From positions 1,054,001 through 1,118,000 of the forward strand of contig NZ_JACHBR010000001.1 of the NCBI RefSeq assembly GCF_014200435.1: 64,000 nucleotides of DNA, given 5' to 3'. This DNA comes from Sphaerisporangium krabiense. GTDB lineage: Bacteria; Actinomycetota; Actinomycetes; Streptosporangiales; Streptosporangiaceae. Shown here in pieces: positions 1 through 64,000 of this stretch (position 1 is the first letter of the stretch; the number at the start of each line of letters is the position of its first letter). Both the position numbers and the translations under genes were made by a program. Below the pieces are notes generated by a model that was not told the DNA's origin, ran no database searches, and saw only the letters and a list, made by a program, of their open reading frames with translations.

Positions 1-369
1 GCGCTGGAGCTCGGCGCTCGGCCAGCCGGGCACGTTCACGACCAGGTCGACGCCGGACCCGCCGGGGCCGCCGGGGTTGATCAGGAGCGAGCCGATCCTG
101 GCGGCCGGGTCGGTGGCCTTGCGCCGGGCCAGGGCCAGGTCGATCGACGGCCCGCCCGGCCTGCTCCAGTCGATGGGCACCGACAGCGTGCCGCAATCCA
201 CGGCCGGGTTCTGCTCGCACGGCGACCAGGCGACGGCCGGCGGCCGGGTCGGCGTCGCCGGGGCGGCGGTGGCGGTGGCGGTGGCGGTGGCGGGGACGGA
301 CGGTAACAGCACGGTGAGGACGAGAAGGGTGATGCCTAACAGGGCTGACAGGGACGGTGTTCTGCGCAA
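1..369 (-). CDS. Secreted TAP-type alpha/beta hydrolase (tripeptidyl aminopeptidase family), N-terminal part
   Basis: Runs off the left edge, so only about 123 N-terminal residues are visible. I place the start at a TTG (367-369) because GGAGG lies 5-9 bases upstream of it and no ATG or GTG fits the signal peptide. The protein begins MRRTPSLSALLG, followed by a hydrophobic core and an Ala-Thr-Ala-Thr repeat, a typical secretion signal. The mature part shows CEQNPAVDCGTLSVPIDW and LINPGGPGGSGVD, the oxyanion-hole segment characteristic of Streptomyces tripeptidyl aminopeptidases and related secreted hydrolases. The catalytic Ser, Asp and His lie outside the window. Role inferred: extracellular peptide or ester hydrolysis. 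Confidence 0.8.
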   Translation of the reverse strand, partial: MRRTPSLSALLGITLLVLTVLLPSVPATATATATAAPATPTRPPAVAWSPCEQNPAVDCGTLSVPIDWSRPGGPSIDLALARRKATDPAARIGSLLINPGGPGGSGVDLVVNVPGWPSAELQR

Positions 370-579
370 TTTTCCTCCGCGCGGTGAGGGAGTCCCGGCG
401 CACCGCGCCAGCCCGGGGTACCCAAGGGCCGGACGTCGGATGCGAGGGCTCCTGCGTGCCCGGCTCGATGGTGCGAGCCACCTGAATTCTCCGGCACGCC
501 ACCCATGCCGACATATAGGGCATTGGGAGGAGATATCACCCCGTAATCCTTCATGAGTCTGACCCGTCCCGCCCCTAAA
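370..579. other. Intergenic region between TAP hydrolase and multicopper oxidase
   Basis: It should hold the promoter of the leftward TAP-type hydrolase and the 3' end of the multicopper oxidase transcript. I see no convincing terminator or RNA gene. Open frames here lack a plausible start and protein-like content. Confidence 0.4.
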
Positions 580-2133
580 TCATTCCGGCACGTTCCCCGC
601 GGAGTCGCCCGCCAGGAACGGGGTGGTGACGCCCTCGTACATCAGGTGCGCGACCAGCCCTTCCGTGGCGTGCGGGAGGTTGTGGCAGTGGTCCATCCAG
701 ATGCCCGGATTGTCGGCCACGAACGCGATGTCGTACGACTCCCCGTTGCCGACCTCCAGCGAGTCCACCCACCACGGCGCGCCCGTCGCCGGGACGCCGT
801 CGCGGGCGAGCACCACGGCGTGGTGGCCGTGCAGGTGCATGGGGTGGGTCTCGCCGCTGTGGTTCGAGACGCGCATCCGGACCACGTCGCCCTCCGCGAC
901 CACGAACATCGGCACGTCCGGGTACATGTGCCCGTTGACCGTCCACCACACCCCGGGACGCCCGTCGAGGAAGCCGGGCCGGCGCCCGATGTCGTAGGTG
1001 AACCGCCGGTCGGCCTTGGCCGGGTCGAAGCCGATGGGCGCGGGCTTCCCGTAAGAGAGCAGGTCCAGCGTGGCCGCGGGCCGGGGGACGGCGGGCGCGT
1101 CGGAGGAGCGCGAGCCGAGCACGACGCCGGTCGGGCCGCCGATGTGCACCCGCACCGGGGAGCCGTCCGCGGGCATGGTGACCTCGAAGTCGGCCCTGCC
1201 TCCCGCGGTCACCAGGACGGCGGTGTCGCGCACGGGAGCCGGGCCGTTCAGGTCGGTGCCGTCCACGGCGAGCAGCCGGAACGGCGCGCCGCCCACCCAC
1301 ACCGGCGTCTGGCCGTTCTCGGTGTTGACGACGCGGACGCGCACGCGGTCGCCGGGACGTGCCTCGGCGCGCAGGTCCCCCTCGCGCCCGTTGAGCGTCC
1401 GCGCGCCGTCGTACAGGTGCAGCAGGGCCACGACGTCGGCCGTCCCCGCGGGCGGCGGCGCGGCCGGGGACACCACCAGGGCGCCGAGCAGCCCGCGCCG
1501 CACCTGCTCGTGCGACATCTGGTGGGAGTGGTACCAGAACGTCCCGGCCTGGTCGGCGACGAAGCGGTAGGTGTACGAGCGGCCCGGGGTGACCGCGTCC
1601 TGGGTCACCCCGGCGACGCCGTCCGCCGCGTTCGGCACGTCCACGCCGTGCCAGTGCAGCGTGACGCCGTCCGGCACCGAGGCGTTGACGAGCCGGACCT
1701 CGACGAGCTGCCCGGCGCGGGCGCGGATCACCGGGCCGGGCGACGTGCCGTTCAGCGTGTACCCGTCGACGGACCGGCCGGTGGCCAGCCGGAACCGTTC
1801 GCGCCGCGCGACGAGGGTGACCGCGACGTCGGCCGGGCGGCCGGGGTCGGCGGTGAGCGAGGTGACGCTGCGCGCGCCGCCCGTCGCGCCCGTCCCGTGC
1901 TGGGCGCCGTGTCCCGGCGCGCCGGTCGCCGCGCCGTGTCCGGCCGCCGCGTGGGCCTGGTGGCCGGCGGGGCCGGGCGGACGGCCGCCGTGGTCGGCGT
2001 ACCCCATGTCCATCACGGAGTACGCCGACGGCATCAGGCTGGCCTGCCAGAACCAGGCCAGCGGACCGAGGATGGCCAGGGTGGCGGCGCCCGCGACGGC
2101 GAGGCGGGCGCCGCGCCGGCGCGTCGCGTTCAT
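580..2133 (-). CDS. Multicopper oxidase (laccase/copper-efflux oxidase-like), membrane-anchored or exported
   Basis: 517 residues. A basic N-terminus and a hydrophobic segment (about 11-35) indicate export or a membrane anchor. A His/Gly-rich stretch follows (about 47-80) and could bind metal. All four copper-ligand blocks are present: HWHG (160-163), WYHSHQ (200-205), HPMHLHGHH (430-438) and DHCHNLPH (481-488), so mononuclear and trinuclear sites should be intact. The family oxidises phenols or Cu(I)/Fe(II) with reduction of O2 to water; the substrate here is unknown. The ATG start lies 10 bp after the stop of the small membrane protein gene, so the two are probably one operon. An in-frame upstream start (2193) would overlap that gene and is less likely. 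Confidence 0.88.
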   Translation of the reverse strand: MNATRRRGARLAVAGAATLAILGPLAWFWQASLMPSAYSVMDMGYADHGGRPPGPAGHQAHAAAGHGAATGAPGHGAQHGTGATGGARSVTSLTADPGRPADVAVTLVARRERFRLATGRSVDGYTLNGTSPGPVIRARAGQLVEVRLVNASVPDGVTLHWHGVDVPNAADGVAGVTQDAVTPGRSYTYRFVADQAGTFWYHSHQMSHEQVRRGLLGALVVSPAAPPPAGTADVVALLHLYDGARTLNGREGDLRAEARPGDRVRVRVVNTENGQTPVWVGGAPFRLLAVDGTDLNGPAPVRDTAVLVTAGGRADFEVTMPADGSPVRVHIGGPTGVVLGSRSSDAPAVPRPAATLDLLSYGKPAPIGFDPAKADRRFTYDIGRRPGFLDGRPGVWWTVNGHMYPDVPMFVVAEGDVVRMRVSNHSGETHPMHLHGHHAVVLARDGVPATGAPWWVDSLEVGNGESYDIAFVADNPGIWMDHCHNLPHATEGLVAHLMYEGVTTPFLAGDSAGNVPE

Positions 2134-2143
2134 GACGGCGCCG

Positions 2144-2605
2144 TCAGCTGTAGGCCCCGGCACGCGGCCGCGCGGCGACGGCCTGCGCGGCACGGTCCCG
2201 GCGGGCGGCGTAGAGGGCGGTGGCGAACAGCAGCAGCGCGTTGAGGCCGTGCACCGCGCCGAGCGCGGACACGTCGTGACCGAGGATGCCGAGCGCGATC
2301 TGCACCACGACCAGCAGCAGGACCAGGCCCGCCGCCTTGACCGCTCCGGGGACCTTCGTGAAGAACGAGAAGATCAGCAGGAGCAGCGCGGCCACCGGGA
2401 TCACCATCATGCCGTTGATGCCGTGGATCATGAAGCCGACGATCTCGGGGAACGGCGACGCGTCGCTCTCCATGGTCGCCTTGTCGAACACGCCGCCCTG
2501 CTCGACGTACTTGCTGAGGCCCGCGTCGGCGAGCACGATCATGGCCGCCTGCACGGCGACCTCCACGGCGATCAGGTAGGCCATCACCTTGTATGCGAGT
2601 TTCAC
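2144..2605 (-). CDS. Small four-helix membrane protein beside the multicopper oxidase
   Basis: 153 residues with about four predicted transmembrane helices. The GTG start has GGGGAGA about 6 bases upstream. Conserved-looking histidines sit at helix edges (MIHGINGMM, LGHDVSALG, VHGLNALLLF), an arrangement reminiscent of small b-heme or quinone-binding membrane proteins and of DUF6220-type proteins, but I cannot assign a family firmly. The multicopper oxidase follows 10 bp downstream, so the pair could deliver electrons or metal to it; that is inference from context only. Confidence 0.7.
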   Translation of the reverse strand: MKLAYKVMAYLIAVEVAVQAAMIVLADAGLSKYVEQGGVFDKATMESDASPFPEIVGFMIHGINGMMVIPVAALLLLIFSFFTKVPGAVKAAGLVLLLVVVQIALGILGHDVSALGAVHGLNALLLFATALYAARRDRAAQAVAARPRAGAYS

Positions 2606-2797
2606 GGGATTCTCCCCATCGAGGCCACGAGGGGCCCGGTCGTGCCGCGGGGCATGCGATCCTCCGCCTGCGTCGGACGGCGTCCGTCTCCGGACGCCGG
2701 TTGCTTACGCGGGCGACGCTAGGGAATCCGCCTTGGCGGGCACTTGTCGATGAGTTGGACCGGCGGCCACTCGCGGGGCCGCGCGGGCGAATCGGGC

Positions 2798-3850
2798 CTA
2801 ACCCGTCGTGACCGGGGCCTCGGACAGCAGGCGCCGCACCCGGGGCACCACTTCCTCGCCGTAGAGGCGGATCGTGGTCATGAGCTTCTCATGGGGAAGC
2901 GGGCCGGAGCTGTACTTGAGCTCGAAGCGGTCCACGCCGAGCCCGCGCACGGTCTTGGCGATCTTGGCGGCGACCGTGTCCGGCGCGCCGACGTACAGCG
3001 CCCCCTCGTCGGCCTCGGCCTCGAACCGCTCGCGGGTGGTCGGACCCCAGCCGCGCTCGCGGCCGATGCGGTCGTGCATCGCCTTGTAGTGCGGCCAGAG
3101 CTCCTCGCGCGCCTGCGCGTCGGTCTCGGCGATGTGGCCGGGCGAGTGGACGCCCACCGGCAGCGGGTCCGCCTTGAGCTGCTTGAGCGCGCGGTGGTAC
3201 AGGTCGACGTACGGCGCGAAACGCTCGGGCGCGCCGCCGATGATGGCCAGCATGAGCGGCAGGCGATAGCGGGCCGCGCGGATCACCGACTCGGGGCTGC
3301 CGCCGACGCCGACCCAGGTGCGCAGCCGGCCCGACTCGGTCTTCGGGTAGACGTGCTGGTCCTTCAGGCCGGGGCGCAGGCGGCCGCGCCAGGTGACCGG
3401 CCCCTCGTCGAGCAGGTGCGAGAACAGGTCCAGCTTCTCCTCGAACAGCTCCTCGTACTGGGCGAGGTCGTAGCCGAACAGCGGGAACGACTCGGTGAAC
3501 GAGCCGCGGCCGAGGATGATCTCCGCGCGGCCGTCGGACACCGCGTCCAGCGTCGCGAACTTCTCGAACACCCGGACCGGGTCGTCGGAGCTGAGCACGG
3601 TCACCGCGGTGCCGAGGCGGATGCGCTCGGTGCGGCCGGCGATCGTGGCAAGCACGATCTCGGGGGCCGAGATGGCGAAGTCGTCCCGGTGGTGCTCCCC
3701 GATGCCGATGGCGTCGATGCCCACGCGGTCGGCCAGCACGGCCTCCTCGACGACGTTGCGGATCACCTGCGCGTACGGCAGCCGGTTCCCGTCCGCGTCC
3801 AGGGTGACGTCCCCGAACGTGTCGACCGCGAACTCCAGTGGTGCGGACAT
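2798..3850 (-). CDS. LLM-class flavin-dependent oxidoreductase
   Basis: 350 residues of the bacterial luciferase-like monooxygenase fold (F420 or FMN dependent). It begins SAPLEFAVDTFGD and shows the typical blocks IGIGEHHRDDFAIS, RIRLGTAVTVLSSDDPVR and EIILGRGSFTESF. I chose the second of two adjacent ATGs (3848-3850) because AGAGG lies 6 bases upstream; the first (3851-3853) is possible. The gene follows the PhyH dioxygenase in the same direction, with about 85 bp between coding regions. The substrate is unknown. A 12-bp palindrome (about 2731-2742) downstream may be part of a terminator. Confidence 0.85.
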   Translation of the reverse strand: MSAPLEFAVDTFGDVTLDADGNRLPYAQVIRNVVEEAVLADRVGIDAIGIGEHHRDDFAISAPEIVLATIAGRTERIRLGTAVTVLSSDDPVRVFEKFATLDAVSDGRAEIILGRGSFTESFPLFGYDLAQYEELFEEKLDLFSHLLDEGPVTWRGRLRPGLKDQHVYPKTESGRLRTWVGVGGSPESVIRAARYRLPLMLAIIGGAPERFAPYVDLYHRALKQLKADPLPVGVHSPGHIAETDAQAREELWPHYKAMHDRIGRERGWGPTTRERFEAEADEGALYVGAPDTVAAKIAKTVRGLGVDRFELKYSSGPLPHEKLMTTIRLYGEEVVPRVRRLLSEAPVTTG

Positions 3851-3936
3851 CATTCGCCTCTTTCTCTTCCAGCCTGAGCCGTACACCGGCAACCATGGCG
3901 GCCGTCCCGGAATTCCGGCGACGGCTCAGGCGGGGG

Positions 3937-4659
3937 TCACGCGATGGCCCGGGCGAGGGCGTTGGTCCCCTCGGACGTCAGCGGCTCGGCGAGGAAGATC
4001 GGGCCCTGCGACATGAACCTCGGCTCCGCGCCGCGATGCTCGTCGGCGGCGTGCACGGTGAAGGGGTGGACCAGGTACATGTCGCCGGGGACGCCCGTGG
4101 CGTAGGCGAGCGGGCGGTGCGCGGAGGCGGCGTCCACCAGCGGGCCGGCCTCGAACGGGTCGATCGCGAGCCCGGCCATCGCCGCGGCGGCGTCGCGGTG
4201 CGAGCCGACCCGGATGCGGGTGGGCGCGTCGTCGGGGCCGACGTCCGACAGCAGGACCAGCAGCAGCATCGACTCCGGCCGCCCGCTGCACAGGTAGCCG
4301 CCGCCGGGCTGCGCGGCGTTGGCGTCGATGTGCCAGCCCCGGTCGTCGACGACCGGAGGGAGAGGGAAGCGGACCGGGATCATGCCGAGCGCGCCGCGCG
4401 GAGTCCAGCCGCCCGGGCCGCAGATCTCGTCGAGGGCCCCGGCCAGCCGCGGGCTCCGCATGAGCTGCCCGAACGGGCCCACGCCCGTGAGATCGGACGC
4501 CCACACGACCGGCTGCTTCCAGCCGGCGCTGTCGTCCGCGGACAGGCCGATCTGCCCCCACAGCAGCGCCCTGGCCGCGTCGCCGACCTCACGCGGCGCC
4601 GCGGCCTCCAGCTTGACGAACCCGTCGGCGATGAACCGGTCGACATCGATGATGGCCAT
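3937..4659 (-). CDS. Phytanoyl-CoA dioxygenase (PhyH) family protein
   Basis: 240 residues, a Fe(II)/2-oxoglutarate dioxygenase-like fold. The metal motif HxD is visible as WHIDAN (H110, D112). A distal histidine lies in LVHPFTVHAA (H198 or H203), and R214 in AEPRFMSQGP could bind 2-oxoglutarate. I chose ATG at 4659; longer versions to 4686 exist but give no better ribosome site. Upstream in the same direction is a MaoC-type hydratase, downstream an LLM flavoenzyme, which suggests a small lipid or CoA-thioester module. Substrate is not predictable. Confidence 0.75.
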   Translation of the reverse strand: MAIIDVDRFIADGFVKLEAAAPREVGDAARALLWGQIGLSADDSAGWKQPVVWASDLTGVGPFGQLMRSPRLAGALDEICGPGGWTPRGALGMIPVRFPLPPVVDDRGWHIDANAAQPGGGYLCSGRPESMLLLVLLSDVGPDDAPTRIRVGSHRDAAAAMAGLAIDPFEAGPLVDAASAHRPLAYATGVPGDMYLVHPFTVHAADEHRGAEPRFMSQGPIFLAEPLTSEGTNALARAIA

Positions 4660-4714
4660 GCCGTGCACGCTAACAGCGGCGTCCACCGGTTTTCCCGCCC
4701 GCGTTCGGGGGCCG

Positions 4715-5176
4715 CTAGCCCTCGGCGGGCACGTACAGCAGCAGCACCTCGGCCGTGCAGGCGGGACGGCGCTCGCCCTCGACCTCGACCGTGACGTTCA
4801 ACGTGGTCAGCCGCCCGGCGGGCGAGTTCTTGACGGCGGCGAGCTCGGCCGTGGCGCGGACGCGGGCGCCGACGGGCACCGGTCTCGGGAAACGGACCTT
4901 GTTGAGGCCGAAGTTCACCGCCATCTGGATGTCCTTGACCTCGACCAGTTCCTGCAGGAACGCGGGCAGCAGGGAGAGGCTCAGGTACCCGTGGGCGATG
5001 GTGCCGCCGAAGGGGCCCTCCGCCGCGCGCTCGACGTCCACGTGGATCCACTGGTGGTCGTCGGTGGCGTCGGCGAACAGGTTGACCTGCTCCTGGGTGA
5101 CGGTCCGCCACTCGGTGGGGCCGAACGTCTCCCCGACGCTCTCCTTGAGTTCCTGCACGTTCCCGAATATCCGCAT
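4715..5176 (-). CDS. MaoC-family dehydratase ((R)-specific enoyl-CoA hydratase-like)
   Basis: 153 residues, a single hot-dog domain. The hydratase signature is visible: FADATDDHQWIHVD with the catalytic Asp and His, followed by GGTIAHGYLSLSLLP. The family hydrates trans-2-enoyl-CoA to (R)-3-hydroxyacyl-CoA, as in PhaJ-type enzymes. The gene lies between the VOC gene and the PhyH-type dioxygenase, all leftward, so cotranscription is possible. The start ATG opens with RIFGNVQELKESVGETFG, the usual N-terminus of this family. Confidence 0.88.
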   Translation of the reverse strand: MRIFGNVQELKESVGETFGPTEWRTVTQEQVNLFADATDDHQWIHVDVERAAEGPFGGTIAHGYLSLSLLPAFLQELVEVKDIQMAVNFGLNKVRFPRPVPVGARVRATAELAAVKNSPAGRLTTLNVTVEVEGERRPACTAEVLLLYVPAEG

Positions 5177-5261
5177 GCGCGAAACCCTACCCGCGCGGGC
5201 CGCGCCCTGATCGCCACGACCGCGGGGGCGCCGTGGCGGCGGGCCACGGCGCCGCCGAGGA

Positions 5262-5678
5262 CTACCGCGCGGGCTGCTGCGCGAAGCGGAGCATGTTGCC
5301 GGCCGGGTCGCGGAAGGCGCAGTCGCGCACGCCGTAGGGCTGGTCGATCGGCTCCTGGACGACCTCGGCGCCGGAGTCGCGGATGTGCGCGAAGGCGGCG
5401 TCGCAGTCGTCGGTGGCGAACACGGCGCCGCCGAGCAGGCCCTTGGCCAGCAGCGCCGTGAGCGCCTCCTGGTCGGCCGGGGAGGCGTCCGGGTGCACGC
5501 CGGCGGGGTGCAGGACGATCTCGATGTCGGGCTGGGCGGGCGGGCTGACCGTGAGCCAGCGCATGCCCTCGAAGGAGACGTCGGTGCGGACCTCGAACCC
5601 GAGGACGTCGCGGTAGAAGTGCAGCGCCTTGTCGGAGTCGTCGACGGCGAGGAAGAAGTTCTGAAGCTTGAGCTGCAT
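5262..5678 (-). CDS. VOC (glyoxalase/bleomycin-resistance fold) family protein
   Basis: 138 residues with the two beta-alpha-beta-beta-beta motifs of the vicinal oxygen chelate fold: FFLAVDDSDKALHFYRDVLGFEV at the start and GAVFATDDCDAAFAHIRDSG in the second half. Start at ATG 5676-5678; a GTG at 5687 would overlap the stop of the AraC-type gene by a few bases, so translational coupling is likely in either case. AraC-regulator plus VOC pairs are common in actinobacteria. The ligand is unknown. Confidence 0.85.
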   Translation of the reverse strand: MQLKLQNFFLAVDDSDKALHFYRDVLGFEVRTDVSFEGMRWLTVSPPAQPDIEIVLHPAGVHPDASPADQEALTALLAKGLLGGAVFATDDCDAAFAHIRDSGAEVVQEPIDQPYGVRDCAFRDPAGNMLRFAQQPAR

Positions 5679-5683
5679 GTTCG

Positions 5684-6127
5684 TCACGCTATGTGACGCG
5701 ATGCGTCTTTCGCTGCCTGATGCCTGACCGGCCGCGTAAAGATCTTGGCGTAGCAGGCCGGGATGGTCGCTCCGGCGTCGTGGCGGCGGGCCCGGTAGGC
5801 GCTGGGCGTCTCCCCCACCAGCTCGGTGAACCGCGAGCTGAACGACCCCAGCGACGAACACCCGACCGCGAAGCAGACCTCCGTCACGCTCAGATCGCCT
5901 CTGCGCAGCAGCGCCTTGGCCCGCTCGACGCGGCGCGTCATCAGATAGCTGTACGGCGTCTCGCCGAAGGCGGCACGGAAGCTGCGGGAGAAGTGCCCCG
6001 GGGACATGAGGGCGGTGCGCGCCAGGGCCGGGACGTCGATGGGCTGGGCGTAGTCGCGGTCCATCTGGTCACGAGCCCGGCGCAACCGGGTCAGATCATC
6101 TGGTGTCACCGGCCCAGCATCCCACAT
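5684..6127 (-). CDS. AraC-family transcriptional regulator (HTH domain only)
   Basis: 147 residues, almost entirely the double helix-turn-helix of AraC/XylS proteins: MDRDYAQPIDVPALARTALM, GHFSRSFRAAFGETPYSYL and the second helix pair SVTEVCFAVGCSSLGSFSSRF. There is no N-terminal sensing domain, so effector response may come from a partner. The likely target is its own operon with the adjacent VOC gene. A GTG at 6109 is an alternative start. The PhoX gene diverges upstream. Confidence 0.87.
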   Translation of the reverse strand: MWDAGPVTPDDLTRLRRARDQMDRDYAQPIDVPALARTALMSPGHFSRSFRAAFGETPYSYLMTRRVERAKALLRRGDLSVTEVCFAVGCSSLGSFSSRFTELVGETPSAYRARRHDAGATIPACYAKIFTRPVRHQAAKDASRHIA

Positions 6128-6259
6128 GCCACCGACAGATCCGCAGCTCAGCGCCTGTCACAGCCGCCCCGTGACAGGGCGGCGCCGTCGCCACCGGGAC
6201 TTCCTCGGCGCGGGCCGGCGTGCGAGGCGATCGGCGGGGTTCATCATCGTTGGTCGCAC

Positions 6260-6303
6260 GTTCACCCGGTCGTGGGTGTCAGGGAAGGGCGCGTTCAGCC
6301 ATG
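6260..6303 (+). promoter_or_regulatory. PHO-box-like repeat units upstream of phoX
   Basis: GTTCACCCGGT (6260-6270) matches the Streptomyces PhoP direct-repeat unit consensus at 10 of 11 positions. A second GTTCA unit begins at 6293, exactly three 11-bp steps later. The two middle units match poorly, so this is a candidate rather than a clear PHO box. Confidence 0.4.
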
Positions 6304-6353
6304 AGGAATTAGGTCCTACTGCTCACCTATGTCTGCCGAAGAGGTGCTTTTAA

Positions 6354-7787
6354 GTGACTTCTCCTATTTCTCGCCGCGACCTGCTGCGTTCCAGCGCCGC
6401 GGGCGGGCTCGGCATCGCGATCGCCGGCAGCATCGAGGCCATCGCGGGCCCCGCCGCCGCCCAGGCCGCGCAGGCCGGCCTCGGCAGGACCGTCGGCTAC
6501 GGCCCGGTCGTCGCCGACCCCGCCGGGCTGCTCGCGCTCCCCAAAGGCTTCACCTACAAGATCGTCGCCCAGGCCGGCAAGACCGTCCTGGAGACCGGCG
6601 AGCCCACCCCCAGCGACGCCGACGGCACCGCCTGCTTCCGCGGCCCCAAGGGCTTCGTCCTGGTCAACAACCACGAGATCGGCGGCGGCGAACCGTACGC
6701 CGTGCCCGCCCTGGAGGGCCTGACCTACGACCCGGGCGCGCACGGCGGCTGCACCAACATCGAGGTCGACTCCCGCGGCGAGCGCGTCCGCGAGTACGTC
6801 AGCGTCGCCGGCACGCACAACAACTGCGCGGGCGGCGTGACGCCGTGGGACACCTGGCTCACCTGCGAGGAGACCGAGCAGAAGGCCGGCGGCGCCTACC
6901 AGAAGGACCACGGCTACGTCTTCGAGGTGGACCCGTTCGACCGTGAGGCCAACCGCGACCCGGTCCCGCTGAAGTTCCTCGGCCGCTACTCGCACGAGGC
7001 CGTCGCGGTCAACCCGCGCAACTCCGAGATCTACCTGACCGAGGATGCGAGCGGCCCCAACGGCCTCTACTACCGCTGGACCCCGCCGCGCGGCTTCCGC
7101 GGCCGCAAGGGCGCGCTGCGGCGGCTCGCGCTGGGCGAGGGCGGCGACACGGCGGGCACGCTGGAGGCCCTGAGCGCCTTCAAGGGCGGCAAGCACGTCA
7201 AGGACCTGTCCGAGGCCACCCAGCCGGGCACGAAGTACAAGGTCAGGTGGGTCGCGGTCCCCGACCGTGACGCCAAGGCCGTGTCCACGCGCAAGCAGTT
7301 CACCGACGACCAGATCACCCGCAGCCGCAAGCTCGAGGGCGCCTGGTGGGGCGACGGCGGCGCCTACTTCGTCGCCAGCTACGCCCGCCACACCGACGGC
7401 AGCCTCAACGAGCACGACGGCCAGGTCTGGTTCTACGACCCCGAGTCCGAGACGATCACGCTGAAGACCATCTTCGGCGTCAACCCCGACCCGGAGGCCG
7501 ACACCGACTACGACGGCCCCGACAACATCACGGTCTCCCCGTACGGCGGCGTGATCCTCGCCGAGGACGGCGAGGGCCTCTCGCACCTCGTGGGCGTCAG
7601 CGACTCGGGCAAGACCTACCCGATGGCGCGCAACGAGCTGAACGACAGCGAGTTCACCGGCCCGACGTTCAGCCAGGACGGGAAGATCCTCTTCGCGAAC
7701 ATCCAGACCCCCGGCTACGTCTTCGCCATCACCGGCCCCTGGGGCGGGCGGCACGGCGACGACCACGGGCACGGCGGCCACCACTGA
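6354..7787 (+). CDS. phoX: Tat-exported PhoX-type alkaline phosphatase (DUF839)
   Basis: 477 residues. The twin-arginine signal SRRDLL (6-11) is followed by a hydrophobic segment, so the protein should be exported folded. The PhoX core motif NNCAGG with C158, the residue that binds iron in characterised PhoX, is followed by TPWDTWLTCEET, whose acidic residues match metal ligands. The family hydrolyses phosphate monoesters using Fe/Ca cofactors. The C-terminus is His/Gly/Asp-rich (GGRHGDDHGHGGHH). The GTG start has GAGG 9 bases upstream. The gene converges with phoD and shares a terminator with it. Confidence 0.88.
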   Translation: MTSPISRRDLLRSSAAGGLGIAIAGSIEAIAGPAAAQAAQAGLGRTVGYGPVVADPAGLLALPKGFTYKIVAQAGKTVLETGEPTPSDADGTACFRGPKGFVLVNNHEIGGGEPYAVPALEGLTYDPGAHGGCTNIEVDSRGERVREYVSVAGTHNNCAGGVTPWDTWLTCEETEQKAGGAYQKDHGYVFEVDPFDREANRDPVPLKFLGRYSHEAVAVNPRNSEIYLTEDASGPNGLYYRWTPPRGFRGRKGALRRLALGEGGDTAGTLEALSAFKGGKHVKDLSEATQPGTKYKVRWVAVPDRDAKAVSTRKQFTDDQITRSRKLEGAWWGDGGAYFVASYARHTDGSLNEHDGQVWFYDPESETITLKTIFGVNPDPEADTDYDGPDNITVSPYGGVILAEDGEGLSHLVGVSDSGKTYPMARNELNDSEFTGPTFSQDGKILFANIQTPGYVFAITGPWGGRHGDDHGHGGHH

Positions 7788-7795
7788 CGGCCCGC

Positions 7796-7829
7796 GCGTC
7801 CGGCGGCTCGCGGGGGAGCCGCCGGACGC
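7796..7829. terminator. Bidirectional terminator between phoX and phoD
   Basis: A perfect 14-bp stem (7796-7809 with 7816-7829) and 6-base loop lie in the 59-bp gap between two convergent genes. No long T tract follows, as is usual in actinobacteria. Confidence 0.8.
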
Positions 7830-7846
7830 GTCCACGTCCCCCGGCG

Positions 7847-9463
7847 CTACGCGACCGGGCCGGACGCCTTCGTGAGCCTGCGGCTGCCGTAGGCGCTGGC
7901 GTACGAGCTGAACCACGTGGCGCGCGCGTCCGCCTGCGTGCGGCCGGAGACCTTGTACCAGTCCATCTGGACGCGCTCGGGGCGCACGTCCAGCACGCCG
8001 TACCCGTGCGAGTCCAGCTCCACCGCGCGCACGTGGCCGTTGGTCGCCTTGATCAGGGCCTCGGCGGTCAGCGACACCGTCCGCGCGGGGACCTTCAGGA
8101 TGTCGTCCACGTTGTCGCTGGTCACCGAGGGCACCACGAACTCCACCGCGACCGGAGGAGTGGACGGGTAGGTCGCGGCGTTCAGCGGCACGTCGTTGGC
8201 CCAGGTGGTGTGGATGTCGCCGGTGAGGAAGACGGTCCCGGCCGGCAGGACGGCGAGCAGCTCCTTGCGGTCGTTGGTGTAGCCGTCCCACTGATCGCTG
8301 TTGAGGCCGTAGCCGCCCTCGGGGACGCCGAGCAGCTCGCGCAGCGGGCCGAGCACGCTCGCGGGCAGGGCTCCGAGGGCGAGCGGGCTGATCATCACCG
8401 AGTTGCCGATCAGCCGCCACCGCGCGTCGCCCGTGGTCAGGGTGTTCTTCAGCCAGGCCATCTGCGCGTCTCCGGTGATCGTCCTGGACGGGTCGTCCAC
8501 GGCGGTGCCGGAGGTCTGCTGGGAGCGGTAGCTGCGCAGGTCGAGCATGGTGAGGTCGGCGAGGGTGCCGAACCGCAGGTTGCGGTGGATCTCGCCGGAC
8601 GGGCCGGTCCGCACCGGCATCCACTCGAAGTACGCCTGCCGGGACGCCGCCAGCCGCGCCGGCCACGGCCCCTCGGTGGCGGGGGTGTGGTTCTCCGCGC
8701 CGCCCGACCACGCGTCGTTGGCCACCTCGTGGTCGTCCCAGACGACCATCCAGGGCACGGAGGCGTGCAGGGCCTGCAGGTCGGGGTCGGTCTTGTACTG
8801 GCCGTGCCTGATCCGGTAGTCCGTCAGCGTGAGGATCTCGTGGGCGGGCGCGTGCGGCCGCACGACGACGCCCCGCGCGGCGTACTCGCCCGTGCCGTAC
8901 TCGTAGATGTAGTCGCCCAGGTGGACGACGCCGAACAGGTCCTCGCGGGCCGCGAGGTGACGGTAGGCGGCGAAGCGCCCGGCCTCCCAGTTCGAGCACG
9001 AGACCACGCCCAGCCGCAGCCCGGCGACCGTGTCGCGCGGGCCGGGGGACGTGCGCGTCCGGCCGGTCGGCGAGACCTGGCCGCCGGACAGGAACCGGTA
9101 GTGGTAGGTGGTCGCGGGCGCGAGGCCCTGGACGTCCACCTTGACGGTGTGGTCGCGGTCGGGGCCGGTCGCCAGCGTGCCGGAGGCCACCACCCGGCCG
9201 AAGCCGGGGTCGGTGGCGACCTGCCAGGCGACCTCGGCGGCGGGGCCGGCGCCGCTGCCGGGGGTCGCCTCGGGGACGGGCGTGATCCTGGTCCAGATGA
9301 TGACGGCGGTGGGCAGCGGATCGCCGGAGGCGACGCCGTGCCGGAAGAACGAGGCGTCCGCCGAGGCGTCGGCCACCGCTCCTGTGGTCAGACCGGCCAC
9401 GGCGACGCCGGTGCCGGCGGCGGCGGCCTTGAGGAAGTCACGGCGCATGATCGTCTGGGTCAC
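7847..9463 (-). CDS. phoD: Tat-exported PhoD-type alkaline phosphatase/phosphodiesterase
   Basis: 538 residues. The N-terminus [12 protein letters not shown] is a Tat signal. The family signature HGVASGDP (42-49) begins the N-terminal domain. The metallophosphatase core shows [20 protein letters not shown] (181-190) and WDDHEVAND (242-250), the ligands of the Fe/Ca site, and [12 protein letters not shown] further on. PhoD enzymes hydrolyse phosphomonoesters and diesters outside the cell. Start ATG 9463 or the in-frame ATG at 9448. It is convergent with phoX, and a PHO-box-like repeat lies about 50 bp upstream, so phosphate-starvation control is likely. Confidence 0.9.
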
Positions 9464-9513
9464 GACCGGAAGTTACTGCCGGGTAGGAAGCCGGGCAACC
9501 CCTCGCCGCAACC

Positions 9514-9535
9514 GTTCACCCAACGTTCCCGGCGT
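9514..9535. promoter_or_regulatory. PHO-box-like direct repeat upstream of phoD
   Basis: Two adjacent 11-base units, GTTCACCCAAC (9514-9524) and GTTCCCGGCGT (9525-9535), have the spacing expected for tandem PhoP binding. They lie on the strand opposite phoD, about 50 bp before its start. The flanking 9540-9665 stretch is a GGCGTG-rich low-complexity region with no gene. Confidence 0.45.
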
Positions 9536-9665
9536 CGCCGGCCCCCGGTCCCTCCCGCCGCCACCGCCCGGCACGGCGCGGCGTGCGTCAGGGGTGGCGT
9601 GACGTCGGGCGCGGCGTGGATCGGGCGTGGCGTGGCGTGGCCGTGGCGTCAGACGCGGCGCGGTG

Positions 9666-10763
9666 TCAGGCGTGGCTCATGACGGTCTGGGCCACGCGTT
9701 CGACGGTGGAGAAGTCGCCGGCGGAGATGCGGTTCTTGGTGACGCCCACCGCGAAGCCGCTGGCGGTGTCGGCGAAGCCCGCCGTGCCGCCGCTGCCGGG
9801 CATGCCGAAGACGGTCGGAGCGGGAAGCGACGACGTGAGGCCGACGGAGTAGCCGAGGCCCCAGCTCGCGGGCATGCCGGTGATCTCGTCCGTACCCGAC
9901 ACCGCCACCGTGGAGACCTCGCGCAGCCGCTCCGGCGAGATCAGCCCGTTCAGCAGCGCGTCGTACACGCGGGCGAGGGCCCGCGCGCTCATGGTGGCGC
10001 CGGAGTCGGCGGTCAGCACGTCCGGCCGGTTGCTGAAGGCGGCGTCGGGCATGGCCTTCAGCGGCCCGGCGGTGTAGCCGTCGACGACCCGGAAGAAGGG
10101 AATGGACTCCAGCATCTCGGGCGGCAGCTCCATGGGCGGGGCGCTCTCTTCGATGACGGCGAGGCGGGGCAGCTCCTCCGGCGGGACCGCGAGGAACAGC
10201 TCGTCGGCCACGCCGAGCGGCTCGCCGATCTCTTCGCGCAGGACCCGCGAGATGGACTTGCCGGTGGCGCCCCGGACGACCTGGCCCAAGATGAACATGA
10301 ACGTCTGCGGGTGGTACCCGATCTTGGTGCCCGGCTCCCACCACGGCTTGGCCTCGGCGATGGCCTCGCACATGGCGTCCCAGTCCGCGAAGCGCGCGGC
10401 GGTGGTGTCGGCGGGCAGGCCGGGCACGCCCGCGGTGTGCGTGAGCGCGTGGCGGACGGTGGCCGTGTGCTTGCCGTGGGCGCCGAAGCGCGGCCAGTAG
10501 GTGGCGATCGGCGCGTCGTAGCCGAGCACGCCGCGCTCGGCGAGGAGATGGACCAGCGCGGAGATCACCCCCTTGCCCGTGGAGGTGACGTAGACGGGCG
10601 TGTCGGAGGTGAAGGCGCGGCCGGCCAGCGGGTCGGCGACGCCCGCCACCGCGTCGGCCAGCAGCTCGCCGTGCCGGTAGACCGCCACCTGCGCGCCGCG
10701 CTCGGCGCCGGATTCGACCAGCTCGTCGAGCAGGGCCTGCACATCACTCTGAAGGTCGGACAT
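9666..10763 (-). CDS. Serine hydrolase of the class C beta-lactamase/esterase family
   Basis: 365 residues. The SxxK nucleophile motif is STGK (61-64), within YVTSTGKGVISALVHLLAERG. The second catalytic element is the YxN-like GYHP (Y150), and the KTG-equivalent is probably GMPGSGGTAGF. This pattern is usual for EstB-like esterases and peptidases rather than true beta-lactamases. There is no signal peptide, so it is probably cytoplasmic. Start ATG 10763 has GGGAA about 4 bases upstream; a longer reading to 10799 lacks a ribosome site. It is divergent from ridA. Confidence 0.88.
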   Translation of the reverse strand: MSDLQSDVQALLDELVESGAERGAQVAVYRHGELLADAVAGVADPLAGRAFTSDTPVYVTSTGKGVISALVHLLAERGVLGYDAPIATYWPRFGAHGKHTATVRHALTHTAGVPGLPADTTAARFADWDAMCEAIAEAKPWWEPGTKIGYHPQTFMFILGQVVRGATGKSISRVLREEIGEPLGVADELFLAVPPEELPRLAVIEESAPPMELPPEMLESIPFFRVVDGYTAGPLKAMPDAAFSNRPDVLTADSGATMSARALARVYDALLNGLISPERLREVSTVAVSGTDEITGMPASWGLGYSVGLTSSLPAPTVFGMPGSGGTAGFADTASGFAVGVTKNRISAGDFSTVERVAQTVMSHA

Positions 10764-10928
10764 GGGCTTCCCTTTCCATCGCGCTCCCTGGATGGACACG
10801 GCGGCCCGCCCGACGCCGCCACGCCATTGCCGATCACGTACGGCCCAACGTTAGAACACACGTCCGACAAAACCCGGCCTTCCGCCGCCCGATGGACATC
10901 CGCCGGCACCGCTGTGAGGATGCGGAGC

Positions 10929-11318
10929 ATGACGGAACGGCGGTTGATCAGCAGCGGGTCGGCGTTCGAGAAGGCCATCGGATACTCCCGGGCGGTCGTC
11001 GTCGACGGCTGGGTGCACGTCTCGGGGACCACGGGCTTCGACTACACCTCGATGACGATCGCCGACGACGTGGTCGCGCAGGTGGAGCAGTGCATGCGCA
11101 ACATCGAGGCCGCCCTGCGGGAGGCCGGCGCGTCCCTCGCCGACGTCGTGCGCGTGCGGTACATCCTGCCGGATCCCGCGGACTTCGAGCCTTGCTGGCC
11201 GACTTTGCAGCGCTGTTTCGGTGAGGTCCGGCCGGCCGCCACCATGATGTCCTGCCGGCTCCTGGACCCGCGCATCCGGATCGAGATCGAGGTCACCGCG
11301 CGCGCCGGCGGCGCGTGA
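10929..11318 (+). CDS. RidA (YjgF/UK114) family protein
   Basis: 129 residues. Recognised from SGSAFEKAIGYSRAVVVDG, VSGTTG, the central QCMRNIEAALREAGASLADVV block and the C-terminal RIEIEVTARAG. RidA proteins hydrolyse reactive enamine/imine intermediates; members vary in the catalytic arginine, and here R125 in VTARAGG is at the expected place or slightly shifted. The start ATG follows GGAG closely; an in-frame ATG 9 bases earlier is possible. It is divergent from the serine hydrolase gene. Confidence 0.85.
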   Translation: MTERRLISSGSAFEKAIGYSRAVVVDGWVHVSGTTGFDYTSMTIADDVVAQVEQCMRNIEAALREAGASLADVVRVRYILPDPADFEPCWPTLQRCFGEVRPAATMMSCRLLDPRIRIEIEVTARAGGA

Positions 11319-11474
11319 GCTCTCGCGGGCCGGAAATCCGCAGAACACGGCCCTGTCGGCGAAGACGGGACAGGTGACGCCCCGGCATCGTGCCGATCAC
11401 CTGACATCACAGGTCAGAAAAGCTCCCCCTCCACACGCGGCGCTCTGCGAAATGGCGCGATATACAGGCTTATT

Positions 11475-11490
11475 CTTGAGGCTTCTCAAG
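11475..11490. promoter_or_regulatory. Short inverted repeat upstream of the SpoIIE-type phosphatase
   Basis: CTTGAG-gctt-CTCAAG is a perfect 6-bp inverted repeat about 35 bp before the GTG start, in an AT-richer stretch (tatacaggcttattc). It could be an operator or a 5' UTR hairpin. Confidence 0.35.
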
Positions 11491-11524
11491 GACGAGGCCC
11501 GCACAATCGGGAGGACACTGCCCG

Positions 11525-12868
11525 GTGAATCCTGATCTGGTGTTGAAAGACCCGCGCGATCGTGCCGCGTTGCGACTCAAGGGAACGGCCGGATCCGAAG
11601 AGCGGCTCGCGTTTTTCCATGACGCGAACAAGCGCATCGGCAACACACTCGACCTGACCCGGACCTGCCGCGAGTTCATGGACGTCGCCGTCCCCCGGCT
11701 CGCGGACTGCGGCGCGATCAACGTTCCCGAGAGCATCATGACCGAAGGTGAGTTCCCCGCGCATCCCGCCGCGTCGCCGGTCCGGCGGGTGGCCACCGCG
11801 GTGGCCACCGACAACCCGTGGGCGTGGGACACCGCCTTCCCGATCGGCGAGATCGTCCGCTACCCCGGCCACGTGCTGCCCCAGGGGCAGGCCATGGCCA
11901 TGCGCAAGCCGATGCTGGTGCCGAGGCTCGACCAGGCCGCCGCCGACGACAGCGCCCAGGCGTTCGGCCGCGAGATCATCTCGCGCCTTCTGCCGGGCTG
12001 CTCCCTTCTGGCGGTTCCCTTGCTCGCACGCGGCGACGTCCTCGGCTTCTTCGTGCTGACCAGGCTGCCGCACAGCGCGCCGTTCGCCGAGGCGGACGTC
12101 GCCGTCGTCGAGGAGCTGGCCGCCCGCACCGCGACCTGCATCGACAACGCGCGGCTCTACATCCGCGAGCGGTACACCGCGCTCACCTTGCAGCGCAGCC
12201 TGCTGCCCTCCTGCCTGCGGCACCCGCCGGGCCTGGAGGTCGCCCACCGCTACCGGCCCGCCAGCGCCCTGGCCGCGGTGGGCGGAGACTGGTTCGACGC
12301 GATCCCGCTGCCGGACGACCGCACGGCGCTGGTCGTGGGCGACGTCATGGGCCACGGCGTCCAGGCCGCCGCGACGATGGGCCAGATGAGGACGGCCATC
12401 CAGACCCTGGCCAGCCTCGACCTCGACCCGGGCGAGCTGCTGGCGCGACTCGACCACGTCTCGCACCGCCTGAACCCCGACCAGTTCGCCACCTGCCTCT
12501 ACGCGCAGTACGACCGGGCGGACGGCGCCCTGAAGGTCGCGAGCGCCGGACATCTGGCGCCCGTGCTCGTCGACCCCGCCGGCAAGGCCGCCCTCGTCCC
12601 CGTCGTCCCGGGGCCCCCGCTCGGCGCGGGCGGGGATGGCTACGAGATCTGCGAGGCCGCCATGCCCGCGGGCAGCATGCTCGCCCTGTACACGGACGGG
12701 CTCGTGGAGAGACGGGGACACGACATCAGCGAGGGAATCGTCACGCTGTGTTCTTTGCTGAGCGGCGCGCCCCGCGGAATGGAGCGAATCTGCGACCTTG
12801 TCGTCGAGTACCAGCGCCCGGTGGACGAACACGACGACATCGCTTTACTACTCGCCAAGGCGGTCTAA
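11525..12868 (+). CDS. GAF-domain SpoIIE/PP2C-type serine phosphatase
   Basis: 447 residues. An N-terminal GAF-like sensor (about 20-215) is followed by a PPM phosphatase domain. Metal-binding motifs are present: AAVGGDWFDAI, LVVGDVMGHGVQAAATMGQ and the C-terminal DEHDDIALLLAK. An ALTLQRSLLP switch helix links the domains, as in RsbU/RsbP-like regulators. Such enzymes dephosphorylate anti-anti-sigma factors. No kinase or anti-sigma partner is adjacent. The GTG start is preceded by GGGAGG at a rather long spacing (about 10 bases). Confidence 0.9.
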   Translation: MNPDLVLKDPRDRAALRLKGTAGSEERLAFFHDANKRIGNTLDLTRTCREFMDVAVPRLADCGAINVPESIMTEGEFPAHPAASPVRRVATAVATDNPWAWDTAFPIGEIVRYPGHVLPQGQAMAMRKPMLVPRLDQAAADDSAQAFGREIISRLLPGCSLLAVPLLARGDVLGFFVLTRLPHSAPFAEADVAVVEELAARTATCIDNARLYIRERYTALTLQRSLLPSCLRHPPGLEVAHRYRPASALAAVGGDWFDAIPLPDDRTALVVGDVMGHGVQAAATMGQMRTAIQTLASLDLDPGELLARLDHVSHRLNPDQFATCLYAQYDRADGALKVASAGHLAPVLVDPAGKAALVPVVPGPPLGAGGDGYEICEAAMPAGSMLALYTDGLVERRGHDISEGIVTLCSLLSGAPRGMERICDLVVEYQRPVDEHDDIALLLAKAV

Positions 12869-12927
12869 GGACATAACAACCGCGATCCGGCACCGTGACG
12901 AACCTCGGAGTCTTGTCTGGGGCAACC

Positions 12928-12965
12928 GACCCCGATATCTAGTTTCAGCGGAATAAATCGGGGTC
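12928..12965. terminator. Inverted repeat downstream of the SpoIIE-type phosphatase
   Basis: GACCCCGAT (12928-12936) and ATCGGGGTC (12957-12965) are perfect 9-bp arms around a 20-base AT-rich loop. The position after the phosphatase gene suggests a weak terminator, but an operator is also possible. Confidence 0.45.
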
Positions 12966-12996
12966 TGGGGCTTTCAGCGACACAAAAGAGGACTCC

Positions 12997-13038
12997 ATGA
13001 ACAGAATGCACCTATGTCTGATTCCACCCTCGGGGTAG
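12997..13038 (+). CDS. Possible 13-residue small ORF
   Basis: ATG with AAAGAGGA 4 bases upstream encodes MNRMHLCLIPPSG and ends at TAG. It has good start signals but no recognisable relative. It may be a leader peptide for the small gene at 13115 or chance. Confidence 0.2.
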   Translation: MNRMHLCLIPPSG

Positions 13039-13114
13039 CTGGAAGTCGGAGGTTGTCCGAATCCGCCCAGGAACGTCGCGCCGGAATCCGCCACCTCGGC
13101 GTACGCTGGCCCGC

Positions 13115-13408
13115 ATGACTCACGGACACCGCGCCGCGCCCATGCCCCGCGGCTACACGCCCATGCCGCTCACCTCGGAGGAAGAGGTGCGGTTCCAGCG
13201 GAACATGACCGAATGGGTGCGCGAGATGATCCTCACGAAGGGCTCGGTGAGCGTGTCGGCGGACACCGAGCAGGACCGGCGGCGCTGGCAGGAGGTCGCG
13301 CACAACGTCGGCGAGATGCTGGGCCGGCCCGTGGTCAGCTACGCCACCCCCTGGCGCATCACCATCACCGTCGACCGAGGCGAGCACCAGCCCACCCTGG
13401 ACTCCTGA
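13115..13408 (+). CDS. Small conserved-looking protein of unknown function
   Basis: 97 residues, soluble and charged in the middle (LTSEEEVRFQRNMTEWVREMI, DTEQDRRRWQEVAHNVGEML) with a C-terminal beta-rich end (VVSYATPWRITITVDRG). I do not recognise a family. The helix-rich centre and the clean start and stop suggest a real gene. No signal peptide or metal motif is visible. Downstream is a convergent DUF1992 gene. Confidence 0.6.
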   Translation: MTHGHRAAPMPRGYTPMPLTSEEEVRFQRNMTEWVREMILTKGSVSVSADTEQDRRRWQEVAHNVGEMLGRPVVSYATPWRITITVDRGEHQPTLDS

Positions 13409-13479
13409 CCGCGCGGGCCGGGCGGGCCATGTGAGCTAGGCGAGCCGGCTACGCGGACGAGGTGGGCGGGCCAGGTCCA

Positions 13480-13881
13480 CTACTCGGCGTGCCGCTCCCG
13501 CCATTCCCGGGCGACGCGGTCCACGTCGAACGGCATGAGGTTGAGCGGCGGCCCCGGCAGGCCCGTCCTGATGGCCTTGCGGATCTTCTCGTTGACGGCC
13601 TCGACGATCCGGCGCGCCTCGGCCTCGGAGTCTGCCCGCGCGGCGGCGGCGAGCGCGTCCTCAGCCTCCTTGCGCAGCACGAGCGTCGGCGGCAGCATGG
13701 ACGCGCCCTCACGGCGCAGCTTCTGCTTGACCCACCACAGCTCGTCGTAGGGCTTGTCGATGTCGGGAATCGGCTTGCCCGCGCCGGGCAGATCGTCGAA
13801 CTCGCCCCGCTCCATCGCCTCGGTGATCTGCCGGTCTATCCACGACTCGAAGCCGACCCCGGGTGGTTTGCGCTCTGTCAT
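13480..13881 (-). CDS. DUF1992 (DnaJ-homologue subfamily C member 28-like) protein
   Basis: 133 residues. The hallmark ERKPPGVGFESWIDRQITEAM, then GEFDDLPGAGKPIP and NEKIRKAIRTGLPGPP, identify DUF1992. The function is unknown; eukaryotic homologues carry a J-domain, which is absent here. Start ATG 13881 has a G-rich GAGAGGTGGGGG stretch upstream. It is convergent with the small unknown gene and divergent from the methyltransferase region. Confidence 0.85.
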   Translation of the reverse strand: MTERKPPGVGFESWIDRQITEAMERGEFDDLPGAGKPIPDIDKPYDELWWVKQKLRREGASMLPPTLVLRKEAEDALAAAARADSEAEARRIVEAVNEKIRKAIRTGLPGPPLNLMPFDVDRVAREWRERHAE

Positions 13882-14011
13882 GAAAGATGCCCCCACCTCT
13901 CGCATCCGGCACGTCCGCGCGGTCTCATGCTACCCACGCCGCCCTGATCACCCGCCCCTCGGCCACGTAAACCTGTGGCGCGCGCCGCGCGGCGGCCGGT
14001 ACGGTCGCGCC

Positions 14012-14035
14012 GTGTTCTTCTTCTTCCTGCGCTGA
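14012..14035 (+). CDS. Phe-rich mini-ORF (possible leader peptide) upstream of a THUMP methyltransferase
   Basis: GTG followed by four consecutive TTC codons, CTG, CGC and TGA encodes MFFFFLR. A TACGGT hexamer 7 bases before the GTG could be a -10 element of a leaderless transcript. Palindromic GC-rich segments follow (cccgccggcggg and caccgccggtg), the layout of an attenuator. The next gene is an RNA methyltransferase starting about 90 bases later. Assignment as a leader peptide is inference. Confidence 0.35.
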   Translation: MFFFFLR

Positions 14036-14124
14036 CGACCCGCCGGCGGGCCGCGGCGTGACCCACCGCCGGTGATGCGGGACGGCGACGCGCCGCCCCG
14101 GGTCGCGACGTGGGAGAAGAACAG

Positions 14125-15222
14125 GTGCGCAACCACGCGATCACGCGTGCGAACATTTCCCCCGGGCCGTCCCTGCTCGCGCGCGCGACGCGCGGCATCG
14201 AGCCCCTGCTGGCGGCCGAGATCGGCCGCGCCGGCGTCGTCACACGCCTCCGTCACCGCGAGGTGTGGTTCCGGCTCCGCGAGCCCGGGCCACACGTCCT
14301 GCGGTTGCGGACCGCGGACGACGTCTTCGTGCTCGCCGCGGTGGCGTGCGGCGTCGGCGCGTCCAAGGCGTCCCTCGCCCGGCTGACGGCCGCCGTCCGG
14401 GACGCCGACCTGAAGGAGGCGCTGGCGCTCCGCGCGCGGTGCGGCGGCGGGCGGGCCACCGGCGTGGACGTGTCGGCGTCCTTCCTCGGCCGCCGCGCCT
14501 ACACGCGCCACGACGTCGAGGACGCCGTCGGCGCCGAGGTGGCCCGCGCGCTCGGCGCCCGCTACCACTCCCGGCGCGGCGGCGGCGCGCCTCCGCCCGG
14601 CACGCTGTCGTGGCGGGTCGCCGTCGAGGACGACCAGGCGACGCTCGCGGTGCGGATCGCCCCGCGCCCGCTGCACCGCAGGCCGTACAAGCAGGCGTCG
14701 GTGCCCGGTACGCTGCACCCGCCCGTCGCCGCCGCCATGGCCCGCCTCGCCGGGCTGGACGGCGCCCGTACCGTCCTCGACCCCTGCTGCGGGGCCGGGA
14801 CGCTGCTCGCCGAGGCGCGCGCGGTCGCGTCACTGCCCCGCCTGCTCGGGGTCGACCACGATCCCGGCGCCGTGCGGGCGGCGGCGCGCAACGCGGCGGG
14901 CGGCACGCGCGTCGGGTGGGCGGTCGCGGACGCCGGACGCCTGCCGCTGCCGTCCGGGCACGTCGACCGGGTGCTGGTCAACCCGCCGTGGGGGCGGCAG
15001 GTCCGCGGGGCGGGCCTGCTGTCGCGCGGCGACCGCGCGCTGTGGGACGAACTGGCCAGGGTCGTCGTCCCGGGCGGGGTGGTGGTGGCGCTGCTGCACG
15101 ACCCCGAGGCGAAGGCCCGCACCGCGGCGCCGGCCGCGGCCGGGTTCGGGCTGCGGGAGGCGATCGAGGTGAGCCTGTCGGGCGCGCATCCCGTGATCGG
15201 CGTGTTCACATGTTCACGCTGA
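14125..15222 (+). CDS. THUMP-domain class I RNA methyltransferase (TrmN/Trm14/Trm11-like)
   Basis: 365 residues. The N-terminal half matches a THUMP-type RNA-binding module (DVSASFLGRRAYTRHDVEDA, LAVRIAPRPLHRRPYKQASV). The C-terminal half is a Rossmann methyltransferase with motif I LDPCCGAGTLLAEA and motif IV VNPPWGRQ, the NPPY/W signature of amino-group methylation. TrmN/Trm14 proteins make m2G at position 6 of tRNA, on tRNA-Phe in Thermus. That specificity here is only a hypothesis. I chose GTG 14125 because GGAG lies 8 bases upstream; GTG 14110 is in frame. Confidence 0.78.
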   Translation: MRNHAITRANISPGPSLLARATRGIEPLLAAEIGRAGVVTRLRHREVWFRLREPGPHVLRLRTADDVFVLAAVACGVGASKASLARLTAAVRDADLKEALALRARCGGGRATGVDVSASFLGRRAYTRHDVEDAVGAEVARALGARYHSRRGGGAPPPGTLSWRVAVEDDQATLAVRIAPRPLHRRPYKQASVPGTLHPPVAAAMARLAGLDGARTVLDPCCGAGTLLAEARAVASLPRLLGVDHDPGAVRAAARNAAGGTRVGWAVADAGRLPLPSGHVDRVLVNPPWGRQVRGAGLLSRGDRALWDELARVVVPGGVVVALLHDPEAKARTAAPAAAGFGLREAIEVSLSGAHPVIGVFTCSR

Positions 15223-15587
15223 TGGCCGGTCATCCGGGTGCGGGCGGGGCTGGCCGCGCGGGACTTGTACGGATATTTCGGCATGACCGCTACACGCCGT
15301 CCACTCTCGGCGCGGCGAATCCGCAGCCCGCGCCCTATCAACTGATCACACTGACTCTGTTGTGACCAACGATGTCGATGTGAATAGCACGCTCGAAGAA
15401 GACGCCGCCGTCGTGCGGAGTGCAGGCTTCATTTCGGACCACACGGTCACCTCAGGTGGCCGTCCGGCTCCGCCGTCGTTCGCGCAGGCGGCCCGCGGCC
15501 GGGGTTCGGTGCGCCAACCAAGTGGACCCTCGACGCTCGAAGCCGGACCGGCCAGTGGTTCCCCGGGTCCACGGAAAGGAAGTTGCT
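15223..15587. other. 365-bp region without a supported gene
   Basis: It should contain the promoter for the secreted epoxide-hydrolase-like gene. Frames crossing it (for example from GTG 15362) lack a ribosome site and have arginine/proline-rich noncoding content. An AT-richer patch near 15340-15385 (atcaactgatcacactgact) is a candidate promoter zone. No clear terminator was seen. Confidence 0.4.
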
Positions 15588-16637
15588 ATGCCGCAGGAGA
15601 ACATCATCCCGCGCGACGCCGGGCGAGCTCCGAGAAGGCGCGGCCTGAGGGCCGGGCGCGTCCTCAGCGCCATGGCCGCCGTGCTGATCGGCCTCTTCGC
15701 CATGACCGCGGGCGCGGGCGCCAGCACCGCCCAGCCCGAGCCGTCCACAGGACAGGCGCGCTTCTCCCCGATCTTCACCCATGGCAGGGTCGCCGTGGAC
15801 GGCGGCTCCACCCTGCACTACGTGCGCGGCGGATCCGGCCCGGCGATCGTGCTCCTGCACGGCTGGCCACAGACCTGGTGGATCTGGCGCAACGTGATGC
15901 CGCAGCTCGCGCGCACGCACACCGTCATCGCGTTCGACCTGCCGGGACTCGGCGACTCCACCGCGCAGAACGGCGGCTACGACAAGGCCACCACCGCCAA
16001 GCGCATCCGCCAGGCCGTCAACAAGCTCGGCTTCCGCCAGGTCGGCCTGATCGGCCACGACCTCGGCGCCCTCATCGCCTACCCCTACGCGCGCGACTTC
16101 CCGAACGAGGTCACCAAGCTCGCGGTCCTGGAGACGCCGCTCGCCGGGTTCGGCCTGGAGAACCTGTACGGCATCAGCTTCCACTTCAAGTTCAACATGG
16201 CGCCGGCCCCGGTCCCCGAGACCATCCTCGACAACGACGACGTGCCGGCCTACCTCGGCTTCATGTTCGGCTTCAGCCAGCATCCCGAGCTGGTCGACAA
16301 GGACACCTACTACCGGGCGTACGCGGACCCGGCCAAGCGCAGCGCGGGCTACGAGTACTACCGCGCGTTCGCCGCGGACGGCACCAACAACACCGCCAAC
16401 GCCTCGCGCCGGCTCACCCAGCCGGTGCTGGCCCTCGGCGGTGCGGCGTCCTTCGGGCCCGGCGTCGCCGACTCCTTCCGGCTGGTGGCCGACGACGTCC
16501 GGCCGGTCGTCGTCCCCGACTCCGGCCACTACATCGCCGAAGAGAACAGCGGCTACCTGACCGACTGCGCCGAGCTCTTCTTCGGCCCGCCCACCACCAC
16601 CCCGCCGCCGGCGTCCCTGGCCGGCTGCGCCCCCTGA
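15588..16637 (+). CDS. Secreted alpha/beta hydrolase, epoxide hydrolase-like
   Basis: 349 residues. A basic N-terminus and hydrophobic segment ending GAGAS form a signal peptide (about 1-48). The fold markers are [11 protein letters not shown] (oxyanion region HGxP), the Asp nucleophile in GHDLGA and a C-terminal histidine in [10 protein letters not shown]. An Asp nucleophile with this HGWP context fits epoxide hydrolases or haloacetate dehalogenases rather than Ser esterases. Start ATG has GGAAAGGA 7 bases upstream. An intrinsic terminator follows. Confidence 0.87.
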
Positions 16638-16663
16638 GATCCGTAACACCGCACACCCACCAC

Positions 16664-16694
16664 GAGGCCCGGAGCCGCGACGGCTCCGGGCCTC
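16664..16694 (+). terminator. Intrinsic terminator of the epoxide-hydrolase-like gene
   Basis: A perfect 14-bp GC stem (16664-16677 with 16681-16694), 3-base loop, then gcccttttcccc. This is one of the few terminators here with a T run. Confidence 0.85.
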
Positions 16695-16777
16695 GCCCTT
16701 TTCCCCCGCCCGCCGTGTCGCCGCGAGGTTCCCGTGGCCGGCCGACGCGAGGTCACCGGACCTGCGATGATGATCCG

Positions 16778-17566
16778 ATGCCGACCCCGCGCACCCCAGA
16801 GGACCCCTCCCCCGAGACCATCCCCGGTCTGGAGAGCACCGAGGGACCCACGAGGGCCGCGCCGCGCCGCGAGGCCGGGTACGAGATCGAACGGGAGCTG
16901 CGCGCCGCGGGGTCGGCCGTGATCGCCGGCGTGGACGAGGTCGGCCGCGGCGCGTGGGCGGGGCCCGTGGTCGTCTGCGCGGCGGTCACCGACCTGTCCG
17001 CGCCGCCCGAGCTGCCCGGCCGGGGCGGGCGTCCGGTGCGGCTCACCGACTCCAAGCTGCTCACCCGCGCCCACCGGGAGGCGTTCGCCGAGGCGTTGCC
17101 CTGCTGGCTCTCCTGCCACGCCTTCGGCGAGGCCGGCGCCGAAGAGATCGACGAGGTCGGCATGACGGAGGCGCTGCGCCGCGCCGCCGAACGCGCGCTC
17201 GCGTCCCTGCCGCGGCGGCCGGACATCGTCATCCTGGACGGCGCGCACGACTTCCTGCGCGGGGCGTGGCGGGTGAGGTGCGAGGTCAAGGCCGACCAGC
17301 GGTCGGTCACGGTGGCCGCCGCCTCGGTGCTGGCCAAGGTGCGCCGCGACCGGCTCATGGAGGCCCTCGGCGCGGGGCACCCGGCGTACGGGTTCGCCGA
17401 GAACGCCGGCTACCCCTCGCCCGCGCACCAGCGGGCGCTCGCCGAGTCGGGCCCGACGCCGCACCACCGGCTGAGCTGGTCCTACCTGGACGACCTCCCC
17501 GCCTGGCGCCACCTGCGCAAGCACCGCGACCCCCTGGCCCCGTCCGGCCAGATGACCCTCCTCTGA
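16778..17566 (+). CDS. rnhB: Ribonuclease HII
   Basis: 262 residues. The active-site acidic residues are all present: D53 and E54 in [16 protein letters not shown]154 in VILDGAHDF and D173 in [18 protein letters not shown]. The enzyme removes ribonucleotides and RNA primers from RNA-DNA hybrids. The first 30 or so residues form a Pro/Glu-rich extension, common in actinobacterial members. Start at ATG 16778, with no strong ribosome site, so leaderless or weakly initiated translation is possible. The usual L19/lepB neighbours are absent, so this copy is at an unusual locus. Confidence 0.93.
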
Positions 17567-17594
17567 GCCCCGACGCCTCGACGCCGCAGGTCGG

Positions 17595-18590
17595 TCACTG
17601 GTCGCCCGGGCGCACGGAGCTTCGCGCGTCCTCCGCAGCGGCGTCCGTGGCGGCGGCGCTCCAGGGGAACGCGGGGAGGCCGTGGCGGGTGCGCAGGAAC
17701 ATCCACAGCAGCGGCGTGGCGACCAGCACGCCGACGAGCAGCCAGGCGGTGGCGACCGTGCTGACGCCGAACATCTTCAGCGCCGAGGCCAGCAGGACGA
17801 ACGCGAGCGCGCGGCGGATCAGCGTGCCGGGGGCGCGGGAGGAGATGCGCGAGCCGATGTAGACGCCGGGGATCGAGCCGACGAGCAGGGCCGCCGTCAC
17901 CGAGAGCTGGAAGTCCCCGAAGAACAGGTGGCCCAGCGCCGCGGACATCACCAGCGGCACGGCCTGCACCAGGTCGGTGCCGACGAGCTGGTTGGCCTTG
18001 AGCACCGGATACAACGCCAGCAGGGCCACGATGATCAGCGAACCCGACCCCACCGAGGTCATTCCGACCACCAGGCCGCCGACGATTCCCACCAGGACGG
18101 TGGGAAGGGGGCGGATGGTCACCTCGGGGATGTCCGTCGCGGCCGGCTCGCCGGGGAGCGCGGTGCGGGAGGCGCCGGGGGTGGCCCGTCCCTGCGCGCG
18201 ATCCCTCAGGGCGAGGTAGCCCCGGATGCCCAGCCCCGCCGCCGCGATGAGCAGCGCGACGCCGAGCGCCTTCTGGATCACGTTCTGGACGTCCTCGCCG
18301 TCGCCGAGCGCCTTCGCCAGCAACACGCCGCAGAACGCCGCCGGGACCGAGCCCGCGCACAGCCACCCGACCAGCTTGAGGTTGACGGTCCCGCGGCGCA
18401 GGTGGACGAGGCTGCCGACCGGTTTCATCACGGCCGCGGCCACGAGATCGCTGGACACGGCCGTGAGCGGCGGCACGCCGAAGAACGTCACCAGCATGGG
18501 CGTCATCAACGCGCCCCCACCCATACCGGTCAGCCCCACGACGATGGCGACCAGAAATGACCCGATCGCCATGGTGAAGTCAAATTCCAC
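17595..18590 (-). CDS. TauE/SafE family membrane permease (sulfite/organic anion exporter family)
   Basis: 331 residues with about eight transmembrane helices in two halves. The first repeat shows VGLTGMGGGALMTPMLV, the second VVGMTSVGSGSLIIVALL, the duplicated signature of TauE/SafE. The hydrophilic loop between the halves (about 145-175) is Ala/Pro-rich. I prefer GTG 18590, which opens VEFDFTMAIG as in relatives; earlier starts to 18662 are possible but run through a C-rich tract. Substrate unknown. It is convergent with rnhB. Confidence 0.87.
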   Translation of the reverse strand: MEFDFTMAIGSFLVAIVVGLTGMGGGALMTPMLVTFFGVPPLTAVSSDLVAAAVMKPVGSLVHLRRGTVNLKLVGWLCAGSVPAAFCGVLLAKALGDGEDVQNVIQKALGVALLIAAAGLGIRGYLALRDRAQGRATPGASRTALPGEPAATDIPEVTIRPLPTVLVGIVGGLVVGMTSVGSGSLIIVALLALYPVLKANQLVGTDLVQAVPLVMSAALGHLFFGDFQLSVTAALLVGSIPGVYIGSRISSRAPGTLIRRALAFVLLASALKMFGVSTVATAWLLVGVLVATPLLWMFLRTRHGLPAFPWSAAATDAAAEDARSSVRPGDQ

Positions 18591-18624
18591 GCCCCTCAAC
18601 CTACCCAAACCATAGGAATACCAG

Positions 18625-18720
18625 GACATTACCCCCGCCCCAACCACCCCACCCCAGCTCACGAAGAACTACCCGCCCCCAACCACCCCCCGCCAGCCCC
18701 CTCCCCCGCCGACCCCATGG
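18625..18720 (-). other. G-rich tract (possible G-quadruplex) upstream of the TauE gene
   Basis: The minus strand, which is the sense strand of the permease gene, carries repeated runs of three to six G within about 90 bases. The plus strand is correspondingly C-rich. This lies between the recQ stop and the permease start, so it is likely transcribed as a 5' leader. Confidence 0.5.
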
Positions 18721-18823
18721 GCGCGCCGGGCCTGTGCGGCGGGCGCGCGCGGCTGTGCTTGGCCGCGCGGGCGCCGTCCGGCGCGCGGGTTCGTCGGGGG
18801 CGTGGGGGCTCGGGCGGTGGGGG

Positions 18824-20797
<1,974 letters not shown>

Positions 20798-20849
20798 CGC
20801 GCCAGTTTACGAGCCCGTCCGGGCCCGTCCCGGCGTCAACGGCCCTGTC

Positions 20850-20875
20850 TGTGGACAACGATTCCGTCGTCCACA
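20850..20875. promoter_or_regulatory. Pair of inverted DnaA-box-like sequences
   Basis: TGTGGACAA (20850-20858) is the exact complement of the actinobacterial DnaA box TTGTCCACA. TCGTCCACA (20867-20875) matches it at 8 of 9 positions in the opposite orientation. Together they form a 26-bp imperfect palindrome 53 bp upstream of recQ and before the small membrane gene. Confidence 0.5.
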
Positions 20876-20952
20876 AGACGGCCGTCCCACGAAGTCGCCA
20901 TGACTCATATTCAGCATGGAAGATTGGCTTTCCTGAAATATCTCGATATGCC

Positions 20953-21210
20953 ATGCTTCGGGCCATGAGCGATCCGGAAACAGCGCCTTCGGACGGCGTG
21001 GGCGACCTTTCCGACCCCGAGGCGATCCGCGACGCCCGGACCGTACGCTCCTTGGGCACGCTCACCCTGGTAACCGGCCTGGCCATCGTCCTGATCTCTC
21101 TGCTGTCCACGCGGGAGATTCCCCTGCCCCTGCTGGGCGGCGTGCTCATCCTCGCGGTGGTCGGGGTGGGATTGCGCGTCGAGGCCGCGATACGACTCCG
21201 GGGCCGGTAG
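20953..21210 (+). CDS. Small two-helix membrane protein, unknown function
   Basis: 85 residues (81 if the ATG at 20965 is used). An acidic N-terminus (SDPETAPSDGVGDLSDPEAIRDART) precedes two hydrophobic helices (LGTLTLVTGLAIVLISLL and LLGGVLILAVVGVGL) and a basic tail, so the N-terminus probably faces the cytoplasm. No ribosome site is visible, so it may be leaderless, using the AT-rich stretch 20920-20950 as promoter. I do not recognise the family. It diverges from recQ. Confidence 0.6.
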   Translation: MLRAMSDPETAPSDGVGDLSDPEAIRDARTVRSLGTLTLVTGLAIVLISLLSTREIPLPLLGGVLILAVVGVGLRVEAAIRLRGR

Positions 21211-21320
21211 AGCGTCCGATTCCGGCCATACATGTAGGAGTGTGCCGGTATTTACACATTTTGTCCGGTGGGATAACTGTTGCCGTACATGATCCGTGCT
21301 GATCCCCCCGGAGGCACCCC

Positions 21321-23288
21321 TTGCGGCGATCAACAAGATTGCTCTGGGCCGTCGGCGTCACTCTCGCGCTGACGGCCACCACGGGCGGCGTGGCGTCCGC
21401 CCAGGCCGCCCCCGCGATCGACGTCGTGAACGGCAGGACGCGACCCGTCTTCTCCTACGCCGACGCCATCCGCGAGCACGTCAGCGTCGAGACCGCCGTC
21501 GACAGCGACGGCGACGGCAGGAAGGACCGCGCGAACGTCGACATCATCAGGCCCCGCGAGACCGACCGGGGCCTCAAGGTGCCGGCCATCATCGACGACA
21601 GCCCGTACTACGACAGCGTCGGGCGCGGCAACGAGTCCGAGCGCAAACGGTACGACGACGCGGGCCGCCCGGTGAAGTTCCCGCTGTTCTACGACAACTA
21701 CTTCGTGCCCCGCGGGTACGCCGTCCTGCTGGTCGACATGGTGGGCACCAACAGGTCCGACGGCTGCCCGGACGTGGGCGCCGCCGCCGACATCGCCGCG
21801 GGCACGGCCGTGATCGACTGGCTGAACGGCCGGGCCAGGGCCTACGGCGCCGACGGGGCCCCGGTGACGGCGCGCTGGGCCACGGGCAGGGCCGGAATGA
21901 TCGGCAAGTCCTACGACGGCACGCTCGCGAACGCGGTCGCCGCCACAGGGGTCAAGGGCCTGGAGACGATCGTCCCCATCTCCGCGATCACGAGCTGGTA
22001 CCGCTACCGGCGCATGAACGGCGTGCGGTACAGCGACGACTACATGCCCTGGCTCGCCGACCTCGTGGACACCGACCCGCCCGCGAAGTGCGCGGCGACG
22101 CGGCAGGTGCTGCACGACGGCCAGGACGACGCGACCGGCAACTACAACGCGTTCTGGGACGAGCGGAACTACCTGTCCGGCAGCCTCGCCGACGTGGGCA
22201 AGGTGCGCGCCAGCGTGTTCGCCGTGCACGGGATCGGCGACCTGAACGTCAAGCCCGACCAGTTCGGCACCTACTGGCAGGCCCTGGCCAGGCGCGGGGT
22301 GCCCCGCAAGCTGTGGTTGTCGCAGTACGGGCACGTGGACCCGTTCGACTACAAGCGCGAGGAGTGGATCGACGCCCTGCACGGCTGGTTCGACCGCTGG
22401 CTGTACAAGATCGACAACGACGCGGCGCGCGGCCCGAAGGCGGACCTGCAGCTCGCCTCCGGCCAGTGGGTGAAGCTGCCCGACTGGCCGTCGAGGTCGC
22501 TGGACGTGCCGCTGTGGCTGCGCCCCGGCGAGGAGGGTCAGGGCGGCGGCCTCGGCCTGCGTCCCGCTCCCCAGGGTTCGACGCTGAGCTTCACCGACGA
22601 CCCGTCCCAGACCGAGGACCGCATGGTCTCCGACCCCACCGCCGCCTCTCCGAACCGGCTGGTGTTCCTCACCCCGCCGCTGAAGCGGGCCGTCCGGTTC
22701 TCCGGCACTCCGGTCGTCGACATCCGCGCCAAGCTGGACCGGACGGACGCCAACCTCACCGCCCTGGTGGTCGACTACGGCGATGACCTGCGCGTGGACC
22801 ACTACGCCCCCGCGGGCGGCATCAGGACGCTCGCCGAGGAGAGCTGTCACGGCGACAGCACCGCCGACGACGACGGCTGCTACCGCCGCACCGAGACCGC
22901 GATGGCCACCAGGCCCCTGGAGATCGTGGCCAGGGGATGGCTGGACGCCGGCAACCGGCGTTCGCTGACGACCACGGAGACGCTGACCCCCGGCAAGGAC
23001 TACCGGTTCTCGTGGAGCACGCTGCCCGCCGACTACGTCGTGCAGCCGGGGCACCGGCTCGCGGTGATCCTCGCCGCGAGCGACCTGACGCAGACGGTCC
23101 CCGACCAGCCGGCGGCGGCCACGGTGACCGTCGACCTGGCGGCGAGCAAGGTGTGGCTGCCGCTCGCCTCGGTCGAGGCGGTCCAGGACGCCGCGCCGCC
23201 GGCCACGCTGGAGTTCGCGCCGGCGCCCGAGCAGTGGCGCGGGCCGAAGGACGTGGTCCTGCCGAAGCAGTCGCGCGACTTCTTCTGA
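21321..23288 (+). CDS. Secreted X-Pro dipeptidyl-peptidase/CocE-type hydrolase
   Basis: 655 residues, starting at TTG with CGGAGG about 8 bases upstream. A signal peptide covers residues 1-30 (RRSTRLLWAVGVTLALTATT). The alpha/beta hydrolase core has the nucleophile motif GKSYDG, an Asp in HGIGDLNV and the His in QYGHVD. The C-terminal jelly-roll domain (from about 395) matches the X-Pro peptidase C domain. The family contains Xaa-Pro dipeptidyl-peptidases and cocaine-esterase relatives; the first is likelier for a secreted member this long. A strong hairpin follows the stop. Confidence 0.9.
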   Translation: MRRSTRLLWAVGVTLALTATTGGVASAQAAPAIDVVNGRTRPVFSYADAIREHVSVETAVDSDGDGRKDRANVDIIRPRETDRGLKVPAIIDDSPYYDSVGRGNESERKRYDDAGRPVKFPLFYDNYFVPRGYAVLLVDMVGTNRSDGCPDVGAAADIAAGTAVIDWLNGRARAYGADGAPVTARWATGRAGMIGKSYDGTLANAVAATGVKGLETIVPISAITSWYRYRRMNGVRYSDDYMPWLADLVDTDPPAKCAATRQVLHDGQDDATGNYNAFWDERNYLSGSLADVGKVRASVFAVHGIGDLNVKPDQFGTYWQALARRGVPRKLWLSQYGHVDPFDYKREEWIDALHGWFDRWLYKIDNDAARGPKADLQLASGQWVKLPDWPSRSLDVPLWLRPGEEGQGGGLGLRPAPQGSTLSFTDDPSQTEDRMVSDPTAASPNRLVFLTPPLKRAVRFSGTPVVDIRAKLDRTDANLTALVVDYGDDLRVDHYAPAGGIRTLAEESCHGDSTADDDGCYRRTETAMATRPLEIVARGWLDAGNRRSLTTTETLTPGKDYRFSWSTLPADYVVQPGHRLAVILAASDLTQTVPDQPAAATVTVDLAASKVWLPLASVEAVQDAAPPATLEFAPAPEQWRGPKDVVLPKQSRDFF

Positions 23289-23302
23289 TCCCTGCCCGCC
23301 CG

Positions 23303-23650
23303 CTACCCGCCCGCGGGGGACGCGGTTCCCGTCCCCCGCGGGCAGGCGGGCCCGCGGAAGACCCTCCCGCCGATGTACTCGGCGAGCGCCCGCGCGGCCC
23401 CGGGGGCGTCGCGGACGGGGTGCCGCTTCTCGGCCGACTGCCAGGAGTAGTAGGCGCCGCCGTATCCGACGAAGACCCACAGCGGCAGGCCGACGTCCGG
23501 GCGCTGGAGCAGCAGCGCGGTCCCGGCGGGGCACAGGTCGGCGCTCAGGCCGAGCAGCCTCAGTTGGTCGCGCAGCCGCAGGAGCCCGGCCCCCTCGACG
23601 GGGGCCTCGGGTCTCTCCTCGCGGTCCGCCCGCACGTCGATCGTCTCCAT
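23303..23650 (-). CDS. Small hypothetical protein
   Basis: 115 residues, acidic/basic mixed, containing the hydrophobic patch PLWVFVGYGGAYYSW and an ending rich in Gly/Pro. Composition and codon bias look coding, and the central block resembles uncharacterised actinobacterial proteins, but I cannot name a family. The final 13 or so codons overlap the terminator hairpin of the convergent peptidase gene. Confidence 0.6.
   Translation of the reverse strand: METIDVRADREERPEAPVEGAGLLRLRDQLRLLGLSADLCPAGTALLLQRPDVGLPLWVFVGYGGAYYSWQSAEKRHPVRDAPGAARALAEYIGGRVFRGPACPRGTGTASPAGG
23310..23342 (+). terminator. Terminator hairpin after the X-Pro peptidase gene
   Basis: A perfect 12-bp stem (23310-23321 with 23331-23342) and 9-base loop lie 21 bp after the stop codon. 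It sits inside the 3' end of the convergent small gene. Confidence 0.7.
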
Positions 23651-23844
23651 GCCACGCCCCTCCGACCCGCGGCGCCGAGACGGCGTCCCGGGGAACGCAC
23701 GTCACCTGATTCCAGACAAACACCGCGTCTCTCGCGAAGCACCCCACACCCCACCCCTCACCCGGATTCCCGGGTGCCCCTACGGCGCCGCCGGCGCGGA
23801 AACCGGAAGGCCCGCGTGGCCGTAACCAGGTAAGATCCGGTGCA

Positions 23845-24108
23845 ACGCGATGACGGAGACGAGTAGCTCCGGGGTACGCGCGAGCCAGAGAGCCGCCGGC
23901 AGCTGGAAAGGCGGCCTCGCGTCCCGGGGTGAAGACCCTCCCGAGCGCGGGGAGGAACGGCGCGGCCACGGGCCCGCCCAATGCCCCGCCGGCCGGCCCC
24001 CGTCACCGGGCCTTCGAGGCCGCCGCCCAGGCGGCGGCGAAAGCGCGGTGGCACCGGGAGTCCCCTTCTCCCCCGCGCTCCCAAGGGATCGCTCATGACC
24101 CGAAAGGG
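23845..24108 (+). promoter_or_regulatory. T-box riboswitch controlling aspartyl-tRNA synthetase
   Basis: Stem I begins at gatgacggagacgagtag, with the AGTA-type specifier-loop strand. The distal arm pairs cgcgag/ctcgcg and gccgcc/ggcggc around an AGAGA bulge and apical loop. The 3' side reads gtgaa-GAC-cctcc, placing GAC (Asp) at 23934-23936 in the specifier position. The T-box core GGTGGCACC is at 24047-24055. Its TGGC would pair with a GCCA 3' end, fitting the G73 discriminator of tRNA-Asp and tRNA-Asn. The GAAAGGGA ribosome site follows closely, so translational control is likely, as in other actinobacterial T-boxes. Confidence 0.85.
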
Positions 24109-24114
24109 ATTGTG

Positions 24115-25404
24115 ATGATCTCACGCGTCCTCGCCGCCGACCTGCCCCAGCACGTCGGCGGCCGTGTCCGTCTCGCCGGGTGGCTGCACCGCCGGCGCGA
24201 CCTGAAGTCCGTCTCGTTCCTGGTCCTGCGCGACCGCTCCGGCCTCGCCCAGATCGTGCTGAGGGAGCCCGTGCCGGCGCTCGCGGAGGAGACCGTGATC
24301 GCCGTCACCGGCACGGTCGCCGCGAACGCCCAGGCCCCCGGCGGCGCCGAGGTGACCGGCCCGGAGATCGAGGTGCTGTCGGCGCCCGTCGCGCCGCCGC
24401 CGTTCGACCTGTACCGGCCGGTGGTCGGCGGCACGCTGCCGACCGTCCTGGACCACGCGCCGGTCGCGCTGCGGCACCCGCGGCTGCGCGCCCCGTTCGA
24501 GATCGCCGCCGCCGGGGTGGCCGGGTTCCGCGCCGCGCTGGACGGGCTCGGCTTCGTGGAGACCTCCACGCCGAAGATCGTCGCCTCGGCGACCGAGTCG
24601 GGGGCCAACGTCTTCGGCATCGACTACTTCGGCGCGCCCGCCTTCCTCGCCCAGTCGCCGCAGTTCTTCAAGCAGGCGCTGGTGGGGGTGTTCGAGCGGG
24701 TGTACGAGGTCGGGCCGGTGTTCCGCGCCGAGCCGCACGACACCGCCCGCCACCTGGCGCAGTACACCAGCCTGGACGCCGAGCTGGGGTTCGTGACCGA
24801 CCACCGGGACGTCATGGCGGTGCTGACCGTGGCGGTCGCGGGCATGCACGCCGCGGCGGCCGAGCGCGCCGGGGCCGCCCTGGACCTGCTGGGACTGACC
24901 CTGCCGCCGGTCCCCGAGGAGATCCCGTCGATCCACTTCGCCGACGCCCAGGAGCTTCTCGCCCGGCACACCGGCGAGGACCCGCGCGGGGAGCCGGACC
25001 TGGCGCCCGCCCACGAGCGCTGGCTCGGCGAGTGGGCGCGGCGCGAGCACGGCTCGGAGTTCCTCTTCGTCACGGGATATCCCATGGTCAAGCGGCCGTT
25101 CTACACCCATCCCGACCCGAGCGCGCCGGAGTTCTCGCAGAGCTTCGACCTGCTGTTCCGGGGGATGGAGCTGGTCACGGGCGGCCGGCGCCTGCACCGG
25201 CACGAAGACTACGTCGCCGCGCTCGCCGCGCGGGGCGAGGACCCGGCCCCCTACGCGGGGTACCTGGCCGCCTTCGCCCACGGCATGCCGCCGCACGGCG
25301 GGTTCGCCCTCGGGCTGGAACGCTGGACGGCCCGCCTGACCGGCGCGGCCAACGTGCGCCAGACGACCCTGTTCCCGCGTGACCTGCACCGCCTGACCCC
25401 CTGA
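24115..25404 (+). CDS. Archaeal-type (possibly non-discriminating) aspartyl-tRNA synthetase
   Basis: 429 residues, much shorter than the usual bacterial AspRS of about 590 because it lacks the GAD insertion. It has an N-terminal OB-fold anticodon-binding domain (GGRVRLAGWLHRRRDLKSVSFLVLRDRSG) and class II motifs: motif 2 FRAEPHDTARHLAQYTSLDAE (split around the FRAE core) and motif 3 GGFALGLERW. This matches the AspRS/AsnRS archaeal branch. Such enzymes often charge both tRNA-Asp and tRNA-Asn. ATG 24115 has GAAAGGGA about 6 bases upstream. The T-box upstream supports an aminoacyl-tRNA supply role; a second, bacterial-type copy elsewhere is expected. Confidence 0.88.
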   Translation: MISRVLAADLPQHVGGRVRLAGWLHRRRDLKSVSFLVLRDRSGLAQIVLREPVPALAEETVIAVTGTVAANAQAPGGAEVTGPEIEVLSAPVAPPPFDLYRPVVGGTLPTVLDHAPVALRHPRLRAPFEIAAAGVAGFRAALDGLGFVETSTPKIVASATESGANVFGIDYFGAPAFLAQSPQFFKQALVGVFERVYEVGPVFRAEPHDTARHLAQYTSLDAELGFVTDHRDVMAVLTVAVAGMHAAAAERAGAALDLLGLTLPPVPEEIPSIHFADAQELLARHTGEDPRGEPDLAPAHERWLGEWARREHGSEFLFVTGYPMVKRPFYTHPDPSAPEFSQSFDLLFRGMELVTGGRRLHRHEDYVAALAARGEDPAPYAGYLAAFAHGMPPHGGFALGLERWTARLTGAANVRQTTLFPRDLHRLTP

Positions 25405-25414
25405 CGGCCCCGCA

Positions 25415-25453
25415 GGGGGATCACGTCGCCGCGCGAGTGCGGCGTGATCCCCC
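25415..25453. terminator. Bidirectional terminator between AspRS and hemerythrin genes
   Basis: An 11-bp perfect stem GGGGGATCACG/CGTGATCCCCC (25415-25425 with 25443-25453) with a short inner stem in the loop, in the 58-bp convergent gap. Confidence 0.8.
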
Positions 25454-25462
25454 GGGCGCCGC

Positions 25463-25936
25463 CTACTGGTGGGCGCTGGACACGGCGAGCGGGTCGGCGG
25501 GGGCCTTGGCCTTGGCCTTCTCCATCCGCTCGCCGAGCTCCCGCAACTGGTTGCGTCCCAGGGCCTCCCGCACCTTCGGGAACCACTCCTGTTCCTCTTC
25601 CTCCACGTGGTGGCGGACGTTCTCGATCAGGACGGTGACCTTGGCGTCGTACCGCTCGTCCTCGGGCTCCAGCTTCTGGAGCTCCGACAGCATCCAGACC
25701 ACCACGTGGTGCTCCTCGACGCTCTCCAGGACGTGGTCCTCGGTCTCGGGGACGGCGGCGCGCGCGGCGGGGTAGAAGATCTCTTCCTCGATGTAGGCGT
25801 GCGTGGTGAGCTCGTGGACGATCTGCTCGACGATCCGCTGCTTCTCCTTGTAGGCGCGCTCCCCCGCGTTCTCGAACTTCTTGAACAGGCCCTCGACGGT
25901 CTTGTGGTCGTCCTTCAGCAGCACGATGGCGTCCAT
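25463..25936 (-). CDS. Hemerythrin HHE cation-binding domain protein
   Basis: 157 residues, one HHE bundle. Iron-ligand motifs are [36 protein letters not shown] and [13 protein letters not shown], giving the His/Glu/Asp set for a di-iron site. Such proteins bind O2 or respond to oxidative or nitrosative stress. Start ATG 25936 has GAGGGGAG at ideal distance. The C-terminal 25 residues are Lys/Ala-rich and probably flexible. It diverges from the alcohol dehydrogenase gene across about 100 bp. Confidence 0.92.
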
Positions 25937-26036
25937 CGGCGGCTCCCCTCTCGTCACGTTCCGATACCAGCAGAGTTCCGCGTGGGAGGGATTTAAACCG
26001 GCGCGCCCGTGTGAGCATGGGTGCGTGGCGGAGACG

Positions 26037-27035
26037 ATGAGCGCCTGGGTGGTGGAGCGGCCCGGGCCCATGGAGAGCCGGCCGCTCCGGCACGCACGCC
26101 TGCCCGTGCCGGAGCCGGGGCCGGGAGAGGTCCTGGTCAGGGTGGAGGCGTGCGCCGTGTGCCGGACGGACCTGCACCTGGCCGAGGGCGACCTGCCGCC
26201 GCGGCGTCCGGGCACCGTCCCCGGCCACGAGGTGGTCGGGCGGGTGGCCGGGCACGGCCCCGGGGCGGGCCGCCTGGCCGCGGGCGCGCGGGTGGGGGTG
26301 GCCTGGCTGCGCCACACCTGCGGCGCGTGCCGCTACTGCCTGCGCGGCCTGGAGAACCTGTGCCCCGGCTCCCGGTACACCGGCTGGGACGCCGACGGCG
26401 GCTACGCCGAGTACACCACCGCGCCGGAAGGCTACGTCTACCCGCTGCCCGAGGGCGTGCCCGCCGAGCGGCTCGCGCCGCTGCTGTGCGCCGGGATCAT
26501 CGGCTACCGCGCCCTGACCCGCGCGGACCTCCCGCCGGGCGGCAGGCTGGGCGTCTACGGCTTCGGGGCCTCGGCGCACCTCACCGCCCAGGTGGCGATC
26601 GCCCAGGGCGCGACGGTGCACGTCCTCACCCGCTCGGCCCGCGCCCGTGAGCTGGCGCTGGAGCTCGGCGCGGCCTCGGCCGGGGGCGCCTACGACGCTC
26701 CTCCCGAGCCGCTGGACTCGGCGATCCTGTTCGCTCCCGTCGGCGACCTGGTCCCCGTGGCGCTGCGCGCCCTGGACCGGGGCGGCACGCTGGCGATCGC
26801 GGGCATCCACCTCACCGACGTCCCGCCCCTGAACTACGAGGAGCATCTGTTCTACGAGCGCGCGGTGCGCAGCGTCACCGCCAACACCCGCGAGGACGGC
26901 CGCGCGTTCCTGGAGCTGGCGGCGCGGCGCCCGCTCAGCGTCACCACCGTCCCCTACCCTCTCGACCGGGCCGGCGAGGCCCTGGCCGACCTGGCGGCGG
27001 ACCAGGTGAACGGCGCGGCGGTCCTGCGCGTCTGA
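26037..27035 (+). CDS. Zinc-dependent alcohol dehydrogenase (AdhA-type)
   Basis: 332 residues, medium-chain dehydrogenase. Catalytic zinc ligands: C42 in CAVCRTDLH and H64-E65 in PGHEVVG. Structural zinc cysteines: C95, C98, C101 and C109 in [15 protein letters not shown]. The nucleotide-binding loop is [10 protein letters not shown]. The family oxidises primary alcohols with NAD+. The start may be ATG 26037 or GTG 26025; GGAG sits very near the ATG. Its TGA abuts the stop codon of the convergent dehydrogenase with no space between. Confidence 0.9.
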
Positions 27036-27902
27036 TCAGGGCTCGCGGGGGCGGACGAGCTCGACGACGGCCGTGATGTCGTCGTCGCGGTGCCCCTGGG
27101 CCGCGGCCTCCTCGTAGCGGCGCTCGACCAGCCGGGCGATGGGCAGGACGACGCCCAGGGACTCGGCCGTCTCGGCGAGCAGGCGGACGTCCTTGGCGCC
27201 GAGCCGGGTCGTGAACCACCCGTCGTGGTCGCCGTCGAGCATGCGGCCGAGCCGGTCGCGCAGCGCGGGGGCGATGGTGGGCAGGGGGAAGAACACCTCG
27301 CGCAGCAGCCGCGGGTCCAGCCCCGCCGCCTCGGCCGCGGCCAGCGCCTCGGCCACGACGGCGATCCCCGCCATCATCTGGTAGTTGCTGAGCAGCTTGA
27401 CGGTCGTGGCGTTCCCGGGGTCCGCGCCGCAGTACCAGTGCCTGGCGAACAGCGACGCCCAGACAGGTTCCAGCGTCTCGGCGAGCCGCCGCTCGCCTCC
27501 GAGCAGGCCGGACGCGGTGCCGTCCCCGACCGCTCCGGGAGCGCCGAGCACGGGGGCGGCCAGGAAGCGGCGGCCGGGGGCGACGTCGCGCAGGCTCCGC
27601 GAGGTGTCCGGGGCCACGGTGCTGGTGTCCACGATCACCGGCGGGTCCCGGTCCTCCTCCAGCTCGATCAGCGCGCGCATGACGTTGAGGACGGCGGCGT
27701 CGTCGGACAGCGACATCAGCGCGGCGTCCGCGCCCCGCGCGGCCCCGAGCGGCGAGGACGCCTCGGCGGCGCCCGCCCGCGCCACGTCCGCGGCCTTGCC
27801 GGGGGTGCGGTTCCAGACGGTGACCTGGTGCCCCTGCCCCAGCAGCCGCAGGGCGATCGCCCGGCCCATGTGTCCCATTCCCAGCACGGCCACCCGCATC
27901 AC
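27036..27902 (-). CDS. NAD(P)-dependent beta-hydroxyacid dehydrogenase-like protein
   Basis: 288 residues. The N-terminal Rossmann motif is VAVLGMGHMGRAIA, followed by TVWNRTPGKA and VIVDTSTVAPDTS, matching the 6-phosphogluconate/3-hydroxyisobutyrate dehydrogenase superfamily. The catalytic Lys is probable in TTVKLLSNYQM. Related actinobacterial proteins include imine reductases, so function may be hydroxyacid oxidation or imine reduction. The gene follows the HIT gene by 13 bp, so they are probably one operon. Start GTG 27902 or ATG 27899. Confidence 0.85.
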   Translation of the reverse strand: MMRVAVLGMGHMGRAIALRLLGQGHQVTVWNRTPGKAADVARAGAAEASSPLGAARGADAALMSLSDDAAVLNVMRALIELEEDRDPPVIVDTSTVAPDTSRSLRDVAPGRRFLAAPVLGAPGAVGDGTASGLLGGERRLAETLEPVWASLFARHWYCGADPGNATTVKLLSNYQMMAGIAVVAEALAAAEAAGLDPRLLREVFFPLPTIAPALRDRLGRMLDGDHDGWFTTRLGAKDVRLLAETAESLGVVLPIARLVERRYEEAAAQGHRDDDITAVVELVRPREP

Positions 27903-27915
27903 GGCACGCCCCCTC

Positions 27916-28389
27916 TCACCGGCCGGACGGGGCGTGGCGCGGGAGCGACGCGAGCGCGAGCCCGCGCAGGGCCTCCCTGAGCACCCACGCCTCCTGGTCG
28001 AGCAACCGGCGGTCCCGGGGCTCGCAGTCGGCGTCGATCACGAAGTTGTCCTCGGGGAAGCGCGGGAACACGTGGATGTGCGTGTGGGGGACGTCCTGGA
28101 GCGCGGCCTCCCCGTCGCCGAGGTACATGGTCACGCCCTCGCAGCGCAGCCCGCTGCGCCGCAGCCCGCGGGCCACGCGGTGGGCGATCAGCCACATGTG
28201 GGCGCCGGCCTCCTCGGCCAGGTCCTCGAGGCCGGGGGCGTGGACGCGCGGGATGACGACGGCGTGCCCGGGGTTCACCGGGTTGCCGTCCATGATCACG
28301 ACGGTGGTGTCGTCCTGGAACGCCAGGCTGGCCTCCACCCTGCCCGCGCAGATGTCGCAGAACGTACAGGTACCGGCAGGCATCTCCAT
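27916..28389 (-). CDS. HIT-family nucleotide hydrolase/transferase
   Basis: 157 residues. The histidine triad is H102-T-H104-I-H106 in PHTHIHVFPR. An N-terminal CTFCDIC block could bind zinc as in other HIT proteins. The family hydrolyses AMP-lysine-type phosphoramidates or dinucleoside polyphosphates. Start ATG 28389 follows the chitinase terminator, and the dehydrogenase gene lies 13 bp downstream in the same direction. Confidence 0.88.
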   Translation of the reverse strand: MEMPAGTCTFCDICAGRVEASLAFQDDTTVVIMDGNPVNPGHAVVIPRVHAPGLEDLAEEAGAHMWLIAHRVARGLRRSGLRCEGVTMYLGDGEAALQDVPHTHIHVFPRFPEDNFVIDADCEPRDRRLLDQEAWVLREALRGLALASLPRHAPSGR

Positions 28390-28448
28390 CTTTCAATGAT
28401 GCCCCCGGCCCATCCGATCACCTCGCGGGGTGGAGCAGGAAAGGCGAG

Positions 28449-28481
28449 GGCCCGGCCTCCCCCCGAGGAAGGCCGGGCCCG
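28449..28481 (-). terminator. Terminator of the chitinase gene
   Basis: An 11-bp perfect stem GGGCCCGGCCT/AGGCCGGGCCC (28449-28459 with 28471-28481) just after the chitinase stop. Confidence 0.75.
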
Positions 28482-28494
28482 GTCCAGGGGTCCG

Positions 28495-29820
<1,326 letters not shown>

Positions 29821-29853
29821 GGCCGTCTCCACTCGCTGCTCGGGGGGTTATTC

Positions 29854-29870
29854 ATAGGAAAGTTTCCTAT
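29854..29870. promoter_or_regulatory. Perfect palindromic operator upstream of the chitinase
   Basis: ATAGGAAA-G-TTTCCTAT has perfect 8-bp arms around one base. It begins 33 bp before the chitinase GTG, in AT-rich DNA, where a repressor or activator would block or assist the promoter. Confidence 0.65.
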
Positions 29871-30082
29871 AAGTTTCACCGGATCGTAGAGCCCTCCGTG
29901 CGCGGCGTCAATGCCCGATCACAGGTCCGCGTCCCCGGTCCTGCACTCGGGCGGCAGCGCTCGCCCCGCCGGACGGCCTCTCGGGGGTAAGTGGACGCGT
30001 TACCTACGGCGTAATCGCTTCCCGTGACGGCGGCTGCGATTCTCGTACGCGTCAGTCCGGTACGAAGCCACCAGGAGGGTCC

Positions 30083-30406
30083 ATGTCCGCCTACGCCGTC
30101 GCCACGCTGCGCGATGTCAAGATCGGGCCGGAGATCACCGAGTATCTGGAGAAGATCGACGCGACGCTGGAGCCGTTCGGCGGGCGCTTCCTGATCCACG
30201 GCGGCCGCAAGGAGATCCAGGAAGGCGCCTGGCCCGGCACCCTCATCGTCATCGGGTTCCCCGACATGGAGCACGCGCGCGGCTGGTACGCCTCCGAGGC
30301 CTACCAGCGCATCCTCGGCCTGCGCACCGGCAACTCCGTCGGCGACGCCATGCTGGTCGACGGCGTCTCGGAGGACCACAAGGCCACCGACGTCCTGGCC
30401 AGATGA
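30083..30406 (+). CDS. DUF1330 family protein
   Basis: 107 residues, a ferredoxin-like dimeric fold. It is recognised by the pattern [33 protein letters not shown] and [13 protein letters not shown]. The biochemical role of DUF1330 is unknown. The ATG has AGGAGG 5 bases upstream. It stands alone between the chitinase and the LAL regulator. Confidence 0.87.
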
Positions 30407-30488
30407 GATCACGGACGACCGCGAGCGCCGGCGCGCGGCCGCGACGATCTCGGACGTACGGCCCGCGGTTTTGTCGTCGCCGAATGGC

Positions 30489-33400
30489 ATGCTGGAAGGC
30501 GTGACGGTGCACATGGTCAGCCCCCTGTTCGTCGGGCGCGAGCGCGAGCTCGAAACGCTCGGACGCGCGCTCACGCGTGCGCGGGAGGGCGCGGCGACCA
30601 CGGTGTTCGTCGGCGGCGAGGCCGGGGTGGGCAAGACCCGGCTGATCCGCGAGTTCTCCCAGCGTGCCGGCGACGCCCGCGTGCTGGTCGGCGGCTGCCT
30701 CGAACTCGGCACCGACGGCCTGCCGTTCGCGCCGTTCACCGCCGTGCTGCGCCGGCTAGTCCGCGACCTCGGCCACGACGGCGTCGCGGCCCTGGTGCCC
30801 GGCGGCAGAACGCGCGCGCTCGCCCGCCTGCTGCCCGAGTTCGGCGAGCCCGACGACGACGGCGGTGAGGCGCGGGCCCGGCTGTTCGAGCAGGTCCTCG
30901 GCCTCATGGAGCGCCTCGCCGAGATCGGGCCCACCATCCTGATCATCGAGGACGCCCACTGGGCCGACCGTTCCACGCGCGACCTTCTGTCGTTCCTCGT
31001 CCGCTACCAGCGCCCCACCACCCGCCTGGTCATCCTCGTCACCTACCGCTCCGACGAGCTGCACCGCACCCATCCGCTGCGCCCGCTGCTGGCCGAGCTG
31101 AGCCGCATCGACTGGGTCATGCGGCTGGACGTCCGCCGCCTCAGCAGGCGCGAGGTCATCCTGCAGGCCGCGAGCATCCTCGACAGAGAGCCCACCATGC
31201 TCGACGTCGACCTCATCTACGCCCGCAGCGAGGGCAACCCCCTGTTCGTCGAGGCGCTGCTGGACGGCGGCGAGGCGGCCGCCATGCCCGACTCCCTGCG
31301 CGACCTTCTGCTCGTCGGCGTCGAGCGCCTCCCCGAGGACACCCAGGAGCTGCTGCGCGTCGCCAGCGCCGGCGGCGACAGGATCGAGCACGCCCTGCTG
31401 TCCGCCGTGGCCGGCCTCGACGACGCCGCGCTGTCCCAGGCCCTGCGCCCGGCCGTCTCCGGAAACGTGCTCGTCGTCGACGGCGAGGGGTACGCCTTCC
31501 GGCACGCCCTGATCCGCGAGGCCGTCCACGACGATCTGCTGCCCGGCGAGCGCGTGCGCCTGCACACCCGCTTCGCCGAGACCCTGGAGCGCGACCCCGG
31601 CATCCTGCCCGACCCGCGCGGCGCCATCGAGCTGGCCCACCACTGGTACGCCGCGCTCGACTCCCCCTCCGCGCTCCTCAGCGCCTGGCGCGCCGCCGCC
31701 GTGGCCCGCAAGTCCACCGCCTACGACGAGCAGCTGCGCATGCTGACCCGCGTGCTCGAACTGTGGGACCGGGTGCCCGACGCCGCCGAGAAGATCGGCG
31801 CCGACCACGTCGACGTCCTGCGCCAGACCATCACCGTCGCCCACCTGGCCGGCGAGTTCGAGCGCGGCATCTCCCTCGCCAAGGCCGCGCTCTCCGAGAT
31901 CGACACCGAGACCGATCCCGTGCGCGCGGCCCGCCTGCTGCGCCAGCGCGGCCTGGTCCGCTACGACCTCGGCCGCGAGGGCTACCTGGACGATCTGCGC
32001 ACCGCCGTCCGGCTCGTGCCCGCCTCTCCGCCGTCCCGGCTGCGCGCCCAGGTCCTGGAGAACCTCGCCCGTGTCATCCACGACCCCAACGCCTGGGCCG
32101 AGAAGGAGGCCCTCGCCGAGGAGGCCATGGCGATGGCCCGCGAGGTCGGCGACCCGGAGACCGAGGCGCACGCCCTCACCTCGCTCACCTGGGCGCGGTG
32201 CCGCTACTCCGCCATGCAGGACCAGGCCGGCGCGTTCGGCCAGGCCCGCGAGATCGCCACCCGCGGCAACCGCTACAGCGCGCTCATGCGCGTCGCGATC
32301 TCCGAGTCCGACGCCTACGAAGGCGCCGGATGGCACGAGAAGGCGGCGCAGGTCGCCCGCCGGGGCATCGCGGACGCCGAGGCGTTCGGCCTCGCCCGCA
32401 CCTCCGGCGCGTTCCTGGCGATCAACCTGTCCGAGCCGCTGATGTCGCTCGGCCGCTGGGACGAGGCGCTGGAGGTCATCGACCGCGCGCTGGACGTCGT
32501 GCCGCCCGCCCCCTACCGCGCCAGCCTGCAGGGCTACGCCACCGACATCGCCCTCGCCCGCGGTCAGATCGACCGCGCCGAGTCGCTCTTCCACTCCTCG
32601 ACGCACGTCCTGAACCGCGGGTACTACCGCGACCAGTCAGTGCTGCCGCACCTGCGCCGCGAGATCGAGATACGCCTCGCCCAGGGCCGCGCCGACGACG
32701 CGCACGCCCTGGTGCAGCGGGCCGTGCGCGAGTACGAGTCGGAGGCCGCTCCCCGCTACGTCTGGCCGGTCCTCATCACGGCCACCGAAGCGGCCGGCCC
32801 GCTCCTCCCCGAACTCCGGGTGATCGCCGCGAAACTCCCGGTAGAGGGCGACCTCCAGGAGGCCCAACGCCTGACCTTCGCCGCCCGCTACCTCCAAGCC
32901 TCCACCACCCCACCCTCCTTCGCCCGCCCCCTCCACACCCCCAACACCCCCTCCTCCGCCACCCCCCACCTCCACCCCCTCAACGCCTCCGCCTCCGCCT
33001 CCGCCTCCGCCTCCGCCCGAGCCTCCAACGACCTCACCTCCGCCCGAGGCTCTGACGACCCCGCCTCCGCCCGCGCTTCTAATGCCCCCGCCTTCTCCCG
33101 CGCTTCTAACGGCCTGTCCTCCGCCGCCACCTGCACCGGCGACGGCTCGCCCGCTGCCGATGGCCTTCCCTCCCCGGATGAGCTTCTGTCGGCCACCTGG
33201 CTGGAAGGCCGGGTTCCCCCGGCCGCCGTGTCGGCGTTGTGGGACAAGGTCGTGGCCGCGTGGGCGGCGCTGCGCCAGCCTTACGCCGAGGCCCGGGCGC
33301 TGTTCGGCGCCGCTCAGGCCGCCGTCACCGCCGGAGACCGCGACCGGGCCGCCGAGCGGCTGTCCCGGGCGGCCCGCCTGGCCGAAGAGCTCCGCGCGGC

Positions 33401-33710
33401 CCCGCTCTCGGCCGAGATCGACTCCCTCGCCCGCCGGGCCCGCCTTCCCCTCGCCGGCGAGCCCGCCTCGGCCCACTCCTCCAGCCCACCCGCCGAGACC
33501 GGCCTCGGCCTCACGGCCCGCGAACGCGAGGTGCTCCGCCTGGTCGCCACCGGCCGCAGCAACCGCGAGATCGCAGCCGCCCTGTTCATCTCCGCCAAAA
33601 CCGTCAGCGTCCACGTCAGCAACATCCTCGCCAAACTAGGCGCGACCTCCCGCGGCGAAGCCGCCGCCACAGCCCACCGCCTCCACCTGTTCGACGACCA
33701 CCCATCCTGA
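30489..33710 (+). CDS. LAL-type LuxR transcriptional regulator with AAA ATPase domain
   Basis: About 1073 residues. The N-terminal ATPase has Walker [12 protein letters not shown] and Walker B-like [17 protein letters not shown]-like middle region follows. The C-terminal GerE/LuxR HTH is [22 protein letters not shown] with [19 protein letters not shown]. Such proteins are large activators of carbon use or secondary metabolism. Residues about 805-900 are a Ser/Ala/Pro-rich linker encoded by a polypyrimidine tract with (GCCTCC)n repeats and decayed 10-residue repeats. The start is uncertain: ATG 30489, GTG 30507 or ATG 30513; GGAAGG suits GTG 30507. Confidence 0.88.
32880..33120 (+). repeat. 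Polypyrimidine low-complexity tract with GCCTCC microsatellite inside the LAL gene
   Basis: The plus strand is almost all C and T with few G for about 150 bases. It includes a hexanucleotide (GCCTCC) repeat near 32985-33020. Imperfect repeats follow, encoding ARASND, ARGSDD, ARASNA and SRASNG. Confidence 0.75.
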
Positions 33711-33800
33711 CCCGAGGCGTGCGCGGTTGGTGGGCTGCTGGTCGGTGGACAGCTGGTCGGTGGACTGTGCTGTCGGCGCCTTGGTGTGTCGAGCCGCTCG

Positions 33801-34625
33801 ACACCACACGGCCAGCCCGTCGAGCCACGCGGCGACGCGCGCGTTCATGGGTGGGAGCGCGGTGCTCGGCCACAACGGTGCGGCACGGGTGGGGTCAACA
33901 CACCTAAGCCACCACAACCACCTCGCCATCCCACCGTTCCACACCACACGGCCAACCCGTTGAGCCACGCGGCAACGCGCGCGTTCATGGGCGGGAGCGC
34001 GGCGCTCGGCCACAACGGACCAGCACGGGCGGGGTCAACACACCTAAGCCGGGACAACCACCTCGCCATCCAACCGCTCAACACCACACGGCCAACCCGT
34101 TGAGCCACGCGTGGACGCGCGCGTTCATGGGCGGGAGCGCGGCGCTCAACCACAACGGTGCGGCACGGGTGGGGTCAACACACCTAAGCCGGGACAACCA
34201 CCTCGCCATCCAACCGCTCAACACCACACGCCCAACCCGTCGAGCCACGCGGCAACGCGCGCGTTCACGGGTGGGAGCGCGGCGCTCAACCACAACGGAC
34301 CAGCACGGGCGGGATTAACACACCCAAGCCGGGACAACCACCTCGCCATCCAACCGCTCGACACCACACCACTGACCAGTCGAGCCGCTCTGGAGATGCG
34401 CGCGTCGTGGGGGGATCACGGTGCTCGGCCACAACGGTCCGGCAGGGGTGGGGTCAACACACCTAAGCCCCACAACCACCTCGTCATCCAACCGTTCCAC
34501 ACCACACGGCCAACCCGTCGAGCCACGCGTGGACGCGCGCGTTCATGGGTGGGAGCGCGGTGCTCGGTCATGGTGGCGCGGCGCGGGTGGGATCGGCATA
34601 CCTAAGCCGGGACGACCGCCTCGTC
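33801..34625. repeat. Tandem array of six ~140-bp units
   Basis: Units begin acaccacacg at 33801, 33941, 34081, 34221, 34361 and 34499, so the spacing is 140, 140, 140, 140 and 138. Each carries CACCTAAGCC or a near copy (33901, 34041, 34181, 34321, 34460 and 34599). By eye, neighbouring early units agree at about nine of ten positions; units 5 and 6 have diverged. Units 1 and 3 share one variant block (ggtgcggcacgggtg) and units 2 and 4 another (ggaccagcacgggcg), suggesting 280-bp duplications. The period is not a multiple of three. A partial unit may precede it (33780-33800). No gene is evident within. Confidence 0.9.
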
Positions 34626-35142
34626 GGCGAATTGTTTGGGGGCCGCCTCGTCACAGAGGTGGGTCGAGCGTTTGTGGTTGTTCGGCGAGTCGTTGGGGCG
34701 GCCGCGGATTCATGGTCGGGGGCGGGTTGGTCGGGCGTGACCGGGTGAACCGATCTGTATATAAGGCGGGTTTGCGGGTTGGCTTTTTCATGGGTGATGG
34801 TCATGGGCGACCTCGTGCGGCGGCATGGCTTGGATGAAGGTTTTTTCCGTGTTGTTTCGTGGTTAGGGAGCCGGGCTTCGAGGCGGGGAGCGAGGGGACG
34901 TTACGTGTTGTCGTCCTGGGGTGGCGACCGAGGGGTTGGGGGTGGCTTGACCAGGTGTAACGGCTTCGGGGTGATGCCCAGCGACCCGAAATGGAAGGTG
35001 GAATGCCTTTATATTAATGGACATCCCGTTATTGCTGGTTGCGGAGCCCGAGTCCGGAATACCGAGCAGCCGGGAAAACATCGCCTGACCATCTGGTGAA
35101 AGCGTCTATTTCGCGGTGTGGGGGCTCGGTTAATCTCCTCGC
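34626..35142. other. G/T-rich region without a recognised gene
   Basis: About 500 bp between the repeat array and a methyltransferase gene. The plus strand is unusually rich in G and T, with T runs (ctttttc, ggttttttcc), and less GC-rich than its surroundings. A 106-codon frame (34779-35099) has no family resemblance and poor codon bias, so I do not call it. A TATATAAG element is at about 34757. The end (35040-35142) probably holds the promoter of the methyltransferase. Confidence 0.5.
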
Positions 35143-35829
35143 ATGAGCGCTCAGGTGAACAGCGGAACGGGGCCGGGGGCCATCACGCCCGATGGGTCGC
35201 CCGTGGAGTTCTACCGGCGGATGCGGGCCAGGGGCGAGCCCGATGTGGTGGCGGCCGTCGTGCCCGCCGGAGGGGTGATCCTGGACCTCGGCGCGGGCAC
35301 CGGCCGTCTGGCGCATGCCTTGCTGGAGGCCGGCTACAAGGTCGTCGCGGTGGACGAGTCGGCCGAGATGCTGGCGCACATCGAGGGCGCCGAGACGATC
35401 ACGGCCCGTATCCAGGGCCTCCGGCTCGACCGGCTCTTCGACGCCGTCCTGCTGCCGTCCTATCTCATCAACGTGCCCGACGACGTGCTGCGCCGCGAGT
35501 TCCTGGCCACGTGCCGCCGTCACGTCCGGGAGGACGGCGCGGTGCTGGTCCGGTGGGAGCCGCCCGAGCAGTACGCCCGGTGGCGGGTCGGCAAGGGCCG
35601 CGCCTGGGAGGACGGCGCGGTCATGATGACCGCCTTGGACCGGCCGGGTCCGGAGCTGTTCAGGGCCACACTGCGGTACCAGACGGGCGATCTGGTGTGG
35701 ACACAGACGTTCACGCAGCGCCGCCTCACGGACGAGGAACTGGAGTCCCACCTCGCCGAGGCCGGGCTGACCCTGTCCGGCTTCCTGACCGCCGACCGCG
35801 GGTGGATACACGCCGTCCCCCATCCCTGA
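35143..35829 (+). CDS. Class I SAM-dependent methyltransferase
   Basis: 228 residues. Motif I is VILDLGAGTGRLAHALLEAG, then VVAVDESAEMLAHI binds the SAM ribose, and LFDAVLLPSYLINVP is the post-II region. Small-molecule methyltransferases of this UbiE/BioC-like type cannot be assigned a substrate from sequence. No ribosome site precedes ATG 35143; ggttaatct about 10 bases upstream could be a -10 element for a leaderless transcript. The large secreted protein gene follows in the same direction. Confidence 0.85.
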   Translation: MSAQVNSGTGPGAITPDGSPVEFYRRMRARGEPDVVAAVVPAGGVILDLGAGTGRLAHALLEAGYKVVAVDESAEMLAHIEGAETITARIQGLRLDRLFDAVLLPSYLINVPDDVLRREFLATCRRHVREDGAVLVRWEPPEQYARWRVGKGRAWEDGAVMMTALDRPGPELFRATLRYQTGDLVWTQTFTQRRLTDEELESHLAEAGLTLSGFLTADRGWIHAVPHP

Positions 35830-36043
35830 CCCCGTGCCGTCACCTCTGACCGCGGACTCGCCACAGGCCGCCACCCGGATGCCGAGTCCGCGGTCACCCC
35901 GGACCGCGGCTGGACACACGCCGCCTCCTCCCCGTGACGCTGGATCTTGTCGTCTGAGGTTCACCGGACATGCGTGGAATTGTCCAAATGTGACGGATTT
36001 ACTGCGCACTGTCGATATTGATCGCGGACCTTCGGAGGAACCC

Positions 36044-39000
36044 CTGTCCACCATCCGTCCGGACCGGAGACGCGGGGTGGCGCTCGCGGCGCTGCTTCCC
36101 GCTCTGGTTCTCGGGCTCACCGCACTTCCCGCGCACGCGGCCCCCGCCGACCCGGTGTCCGACCCGGTCGCGCTAACCGCGCCGGAGGCCCGCCGCGCCT
36201 CCTCCTATCCCCCCGTCACGACGCCGCTGCCCGGCACGACCGAGGCCCCCGGCCCGGCCGCACGGACCGCCGCGGCCCCGGGCGGCCCGATCGAGACCTA
36301 CCGCACCGGCCGCCCCGTGGCCCCCGGCGTCCGGCTGGACTCGCTCGACACCCTGGACGCCAAGGGCTGGCAGCGGGCCGACACCCTCACCGTGGACCTG
36401 ACCAAGGGCGCCACCGTCGGCTACCTCGACGCCGGCCGCGTCGCCAAGGGCGGCAGGATCTCCCAGATGGCCGAGGCCAAGGGCGCCGTGGCGGCCGTCA
36501 ACGGGGACTTCTTCGACATCAACAACTCCACCGCCCCGATCGGCCCGGCCATCGCCGGCGGCGAGCTGCTCAAGTCCGCCTCGGGCCGCACCACCGCCGT
36601 GGGCTTCGACGCCTCGGGCGCCGGTCGCGTGCTGGACATCCTGTTCGAGGGCACCGTGCGTCTGCCCGGCCAGACAGGCACCACGCCGCTGGTCCGTCTG
36701 AACAGCCCGGACCTGCCCCGCGACGGCATCGGCGCCTACACCCCGCTCTGGGGCGCCTACCCGCGCACCCGCGCCGTGCAGGACGCGGGCCAGGTGACCG
36801 AGGTGCTGGTGTCCGGCGGCAAGGTCGTCAGCGTCGCCGCCAGACCCGGCGAGGGCGAGCTGCCCACCGGCACCACGGCACTGGTCGGCCGGGAGGCCGG
36901 GGCCGCGCTCCTCGCCGGGCTCGTCCCCGGCGACCCCGTCGAGATCGCCTACCGTCCGAGGACCTCGGACGGCTCCGCGCTCGCCACCGCGATCGGCGCC
37001 AACCACCTGCTCGTCAAGGACGGCGTGGCCCAGCCGATCGACGACACGACCGTCGCCGCGCGCATGGCCCTCGGCCTCACCGCGGACGGCACGAAGATGT
37101 TCCTGGTCACGGTGGACGGCACCCGGACCATCCACAGCCGCGGCGCCACGCTGCGCGAGATGGCCGACCGGCTCGTCGCGCTCGGCGCGCACTCCGGCGT
37201 GGAGATCGACGGCGGCGGCTCCGCCACCATGGTCACCCGCAAGCCCGGCGCCGACCGGCTGCGTGTCGACAACGAGCCCAACGACGGCGAGGAGCGCGTC
37301 GTCTCCAACGGCCTCGCCGTCTACCGGCCGAAGGGCAGCGGCAAGGCGCGGGGCGTGTGGGTGGAACCGGCCGTGGACCCGGCCGCCGCGCCGGGCACCG
37401 GCCCCGTCGCGGGGGGCCGTCCCGACCGCGTGCTGCTCGGCCTGACCCGCACGCTGACCGCCACCGCGTACGACGAGGTGTACGGCCCGGTGCGCGACCG
37501 GACGCCCGTCCGCTGGTCGGCCACGCACGGCGCCGTCGCGAACGGCGTGTTCCGCGCGGCCCTGCCCGGCGCCGCGACCGTCTCGGCGTCCGCGGGCCGG
37601 GCCAGGGGCGAGGCCGAGGTGGAGGTGCTCGGCCCGGCCGTCCGCCTGGACACCACCCAGCCGACGCTGAACGTCGCCGACGCCTCCTCCACCGCGTCCT
37701 TCGGCGTCGTCGGGTACGACCGGTACGGCGACTCGGCACCGGTCGAGCCCGGCGACGTGCGGCTGGAGTACGACGCCGGCCTGCTGAAGGTCACCCCGGA
37801 CGCCGGCGGCGGTTTCACCGTCGGCGCGGCGCGGGAGTCGGGCGCGGGCCTCATCACCGTCAAGGTGGACGGTCTCACCACGTCCGTCGCGGTCAGCGTG
37901 GGCGTGACGAAGACCGTCCTGTCCACCTTCGACGACGCGGCCCGGTGGACGGCGGGCTCGGCGCGGGGCACGGCCACCGTCACCCCGGTCGCCGAGGGCC
38001 GGAACGGGCCGGGTCTCCGGCTGTCCTACGACTTCACCCGGTCCACCGCGACCCGCACCGCGTACGCCATCCCGCCCCGGCCGCTCGGGGTGGCCACGCG
38101 CGCGCAGGCGTTCGGCGTCTCGGTGTACGGGCACGGCCAGGGCGAGTGGACGGCGTTCACGGCCGTGGACGCGACCGGCAAGTCCTACTCCATCTACGGC
38201 CCGTACATCACCTGGGACGGCTGGCGGGAGGTGGAGATCCCGGTGCCGGCGGCGCTGCCCCAGCCGGTCACGGTCAGCAGGTTCTACACGATCGAGCTGA
38301 AGGCCGACCGTCAATACCAGGCCGAGGTGCTGCTGGACGACCTGTACGTGAAGGCCGCCCCGGCGATCGACCCGCCGCCCGCGCCCCGCGTCCAGGACCC
38401 CGTGATCGTCCCCTCGGTGGACGGCGAGCCGTGGCGCTTCGCGGTCATGTCGGACGCCCAGTTCGTCGGCCGCGCTCCGGACTCCCCGCTGGTCGCCGCC
38501 GCCCGCCGCACCCTGCGCGAGATCAGGGCCGCCAGGCCCGACTTCATGATCATCGCTGGAGACCTGGTGGACGAGGCGTCCGAGGCCGACTTCCAGCTCG
38601 CCAAGCGCGTCCTGGACGAGGAGATCGGCGACGCGCTGCCGTACTTCTACGTGCCGGGCAACCACGAGGTCATGGGCGCGGCCATCGACAACTTCAGGAA
38701 GTACTTCGGCGACACCAGCCGCACGTTCGACCACAAGGGCACGCGGTTCGTCACCCTCGACACCTCGCGCGGCACGATCAGGGGCGGCGGCTTCGACCAG
38801 CTCGAACGCCTGCGCGCGGCCCTGGACGGCGCCGCGTCCGACGACCGGGTCAACTCGGTCGTGCTGGTCGAGCACCACCCGCCGCGCGACCCGACCCCGG
38901 CCAAGGGCAGTCAGCTCGGCGACCGCAAGGAGGCCGCGCTGGTGGAACACTGGCTGGCCGCCTTCCAGCACGACACCGGCAAGGGGGCGGCGTTCATCGG

Positions 39001-39514
39001 CGGGCACGTCGGCACGTTCGACGCCGCGCGCGTGGACGGCGTGCCGTACCTGGTCAACGGCAACGCGGGCAAGACCCCGGCGACCACGCAGGGCGGCTTC
39101 ACCGGCTGGACCCTGCTCGGCGTCGACCCGGTGTCGCGCGCGGAGCAGGCCGCGGCCCGCCTGCTGCCCTTCACCGGCGGCCCGCGCTGGCTGGCCGCCG
39201 AGACCCGCCCGCACGTCGACGCCCTGACCCTGGACGCCCCGCCGACGGCGACGGTGGGCACTCCGGTGAAGGTCACCGCGACGCTCACCCAGGACGGCCG
39301 CGCGGTCCCGGCCGCCTACCCGGTCAGCGCCCTGTGGACCGCGAGCCCGAACGTCCACGTCGGCGACCCGAGGCGGGCCCGCGGCCACGACGTCGCCGCG
39401 TTCGACCCCGCCACCGGAACCCTCACACCCCGCCGCCCCGGCGAGATCACCCTCTCGGTCCGCGTCAGCGGCGTGACCCGGCAGGCCCGGATCACCGTCG
39501 TCAAGCCCGCCTGA
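36044..39514 (+). CDS. Secreted NAGPA-type phosphodiester glycosidase fused to a metallophosphoesterase
   Basis: About 1156 residues. I place the start at CTG 36044: GGAGG (36034-36038) is 5 bases upstream and the product opens STIRPDRRRGVALAALLPALV, an ideal signal peptide, while no ATG fits. GTG 36077 would remove its basic N-region. The first domain (about 90-410) is phosphodiester glycosidase (AVNGDFFD, GVEIDGGGSATMV). Beta-sandwich and CBM-like segments follow. A calcineurin-like phosphoesterase (about 800-1030) has FAVMSDAQF, IIAGDLVDE, VPGNHEV, VEHHPP and GGHVGTF. An Ig-like tail ends it. Role inferred: extracellular phosphodiester or teichoic-type polymer turnover. Confidence 0.85.
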   Translation: MSTIRPDRRRGVALAALLPALVLGLTALPAHAAPADPVSDPVALTAPEARRASSYPPVTTPLPGTTEAPGPAARTAAAPGGPIETYRTGRPVAPGVRLDSLDTLDAKGWQRADTLTVDLTKGATVGYLDAGRVAKGGRISQMAEAKGAVAAVNGDFFDINNSTAPIGPAIAGGELLKSASGRTTAVGFDASGAGRVLDILFEGTVRLPGQTGTTPLVRLNSPDLPRDGIGAYTPLWGAYPRTRAVQDAGQVTEVLVSGGKVVSVAARPGEGELPTGTTALVGREAGAALLAGLVPGDPVEIAYRPRTSDGSALATAIGANHLLVKDGVAQPIDDTTVAARMALGLTADGTKMFLVTVDGTRTIHSRGATLREMADRLVALGAHSGVEIDGGGSATMVTRKPGADRLRVDNEPNDGEERVVSNGLAVYRPKGSGKARGVWVEPAVDPAAAPGTGPVAGGRPDRVLLGLTRTLTATAYDEVYGPVRDRTPVRWSATHGAVANGVFRAALPGAATVSASAGRARGEAEVEVLGPAVRLDTTQPTLNVADASSTASFGVVGYDRYGDSAPVEPGDVRLEYDAGLLKVTPDAGGGFTVGAARESGAGLITVKVDGLTTSVAVSVGVTKTVLSTFDDAARWTAGSARGTATVTPVAEGRNGPGLRLSYDFTRSTATRTAYAIPPRPLGVATRAQAFGVSVYGHGQGEWTAFTAVDATGKSYSIYGPYITWDGWREVEIPVPAALPQPVTVSRFYTIELKADRQYQAEVLLDDLYVKAAPAIDPPPAPRVQDPVIVPSVDGEPWRFAVMSDAQFVGRAPDSPLVAAARRTLREIRAARPDFMIIAGDLVDEASEADFQLAKRVLDEEIGDALPYFYVPGNHEVMGAAIDNFRKYFGDTSRTFDHKGTRFVTLDTSRGTIRGGGFDQLERLRAALDGAASDDRVNSVVLVEHHPPRDPTPAKGSQLGDRKEAALVEHWLAAFQHDTGKGAAFIGGHVGTFDAARVDGVPYLVNGNAGKTPATTQGGFTGWTLLGVDPVSRAEQAAARLLPFTGGPRWLAAETRPHVDALTLDAPPTATVGTPVKVTATLTQDGRAVPAAYPVSALWTASPNVHVGDPRRARGHDVAAFDPATGTLTPRRPGEITLSVRVSGVTRQARITVVKPA

Positions 39515-39525
39515 ACCTGTTTCCG

Positions 39526-39553
39526 CGCCGGGGGCGGAGGTCCGCCCCCGGCG
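39526..39553. terminator. Terminator between the NAGPA fusion and the ROK gene
   Basis: A perfect 13-bp stem (39526-39538 with 39541-39553) with a minimal loop fills the convergent gap, ending at the ROK stop codon. Confidence 0.75.
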
Positions 39554-40813
39554 TCAGGCGAGCAGGTCCAGGGACTGGGAGAGAACCAGGCCCGCCGCGC
39601 CGAGCATGGTCATGTCGTCCTCGACGTCGGCGAAGGTCACCCTCGGCTCTCCGCCGGGGTGGCTCGGCGTGCCTTCCAGCAGGTAGCGCTGGACCAGGGT
39701 CCGCAGCTCCTCGCCTCCCTCGACGACGTCCCCGTGCAGGATGAACAGGCCCGGCGCGAGTACCTGCTGCAGGTTGATGAGGCCGACCGCGAGGTTGCGG
39801 GCGTACCGGTCGAGCAGCGCGCGGGCGCCCGGGTGGTCCTCGGCGGCGAGGCGCGCCAGCGGCCCGGCGGTGAGGGAGCGCGCGCCGGGCAGCCCGATCG
39901 CGCTCGCCTGGCTGCGCAGCCACCGGTGCGTCGCGATCGTCTCCCAGCATCCGCGGCGCCCGCAGCGGCACACCGCGCCGTTGAAGTCGACGATGGTGTG
40001 CCCGGCCTCGCCGCCCGCGCCGGCCGCGCCGCGGTGGACGGTGCCGTCGATGACGAACCCGACGCCGATCGCCTCGGCGCAGTACACGGAGGCGAAGGAC
40101 GAGATGCGCCGGCCCGAGCCGAACCAGCGGTCGCCGATGGCCTGGATGCGCGGGTGGAGGTCGATGTGGACGGGCAGGCCGAGACGCTCCGAAAGCTCGG
40201 GGCCGATCCTCAGCCCGGCGAGCCTCGGGGCGAGGTTCACCTCGACGACGCGTCCCTCGTCGGTGTTCACGACGCCGCCGACGGCGACGCCGACGCCGAG
40301 CACGGCCGTGCGGTCGTCGGGGAGCACCTGTTCGACGCAGGAGGCCACCCGGTCGATGATCGCGGGGTGGTCCAGCTTGACGGCGGAGAAGCGCGCGGAC
40401 GCCTGCTGGACGATCGCCCCGGTCGGCCGTACCAGCGCGGTGTGCACGGTGCCCGGCCCGAGGAACACCGACGCGATCGGGCGGCCGTGTGGCGAGAACC
40501 ACAGCGGGCGGGCCGGCTTGCCGCCCTGCACGCTGCTCGGCTGCGGCGGCCCCTCGATCAGGATGCCGTCGTTCAGCATGGGCTGGACGATCGTGCCGAT
40601 CGTCGTCTTGGTCACTTCCGAGATGCGGGCCAGCTCCGCGCGGGACACGGGGCCGACGTCGTAGAGAATCTGCAGGAGCCGGCTGCGGTTGAGCCGTCCG
40701 GTGCCGGTCGGAGAGATGAGCCGCGGCGCCGAGGACGCCCGGGCCGGCGCCCGGTACGCGCCGCCGGACGCCGTCGCGTCGGAGTCCCCCGTGAGATCTT
40801 CTGCGTGCTTCAT
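39554..40813 (-). CDS. ROK-family transcriptional regulator
   Basis: 419 residues from ATG 40813. An N-terminal winged helix (LNRSRLLQILYDVGPVSRAELARISEVTKTT, read in parts) precedes a ROK sugar-kinase-like domain with GVGVAVGGVVN and the zinc motif CRCGRRGCWE. ROK repressors sense sugars. It is divergent from the sugar ABC operon, the likely target. Between ATG 40813 and 41368 the frame stays open and joins an IS21 fragment. The 5' region holds GTCCA-gtaag-TGGAC (about 40887-40901), a possible operator. Confidence 0.87.
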   Translation of the reverse strand: MKHAEDLTGDSDATASGGAYRAPARASSAPRLISPTGTGRLNRSRLLQILYDVGPVSRAELARISEVTKTTIGTIVQPMLNDGILIEGPPQPSSVQGGKPARPLWFSPHGRPIASVFLGPGTVHTALVRPTGAIVQQASARFSAVKLDHPAIIDRVASCVEQVLPDDRTAVLGVGVAVGGVVNTDEGRVVEVNLAPRLAGLRIGPELSERLGLPVHIDLHPRIQAIGDRWFGSGRRISSFASVYCAEAIGVGFVIDGTVHRGAAGAGGEAGHTIVDFNGAVCRCGRRGCWETIATHRWLRSQASAIGLPGARSLTAGPLARLAAEDHPGARALLDRYARNLAVGLINLQQVLAPGLFILHGDVVEGGEELRTLVQRYLLEGTPSHPGGEPRVTFADVEDDMTMLGAAGLVLSQSLDLLA

Positions 40814-41059
40814 CACTCGGGGTGGTGGGGGTTGGTCAACACGGATGCTCTCTGCTCTCGCGCCGTCGGCGGCCGTCAAGTTCGTCCACTTACTGGACGA
40901 TGTTCTACACGACTCGCCCCCCGGCGTAAATAGCCTTCCAGGCCGGGCGGCCCCGTCGCCGGCGCTCGAAGCCGCGGCCGGCGCGCCCGATGGAGGGTCG
41001 CCGGCGACGCCGGGCCCGGCCTGGTCAGGGGGCTTCCCGCCGGGGGAGGACGCCTCCGC

Positions 41060-41457
41060 GAGGTAGGCCGGGCGCAGCTCACGCAGCCGGGCGCGCAGGA
41101 CCGTGGCCGAGCGCGTCCAGCCGATCCGCGCCGCGATGACCGTGGCGGGCGCCGTGGGGTCGCGTGCCAGCTCCGCGCGGATCAGCGGTTCCGCCGCGTC
41201 CGCGATGGATCCGGCCACCGTCCGCGTGTACTTGGGCGGTTCCTGCGCCGCGAGCGCCCGGCGCACGGTGTTGCGGGAGACGCCCATGCGCGTGGCGATC
41301 GCCCGGACGGATATGCCGTCGACTTGGTGTAATCGGCGGATCTCCGCCCAGTCGTCCACACTGATCATGCCCCTCTTGTGTCACAGGTCGTGACAGGGGT
41401 GGGTCAGTTCGCAGATTTTGCCGGTGGGTCATTTTTCACCCCTCGCGACCCTTGACA
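41060..41457 (-). mobile_element. IS21-family remnant: 5' end of istA plus terminal repeat
   Basis: From ATG 41368 the frame encodes about 103 residues typical of the actinobacterial IstA N-terminus: DDWAEIRRLHQVDGISVRAI, GVSRNTVRRALA, PPKY, TVIAARIGWTRSATVLRARL and LRPAYL. Homology then stops, and the catalytic DDE domain and istB are absent. Upstream, gtgaaaaatgaccca (about 41426-41440) and a related copy nearby resemble the repeated IS21 end sequences. A possible outer tip is tgtcaag at 41451-41457. The element is dead. Confidence 0.7.
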
Positions 41458-41490
41458 CTCCCCACGTAAGTCATGAAGGTGTACATACCT
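41452..41490 (+). promoter_or_regulatory. Promoter/operator region of the sugar ABC operon
   Basis: TTGACA (41452-41457) is a consensus -35 hexamer lying at or within the IS21 end. An imperfect palindrome AGGTGTACATACCT (41477-41490) lies downstream where a -10 and operator would be. A repressor site for the ROK protein is a guess. Confidence 0.4.
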
Positions 41491-41592
41491 AGTCCGCTGA
41501 GCCCATGGCATACGCGACCGCCCGGCCCCCACCGGCGCGCGAGCCGTCTGCGGTCGCTCGCGTCTCCCACCTGTCCTGGACTTGGAGTGTCA

Positions 41593-42981
41593 ATGAAGAG
41601 AACGGTCAAGAAGCCCGCCGTCCCCCTGCTGGCGGGGGTCGCCGCCTCACTTCTCCTTACCGCGTGCGGTGGCGGCGGCGGCTCCACGGGTGAATCGAAC
41701 GCTCTCACCCAGGAGAAGTGCGACGCGCTCATCTCCAAGGCGCCGGCCCCCACCGCGGCCGCCGCCGCCCCGTCGTCCCCCGCGGAACCGGCGCCGTCCG
41801 CCTCCTCCGGCGGTGGCTCCGGCGCGCCGGCGGCCGGCGGGAAGAAGGAGATCACCTTCGTCGCGGGGTCCTACACCTCGACCACGGCCGCGTTCTGGAA
41901 GGACCTGATCGGCAAGTTCGAGAAGGCCAACCCCGGCTTCAAGGTGAAGCTCCAGATCGTGGACTGGAACAACATCGACCAGCAGGTCGCCACGCTGGTG
42001 CAGACCAAGCAGTACCCGGACATCCTCAACCAGAACAAGTTCTCCGGCTGGGCGGCCAACGGCATCCTGCAGCCGGCCGCCGACCTGGTGTCCCCCGAGG
42101 TCCAAAGCGACTTCATCCCCGCGTTCAAGAACGCCAGCGTGTACGAGGGCGTCCAGTACGGGCTGCCGTTCATCACGAGCACCCGGGCGCTGTTCTACAA
42201 CAAGGACGCCTTCGCGAAGGCGAACATCACCGCGCCGCCCACCACGTGGCGCGAGCTCGTCGACGCCGCCAAGAAGCTCCAGGCCGCCGGCTACACCGGC
42301 TTCGGCCTGCCCCTCGGCTCCGAGGAGAGCCAGGCCGAGTGGTCGATCTGGCAGTGGGGCAACGGCGGCGACTGGGAGTCGGCGCCCGGGAAGTTCACCA
42401 TCAACAGCTCCAACAACGTCAACACGCTGAACTTCCTGAACTGCATGACGAACGTCTACAAGGTGACCCAGCCCAACGCCGGTCAGACCAACCGCACCGA
42501 CGGCGTCTTCCGCCCGTTCGCCGACGGCAAGGTGGGCATGATGTCGGGGGCCAGCTTCGCGCCCGCGCTGTTCAAGCAGTGGAACTCCACCGTGAACTAC
42601 GGCGTCGCGCCGCTGCCCGTCAACGGCGACGTCCCGCCGTTCACGCTCGGCGTGCAGGACTACCTGATGTCCTTCAAGAACCCCGGCAACACCGAGGCCG
42701 TCAGCAAGTTCCTCAACTTCGTGTACCAGCCCGACAACTACCAGAGTTTCCTCACCAGCCAGGGCTTCCTGCCCGCGACGCAGAGCGCCTCGACCGCGCT
42801 GGCCGACAACGCCGACTTCGGGCCGTTCCTGAAGCTCCTGCCCACCGCGCGGTTCTACCCGGCGACCGACCCCAAGTTCCCCCTGGTCCAGGGCGCCATC
42901 CAGAACCAGATCGGCACCGGCATCGCCCCCGGAGCCGACGCCAAGAAGATCCTCGACGCCATCAACGCCGCCGGCAAGTAA
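41593..42981 (+). CDS. Sugar ABC transporter substrate-binding lipoprotein
   Basis: 462 residues. The lipobox is LLLTAC, so Cys near residue 25 is lipidated. Residues about 27-85 form a Gly/Ser/Ala/Pro-rich spacer, longer than usual. The MalE-like domain starts KKEITFVAGSYTSTTAAFW and includes YPDILNQNKFSGWAANGIL, YGLPFITSTRALFYNKDAF and DGKVGMMSGASF. ATG 41593 has GGAG 5 bases upstream. It is the first gene of an operon with a fused permease, epimerase and two dehydrogenases. The ligand is not predictable beyond a carbohydrate. Confidence 0.92.
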   Translation: MKRTVKKPAVPLLAGVAASLLLTACGGGGGSTGESNALTQEKCDALISKAPAPTAAAAAPSSPAEPAPSASSGGGSGAPAAGGKKEITFVAGSYTSTTAAFWKDLIGKFEKANPGFKVKLQIVDWNNIDQQVATLVQTKQYPDILNQNKFSGWAANGILQPAADLVSPEVQSDFIPAFKNASVYEGVQYGLPFITSTRALFYNKDAFAKANITAPPTTWRELVDAAKKLQAAGYTGFGLPLGSEESQAEWSIWQWGNGGDWESAPGKFTINSSNNVNTLNFLNCMTNVYKVTQPNAGQTNRTDGVFRPFADGKVGMMSGASFAPALFKQWNSTVNYGVAPLPVNGDVPPFTLGVQDYLMSFKNPGNTEAVSKFLNFVYQPDNYQSFLTSQGFLPATQSASTALADNADFGPFLKLLPTARFYPATDPKFPLVQGAIQNQIGTGIAPGADAKKILDAINAAGK

Positions 42982-42991
42982 CCCACCCCAT

Positions 42992-43035
42992 CGCGGTCCC
43001 GCCCGCCCGCGCGTCACCGGGCGGGCGGGACCGCG
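42992..43035 (+). other. Stable intercistronic stem-loop between binding-protein and permease genes
   Basis: A perfect 18-bp stem (42992-43009 with 43018-43035) and 8-base loop lie 10 bp after the binding-protein stop. Such structures often protect the upstream message and lower downstream expression, giving excess binding protein. Confidence 0.75.
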
Positions 43036-43059
43036 AGTCACCCAGTCAGGAAAGTGGAA

Positions 43060-44964
43060 ATGCCCATGGCGGACGTGCTACCCCGGGCCACGCCCTCCCC
43101 GCAGGCGGAACCGGAGCTCACGCGGGGCGCCTCGATCCGCGCGACGCTGAGGTCCCTGCCGTGGACCGGGCCGGCGACCCTGCTCATCGCCGCCGTCATC
43201 GTGATCCCGATCGTCATCATGGTCCGGTCGTCGTTCATGGTGACCGACTCCTCCGGCGTCACGCACGGCTTCGCGGGCCTCGCCAACTACCGGGAGCTGT
43301 TCGCCGAACCGGCGTTCGCGGAGGTCGCCCTCCACACGCTGACCTGGGTGGTCGTCGTCGTCGGCGCCTCGCTGGCGATATCGCTCGGCCTGGCCCAGTT
43401 CCTGAACAAGAACTTCGCCGGACGCCGGTTCGTCCGCTGGTCGCTGATCGTCCCGTGGGCGGCTGCGCTCGTGATGACCTCGACGGTCTGGCGCGTCATC
43501 CTCGAATACGGCAACGGGATCCTGAACCGGCTGCTCATGGACCTCGGCCTGATCGCGCAGCCCATCGGCTGGTACCAGGACCCCGCGTACGCGTTCACGT
43601 CCGTCATCGTCGTCGGCATCATCGTGACGGTGCCCTTCACGACGTACGTCATCCTGGCGGGCCTGCAGACCATCCCCGGGGAGGTCTACGAGGCGGCCAA
43701 GACCGACGGCGCGGGCGCGTGGCGCACGTACTGGGGCATCACGTTCCCGCTGCTGCGCCCGTCCCTGGTGATCGCCACGATCCTCGTCGTCGTCTACGTC
43801 TTCAACTCGTTCCCGGTCATCTGGGTCATCACCGGCGGCAACAGCGGCAACGGCACGGACACCACGATCACGTGGGCGTACAAGATCGCCTTCCGCCAGC
43901 AGCTCGACACCGGCGAGGCGGCGGCGTTGTCGGTGCTGAACGTCGTCTTCCTCTGCGTCGTCATCTTCTTCTACTTCTCCGCCATCGCCGCCAAGGACGG
44001 CCGGCGCCGCCCGCTCACCGCGGCCGTGGCACGCCTGCTCGCCCCGGTGGCCGAACGCTGGACGGCGTTCACCGCGCGCCGCGGGGACCCGCGGGCCCGC
44101 CGGCGCAGGGAGGGCCCGGCGCGCGGCGCCGGGGTGTGGCGCGCCGTCCGCCCGGTCGGCATGCCGGTCATCGGGCTGCTGATCTCCCTGTTCTTCCTCG
44201 CCCCCTACGTCGTGATGTTCCTGTCGACGTTCAAGACCTCCACGGAGCTGTTCGCCTCGCCCGCCACCTACCTTCCGGAAACCTGGATGTGGAGCAACTG
44301 GGCGGACATCTGGACGGAGCTGGACCTGGCCGCGTTCATCAAGAACAGCCTGATCATCTCGGTCGCGTCGACCGCGCTCGTGCTGCTGGTCTCGGTGCCG
44401 GCCGCCTACTACAGCGCGCGCAACCGGTTCGCCGGGCGGGCGCTGTTCATGAGGCTGGTCCTGGTCACGCAGGTGATCGCGCCGGTGTCGGTGGTCGTCG
44501 GCCTCTACCAGGAGTTCGTCTGGGTGGGGGCGGTGAACCAGTACTGGTCCATCATCCTCACCAACGCCGCCTTCAACCTGGCGTTCTCCATCTGGGTGCT
44601 GAACGGCCAGTTCGAGTCCGTGCCGATCGACGTCGAGGAGGCCGCGAAGCTGGACGGCCTCGGGCAGCTGCGCACGATGGTCCGCATCGCCCTGCCCCTG
44701 GTCCGCCCCGGCCTGGTGACCGCGCTGATCTTCTCGTTCATCCAGGTGTGGAACGAGTTCCCGGTCGCGCTGACCCTGTTCAACAACCCCACCGAGGGTC
44801 TGCAGACGCTGCCGGTCGGCATCCAGCAGTTCGTCGGCCTGGCGCAGACGAACTACCAGTACCTGTTCGCGGCCTCGCTCATCGCGATCGTCCCGGTGGT
44901 CCTGCTGTTCGTCGTCATCGAGAAGCACCTGGTCGCCGGTCTGACGGCGGGGGCGGTCAAGTGA
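43060..44964 (+). CDS. Fused MalF-MalG-type sugar ABC permease (both subunits in one chain)
   Basis: 634 residues, about twice a normal permease. The first half (about 30-310) is MalF-like with the EAA loop EVYEAAKTDGAGAWRTYWGI. The second half (about 355-634) is MalG-like with EAA loop DVEEAAKLDGLGQLRTMVRI. A basic, Arg-rich cytoplasmic linker of about 50 residues joins them. About 12 transmembrane helices are expected. No in-frame stop or second start is obvious at the joint. AGGAAAG precedes ATG 43060. No ATPase gene is present, so a shared MsiK-like ATPase is inferred. It overlaps the epimerase gene by 4 bases. Confidence 0.9.
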   Translation: MPMADVLPRATPSPQAEPELTRGASIRATLRSLPWTGPATLLIAAVIVIPIVIMVRSSFMVTDSSGVTHGFAGLANYRELFAEPAFAEVALHTLTWVVVVVGASLAISLGLAQFLNKNFAGRRFVRWSLIVPWAAALVMTSTVWRVILEYGNGILNRLLMDLGLIAQPIGWYQDPAYAFTSVIVVGIIVTVPFTTYVILAGLQTIPGEVYEAAKTDGAGAWRTYWGITFPLLRPSLVIATILVVVYVFNSFPVIWVITGGNSGNGTDTTITWAYKIAFRQQLDTGEAAALSVLNVVFLCVVIFFYFSAIAAKDGRRRPLTAAVARLLAPVAERWTAFTARRGDPRARRRREGPARGAGVWRAVRPVGMPVIGLLISLFFLAPYVVMFLSTFKTSTELFASPATYLPETWMWSNWADIWTELDLAAFIKNSLIISVASTALVLLVSVPAAYYSARNRFAGRALFMRLVLVTQVIAPVSVVVGLYQEFVWVGAVNQYWSIILTNAAFNLAFSIWVLNGQFESVPIDVEEAAKLDGLGQLRTMVRIALPLVRPGLVTALIFSFIQVWNEFPVALTLFNNPTEGLQTLPVGIQQFVGLAQTNYQYLFAASLIAIVPVVLLFVVIEKHLVAGLTAGAVK

Positions 44965-45785
44965 GCGCGGCGGGCCGCTTCGAGGACCTCGGAGCGGGAA
45001 TCGTCGGCCTGCGCACGCCGCGGTCCTCGATCGCGATCGACCCGGGCGACGGCGGACGGCTGGTCTCCCTCCGCGTCCACGGTCACGAGATCCTCGGGTC
45101 GACCGCGCCGGTGCCCGGCCGTCCCGCGGACATCTTCCACGGCTCCTTCGTCATGGCGCCGTTCGTGGGACGCACCGCGCACGGGCGGTTCTCCTTCGAC
45201 GGCGTGGACCACGCGGTCCCGGTGAACTTCGGCGCGCACGCCATCCACGGCTTCGTCTTCGACCGTCCGTGGCGGGTCGAGGACGACCTGCTCGTCATCG
45301 ACCTCGACGAGCGGTGGCCGTTCGGCGGACGGGTGAGCCAGCGCTTCGACCTCGGCCCGGACCACCTCACCGTCACGGTGACGGTCGCCAACGACAGGCG
45401 CGCCATGCCCGCGCTCGCCGGCTTCCACCCGTGGTTCCGGCGGCGGCTGGCCGACGGCACCGAGGCGGACCTGGACTTCCGCCCCGGCACCCGGTACGTG
45501 TGCGACGACTCCGGCATCCCGGTGGGCACCGCTCCCGGCGGAGGCGACCGGCCGTGGGACGACTCGTTCACCGGCGTCGCGCGCCCGCCCGCGATTCGCT
45601 GGGGCGACCGGCTGGAGCTGCGCGTCGAGACGACCGGGACCCATTGGATCGTCTGCGAGACGATGCCCGACGCGTTCTGCGTCGAACCTCTCTCCGGCCC
45701 GGTGAACGGACTGGCCACCGGGCGGTACACACGTGTCGAGCCGGGAGATCCGCTGCGTCTGTCGATGACGCTGCGCTGGAAATGA
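44961..45785 (+). CDS. Aldose 1-epimerase (mutarotase) family protein
   Basis: 274 residues. The GTG start overlaps the permease TGA (GTGA), which implies translational coupling. The galactose-mutarotase-like beta-sandwich has histidines in FGAHAIHGFVFDRPW and ALAGFHPWFRR and a glutamate in DAFCVEPLSG, matching the catalytic His/His/Glu pattern. It interconverts alpha and beta anomers of the imported sugar before oxidation or phosphorylation. Confidence 0.88.
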   Translation: MSAAGRFEDLGAGIVGLRTPRSSIAIDPGDGGRLVSLRVHGHEILGSTAPVPGRPADIFHGSFVMAPFVGRTAHGRFSFDGVDHAVPVNFGAHAIHGFVFDRPWRVEDDLLVIDLDERWPFGGRVSQRFDLGPDHLTVTVTVANDRRAMPALAGFHPWFRRRLADGTEADLDFRPGTRYVCDDSGIPVGTAPGGGDRPWDDSFTGVARPPAIRWGDRLELRVETTGTHWIVCETMPDAFCVEPLSGPVNGLATGRYTRVEPGDPLRLSMTLRWK

Positions 45786-45804
45786 CGAGCGATTGGAAGG
45801 GCCC

Positions 45805-46572
45805 ATGAACGCTCTGGAGAAGTTCTCACTGGAGGGGAAGACCGCGCTGGTCACCGGGGGCAACCGCGGTCTCGGCCGCGGGATCGCCCAGGCCCTCGGC
45901 GAAGCGGGCGCGGCGGTCGCGGTGACCGCCAGGACGGAGGAGGCCGCCAAGGCCGCCGCCGCCGAGCTGGGCGAGCTCGGCATCCGCGCGTACGGCCTGC
46001 GCCTGGAGGTCTCGGACATGGACGACGTCGAACGGGCCGTGGCGACGATCTCCGCCGAGTTCGGCGAGATCGACGTCCTGGTGAACAACGCGGGCGTCAG
46101 CATCGGCGCCGCCGCCTTCGACGCCCCCGACAGCACCTGGCGCGAGGTGATGTCGACGAACGTGGACGGCGTCTGGTACTGCAGCCGCGCGGTCGGCCGC
46201 CGGATGCGCGAGCGTTCCGGCGGGACGATCGTGAACATCGGCTCGATCTCCGCCGAGATCGTCAACCAGCCGCGCTGGCAGGTCTCCTACCTGACGTCCA
46301 AGGCCGCCGTCCACCAGATGACCCGGGCCCTCGCCGCCGAGTGGGCTCCCTACGGCATCCGGGTCAACGCCGTCGCCCCCGGCTACTTCCTGACCGAGGC
46401 GTCGCCGGTGGACCAGCCCGAGTACAAGCCGTACTGCGTGGACCCCGCGGCGATGAAGCGGTACGGCGAGCCGGACGAGCTCGGCCCGACGATCATCTAC
46501 CTCGCGAGCGACGCGTCGAGCTTCATGACCGGTTCTATCGTCAAGATCGACGGCGGCTATACGCTCTTCTGA
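45805..46572 (+). CDS. SDR-family sugar/alcohol dehydrogenase
   Basis: 255 residues, classical short-chain dehydrogenase. NAD(P)-binding TGGNRGLGRGIA, structural NNAG, catalytic Ser in NIGSIS and YxxxK in SYLTSKAAV are all present. It resembles gluconate 5-dehydrogenase and other sugar dehydrogenases. GGAAGGG precedes ATG 45805, 19 bp after the epimerase stop. The context suggests oxidation or epimerisation of an imported sugar without initial phosphorylation; that is inference. Confidence 0.9.
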   Translation: MNALEKFSLEGKTALVTGGNRGLGRGIAQALGEAGAAVAVTARTEEAAKAAAAELGELGIRAYGLRLEVSDMDDVERAVATISAEFGEIDVLVNNAGVSIGAAAFDAPDSTWREVMSTNVDGVWYCSRAVGRRMRERSGGTIVNIGSISAEIVNQPRWQVSYLTSKAAVHQMTRALAAEWAPYGIRVNAVAPGYFLTEASPVDQPEYKPYCVDPAAMKRYGEPDELGPTIIYLASDASSFMTGSIVKIDGGYTLF

Positions 46573-46583
46573 GCAGACACTCC

Positions 46584-46623
46584 CCTCTCGTCCGTGTGCA
46601 CGTCGTTCGACACGGACGAGAGG
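46584..46623 (+). other. Intercistronic hairpin between the two SDR genes
   Basis: A perfect 14-bp stem (46584-46597 with 46610-46623) and 12-base loop. It may attenuate or terminate transcription part-way through the operon. Confidence 0.6.
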
Positions 46624-46688
46624 ATCGTCGGCTTCGCGCTCGCCGGCAGCCGGGCTTCCGGCCGGATTCGAGAACCAGGAAGGGAGAC

Positions 46689-47513
46689 ATGTCCGCGCTG
46701 CGTCGATTCGACGGCCACATCGTCGTCGTCACCGGAGGGGGACGCGGCATAGGGCGGGCCACGTCGCTGCGCTTCGGCGCGGAGGGCGCGCACGTCGTGG
46801 TGGCGGACGAGGCGGTCACGTTCGCCGACGAGGTGTCCGCCGAGATCCTGGAGCGCGGCGGATCCAGCGAGTCGTGGGGCGTCGACGTGGCCGACCCCTC
46901 GTCCGTCGGGCGGTTCTTCTCCGAGGTGGGCGAGAGGTGGCAGCGGCTGGACGTCCTCGTGAACTGTCCGGGCCACGCCACCGACACGCCCTTCGAGCGC
47001 GTCACCGAGAGCGAGTTCGTGGAGGACCTCTCGGTCACGCTGAAGGCGCCGTTCCTGTGCATCCAGGCCGCGATCCCCTACCTGCTGCGCTCCGACAGGA
47101 ACCCGAGCGTCGTCAGCATCGGGTCGGTCAACGGCTTACGGGCGTTCGGGAACGAGACGTACGGGGCCGCCAAGGCCGGGCTGATCAACCTCACCGAGAA
47201 CCTCGCCATCCGCTACGGGCCGCGCGGCCTGCGCGTCAACGTCGTGGCGCCCGGGACCATCGCCACCCGCCTCTGGGACGCCCGCGTCGCCGAGGAACCG
47301 GCGATCCTGGACCGGGTCACGACCCTGTACCCGCTGCGGCGGCTCGGCACCCCGGAGGACGTCGCCGCCGCCTGCCTGTTCCTGGCCTCGTCGGACGCGA
47401 GCTGGATAACCGGTCACACGCTCACCGTGGACGGCGGCATCACCGCCGGCCACGGCGCCTTCATCGACACGGTCTTCGGCGACGCCGGGCCCTTCGCGCC
47501 CGGGGATCGGTGA
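46689..47513 (+). CDS. Second SDR-family oxidoreductase of the sugar locus
   Basis: 274 residues. TGGGRGIGRATSLRF binds the nucleotide, SIGSVNG supplies Ser and YGAAKAGLI the YxxxK pair. The usual NNAG is NCPG here, an unusual variant. VNVVAPGTIATRL is typical of the family. GGAAGGGA precedes ATG 46689. Substrate unknown; its place after the first SDR suggests a later step on the same sugar. Confidence 0.88.
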   Translation: MSALRRFDGHIVVVTGGGRGIGRATSLRFGAEGAHVVVADEAVTFADEVSAEILERGGSSESWGVDVADPSSVGRFFSEVGERWQRLDVLVNCPGHATDTPFERVTESEFVEDLSVTLKAPFLCIQAAIPYLLRSDRNPSVVSIGSVNGLRAFGNETYGAAKAGLINLTENLAIRYGPRGLRVNVVAPGTIATRLWDARVAEEPAILDRVTTLYPLRRLGTPEDVAAACLFLASSDASWITGHTLTVDGGITAGHGAFIDTVFGDAGPFAPGDR

Positions 47514-47556
47514 GGCCGTCCCCGCGCCTCCGCCCATGGCCGGGGAGAATGTCCTG

Positions 47557-48297
47557 GTGCTGAACTACGACGCCGAAGCGTCCACGTACGACCGCACGCG
47601 CGGCGGAGACGCCCGGGCGGTGAGCGCCGCCGCCGCGATCGGGGCACTCCTTCCCCGTCAGGTCACGCTGGTCGCCGACCTGGCGTGCGGCACCGGCATC
47701 GTCACCGCCCGCGTCGCCGCGCCCCGGGTGATCGGCATCGACCTCTCGCACGGCATGGCGCGCCTCGCGGCGGCCCGGCTCCCCGGCCGCGTCGCGCGCG
47801 GCGACGTCACCGCCGTGCCGCTCGCGGACGGCTCGGTGGACGCCGTCGTCATGATCTGGCTGCTGCACCTGCTGGACCACGCGGCCTCGGCCCGCGCCCT
47901 GGCGGAGGCGGCGCGCGTCCTGCGGCCCGGCGGCACGTTGCTCACCACGGTGGACAAGGACGAGGCGTACTACGTGACGCCGTCCGACGTGGCGGAACTG
48001 ATCGTCCCGGTGCGCGCCCGCCACGTCCCGCCGCCGTCCGACGCCCACGACCGCGTCACCGGCCTGGCCACGGCCCTGGACCTGTCGCCCGCCGGCCGGA
48101 CCACCTTCCCCGGCGACGGCCAGGGCCACTCGCCGCGCGGGTGGGCGGAGCTCATCCTCACCCGGCGGATCCCCTGGACGAAGCGGGCCGACCCCGGCAC
48201 GCTCGCCGCCCTGACCGGCCGTCTCCATGCCCTGCCGGGCCAGGACCGGCCGCGCGCGGACCCGGTGTATCGGCTGGTGAGCTTCACCAAGGGCTAG
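47557..48297 (+). CDS. Class I SAM-dependent methyltransferase (UbiE-like)
   Basis: 246 residues. The motif order is LVADLACGTGIVTARVA, VIGIDLSHGMARLA, VPLADGSVDAVVMIWLLH and RVLRPGGTLLTTVD. I chose GTG 47557, which gives LNYDAEASTYDRTRGG as in relatives and has GGGGAGA 8 bases upstream; an in-frame ATG at 47536 would add seven residues. The substrate is unknown. It is convergent with the TMEM175-like gene, only 6 bp apart. Confidence 0.85.
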   Translation: MLNYDAEASTYDRTRGGDARAVSAAAAIGALLPRQVTLVADLACGTGIVTARVAAPRVIGIDLSHGMARLAAARLPGRVARGDVTAVPLADGSVDAVVMIWLLHLLDHAASARALAEAARVLRPGGTLLTTVDKDEAYYVTPSDVAELIVPVRARHVPPPSDAHDRVTGLATALDLSPAGRTTFPGDGQGHSPRGWAELILTRRIPWTKRADPGTLAALTGRLHALPGQDRPRADPVYRLVSFTKG

Positions 48298-48303
48298 CCG
48301 GGG

Positions 48304-48960
48304 TCAGGCGGGCAGGAGGCGACGGGCCGTGCGGAGGGTCACCACCGCGACGAGCGGCGTCAGCATCCACAGGAACGCCACGCCCTCCATGAGCCAGGCC
48401 AGCCCCGCGGTGAGCGCCCAGAACGCGGCGATACCCCCGAGCATGACGGACACGACCCGCAGCCGCCGGGCGTCCGCGCCGGGGCGCAGCACGCCGCCGC
48501 GGACCGCGGCGGCCACCAGGAGGCTCTGGCAGAGCAGCAGCACGGCCTCCGACCCGGCGAACAGCGTCACCGACAGGGGGTTGGCCGTCGATTCCCCGAT
48601 CAGGGCGGTCGGGTAGGGCAGCAGCACCACGAAGATCAGCAAGGGGATGTGCAGGAAGGACATCCACCGGGTCATGCGCGTGATCTGGTCGAGCAGCCGG
48701 TGGTGCTGACGCCAGGTCGCCCAGAGCATCAGGAACGCGATCACGAAGGCCAGGAACGCGCCCGAGTTCTCGCCGAGGAAGTGCCACAGCTCACGGGCCG
48801 CGGCCATCCGGTCGCCGCCCTCGCCGCCCCCGCCCTCGGGCCGGGGGATCTCGATGACCAGCAGCGTCATCGCGATGGCGAACACCGCGTCGGCGAACAT
48901 CCCGAACCGCTCGTGGGTCATCCCCGGAGCGACGGGGTCCCCCTCATCCGTCCGCGACAC
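48304..48960 (-). CDS. TMEM175-family (DUF1211) potassium channel-like membrane protein
   Basis: 218 residues with about six transmembrane helices. The signature RFGMFADAVFAIAMTLLVIEI contains the R-x(3)-F(S/A)D selectivity-helix motif of bacterial TMEM175 channels. A cytoplasmic Arg-rich ending follows the last helix. I chose GTG 48960, which has GGGAGA 4 bases upstream; 48987 is an alternative. Its role as a K+ channel is known for the family, not shown here. Confidence 0.85.
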   Translation of the reverse strand: MSRTDEGDPVAPGMTHERFGMFADAVFAIAMTLLVIEIPRPEGGGGEGGDRMAAARELWHFLGENSGAFLAFVIAFLMLWATWRQHHRLLDQITRMTRWMSFLHIPLLIFVVLLPYPTALIGESTANPLSVTLFAGSEAVLLLCQSLLVAAAVRGGVLRPGADARRLRVVSVMLGGIAAFWALTAGLAWLMEGVAFLWMLTPLVAVVTLRTARRLLPA

Positions 48961-49231
48961 GTGTCTCCCATACGCCAACCGCCACACGAACTACCGCAAG
49001 CGCCGCAATCCTCGCACAGTCCGGCCGACGCAGGAGCGGCCTCGGGAACGCGGGCGCAGGGACGATGCCACGGCGTCCGCCGCTGGCGCGATCGCCGCCG
49101 GATATCCGTCCCGTATATGACTCTTTTTCGCTGTTTGCAAGATCTTGTCAGCATTTCTTGCTGGTGTTACCACTATCGCAGCAGATGGGACGTCGCCAAC
49201 GACGGCGCCGTCCCTATTTCAGGAGGCAACC

Positions 49232-52132
49232 GTGTCGTCGTCCCACCCCCCATTACGCACGATAGGCGCCGTCATCGCCGCGGTCGCCGCGGCCGCCCTC
49301 GCCCTTTCCTCCGCCGGAACCGCCCAAGGCGAGCAGCGCCACGAACCGCGGAAATCCGCGACCGTCCAGGGCGACGGGCAGGGTGAACCGGATAAGGACA
49401 ACAGGAAAGGCCGAGTGGCACCGCCGATTTCGGCCAGGAATTTCGCCGGCGCGACCGTCCGATGGAACGACCTCGGCACTCCCGCCCTCGTCACCGCGGA
49501 CAAGCCGCTCGCCGAAGGGCTCGCCGCCGACCCCGTCCAGGCGGCCCGCGCCTACCTGAAGGCCAACACCGGCCTGTTCGGTCTCGGAGCCGACGCCGTG
49601 GACGCGCTGGAGACGGTCGCGGCCAATCCGATCGGCGCGGGGTACGCGGTGCTCCTGCGGCAGAAGTTCGGCGGCCTGCCCGCCGGCCACGACGGCCTGG
49701 TCTCGGTGGGCGTGCGCGAGGGCAAGGTGCTGTACGCCTCCTCGACGCTGTCCCGCGACACCGGCGCGCCGCCCGCCGCCGCCATCACGGCGCAGCGGGC
49801 CCTGGAGATCGCCGCCCGCGACGGCGAGATCGACCTCGCCACGGCCACGGCCAAGCGGGCGGACGAGGTGGCGATCCCCGCGCCCGACGGCGTGCACCGG
49901 GCCTTCCAGGTCACGCTGATCGCCGCCGGCCAGGAGGACGAGCCCTCCGCCTACACCACCTACGTGGACGCCGTCAGCGGCGAGATCCTGATCCGGGAGA
50001 ACCTCGTCGACCAGTTCGACCCGGACACCCCCTCCTGGTCGGTGTTCCCGGCCACTCCCCCCGGGGACTACTCCTCCACCGACACGCGCCGCACCTGGTG
50101 CGCCGCCCCCCGGCCGGGGTGCGACCTCGTCGTCGGCGGCGACGCGGCCACCGGCACGCCGTGGGACGTCGACCACGGCACGAACGCGCCGACGAACACC
50201 AGCCTCGGCAACGCGGCGCGCACCTACGAGAACCGCGCCAGCGGCGACGCCGCGTCCGTCGGCACGCGCACCAACGTGACCACCCCGAGCCGGAACTACC
50301 GCTTCCCCTGGCAGAACCAGTGGTTCACCGCCAAGTGCGACCCGGCCACCTTCGACCAGCCCGGCGAGGCCGACCTCGAAGCGGCGATCTCCAACCTGCA
50401 CGCGATGCACAACCGCATGCACGACTGGGCGTACCGGCTCGGCTTCACCGAGACGGCCTGGAACATGCAGGCGAGCAACGGCGACCGCGGCGGCCTCGGC
50501 GGCGACCCCGAGCAGGGCAACGCCCAGGCGGGCGCCCGGGTCGCGTCGATCCGCAACAACGCCAACCAGATCACCCCGGTGGACGGCGTCGCGCCGATCA
50601 CCAACATGTACCTGTGGCAGCCGCAGGCCGGCGCGTTCTACGCCCCGTGCGTGGACGGCGACTACGACATGTCGGTCATCGGGCACGAGTACACGCACGC
50701 CATCTCCAACCGCATGGTGGCCGGGCCGAACGCCGGGCTCAGCGGGGCGCAGGCCGGCGCCATGGGCGAGAGCATCTCCGACCTGTTCGCCATGGAGTAC
50801 CTCTACGAGAACGGGTTCCGCCCGCGAGGCGACACGCCGTACGTGACCGGCGGCTACGTCACCGGCGACGCGGAGCGGGGCATCCGCAACTACGACATGT
50901 CGAAGTCGCCGCTGAACTACAGCGACATCGCCTACGACGTGGTCGGCCAGCAGGTACACGCCGACGGCGAGATCTGGTCGGCGACCCAGTTCGACGTCCG
51001 CGACGCCTTCATCGACCGGTACGGCAAGGGCTCCGCCGAGCTCCAGCGGGCCTGCGCCGCCGGCCGGAAGCCGATCGACAGGTGCCCGGGCAACCGCCGC
51101 TGGGTCCAGCTGCACTTCGACGCCTTCCTGCTCACGACGGCCGGCAACCTCAGCATGGTGGACATGCGGGACGCGATGCTCGCCGCGGACAAGATCCGGT
51201 TCGGCGGTGCGAACCAGGACATCCTGTGGAATGAGTTCGCCGAGCACGGCCTCGGCGAGGGAGCGGCCAGCAACGGGCCCGCCGATCCCGACCCGAAGCC
51301 CGGCTTCGCCTCCCCGAACGGCGGCAACGCCACGGTGACCCTGCGCCCCGCGGGCGAAGCCGCCGCCGCGCCCATCCGCCTGTACGTGGGCGACTACGAG
51401 GCCCGCGCGGTCCCGGTCGCGGACACCGACCCCGCCACCGAGCTCGGCGCGACCTTCCAGATCGTGCCCGGCAGGTACTCCTTCATCGCGGTGGCCCCCG
51501 GGTTCGGGCACAAGAGGCTCGAGTTCACGGTGAAGAAGAAGCAGGTCAGGGACCTCCCCGTCCAGATGTTCCGCAACCACGCCGCGGCCGCGGCGGGCGC
51601 GGCGGTGACCGGCGACGGAACCGACCGGGACAAGCTGATCGACGAGACGGAGGCGACGAGCTGGGACGTGTTCACTCCGATCGCCGGCCGTTCCGCCATC
51701 GTGGATCTGGCGGGCGACAAGGCCGTGAAGATCCGCAGGGTTCAGGTCAGCGCCATGATCGGGCCCGGGGCCGTCGCGCAGAACCGGTTCACCGCGCTCC
51801 GCGCCTTCGAGGTCCTGGCGTGCGACGCGACCGCCGGCGCCGACTGCACCGTCCCGGCGAACTTCACCAAGGTCTACACCAGCGCCGATGACGCCTTCGA
51901 CGCCCGCCTCCCGCGTCCGCGCGGCGCCGACCTGATCATCAAGTCCTTCGACATCCCGAAGACCACCGCCACCCACCTGATCCTGCGCACGGTGTCCAGC
52001 CAGTGCACCGGCAACCCGCTCTACGCCGGCGAACAGGACAACGACCCGAGGTACCGGACCGACTGCGCCACCGCCAGCGCCGCCGGCTCCATCGAAGTCC
52101 GCACCGCCGAGTTCCAGGCCTTCTCCCACTGA
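49232..52132 (+). CDS. Secreted M36 (fungalysin-type) metalloprotease with propeptide
   Basis: 966 residues, GTG start with AGGAGG 5 bases upstream. A signal peptide (RTIGAVIAAVAAAALALSSAG) is followed by an FTP-type propeptide (about 60-270) that keeps the enzyme inactive and aids folding. The zinc motif is HEYTH (485-489), with the third ligand in GAMGESISDLFAMEYL. C-terminal beta domains (from about 690) include a galactose-binding-like segment. The enzyme degrades extracellular protein. The AT-rich upstream region has CAGCA-tttct-TGCTG (49149-49163), a possible operator. Confidence 0.92.
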   Translation: MSSSHPPLRTIGAVIAAVAAAALALSSAGTAQGEQRHEPRKSATVQGDGQGEPDKDNRKGRVAPPISARNFAGATVRWNDLGTPALVTADKPLAEGLAADPVQAARAYLKANTGLFGLGADAVDALETVAANPIGAGYAVLLRQKFGGLPAGHDGLVSVGVREGKVLYASSTLSRDTGAPPAAAITAQRALEIAARDGEIDLATATAKRADEVAIPAPDGVHRAFQVTLIAAGQEDEPSAYTTYVDAVSGEILIRENLVDQFDPDTPSWSVFPATPPGDYSSTDTRRTWCAAPRPGCDLVVGGDAATGTPWDVDHGTNAPTNTSLGNAARTYENRASGDAASVGTRTNVTTPSRNYRFPWQNQWFTAKCDPATFDQPGEADLEAAISNLHAMHNRMHDWAYRLGFTETAWNMQASNGDRGGLGGDPEQGNAQAGARVASIRNNANQITPVDGVAPITNMYLWQPQAGAFYAPCVDGDYDMSVIGHEYTHAISNRMVAGPNAGLSGAQAGAMGESISDLFAMEYLYENGFRPRGDTPYVTGGYVTGDAERGIRNYDMSKSPLNYSDIAYDVVGQQVHADGEIWSATQFDVRDAFIDRYGKGSAELQRACAAGRKPIDRCPGNRRWVQLHFDAFLLTTAGNLSMVDMRDAMLAADKIRFGGANQDILWNEFAEHGLGEGAASNGPADPDPKPGFASPNGGNATVTLRPAGEAAAAPIRLYVGDYEARAVPVADTDPATELGATFQIVPGRYSFIAVAPGFGHKRLEFTVKKKQVRDLPVQMFRNHAAAAAGAAVTGDGTDRDKLIDETEATSWDVFTPIAGRSAIVDLAGDKAVKIRRVQVSAMIGPGAVAQNRFTALRAFEVLACDATAGADCTVPANFTKVYTSADDAFDARLPRPRGADLIIKSFDIPKTTATHLILRTVSSQCTGNPLYAGEQDNDPRYRTDCATASAAGSIEVRTAEFQAFSH

Positions 52133-52144
52133 CCCACGCGACAC

Positions 52145-52180
52145 CACCGGGGCGGCCCGGCCGACCGGGCCGCCCCGGTG
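52145..52180 (+). terminator. Terminator after the M36 protease gene
   Basis: A perfect 16-bp GC stem (52145-52160 with 52165-52180), loop ccga, 13 bp after the stop codon. Confidence 0.85.
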
Positions 52181-52229
52181 ACGCCCTGTATAAGGGGTGA
52201 GCTCCGCGCCCATAAGGGACAATCACCAC

Positions 52230-52679
52230 ATGAGCTCTCCGCTGCCCGGCTCCATCCAACTCCCCGACGGCACCTGGATCCGCGGCCGCGGCCTGCGCAA
52301 CCCCACCCCGTCAGGACCGGTCCCTGACTTCGCGCTCTACCTCGGCACCTCCCGCCTCCGGCGCCGCCACGCCCCCGCCCTCACGTGGCCGCACGAATGG
52401 GTGGACTGGCCCGACTTCCTCCTCCCCCGCGACGCGAAGTCCGCCGCCGAATCCCTGAAGGCCCTCCACACGCGCGCCGAGTCCGGCCAGGCGGTCGAAG
52501 TGGCCTGCGGCGGCGGCGTGGGCAGAACCGGCACCGCCATCGCCTGCCTGACCACCCTGACGGGCCTGTCCCCCTCCGAAGCCGTCACCTGGACCCGCGC
52601 CCACTACGACCACCGGGCGATCGAAACCCCCTGGCAACGCCGCTGGGTGACCTGGTTCGCCACCCACTCCCCAAGGTGA
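52230..52679 (+). CDS. Protein-tyrosine/dual-specificity phosphatase-like protein
   Basis: 149 residues. The P-loop is ACGGGVGRTG, giving C93 and R99 of the CX5R signature. A WPD-type acid loop WVDWPDF (D62) is also present. The conserved His before the Cys is replaced by Ala (VEVACGG), a common variant in actinobacterial members. Start ATG 52230 has AGGGA about 11 bases upstream. The substrate could be a phosphotyrosine protein or a phosphoinositide-like molecule. Confidence 0.85.
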   Translation: MSSPLPGSIQLPDGTWIRGRGLRNPTPSGPVPDFALYLGTSRLRRRHAPALTWPHEWVDWPDFLLPRDAKSAAESLKALHTRAESGQAVEVACGGGVGRTGTAIACLTTLTGLSPSEAVTWTRAHYDHRAIETPWQRRWVTWFATHSPR

Positions 52680-52716
52680 CCGGCGAAACGGCGCACCCGC
52701 CCCCTCGCACGCGGGC

Positions 52717-53436
52717 TCACCCCGTCCAGAGCCTGAGCCGGCCCTCCTTCGCCAGGCGCCGCCGCAGGACGATCTGGTACCAGGCGGTGACCAGCAGTGC
52801 GAGCCCGGCGGCGGGAATCCACCACTGACCCGTGGCGTTCAGCTCCTCCTCGGACACCCTCGCGATCAACGCCCCGGCGAACGCCCCCACCGTGACGTAG
52901 GCGACGAGCAGGTGCGCGACAAGGAGACGGCTCAGCCGGAAAGCGCGTCGCACCGTACGCGGACCGACCATGACGCCGGCCCACCACACGATCGCGGCGG
53001 AGACGCCCAGGCTCCAGCCGGCGATGAGCCACCCGCCCATGGCGTTCATCCCCACCGCCATAATGGGCGGCCCCAGGGCCATCATCGGGGAGAAGGGCAG
53101 CAGCACCGCGACCGAGCCCGCGTACAGCCGGATGTTGTCATCGTCCAGCCCGGCCGCGAAGGCCCGCAGGTCGGCACGCCGGCGCGCCCGCTCCCGCCGG
53201 CTCCTACGCCCGGTACGCAGCCGCTGGACGCCCCACCACAGCAGGGCCACCCCTCCGACCAGGACCAGCAGGCCCAGCAGCGAATGTCCGTCCACACGAG
53301 GCCCGCCGAGCCCGAGGACCAGGGCCACCCGATCCCCGCCGGCCTCCATCAAGCGCTCCCAGGCGCGCTGCGCCACCCCCACCCCCACCAGGGCGAGCAG
53401 TACCAGCAGACACCCGGCGCCGTCCTTGAGCCGCAA
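52717..53436 (-). CDS. Hypothetical multi-pass membrane protein
   Basis: 239 residues with about five or six hydrophobic helices (GAGCLLVLLALVGVGV, GLLVLVGGVALLWWGV, AAIVWWAGVMVG, LLVAYVTVGAFAGALI, ALLVTAWYQIVL) and an Arg-rich cytoplasmic loop (RRSRRERARRRADLR). I use TTG 53436 with GAGGAG just upstream; the first residues overlap the preceding gene by 88 bases, so the true start could be later. No family recognised. Confidence 0.55.
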   Translation of the reverse strand: MRLKDGAGCLLVLLALVGVGVAQRAWERLMEAGGDRVALVLGLGGPRVDGHSLLGLLVLVGGVALLWWGVQRLRTGRRSRRERARRRADLRAFAAGLDDDNIRLYAGSVAVLLPFSPMMALGPPIMAVGMNAMGGWLIAGWSLGVSAAIVWWAGVMVGPRTVRRAFRLSRLLVAHLLVAYVTVGAFAGALIARVSEEELNATGQWWIPAAGLALLVTAWYQIVLRRRLAKEGRLRLWTG

Positions 53437-53735
53437 CTTCTCCTCACCTGTCCGGCCTCCGGCGACAGACCCCGGCCGCTCCGGTCGGCCACGTCGTCGA
53501 TGGTTGCGCGAAGGCCGGGATGGCTGCCCGGTCCGAGCTCGTCGGCCAGCGCCAGGGACGCGCGGCAGGCGTCCGCGTCCCCCTGGTAGGCGTGGATCAG
53601 CGCCTCCAGCAACAACGGAAACGGATCTCGGGGATGATCGGCGCGCAGCCGTGCCGCGTAAGCACGCGCCCAGGGGAACCGGCCCTCCCGGCACCGTCTC
53701 GTCACATGCGCGAGCGCCTCCGCCTCACCCACCAT
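53349..53735 (-). CDS. Small TPR-like protein, overlaps the membrane protein gene
   Basis: 128 residues. The first 90 look like paired amphipathic helices of a TPR unit (EGRFPWARAYAARLRADHP, FPLLLEALIHAYQGDADACRASLALADELG). The last 30, within the overlap, are Cys/Trp-rich and look like out-of-frame reading of the next gene, so a frameshift that originally joined or ended the gene earlier is possible. No family assigned. Confidence 0.5.
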   Translation of the reverse strand: MVGEAEALAHVTRRCREGRFPWARAYAARLRADHPRDPFPLLLEALIHAYQGDADACRASLALADELGPGSHPGLRATIDDVADRSGRGLSPEAGQVRRSCGSRTAPGVCWYCSPWWGWGWRSAPGSA

Positions 53736-54018
53736 GGCGAACCCGGCACGTGTCCGGCGCGCCGATTCGCCGCCTCGTCTTCGCGTTCTCCCGCACCCGA
53801 ATCACGGGCCAACCTGAATCACCAAAAGCGGTATCGATAGCAGCGCCCCGCCCGCCGTGACGAATGACCTTCCCGGCCCAGTATGGGCGTTCATCACCTG
53901 CTCGGTACGGAAAGCCGCCGCACCACGAACGGGCGCGATTCATACGCCCCCCTTTCGTGTGAGCACCGACCCCTATGTCGTTCACGGCGACCACTATTGC
54001 GCGTTCATAGCCGTCGCC
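53736..54018. other. Divergent intergenic region
   Basis: It separates the leftward TPR-like gene from the TetR operator and the rightward transporter. A frame on the minus strand (53725-53994) lacks protein-like features and is not called. Promoters for both directions are expected here. Confidence 0.4.
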
Positions 54019-54062
54019 CCGATCGATCGATCGTTAGATTGACCTGACGATCGATCGATCGG
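54019..54062. promoter_or_regulatory. TetR-type operator in front of the MHS transporter
   Basis: Perfect 16-bp arms CCGATCGATCGATCGT (54019-54034) and ACGATCGATCGATCGG (54047-54062) flank tagattgacctg, which holds a TTGACC -35-like hexamer. Binding would block RNA polymerase. Its CGATCGATCG core recurs before the tetR gene. Confidence 0.75.
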
Positions 54063-54095
54063 GCTCTCTGTTCCGACTCCTTGAGGGGGAGGCCC

Positions 54096-55415
54096 ATGTC
54101 CGTCACCTCGGCCGGCCCGTCCACCACCAGTCCGCCGCGCACGAGCCCGCCGCAGGCGTCGCTCGGCCGCGTGACGGCCGCCGGGTTCGCCGGCACCGTC
54201 ATCGAGCAGTACGACTTCCTGCTCTATGGCTTCATGTCCGCCCTCGTCTTCGGCGCGCTCTTCTTCCCCAGCGCCGACCCCACGGCCGGCACGCTCGTCT
54301 CCTTCGCCGCGTTCGCCATCGGCTTCGTGGCCCGGCCGGTCGGCGCGGTCGTCGCCGGCCACTACGGCGACCGGATCGGCCGCAAGAAAGTGCTGGTCAC
54401 GACGCTGCTCGTGGCGGGGATCGCCACCACCCTGATGGGCTTCCTGCCCGCGTACGCGGACATCGGGGTGTGGGCGCCGATCCTGCTGGTGACGCTGCGC
54501 CTCGTCCAGGGCTTCTCGTACGGCGGCGAGATCACGGGCGCGGTGCTGATCACCACGGAGTCCGCGCCCCGCCACCGGCGCGGCTACTACGGGGGCTTCA
54601 TCTCCGCCGCCGGCTTCGCGGGACTGCTCCTCGCCACCCTGGCGATCCTCACCGTCAGCGGGATGGACCGGCCCGCGTTCCTGTCCTGGGGCTGGCGCAT
54701 CCCGTTCCTGCTGTCGATCGTCCTGGTGGTGGTCGGCCTGGCCATCAGGATGGGCGTTCCGGAGACGCCCGCCTTCGCCGCGGCCCGCACGCGGCACAGG
54801 GCGCCGCTGCTGGAGGTCTTCCGCCGTCACACCCGGCAGGTGCTGCTCGGCGTCGGCACCGGGTTCGGCTTCTATGTCACCTTCTACGTGCTGCTGGTCT
54901 TCTCGGCGTCGTACCTCACCGTGCAGCTCAAGCTCCCGGCCACCGTGCCGCTGGTGGCGGTGGCGATCGGCTCGGTGGTCGCCCTGGCCGTCAGCCCGTT
55001 CTGCGGCCGGCTGTGCGACCGCTTCGGCCGCCGGCCGATGCTCGTCACCGGGTCGGGGTTCCTCGCGGTCTTCAGCTTCGGCTTCTTCCGCATGCTGGAC
55101 AGCGGCAACGCCCCGCTGATCTACCTGGCGTACGCGCTGGCGTTCGGCGGCGTGATGATCATGTTCTCGCCCCTGCTGACCTTCATCGCCGAGCAGTTCC
55201 CCACCGGCGTGCGCTACAGCGGCTCGTCCATGGCGGGCCAGCTCGGCGCCGTCCTCGGCGGCGGCCTGGCCCCGCTGGTGGCGACCGCCCTGCTCACCGC
55301 CTCGGGCGGCAGGTCCTTCAGCGTGGCCGCGTACGTGAGCGCCGCGATGCTCGTCACGCTCGGGTCGGCGCTGGCGCTGCGCGAGACCAACCAGGCGGAC
55401 ATCACCGAGGGCTAG
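54096..55415 (+). CDS. MHS-family (metabolite:H+ symporter) MFS transporter
   Basis: 439 residues, about 12 helices. The MHS subfamily signature is clear: GFAGTVIEQYDFLLYGF, then GFVARPVGAVVAGHYGDRIG with the GDRxGRK loop, and a second GRLCDRFGRRP loop between helices 8 and 9. Relatives import shikimate, citrate, proline/betaine or other organic acids. ATG 54096 has GGGGGAGG 5 bases upstream. The large inverted repeat just upstream and the TetR gene downstream indicate repression until a substrate appears. Confidence 0.9.
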   Translation: MSVTSAGPSTTSPPRTSPPQASLGRVTAAGFAGTVIEQYDFLLYGFMSALVFGALFFPSADPTAGTLVSFAAFAIGFVARPVGAVVAGHYGDRIGRKKVLVTTLLVAGIATTLMGFLPAYADIGVWAPILLVTLRLVQGFSYGGEITGAVLITTESAPRHRRGYYGGFISAAGFAGLLLATLAILTVSGMDRPAFLSWGWRIPFLLSIVLVVVGLAIRMGVPETPAFAAARTRHRAPLLEVFRRHTRQVLLGVGTGFGFYVTFYVLLVFSASYLTVQLKLPATVPLVAVAIGSVVALAVSPFCGRLCDRFGRRPMLVTGSGFLAVFSFGFFRMLDSGNAPLIYLAYALAFGGVMIMFSPLLTFIAEQFPTGVRYSGSSMAGQLGAVLGGGLAPLVATALLTASGGRSFSVAAYVSAAMLVTLGSALALRETNQADITEG

Positions 55416-55466
55416 GTTCCTAGGGGTGGTCGGGGCACCCCTAGGGCACAATAAGGGGGAGGCTGG

Positions 55467-55478
55467 ACGATCGATCGG
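55467..55478. promoter_or_regulatory. Operator copy upstream of tetR
   Basis: ACGATCGATCGG, containing the 10-bp perfect palindrome CGATCGATCG, lies 8 bp before the tetR GTG. It matches the arms of the operator at 54019-54062, implying autoregulation. Confidence 0.65.
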
Positions 55479-55486
55479 CAGGAAAC

Positions 55487-56125
55487 GTGGCCATACCCCT
55501 GGAACAGCGGCGGATCGCGGCCGACGAAGTACGGCTCCCGGCCGGCGTCCCGCTGGAGGGCACCAAGGGCCGCATCCTCCAGGAGGCGCTGCGCCTGTTC
55601 GCCGAGCGCGGCTTCCACGGCACCTCGATCCGAGACCTGGCCGACGCGTGCGGCATCCGCTCGGCCACGCTGTACGCGCACTACCCGACCAAGGAACACG
55701 TCCTGGCGGAGCTGATCCGCATCGGCCACGAGGACCACCGCGACCGGCTGCTACGGGCGGAGGGCGCCGACCCCGTCTCCCGGCTGCGCGCCGTGGTCCG
55801 CGCACACGTCCTCGCGCACGCCGAGCATCCCCTGCTCGCCGTCGTCGCCACCAACGAACTGCACGCCCTCTCCCCGGAAATGGCCGCCCCCGCCCTGCTG
55901 ATCCGCGCCAACGCCCGCCAGATGATGTACGACGTCCTGGACGAGGGCCTCGCCCAGGGCCTGTTCGAGATGCCCGACACCTTCCTCGTCCTGAACGCCA
56001 TCAGCGGCATGGGCATCCGGGTCGCCAACTGGTACGGCACCGACGTCCCGTACACCCCGCAGGAGATCGCCGACGCCTACGCCGACCTGGCCCTCCGCAT
56101 CGTCGGCGCGACCGTCCCACGCTGA
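55487..56125 (+). CDS. TetR/AcrR-family transcriptional regulator
   Basis: 212 residues. The HTH is GRILQEALRLFAERGFHGTS with IRDLADACGIRSATLYAHYPTK (read as consecutive parts). The ligand domain (about 80-210) contains an acyl/aromatic-pocket-like helical bundle as in KstR-type members. GTG start with AGGAA 5 bases upstream. CGATCGATCG sites before this gene and before the transporter are its probable targets. Confidence 0.9.
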   Translation: MAIPLEQRRIAADEVRLPAGVPLEGTKGRILQEALRLFAERGFHGTSIRDLADACGIRSATLYAHYPTKEHVLAELIRIGHEDHRDRLLRAEGADPVSRLRAVVRAHVLAHAEHPLLAVVATNELHALSPEMAAPALLIRANARQMMYDVLDEGLAQGLFEMPDTFLVLNAISGMGIRVANWYGTDVPYTPQEIADAYADLALRIVGATVPR

Positions 56126-56475
56126 CCCCAGGGCTTGACCGGGCGGGGTTCCCCATCGCACGCCCGCCGAGCCTGGCCTTCGGCCTCGCCCTCGTCCCCG
56201 GCGGCCGGCTGGGCGTCCGGATACCGTCCGGCCTCCTGGCACGCGGCCCCGGCCTGCGCGGGCGTCGCCGCGTTCGCGCTGGTCGTCTCGCCGCTCGGGA
56301 CGCGCGGCCGTGCGGCTCGACCATCCGTCGTCCCGCGAGAGGTCACCGGAGCCGGGACGCCCGCCCGCCGGGAAGCGGGCTGTCCGCGCCAGGCGGGAAC
56401 AGATCGAGATTCTCCAGCCTTCCTACCAATAATGTCGCTTATACCGTGGCGGCAGGAGGAAGGGAGAGCCGACTG
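56126..56475. other. 350-bp intergenic region before the LLM monooxygenase pair
   Basis: No supported gene; the plus-strand frame 56135-56476 is Arg/Pro/Ala-rich and lacks a start site. The last 60 bp (accaataatgtcgcttatacc) are AT-rich and contain a TATACC element, probably the promoter of the monooxygenase operon. Confidence 0.45.
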
Positions 56476-57576
56476 ATGAGCGACCGACGCAGCCTGCTGA
56501 TCGCCGTCGACCTGGACGGGGACGGCGCCCACCCGGCCGCCTGGCGCCATGCCGGCCGTCCACCCGCGCAGGCCCTGACCCCCGCCGCGTTACGCGCGAC
56601 CGTCCGCGCGGCGGAGGCGGCGGGGTTCACGCTGGCGACCTTCGCCGACGCCCCGGTGCCGCCGAGCCGCGGGCCGGACGCCGCCGGGCGACTGGAGGCG
56701 GGAATCCGGGCCGCGTTCGCCGCGCCGCTGACCGATCGCATCGGGCTGGCGCCCACCCTGCACGTGACCACGACCGAGCCGTTCCACCTCGCGACCCAGT
56801 TGGCCAGCCTCGATCACGCCGGCCGGGGCCGTGCCGGGTGGGTGGTCGGCGCGGCGCACGGCGCCGGCGACCTCGCGACGATCGGCGCGGACCCCCTGAC
56901 GGCCGATGCCGCGCGGCGCGAGGCCGAGGACGTGGTCGACGTCGCGCGCCTGCTGTGGGACTCCTGGCAGGACGACGCGGTCATCCGGGATGTCGCCACC
57001 GGCCGCTACCTCGACCCCGGCCGCGTCCACCACGTGAACTTCACCGGGTCCACGTTCACGGTGACGGGACCGCTCATCACGCCCCGGCCGCCGCAGGGGC
57101 AGGTCGTCGTGCTCGCCCCGGCCGAGCTGGAGATCGACGCCCGCGCCGACGTCGTCCTCGTCGGCGACCCCGACCCCGGCGCGCTCGCCCGGCGGGCGGA
57201 CCAGGCCAGGAACTCCGGCGCGGCGCTCGCCTTCGCCGAGGTCGAGGTCGTCCTCGACGCCGAGGAGACAGGGGCGCGGCGGCTCGCGGCCCTGGACGCG
57301 GCCACGCCGTGGCCGGACGCGGGCCGGCTGCGGTACGCGGGGCCGGCGAGCGGGCTCGTGGACCTGCTGCGGTCGCTGGCGCCGGACGTCGACGGGGTGC
57401 GCCTGCACCCGGCCGTGCTCGCCGCCGACCTGCCGGTGCTCGCCGGGCAGGTGCTGCCGGCGCTCGCCGCCGCCGGGCTGCATCGGGCGCCCGAGCCCGG
57501 CGCCACCCTGCGCGCCACGCTCGGCCTGCCCCGTCCCGCCAACCGCTTCGCCGCCCCCGCGACCACGACCGCCTGA
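56476..57576 (+). CDS. LLM-class flavin-dependent oxidoreductase (NtaA/SnaA-related)
   Basis: 366 residues of the luciferase-like fold. Family blocks are FTLATFADAPVPPS, DRIGLAPTLHVTTTEPFHLATQLASLDHA and RGRAGWVVG, then RREAEDVVDVARLLWDSWQDDA. A GGAGGAAGGGA stretch precedes ATG 56476. The last third lacks the usual VGxP segment and is Ala-rich, so the substrate is open. The next gene, 6 bp on, is a full-length relative, so both probably act in one pathway of sulfonate, sulfone, nitrilotriacetate-like or heterocycle oxidation. Confidence 0.83.
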   Translation: MSDRRSLLIAVDLDGDGAHPAAWRHAGRPPAQALTPAALRATVRAAEAAGFTLATFADAPVPPSRGPDAAGRLEAGIRAAFAAPLTDRIGLAPTLHVTTTEPFHLATQLASLDHAGRGRAGWVVGAAHGAGDLATIGADPLTADAARREAEDVVDVARLLWDSWQDDAVIRDVATGRYLDPGRVHHVNFTGSTFTVTGPLITPRPPQGQVVVLAPAELEIDARADVVLVGDPDPGALARRADQARNSGAALAFAEVEVVLDAEETGARRLAALDAATPWPDAGRLRYAGPASGLVDLLRSLAPDVDGVRLHPAVLAADLPVLAGQVLPALAAAGLHRAPEPGATLRATLGLPRPANRFAAPATTTA

Positions 57577-57582
57577 GGTGAC

Positions 57583-58986
57583 ATGCCGATGACCTCCCCC
57601 ACCGCCTCCACGACAGGCGCCGGCCCGAGCGGCGCCCCGTACGACCCGCACGCCCAGGTTCACCTCGGCGTCTTCTACACCGGGGTCGGCCCGCAGCTGA
57701 TCTGGACCGACCCGGCCACCGCGCCGCACGTCGCCATCGAGACCGTCGTCCAGGTGGCGCGGTTACTGGAACGGGGCCTCTTCGACGCCTTCTTCCTCGG
57801 CGAGGGCCTGCGGGTGCGGGAGAACCGCGGCCGCGTCTACGACCTCGACGTCGCCGGACGCCCCGACGCCATCACGCAACTGTCCGCGCTGGCCGCCGTC
57901 ACCGAGCGCATCGGCCTGGTCGCCACCCAGAACACCACCTACAACTACCCCGCCGACCTCGCGCGGCGCCTGGCCGGCCTGGACCTGCTCTCCGGCGGGC
58001 GGGCCGGCTGGAACATCGTCACGACCGACAACGCGTGGACCGGCGCCAACTTCCGGCACGGCGGCTGGCTTGCGCACGAGCGGCGCTACGAGCGGGCCAC
58101 GCAGTTCGTCGAGGCCGCCAAGGAGCTGTGGGCGTCCTGGGAGCCGGACGCGATCGCCGAGTCCGGCGATGCCGCGAGCTGGGCGCGGACCGGGGCGATC
58201 CGCGAGGTCGAACGGCACACCGACCTGGTCCGGCTGCGCGCACGCGCCACCGTGCCGGCCAGCGCGCAGGGCCGTCCGGTGCTGTTCCAGGCCGGGGACT
58301 CGAGCGGCGGGCGCGAGCTCGCGGCGCGGCACGCCGACGTCGTGTTCTCCGCCAACACCGAGTACCACAAGGCCGTCGCCTACGCCGCCGACCTGCGAAC
58401 CCGGTTGGCGCGCCACGGCCGCTCGCCCGACTCGCTGCGGATCCTGCCCGGCGCCTCGGTGATCCTCGGCGACACTCCCGACGAGGCCCGCGAGCGCGCG
58501 GAGTGGGTGCACAACGAGCAGGTCTCGCCGCCGCGGGCGATCGCGTTCCTCGAACAGTACTGGGACACCGACCTGTCGGCCTACGACCCGCACGGCCCCC
58601 TGCCCGACATCGAACCCGGCACCGGGGAGCTCGACCCGTCGCGCGGCACGCTCCCGATCGACCTGCGCACCGGCAAGCTCGCCACCATCGCGAGATGGCG
58701 CGAACTGGCCGCGGCCGAGAACCTGTCGATCGTGCAGCTCGTGCGCCGCGTCTCACCGAGACAGCGCTCCTTCGTCGGCACGCCGTCACAGATCGCCGAC
58801 GAATGGGTCCACTACGTCCGCACCCGCGCCGTCGACGGCTTCAACATCAGCCCGCACCTGCTCCCCTCCTCCCTGGAGGACATCGTCGACAAACTGGTCC
58901 CCGCACTCCAGGAACGCGGCGCCTACCGCACCACCTACGAAGGAACAACCCTTCGCGACCACCTCGCCCTCCCCCCGCCGACATGA
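57583..58986 (+). CDS. NtaA/SnaA/DszA-family FMN-dependent monooxygenase
   Basis: 467 residues, the standard length for this branch. Motifs: VHLGVFYTGVGPQLIW, GLFDAFFLGEGLRV, RIGLVATQNTTYNYPADLARRLAGLD (in parts), SGGRAGWNIVTTDN and FVGTPSQIADEWVHYV. These enzymes need a separate FMN reductase and oxidise substrates such as nitrilotriacetate, EDTA, dibenzothiophene sulfone or long alkanes. No reductase is adjacent. GAGGTG overlapping the previous stop serves as ribosome site for ATG 57583 or 57589. Confidence 0.9.
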   Translation: MPMTSPTASTTGAGPSGAPYDPHAQVHLGVFYTGVGPQLIWTDPATAPHVAIETVVQVARLLERGLFDAFFLGEGLRVRENRGRVYDLDVAGRPDAITQLSALAAVTERIGLVATQNTTYNYPADLARRLAGLDLLSGGRAGWNIVTTDNAWTGANFRHGGWLAHERRYERATQFVEAAKELWASWEPDAIAESGDAASWARTGAIREVERHTDLVRLRARATVPASAQGRPVLFQAGDSSGGRELAARHADVVFSANTEYHKAVAYAADLRTRLARHGRSPDSLRILPGASVILGDTPDEARERAEWVHNEQVSPPRAIAFLEQYWDTDLSAYDPHGPLPDIEPGTGELDPSRGTLPIDLRTGKLATIARWRELAAAENLSIVQLVRRVSPRQRSFVGTPSQIADEWVHYVRTRAVDGFNISPHLLPSSLEDIVDKLVPALQERGAYRTTYEGTTLRDHLALPPPT

Positions 58987-59007
58987 CGACGAGGCGTCGA
59001 GCCGCCC

Positions 59008-60006
59008 TCAGCGTTCGATCCGCGCGCCGTCCACCTGTCCCGGATCGCCTGCGGCGTCGGCGTAGCGGCGGGCCAGGTGGGCGAAGGCGGCTCTGAGCTC
59101 GGGCGGGCCGACGACCTCGATGCCGGCGTCGAACCTGCCGAGGGCGGCGGCCAGTCCGGCCCATGACCACGAGCCCTGGACGAGGCGGCAACGGTCCGGG
59201 CCGAGTTCCTCGACGGCTCCGTCGCGGGTGTAGCGGGACACGGTGGCGGCGGGCAGATCGAGGATCACCTCACCGACGCACGGCCAGCCGCCGGACCCGC
59301 CTCGGAACAGCCCCGTCACGAAGGCGGCCACCTCACCGCCGGGCACCTCGCGCGGGGTGAAGCGGGGCCCGGCGGGGGTGCGCGGCCTGATCCGGTCCGC
59401 GCGGAACGTGCGCCAGTCCTCGCGGTCGAGGTCCCAGGCCACCAGGTACCAACGCCCGCCCCACGTGACGAGGTGGTGAGGCTCTACACGGCGCGGCGTC
59501 TGATCGTCGTCCGCCGCTGCTGCTCCATAGTCGAAACGCAGGACCTCGCGGGCGTGGACGGCGGCGCTGATCGCCGTCAGCACGCCGCTGTCGACCCGCG
59601 GATCCGGCCGGCTCACGGGTGGTTCGACGGCGGCGATCCGGAGGGTGTCGATCCGCCGGCGCAGGTGGGACGGCATGACCTGCCGTACGGTGTTCAACGC
59701 GCGCGCCGCGGCCTCCTCGATGCCCGCCCCCGCGGTGGTGGCGAGCTGGAGCGCGATGGCCAGCGCGACCGCCTGCTCGTCGTCGAACAACAACGGCGGC
59801 AGCTCCGTGCCGGCGTCGAGCCGGTAGCCGCCGTCGGGCCCCTTGACCGCCATGACGGGATAGCCGAGCTCGCGCAGGCGGTCCACGTCACGCCGCACGG
59901 TACGCGGGCTGATGCCCAGCCGCTCGGCCAGCAGCGCCCCCGGCCAGTCCCGGCGCACCTGGAGCAACGACAGCAACGCCAGCAGCCGCGCCGAAGTCTT
60001 CGGCAT
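59008..60006 (-). CDS. WYL-domain transcriptional regulator (YafY/DeoR-type HTH)
   Basis: 332 residues from ATG 60006. The N-terminal HTH is LLALLSLLQVRRDWPGALLA with SPRTVRRDVDRLRELGY. The WYL domain shows PHHLVTWGGRWYLVAWD, with a C-terminal WCX region. WYL domains often sense nucleic acids or nucleotides. An earlier start would overlap the divergent VOC gene. No strong ribosome site precedes the ATG, so leaderless translation is likely. WYL and VOC pairs diverging like this are common. Confidence 0.9.
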   Translation of the reverse strand: MPKTSARLLALLSLLQVRRDWPGALLAERLGISPRTVRRDVDRLRELGYPVMAVKGPDGGYRLDAGTELPPLLFDDEQAVALAIALQLATTAGAGIEEAAARALNTVRQVMPSHLRRRIDTLRIAAVEPPVSRPDPRVDSGVLTAISAAVHAREVLRFDYGAAAADDDQTPRRVEPHHLVTWGGRWYLVAWDLDREDWRTFRADRIRPRTPAGPRFTPREVPGGEVAAFVTGLFRGGSGGWPCVGEVILDLPAATVSRYTRDGAVEELGPDRCRLVQGSWSWAGLAAALGRFDAGIEVVGPPELRAAFAHLARRYADAAGDPGQVDGARIER

Positions 60007-60157
60007 GGCCCCATATTGCCCCAGGTAGCGGCCACATCCTGTCCTCTTCCCCTGCCACTGTGGTGACCGGGCGAGAGCTGGACGAGTCGTTCGTGATCGC
60101 TGACGGCGACGCGTAAGCCCGCCCAGATGGCAGACACCTGAAGACAAGGACCGCATT

Positions 60158-60583
60158 ATGTCCGTCAACGTTGTGACCCACCTGAACTTCCGGGGCGACG
60201 CCCGCGCGGCGCTCACGTTCTACCAGTCCGTGTTCGGCGGCGACATGGCCGTGATCACGTACAAGGACGCCGGGAACGTCCAGGAACCGTCCGAGGCCGA
60301 CCAGGTGATGTGGGGCCAGGTCGCCGCCGGCAACGGCTTCCGCGTGATGGCCTACGACGTCCCCTCCCGCCTCCCCTGGAACCAGGGCGAGAACGCGTTC
60401 TTCATCTCACTGCGCGGCGAAGCGCCCGAGGAGATCACCACGTACTGGGAGAAGCTCGCCGACGGCGCGACCATCCTGCAGCCGCTGGGCCCCGCGCAGT
60501 GGTCCCCCCTCTACGGGATGCTGAAGGACCGCTTCGGCGCCACCTGGGTCGTGGACGTCGTCAACGAGTACAACCCCTCCTGA
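60158..60583 (+). CDS. VOC-family (PhnB-like) protein
   Basis: 141 residues. The fold shows THLNFRGDARAALTFYQSVFGGDM, then GFRVMAYDVPS and the second half FFISLRGEAPEEITTYWEKLADG with DRFGATWVVDV. PhnB-like members have unknown substrates. The start ATG 60158 is about 150 bp from the divergent WYL gene, its probable regulator. Confidence 0.9.
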   Translation: MSVNVVTHLNFRGDARAALTFYQSVFGGDMAVITYKDAGNVQEPSEADQVMWGQVAAGNGFRVMAYDVPSRLPWNQGENAFFISLRGEAPEEITTYWEKLADGATILQPLGPAQWSPLYGMLKDRFGATWVVDVVNEYNPS

Positions 60584-60642
60584 CCCTCGGGGCGGCGGGG
60601 GCCGCCCCACCCACCCCCCCGCTCGAAGGCAAGGAGACAGCG

Positions 60643-60825
60643 GTGAAGACGCGCCCACCCGGCCGGACCGGGATCCAGGTCAGCCCCCACTGTCTGGACA
60701 CCATGATGTTCGGCCAGGTCGGCGACCCCGACCACGGCGCCCGCGTCCGGATCACCCACCGCAATCACCGAAACCACACCACACCGACGATCACCCACCA
60801 CACGCCCTCCTGCCTGGGCCGATGA
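60643..60825 (+). pseudogene. Aldo/keto reductase remnant (N-terminal fragment)
   Basis: GTG with AGGAG 6 bases upstream opens MKTRPPGRTGIQVSPHCLDT and MMFGQVGDPDHG, which matches the start of NADP-dependent aldo/keto reductases. After about 45 residues it becomes a His/Thr-rich unrelated tail and stops at 60 residues. The catalytic Asp/Tyr/Lys/His tetrad is absent. The intact ribosome site suggests recent truncation. Confidence 0.7.
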
Positions 60826-60934
60826 ACACCCTCAGCACCCGGCCGACCGGCCGCCCCACGCGCCGCGGGGACAAGGCGATGACCGCCCTCCCCACCCGAT
60901 CGAACGGCCACTGCACAAGCCACGGGATACGACG

Positions 60935-62035
60935 ATGACCGTTCTCAGCACCCGGGCGCTCAACCGCGCGACGCTCGCCCGGCAGTTGCTCCTCGACCGC
61001 GCCGACCTGCCGGCCCGCCACGCCGTCGCGCACCTGTGCGGTCTGCAGGCCCAGGAACCGCAGGAACCGTTCGTCGGCCTCTGGTCCCGACTGCGCGCGT
61101 TCCCCCCGGCGTCACTCTCGGACCTGCTCAGCGAGCGCCACGTGGTCCGTACCCACCTCATGCGCCGCACCGTGCACCTCGTCACCGCCGACGACGCCCT
61201 CGCCTGGCGATCCCGCCACGGCCCCATGCTGCGCCAACGGGTCCTCGGGACCTACCGCCGCGAACTCGACGGAGTAGACCTCGACGAGCTCGCCGCCGCG
61301 GGCCTCGCGGTCATGTCCGACGGCCATCCTCGCTCCATGGGCGACCTCGCCCGAGCACTCGCCCCCCGCTGGCCAACGCCAGGACCACGGGCCTTGGGCG
61401 AGATGCTGGTCGCCGCCCTCCTCCCGATGGCCCAACTCCCCCCACGCGGCCTCTGGCGAACAAAGGCAGGCGTACGCAACGCCCTGCTCTCCTCGTGGTT
61501 GGGCCGCGAGGTCGACCCACCCGCCACAGACGGCTCCGACCCGGTCGGCCAAACCCTGGTACGCCGCTACCTGGCCGCCTTCGGCCCCGCCGCCACCGCC
61601 GACCTACGCGCCTGGTCCGGCCTCACCGGCCTGCCGGCCGCGGTAGCCGCCATCCGCGACGAACTGATCACCTTCCGCGACGACCGCGGCCGAGAACTCC
61701 TGGACCTCCCCAACGCCCCCCGCCCGGACCCCGACACCCCCGCCCCCGTCCGCTTCCTCCCCGCCTTCGACAACGCCCTCCTCGGCTACCACGACCGCAC
61801 CCGAATCGTCGACGACCTCCACCGCGGCCTCTCGGTCACCGGCGCCCGCGTCGTCCTACTAGACGGCCGAGTAGCCGCCACCTGGACCACCGCGCCTGCC
61901 ACCGTGACCATCACCCCACTCCGCCCCCTTTCCCGATCCGACCGCACCGCCATCACCGAGGAAGGCCGGTCCCTGTCGTCATTCCTGTCCGACGGCCAGA
62001 GCGACCGCGTACAGATCGACGAGCCTTCCCCCTGA
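60935..62035 (+). CDS. AlkZ-like winged-helix DNA glycosylase family (HTH_42) protein
   Basis: 366 residues. The HTH_42/DUF1006 family is recognised from LNRATLARQLLLDR, HAVAHLCGLQAQEPQEPFVGLWSR (in parts), THLMRRTVHLV and the late WxG-rich region. Q38-A-Q40 matches the catalytic QxQ motif of AlkZ glycosylases, which excise bulky alkylated bases such as azinomycin adducts. Substrate here is unknown. The gene precedes a TetR/monooxygenase pair but has its own start. Confidence 0.8.
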   Translation: MTVLSTRALNRATLARQLLLDRADLPARHAVAHLCGLQAQEPQEPFVGLWSRLRAFPPASLSDLLSERHVVRTHLMRRTVHLVTADDALAWRSRHGPMLRQRVLGTYRRELDGVDLDELAAAGLAVMSDGHPRSMGDLARALAPRWPTPGPRALGEMLVAALLPMAQLPPRGLWRTKAGVRNALLSSWLGREVDPPATDGSDPVGQTLVRRYLAAFGPAATADLRAWSGLTGLPAAVAAIRDELITFRDDRGRELLDLPNAPRPDPDTPAPVRFLPAFDNALLGYHDRTRIVDDLHRGLSVTGARVVLLDGRVAATWTTAPATVTITPLRPLSRSDRTAITEEGRSLSSFLSDGQSDRVQIDEPSP

Positions 62036-62045
62036 GCGTCAGATC

Positions 62046-62092
62046 TGCGAGCCACGCAGATTTGCGTCTCTCGCATATTTGCGTGGCTCGCA
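62046..62092. promoter_or_regulatory. Inverted-repeat operator and leaderless promoter of the second tetR gene
   Basis: Perfect 13-bp arms TGCGAGCCACGCA (62046-62058) and TGCGTGGCTCGCA (62080-62092) surround a 21-bp centre with two TTTGCGT copies. TTGCGT (62079-62084) and TAGGCT (62101-62106) fit as -35 and -10, with ATG 62114 at the transcript start. Confidence 0.65.
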
Positions 62093-62113
62093 ACTTCATG
62101 TAGGCTGTCTCCC

Positions 62114-62716
62114 ATGGGGCTGCGAGAGCGCAAGAAGGAAGAAACCCGGATCGCGCTGAGCTGGGCGGCGATCAAGCTGACCGCCGAGCGTGGCTTCGAC
62201 AACGTCAAGGTGGAGGACATCGCCGCCGAGGCGGGCGTCTCCCACCGCACGTTCAACAACTACTTCTCCAGCAAGGGCGAGGCCATCGCGGCCAGGCACT
62301 TCGACCGAGCGGCTCAGATCGCCGACGAGCTGCGGTCCAGGCCGGACGACGAACCCCTGTGGGAGGCCATCACCAACGCCGTCTTCGCCCGGTTGGCGCT
62401 TGGCGTGCGAACGCCCGAGCGCCCGGCCGACGAGCGCTGGATCGCCGGGATCAAGGTGATCACCGAGCATCCGGAGTATCGGGGCGAGTTCCTCAAGGCC
62501 CACATGGCCGCGGTGGATGCGCTGGCCGTGGCGGTCGCCGAGCGCACCGGCACCGATGCCGATCGTGATCTGTATCCGCGCCTGGTCGCCGGCACGGTCG
62601 GCACCGCCCTGCTCGCGGCCATCCATCTGTGGCTGCACGGCGATGCCCGGGCACCGTTCGAGGAGCTGCTGCGCGACGCGCTCGGCCAGGTCGCCGCCGG
62701 CCTTCCCACGCCCTGA
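62114..62716 (+). CDS. TetR-family transcriptional regulator
   Basis: 200 residues. HTH: RKKEETRIALSWAAIKLTAE, then FDNVKVEDIAAEAGVSHRTF and NNYFSSKGEAI. The ligand domain is variable. The ATG has no ribosome site, and a -10-like TAGGCT ends 7 bases before it, so it is probably leaderless. It overlaps a long inverted repeat that is the likely autoregulatory site. A flavoprotein hydroxylase gene follows 76 bp downstream and may be regulated by it. Confidence 0.9.
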   Translation: MGLRERKKEETRIALSWAAIKLTAERGFDNVKVEDIAAEAGVSHRTFNNYFSSKGEAIAARHFDRAAQIADELRSRPDDEPLWEAITNAVFARLALGVRTPERPADERWIAGIKVITEHPEYRGEFLKAHMAAVDALAVAVAERTGTDADRDLYPRLVAGTVGTALLAAIHLWLHGDARAPFEELLRDALGQVAAGLPTP

Positions 62717-62792
62717 CCCTCCCAGCCTCCCCTCTTCCCTCCAGGATCAGCCGGCCTGCCGCCGGTCGATTCGTCATGCCCGAAGGAGCGTC

Positions 62793-64000
62793 ATGATCGC
62801 CGATGTCGTCATAGCCGGAGCCGGGCCCAACGGCCTGATGCTGGCCTGCGAACTCAGCCTGGCCGGAGTCCGCCCCCTGGTCCTGGAGCGTCTGCCGGAG
62901 CGGACCGAGGAGAGCCGCGCCAACGGGCTGGCCGGCCAGGTGGTACGGATGCTCGACCGGCGAGGCCTGTACGAGCGGCTCACCGGAAACCAGGACCCAC
63001 CCCGGCCCGCTCCCGGATTCGTCTTCGGCGCGTTGCCCATCGACCTGAGTGCGCTGGACGACAACCCGCTCTATGTCCTCCTGGCCCCGCAGCGCAGGAT
63101 CGAGCAGATGCTGGAGGAACGGGCCGTCGAGCTGCAGGTCGAGATCCGGCGCGGCCACGAGCTCACCGGATTCACCCATGACGCGGACCGCGTGACTCTC
63201 CAGGTCAGCGGGCCGGCTGGGCCGTACACGATCGAAACGCGTTACCTCGTCGGCGCCGACGGCGGGCACAGCATCGTACGCAAGCTGGCGGGGATCGCCT
63301 TCCCCGGCGTGACGACCGACAAGACGATCTCGCGCGTCGCGCACGCCGTCGTGCCGGCCGAGCTCGTCGATCCGGCGACCGGCGCCCTCGACATTCCCGG
63401 GTACGGACCCATCCCGCCGTTCCTGCACCACCGCACCGAGCGCGGGTTGTTCGTGTACGCCCCCCTCCCGGACGGCCCCGCACCGCTGATCTCCACCATG
63501 GAGTGGAACGCGCAGGACGCCGAGGGGCCGCTCACGCTCGAGGAACTGCGGGCCAGCGCCCGCCGCGTGCTCGGCGTCGACCTCGCCTTCGGCCCGCCCG
63601 ACGGCCACGGGCCGCACCTGCTGCGCAAGCTCAACGGCGGCAACACCCGCCTGGCCGGGCGTTTCCGGGACGGCCGGGTGCTGCTGGTCGGCGACGCCGC
63701 CCACGTGCACTCGGCGATCGGCGGGCCGGGGCTCAACCTCGGGCTCCAGGACGCGGTCAACCTCGGCTGGAAGCTCGCGGCCGAGGTGCGCGGTACGGCC
63801 CCCGCCGGTCTCCTGGACACCTACGAGTCCGAGCGACGCCCGGTCGCCGAGCGGGTGGTGCTGTCCTCACGCGCCCAGTCCGCACTGATCGCCCCAGGCA
63901 GCGAGGTCACCGGCCTGCGCGCCCTGTTCACCGAACTGCTCGACGACCCACACAACGTCCGCCACATCGCCGACCTCATGTCAGGCGCCGACATCCGCTA
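62793..64000 (+). CDS. FAD-dependent aromatic monooxygenase (PheA/TfdB family), 3' end outside the window
   Basis: At least 402 residues, running off the right edge. FAD-binding GAGPNGLMLACEL, the DG motif YLVGADGGHSIVRKLAGI, and the GD motif LLVGDAAHVHSAIGGPG followed by LNLGLQDAVNLGWKLA are all clear. This family hydroxylates phenols or polyketide aromatic rings with NADPH and O2; related actinobacterial members inactivate rifamycin or tetracyclines. ATG 62793 has GAAGGAG 4 bases upstream. The TetR gene upstream suggests inducer control. Confidence 0.92.
   Translation, partial: MIADVVIAGAGPNGLMLACELSLAGVRPLVLERLPERTEESRANGLAGQVVRMLDRRGLYERLTGNQDPPRPAPGFVFGALPIDLSALDDNPLYVLLAPQRRIEQMLEERAVELQVEIRRGHELTGFTHDADRVTLQVSGPAGPYTIETRYLVGADGGHSIVRKLAGIAFPGVTTDKTISRVAHAVVPAELVDPATGALDIPGYGPIPPFLHHRTERGLFVYAPLPDGPAPLISTMEWNAQDAEGPLTLEELRASARRVLGVDLAFGPPDGHGPHLLRKLNGGNTRLAGRFRDGRVLLVGDAAHVHSAIGGPGLNLGLQDAVNLGWKLAAEVRGTAPAGLLDTYESERRPVAERVVLSSRAQSALIAPGSEVTGLRALFTELLDDPHNVRHIADLMSGADIR

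Follow-up and report, generated by a model that had tools for sequence, protein, structure and literature searches.

A six-copy tandem array in Sphaerisporangium krabiense and a dispersed intergenic repeat with a 38-bp three-box geometry

The gap behind a LAL-type regulator gene in Sphaerisporangium krabiense is largely filled by a tandem array of 140-bp units, and the question raised by this locus is whether the repetition concerns the adjacent gene, a structured nucleic acid or a DNA element found elsewhere. The window, which is the whole stretch of 64,000 nucleotides that was analysed, corresponds to G000:C1:1054001-1118000 of the source genome G000 (8.53 Mb, 4 contigs). The array is considered here to be a local amplification of one member of a dispersed intergenic family, the boxes of which would be a double-stranded DNA site for a putative protein; this reading is given a probability of about one half. 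For small interspersed bacterial repeats, a common explanation is that of palindromes mobilised by Y1 transposases. The present family has another architecture, a geometry found across several actinobacterial genera and boxes that look constrained, so that whether it is selfish or functional can be tested directly.

The array in the window

30471..33710, + strand: LAL-type regulator with AAA_16 and GerE domains (Pfam); no functional link found
33794..34623, + strand: six-copy tandem array, 140-bp period (repeat finder, TRF score 1133)
33845..33911, + strand: element copy 1, 67 bp; both GGGTGGG boxes and the central CCAC intact (boxes 33849-33893)
33985..34051, + strand: element copy 2; boxes GGGCGGG and GGGCGGG, CCAC intact (boxes 33989-34033)
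34125..34191, + strand: element copy 3; boxes GGGCGGG and GGGTGGG, CCAC intact (boxes 34129-34173)
34265..34331, + strand: element copy 4; boxes GGGTGGG and GGGCGGG, CCAC intact (boxes 34269-34313)
34404..34470, + strand, extent approximate (profile match 34410-34468): element copy 5; first box degenerate
34543..34609, + strand: element copy 6; both boxes intact, centre altered with no CCAC (boxes 34547-34591)
35143..35829, + strand: SAM methyltransferase-type protein (Pfam)

The six-copy array of about 140-bp units that had been predicted from this DNA is confirmed by Tandem Repeats Finder at 33794-34623, with a period of 140, 5.9 copies and 84% matches; its score is the highest of 17 rows for the window. 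The array starts 84 bp past the LAL stop codon (which ends at 33710) and occupies 830 of the 1432 intergenic bases before the next gene, which begins at 35143. The units in register start at 33789 and then follow in steps of 140, 140, 140, 140 and 138, as had been stated; matches to a single unit start at 33794 (partial, from unit position 6), 33929, 34069, 34209, 34349 and 34487. The core reported for every unit, CACCTAAGCC, is exact in four of the six copies, while copies 4 and 6 carry the variants CACCCAAGCC and TACCTAAGCC, respectively. Conservation of the whole unit, another feature of the original prediction, is seen within the array; across other loci only about 67 bp are kept, this being the part of each 140-bp unit that belongs to the wider family, and the remainder is a local linker. 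Neither sigma-70-like promoters nor intrinsic-terminator-like sites were found at 33650-35150 of the window.

Pairwise identity among the six units is 70-91%, which argues against an assembly artefact, one of two circumstances named beforehand as fatal to the observation. A protein-coding repeat was rejected because the unit is 140 bp long and an additional G in some of the copies changes the reading frame, in agreement with the view of the array as non-coding. A CRISPR array, with near-identical repeats and unique spacers, was likewise rejected as it had been at the outset, since the linkers repeat along with the core and the units diverge to the extent given above.

A dispersed family with fixed box geometry

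The unit core recurs elsewhere in G000 and in the sister species G008. The element is about 67 bp long with the core GGGTGGG-N14-CCAC-N13-GGGTGGG, and consists in order of TNNT, GGGTGGG, a 31-base spacer with CCAC, GGGTGGG and NTCAACACACCTCARCCA; three GTGG boxes per element lie in +, - and + orientation at a pitch of 19 bp, giving a 38-bp module plus the next box. Single elements (arms) were collected from fetched loci, 116 in total (G000 63, G008 51, G006 2), and 115 of these lie outside called genes, the calls being made by a simple GC3 rule for genes of at least 130 residues and not by a gene finder. The spacer is exactly 31 bases in 97 of the 101 arms with two perfect GGGNGGG blocks; the other 15 of the 116 arms do not have two perfect blocks. 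Conservation was assessed in 37 representatives, chosen as one per 3-kb bin among the tail-bearing arms that have two perfect blocks; it extends from position -4 to position +18 relative to the boxes and weakens outside these limits, and a T located 4 bp upstream of the first box is kept in 36. Neighbouring arms form 32 tandem, 15 convergent and 18 divergent pairs, linkers between elements differ from locus to locus, and a second array with a period of 184 bp is found at G000:C1:4.598 Mb.

A sequence-only model built from 31 arms gives 69 matches in G000 at E<=0.1; at E<=0.01 across 11 same-genus genomes it gives 67 in G000, 55 in G008, 4 in G006, 3 in G003 and 1 each in G007 and G010, with none in the remaining 5. 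Under stricter filters the model matched 15 of 341 genomes of the bacterial family at E<=0.001, and beyond G000, G008 and G006 these are single partial matches of E 7e-5 or worse in 12 genomes. The sequence model therefore does not link the genera convincingly, and the case for common descent among them depends on the geometry together with a few columns.

The three-box pattern GGGTGGG-N13/14-CCAC-N13-GGGTGGG has 189 matches in 30 of the 341 genomes of the bacterial family, and the reversed control has 0 in 341. Seven of the 189 were set aside as seemingly unrelated, namely one sequence, perhaps coding, in five g4 genomes and two single ones, so that 182 matches remain, from 23 genomes in 5 genera. 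As the pattern was designed after G000, G008, G007, G003 and G006 had been seen, the independent part is that from g4, g74, g75 and g85, with 63 matches in 18 genomes. G007 holds 37 matches, and G004 and G005 hold 0. A two-block search in the genus turned up further G007 repeats with this geometry, and a second search turned up one in G003; two GGGTGGG blocks 18-48 bp apart are unspecific (165 matches in G009, 89 in G002 and 85 in G000), and this two-block pattern reads identically backwards, so its control is uninformative. A spacer of 29-31 bases plus the C gave 23 matches in six other same-genus genomes versus 18 in the control; the three-box pattern alone stands out from its control. That pattern itself dictates the boxes; columns beyond it that are common to 67 multi-genus sequences (effective number 20.5) include 16 (G, 0.91), 37 (A, 0.85) and 34 (G, 0.83), and these shared columns suggest, but do not establish, common descent across genera.

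The geometry also occurs in extended and reduced forms. G239 has the module itself in tandem with a 38-bp period (L263, 5.6 copies), the blocks following one another between 1494 and 1684; L050 of G008 (twice) and L182 and L183 of G007 show three blocks spaced 37-40 bp. A fourth CCAC lies 14-16 bases past the second block in 12/48 cases in G000, 15/38 in G008, 15/26 in G007, 2/5 in g74/g75 and 0/14 in g4. The G010 family (L184-L186) lacks the central CCAC and has its two GGGTGGG boxes at a distance of 30 bp. By eye, g4 elements (L195, L199, L203, L205) often abut another short repeat, similar to GAGCGNAGCGNAG, after which CCTTT mostly follows.

In collections that may omit near relatives, the exact tail pattern had 0 matches among named genomes and viral contigs, and the first array copy had 0 matches among plasmids and phages; a looser box pattern matched one viral contig. 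The box pattern was in none of 80 named loci obtained from a search for relatives of the methyltransferase.

Neighbouring genes and the LAL regulator

If the array were a set of operators for the LAL regulator next to it, its position beside the LAL gene in both G000 and G008 would be accounted for. However, family members adjoin unrelated genes, encoding ABC transporter proteins, PhoD phosphatase, cytochrome b, lysyl-tRNA synthetase, TetR, MerR and methyltransferases, and the LAL genes of G005 and G006 are present with no element downstream; the operator array was rejected on these two grounds and is considered very improbable, and the link to the regulator that had been proposed at first is not upheld. 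No common theme was found among genes adjoining elements in the 20 flanking proteins scanned from the 65 flank rows listed, which included a single LuxR-type regulator. The methyltransferase gene on the other side of the array is missing at the corresponding place in G006 (L163) and G005 (L164); its best named relatives are Nonomuraea proteins with 52-59% identity, in a search that may omit near relatives, which points to Streptosporangiaceae as the bacterial family. The LAL coding sequence itself contains short-period repeats of 39-, 27- and 6-bp units at 32875-33125 of the window.

Copy number at shared loci

The window locus of G008 has the same neighbours as that of G000, with 18 kb aligned at mostly 92-95% identity; G000 carries six copies versus two in G008, where one of the two is degenerate, with its first box lost. 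Of 12 G000/G008 locus pairs, 11 have unequal numbers of arms in the fetched stretch. Tandem neighbours are 0.83 identical at variable columns versus 0.50 for random partners, and recombination or slippage between adjacent units may make and homogenise the arrays.

Substitution at the boxes

Copies shared by G000 and G008 were compared over 12 aligned stretches, at loci picked for known matches in both genomes and with gaps omitted. At the 12 box G columns 4 of 214 positions are changed, with 116/902 in other core columns, 438/3155 at non-core positions and 253/2130 at non-core G or C. Intergenic runs of three or more G or C outside the element are changed at 297/1944 positions, and GGGNGGG-type strings in intergenic DNA outside the element at 28/198; this last value means that run context alone cannot explain the constraint on the boxes. 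A broader locus-level count, which scores gaps as changes, reuses some G008 copies and takes in paralogous pairs, gave 23/525 changed versus 332/2144, and 11 of the 23 arise where a single decayed G008 copy of the window locus is compared. Overall identity between G000 and G008 is 89.3% in the core and 86.0% outside it; the core is barely above the non-core, which indicates that the boxes rather than the whole element are held.

Three further pairs were all found by a pattern that demands the G's. The colinear pair L250/L254, from another genus, shows 0/12 box G's changed, both linker T's turned to C and 5/31 spacer differences; the colinear pair L262/L268, also from another genus, shows 2/12 box G's changed; L256/L259 shows 0/12, with matches that are not colinear, and may be paralogous. 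In the G000/G008 comparison the box G's look constrained at shared copies; the boxes appear protected by selection, and the element therefore probably does something.

G-quadruplex and RNA structure

A structure-forming nucleic acid, either a G-quadruplex (GGG-T-GGG, a long loop, GGG-T-GGG) or a structured RNA, is regarded as improbable. The quadruplex draws on four nearly invariant G-triplets with one-base T or C linkers, and on the second linker T of shared copies, which is changed in 4/19 cases versus 3/112 for the six G's around it; the first linker T, however, is changed in 0/17, and a quadruplex needs neither the exact 31-base loop nor the central CCAC. The RNA reading likewise agrees with the G-runs and leaves the exact spacing and the central CCAC unaccounted for. 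In favour of an RNA, the column pair 26/33 in the multi-genus set occurs in both C-G and G-C forms, but RNAalifold found two-sided changes in only 1 of 12 pairs in each of two alignments, and those pairs are also often broken; no runs of covarying pairs were found among the 67 multi-genus sequences. Rfam gave 0 matches up to E=1 for 33600-35150 of the window, consistent with the earlier remark that no known family matches the array, and in 8 loci of G007, G010 and G006 none reached the gathering score. As the alignments contain no supported covariation, RNA structure was rejected. Pairs of convergent arms fold strongly; a long hairpin of such arms was nevertheless rejected, and counts against a structured RNA, since arms match their own partners no better than random ones at variable columns (0.566 and 0.566 identity).

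Mobility

A selfish non-autonomous mobile repeat, similar to REP/BIME or a very short MITE, would have boxes recognised by a transposase, no host function and arrays as by-products. Dispersed intergenic copies, lineage-specific amplification and tandem, convergent and divergent neighbours (32, 15 and 18 pairs) are all consistent with such a repeat, as is the situation in g74/g75, where the element lies inside an IS982-type insertion sequence, between the 5' inverted repeat and the transposase, while other genomes have an element-free form. The transposase of L206 scores 172.9 bits against NF033520 (cut-off 130); the insertion sequence is 1108 bp long with perfect 17-bp inverted ends, and the element is located 59 bp from one end. 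L218 is the same place as L206 (G237); other element-bearing IS982 copies are L224 (G238) and L227 (G242), and L238 (G239) has the element with a transposase remnant. Three element-bearing copies have about 110 extra bases at the site of the element versus seven element-free relatives from four genomes. On the evidence of these insertions the element can be carried by a transposon.

A family-like element is present in 4 of 30 fetched IS982 loci and lacking in 26, a fifth match (L231) being a different sequence, and an IS982 transposase of the g74/g75 kind is absent at E<=1e-8 from the element carriers G000, G008, G007, G003 and G006; IS982 therefore does not explain the family, and was rejected as its general carrier. 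A MITE is defined by terminal inverted repeats, a target-site duplication and a matching autonomous element; what was observed with regard to such an arrangement is a gap of 67-85 bp in 10 of the 15 convergent arm pairs. REP/BIME units are short palindromes that can fold into a hairpin and bear a conserved tetranucleotide tag. No supported conserved pairing was found in the element, and no tetranucleotide tag was seen by eye in its consensus; the REP tags GTAG and CGTC are named in titles and abstracts. A Y1_Tnp domain is found in 7 of 11 same-genus genomes, among them G004 and G005 and, with one match each, G000 and G008. The transposase does not track the element, as it is absent from G007 (37 pattern matches) and present in G004 and G005 (0 matches), and a REP/RAYT system was rejected for this reason. 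The lower substitution of boxes in copies kept at the same locus is also not expected of inert insertions. A selfish mobile repeat is possible under this evidence, though doubtful.

A proposed protein-read site and relation to known repeats

The reading of the array as an amplified family member with a protein-contacted site is preferred since the exact spacing, the alternating boxes at 19 bp, the sharp ends and the constraint specific to the boxes agree with a double-stranded DNA site recognised by a protein; the boxes would be contacted as double-stranded DNA by a trans-acting protein. Several findings stand against it: boxes can be lost (in one G008 copy at the window locus, and at 2/12 G's in L262/L268), the element overall evolves almost as fast as its surroundings (89.3% versus 86.0%), 5 of 11 same-genus genomes are without a model match, the model finds no more than single partial matches beyond G000, G008 and G006, and the G010 variant lacks the central CCAC. 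A more specific form of this reading is only tentatively put forward, in which the element would be recognised by a host DNA-binding protein that organises the chromosome or marks boundaries in these actinobacteria, and the copies would behave like bacterial satellite DNA, their sequence turning over quickly while the protein holds the three-box 38-bp geometry.

The family belongs to a general kind that is already known and has an architecture of its own; the literature titles and openings of abstracts that were covered describe no such family. The second circumstance set out beforehand, a known repeat with scattered copies, is found in part, in that the copies are scattered; no described repeat was matched and the boxes look constrained. 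Mycobacterial MIRU/VNTR are, similarly to this family, short actinobacterial intergenic repeats that are dispersed and locally tandem with variable copy number, and the present element has the same features of a dispersed intergenic unit (115/116 arms) and variable tandem copy number (6 versus 2 copies); however, going by the description of MIRU alone, the family is set apart by a fixed triple-box geometry that recurs across genera while the remaining sequence changes. REP/BIME with RAYT (TnpA_REP) share the small size, extragenic location, lineage specificity and frequent tandem or inverted arrangement, whereas the element here is about 67 bp, has no supported hairpin and does not follow the presence of a Y1 transposase. 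The likeness to the IS982 family is confined to the g74/g75 element inside an IS982-type element, as 26 of 30 IS982 loci are without a family-like element and the element-rich G000, G008 and G007 are without such a transposase. Box-bearing satellites, such as the eukaryotic satellites with CENP-B boxes, resemble the family in that the repeats change while short protein-contact boxes keep their spacing; the family here is in contrast bacterial, intergenic and low in copy number, with a putative protein. If the geometry is held by a host protein, bacteria would have in this family an equivalent of box-bearing satellite DNA.

Arrangement on the chromosome

Gaps that hold arms lie between convergent genes in 14 of 43 cases versus 4 of 34 for the remaining gaps of 250 bp or more in these loci. 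A weak polarity, for which the loci of G000 and G008 are not independent and the terminus is assumed to be opposite dnaA, is seen in arms with the tail CAACACACC, which point toward dnaA at 12 loci versus 3 (3 ties) in G000 and 13 versus 3 (5 ties) in G008. Arms of classes A and B are paired convergently, with a gap of 67-85 bp in 10 of the 15 convergent pairs (L020, L025, L027, L029 and others), and these A/B pairs form inverted repeats of about 200-250 bp.
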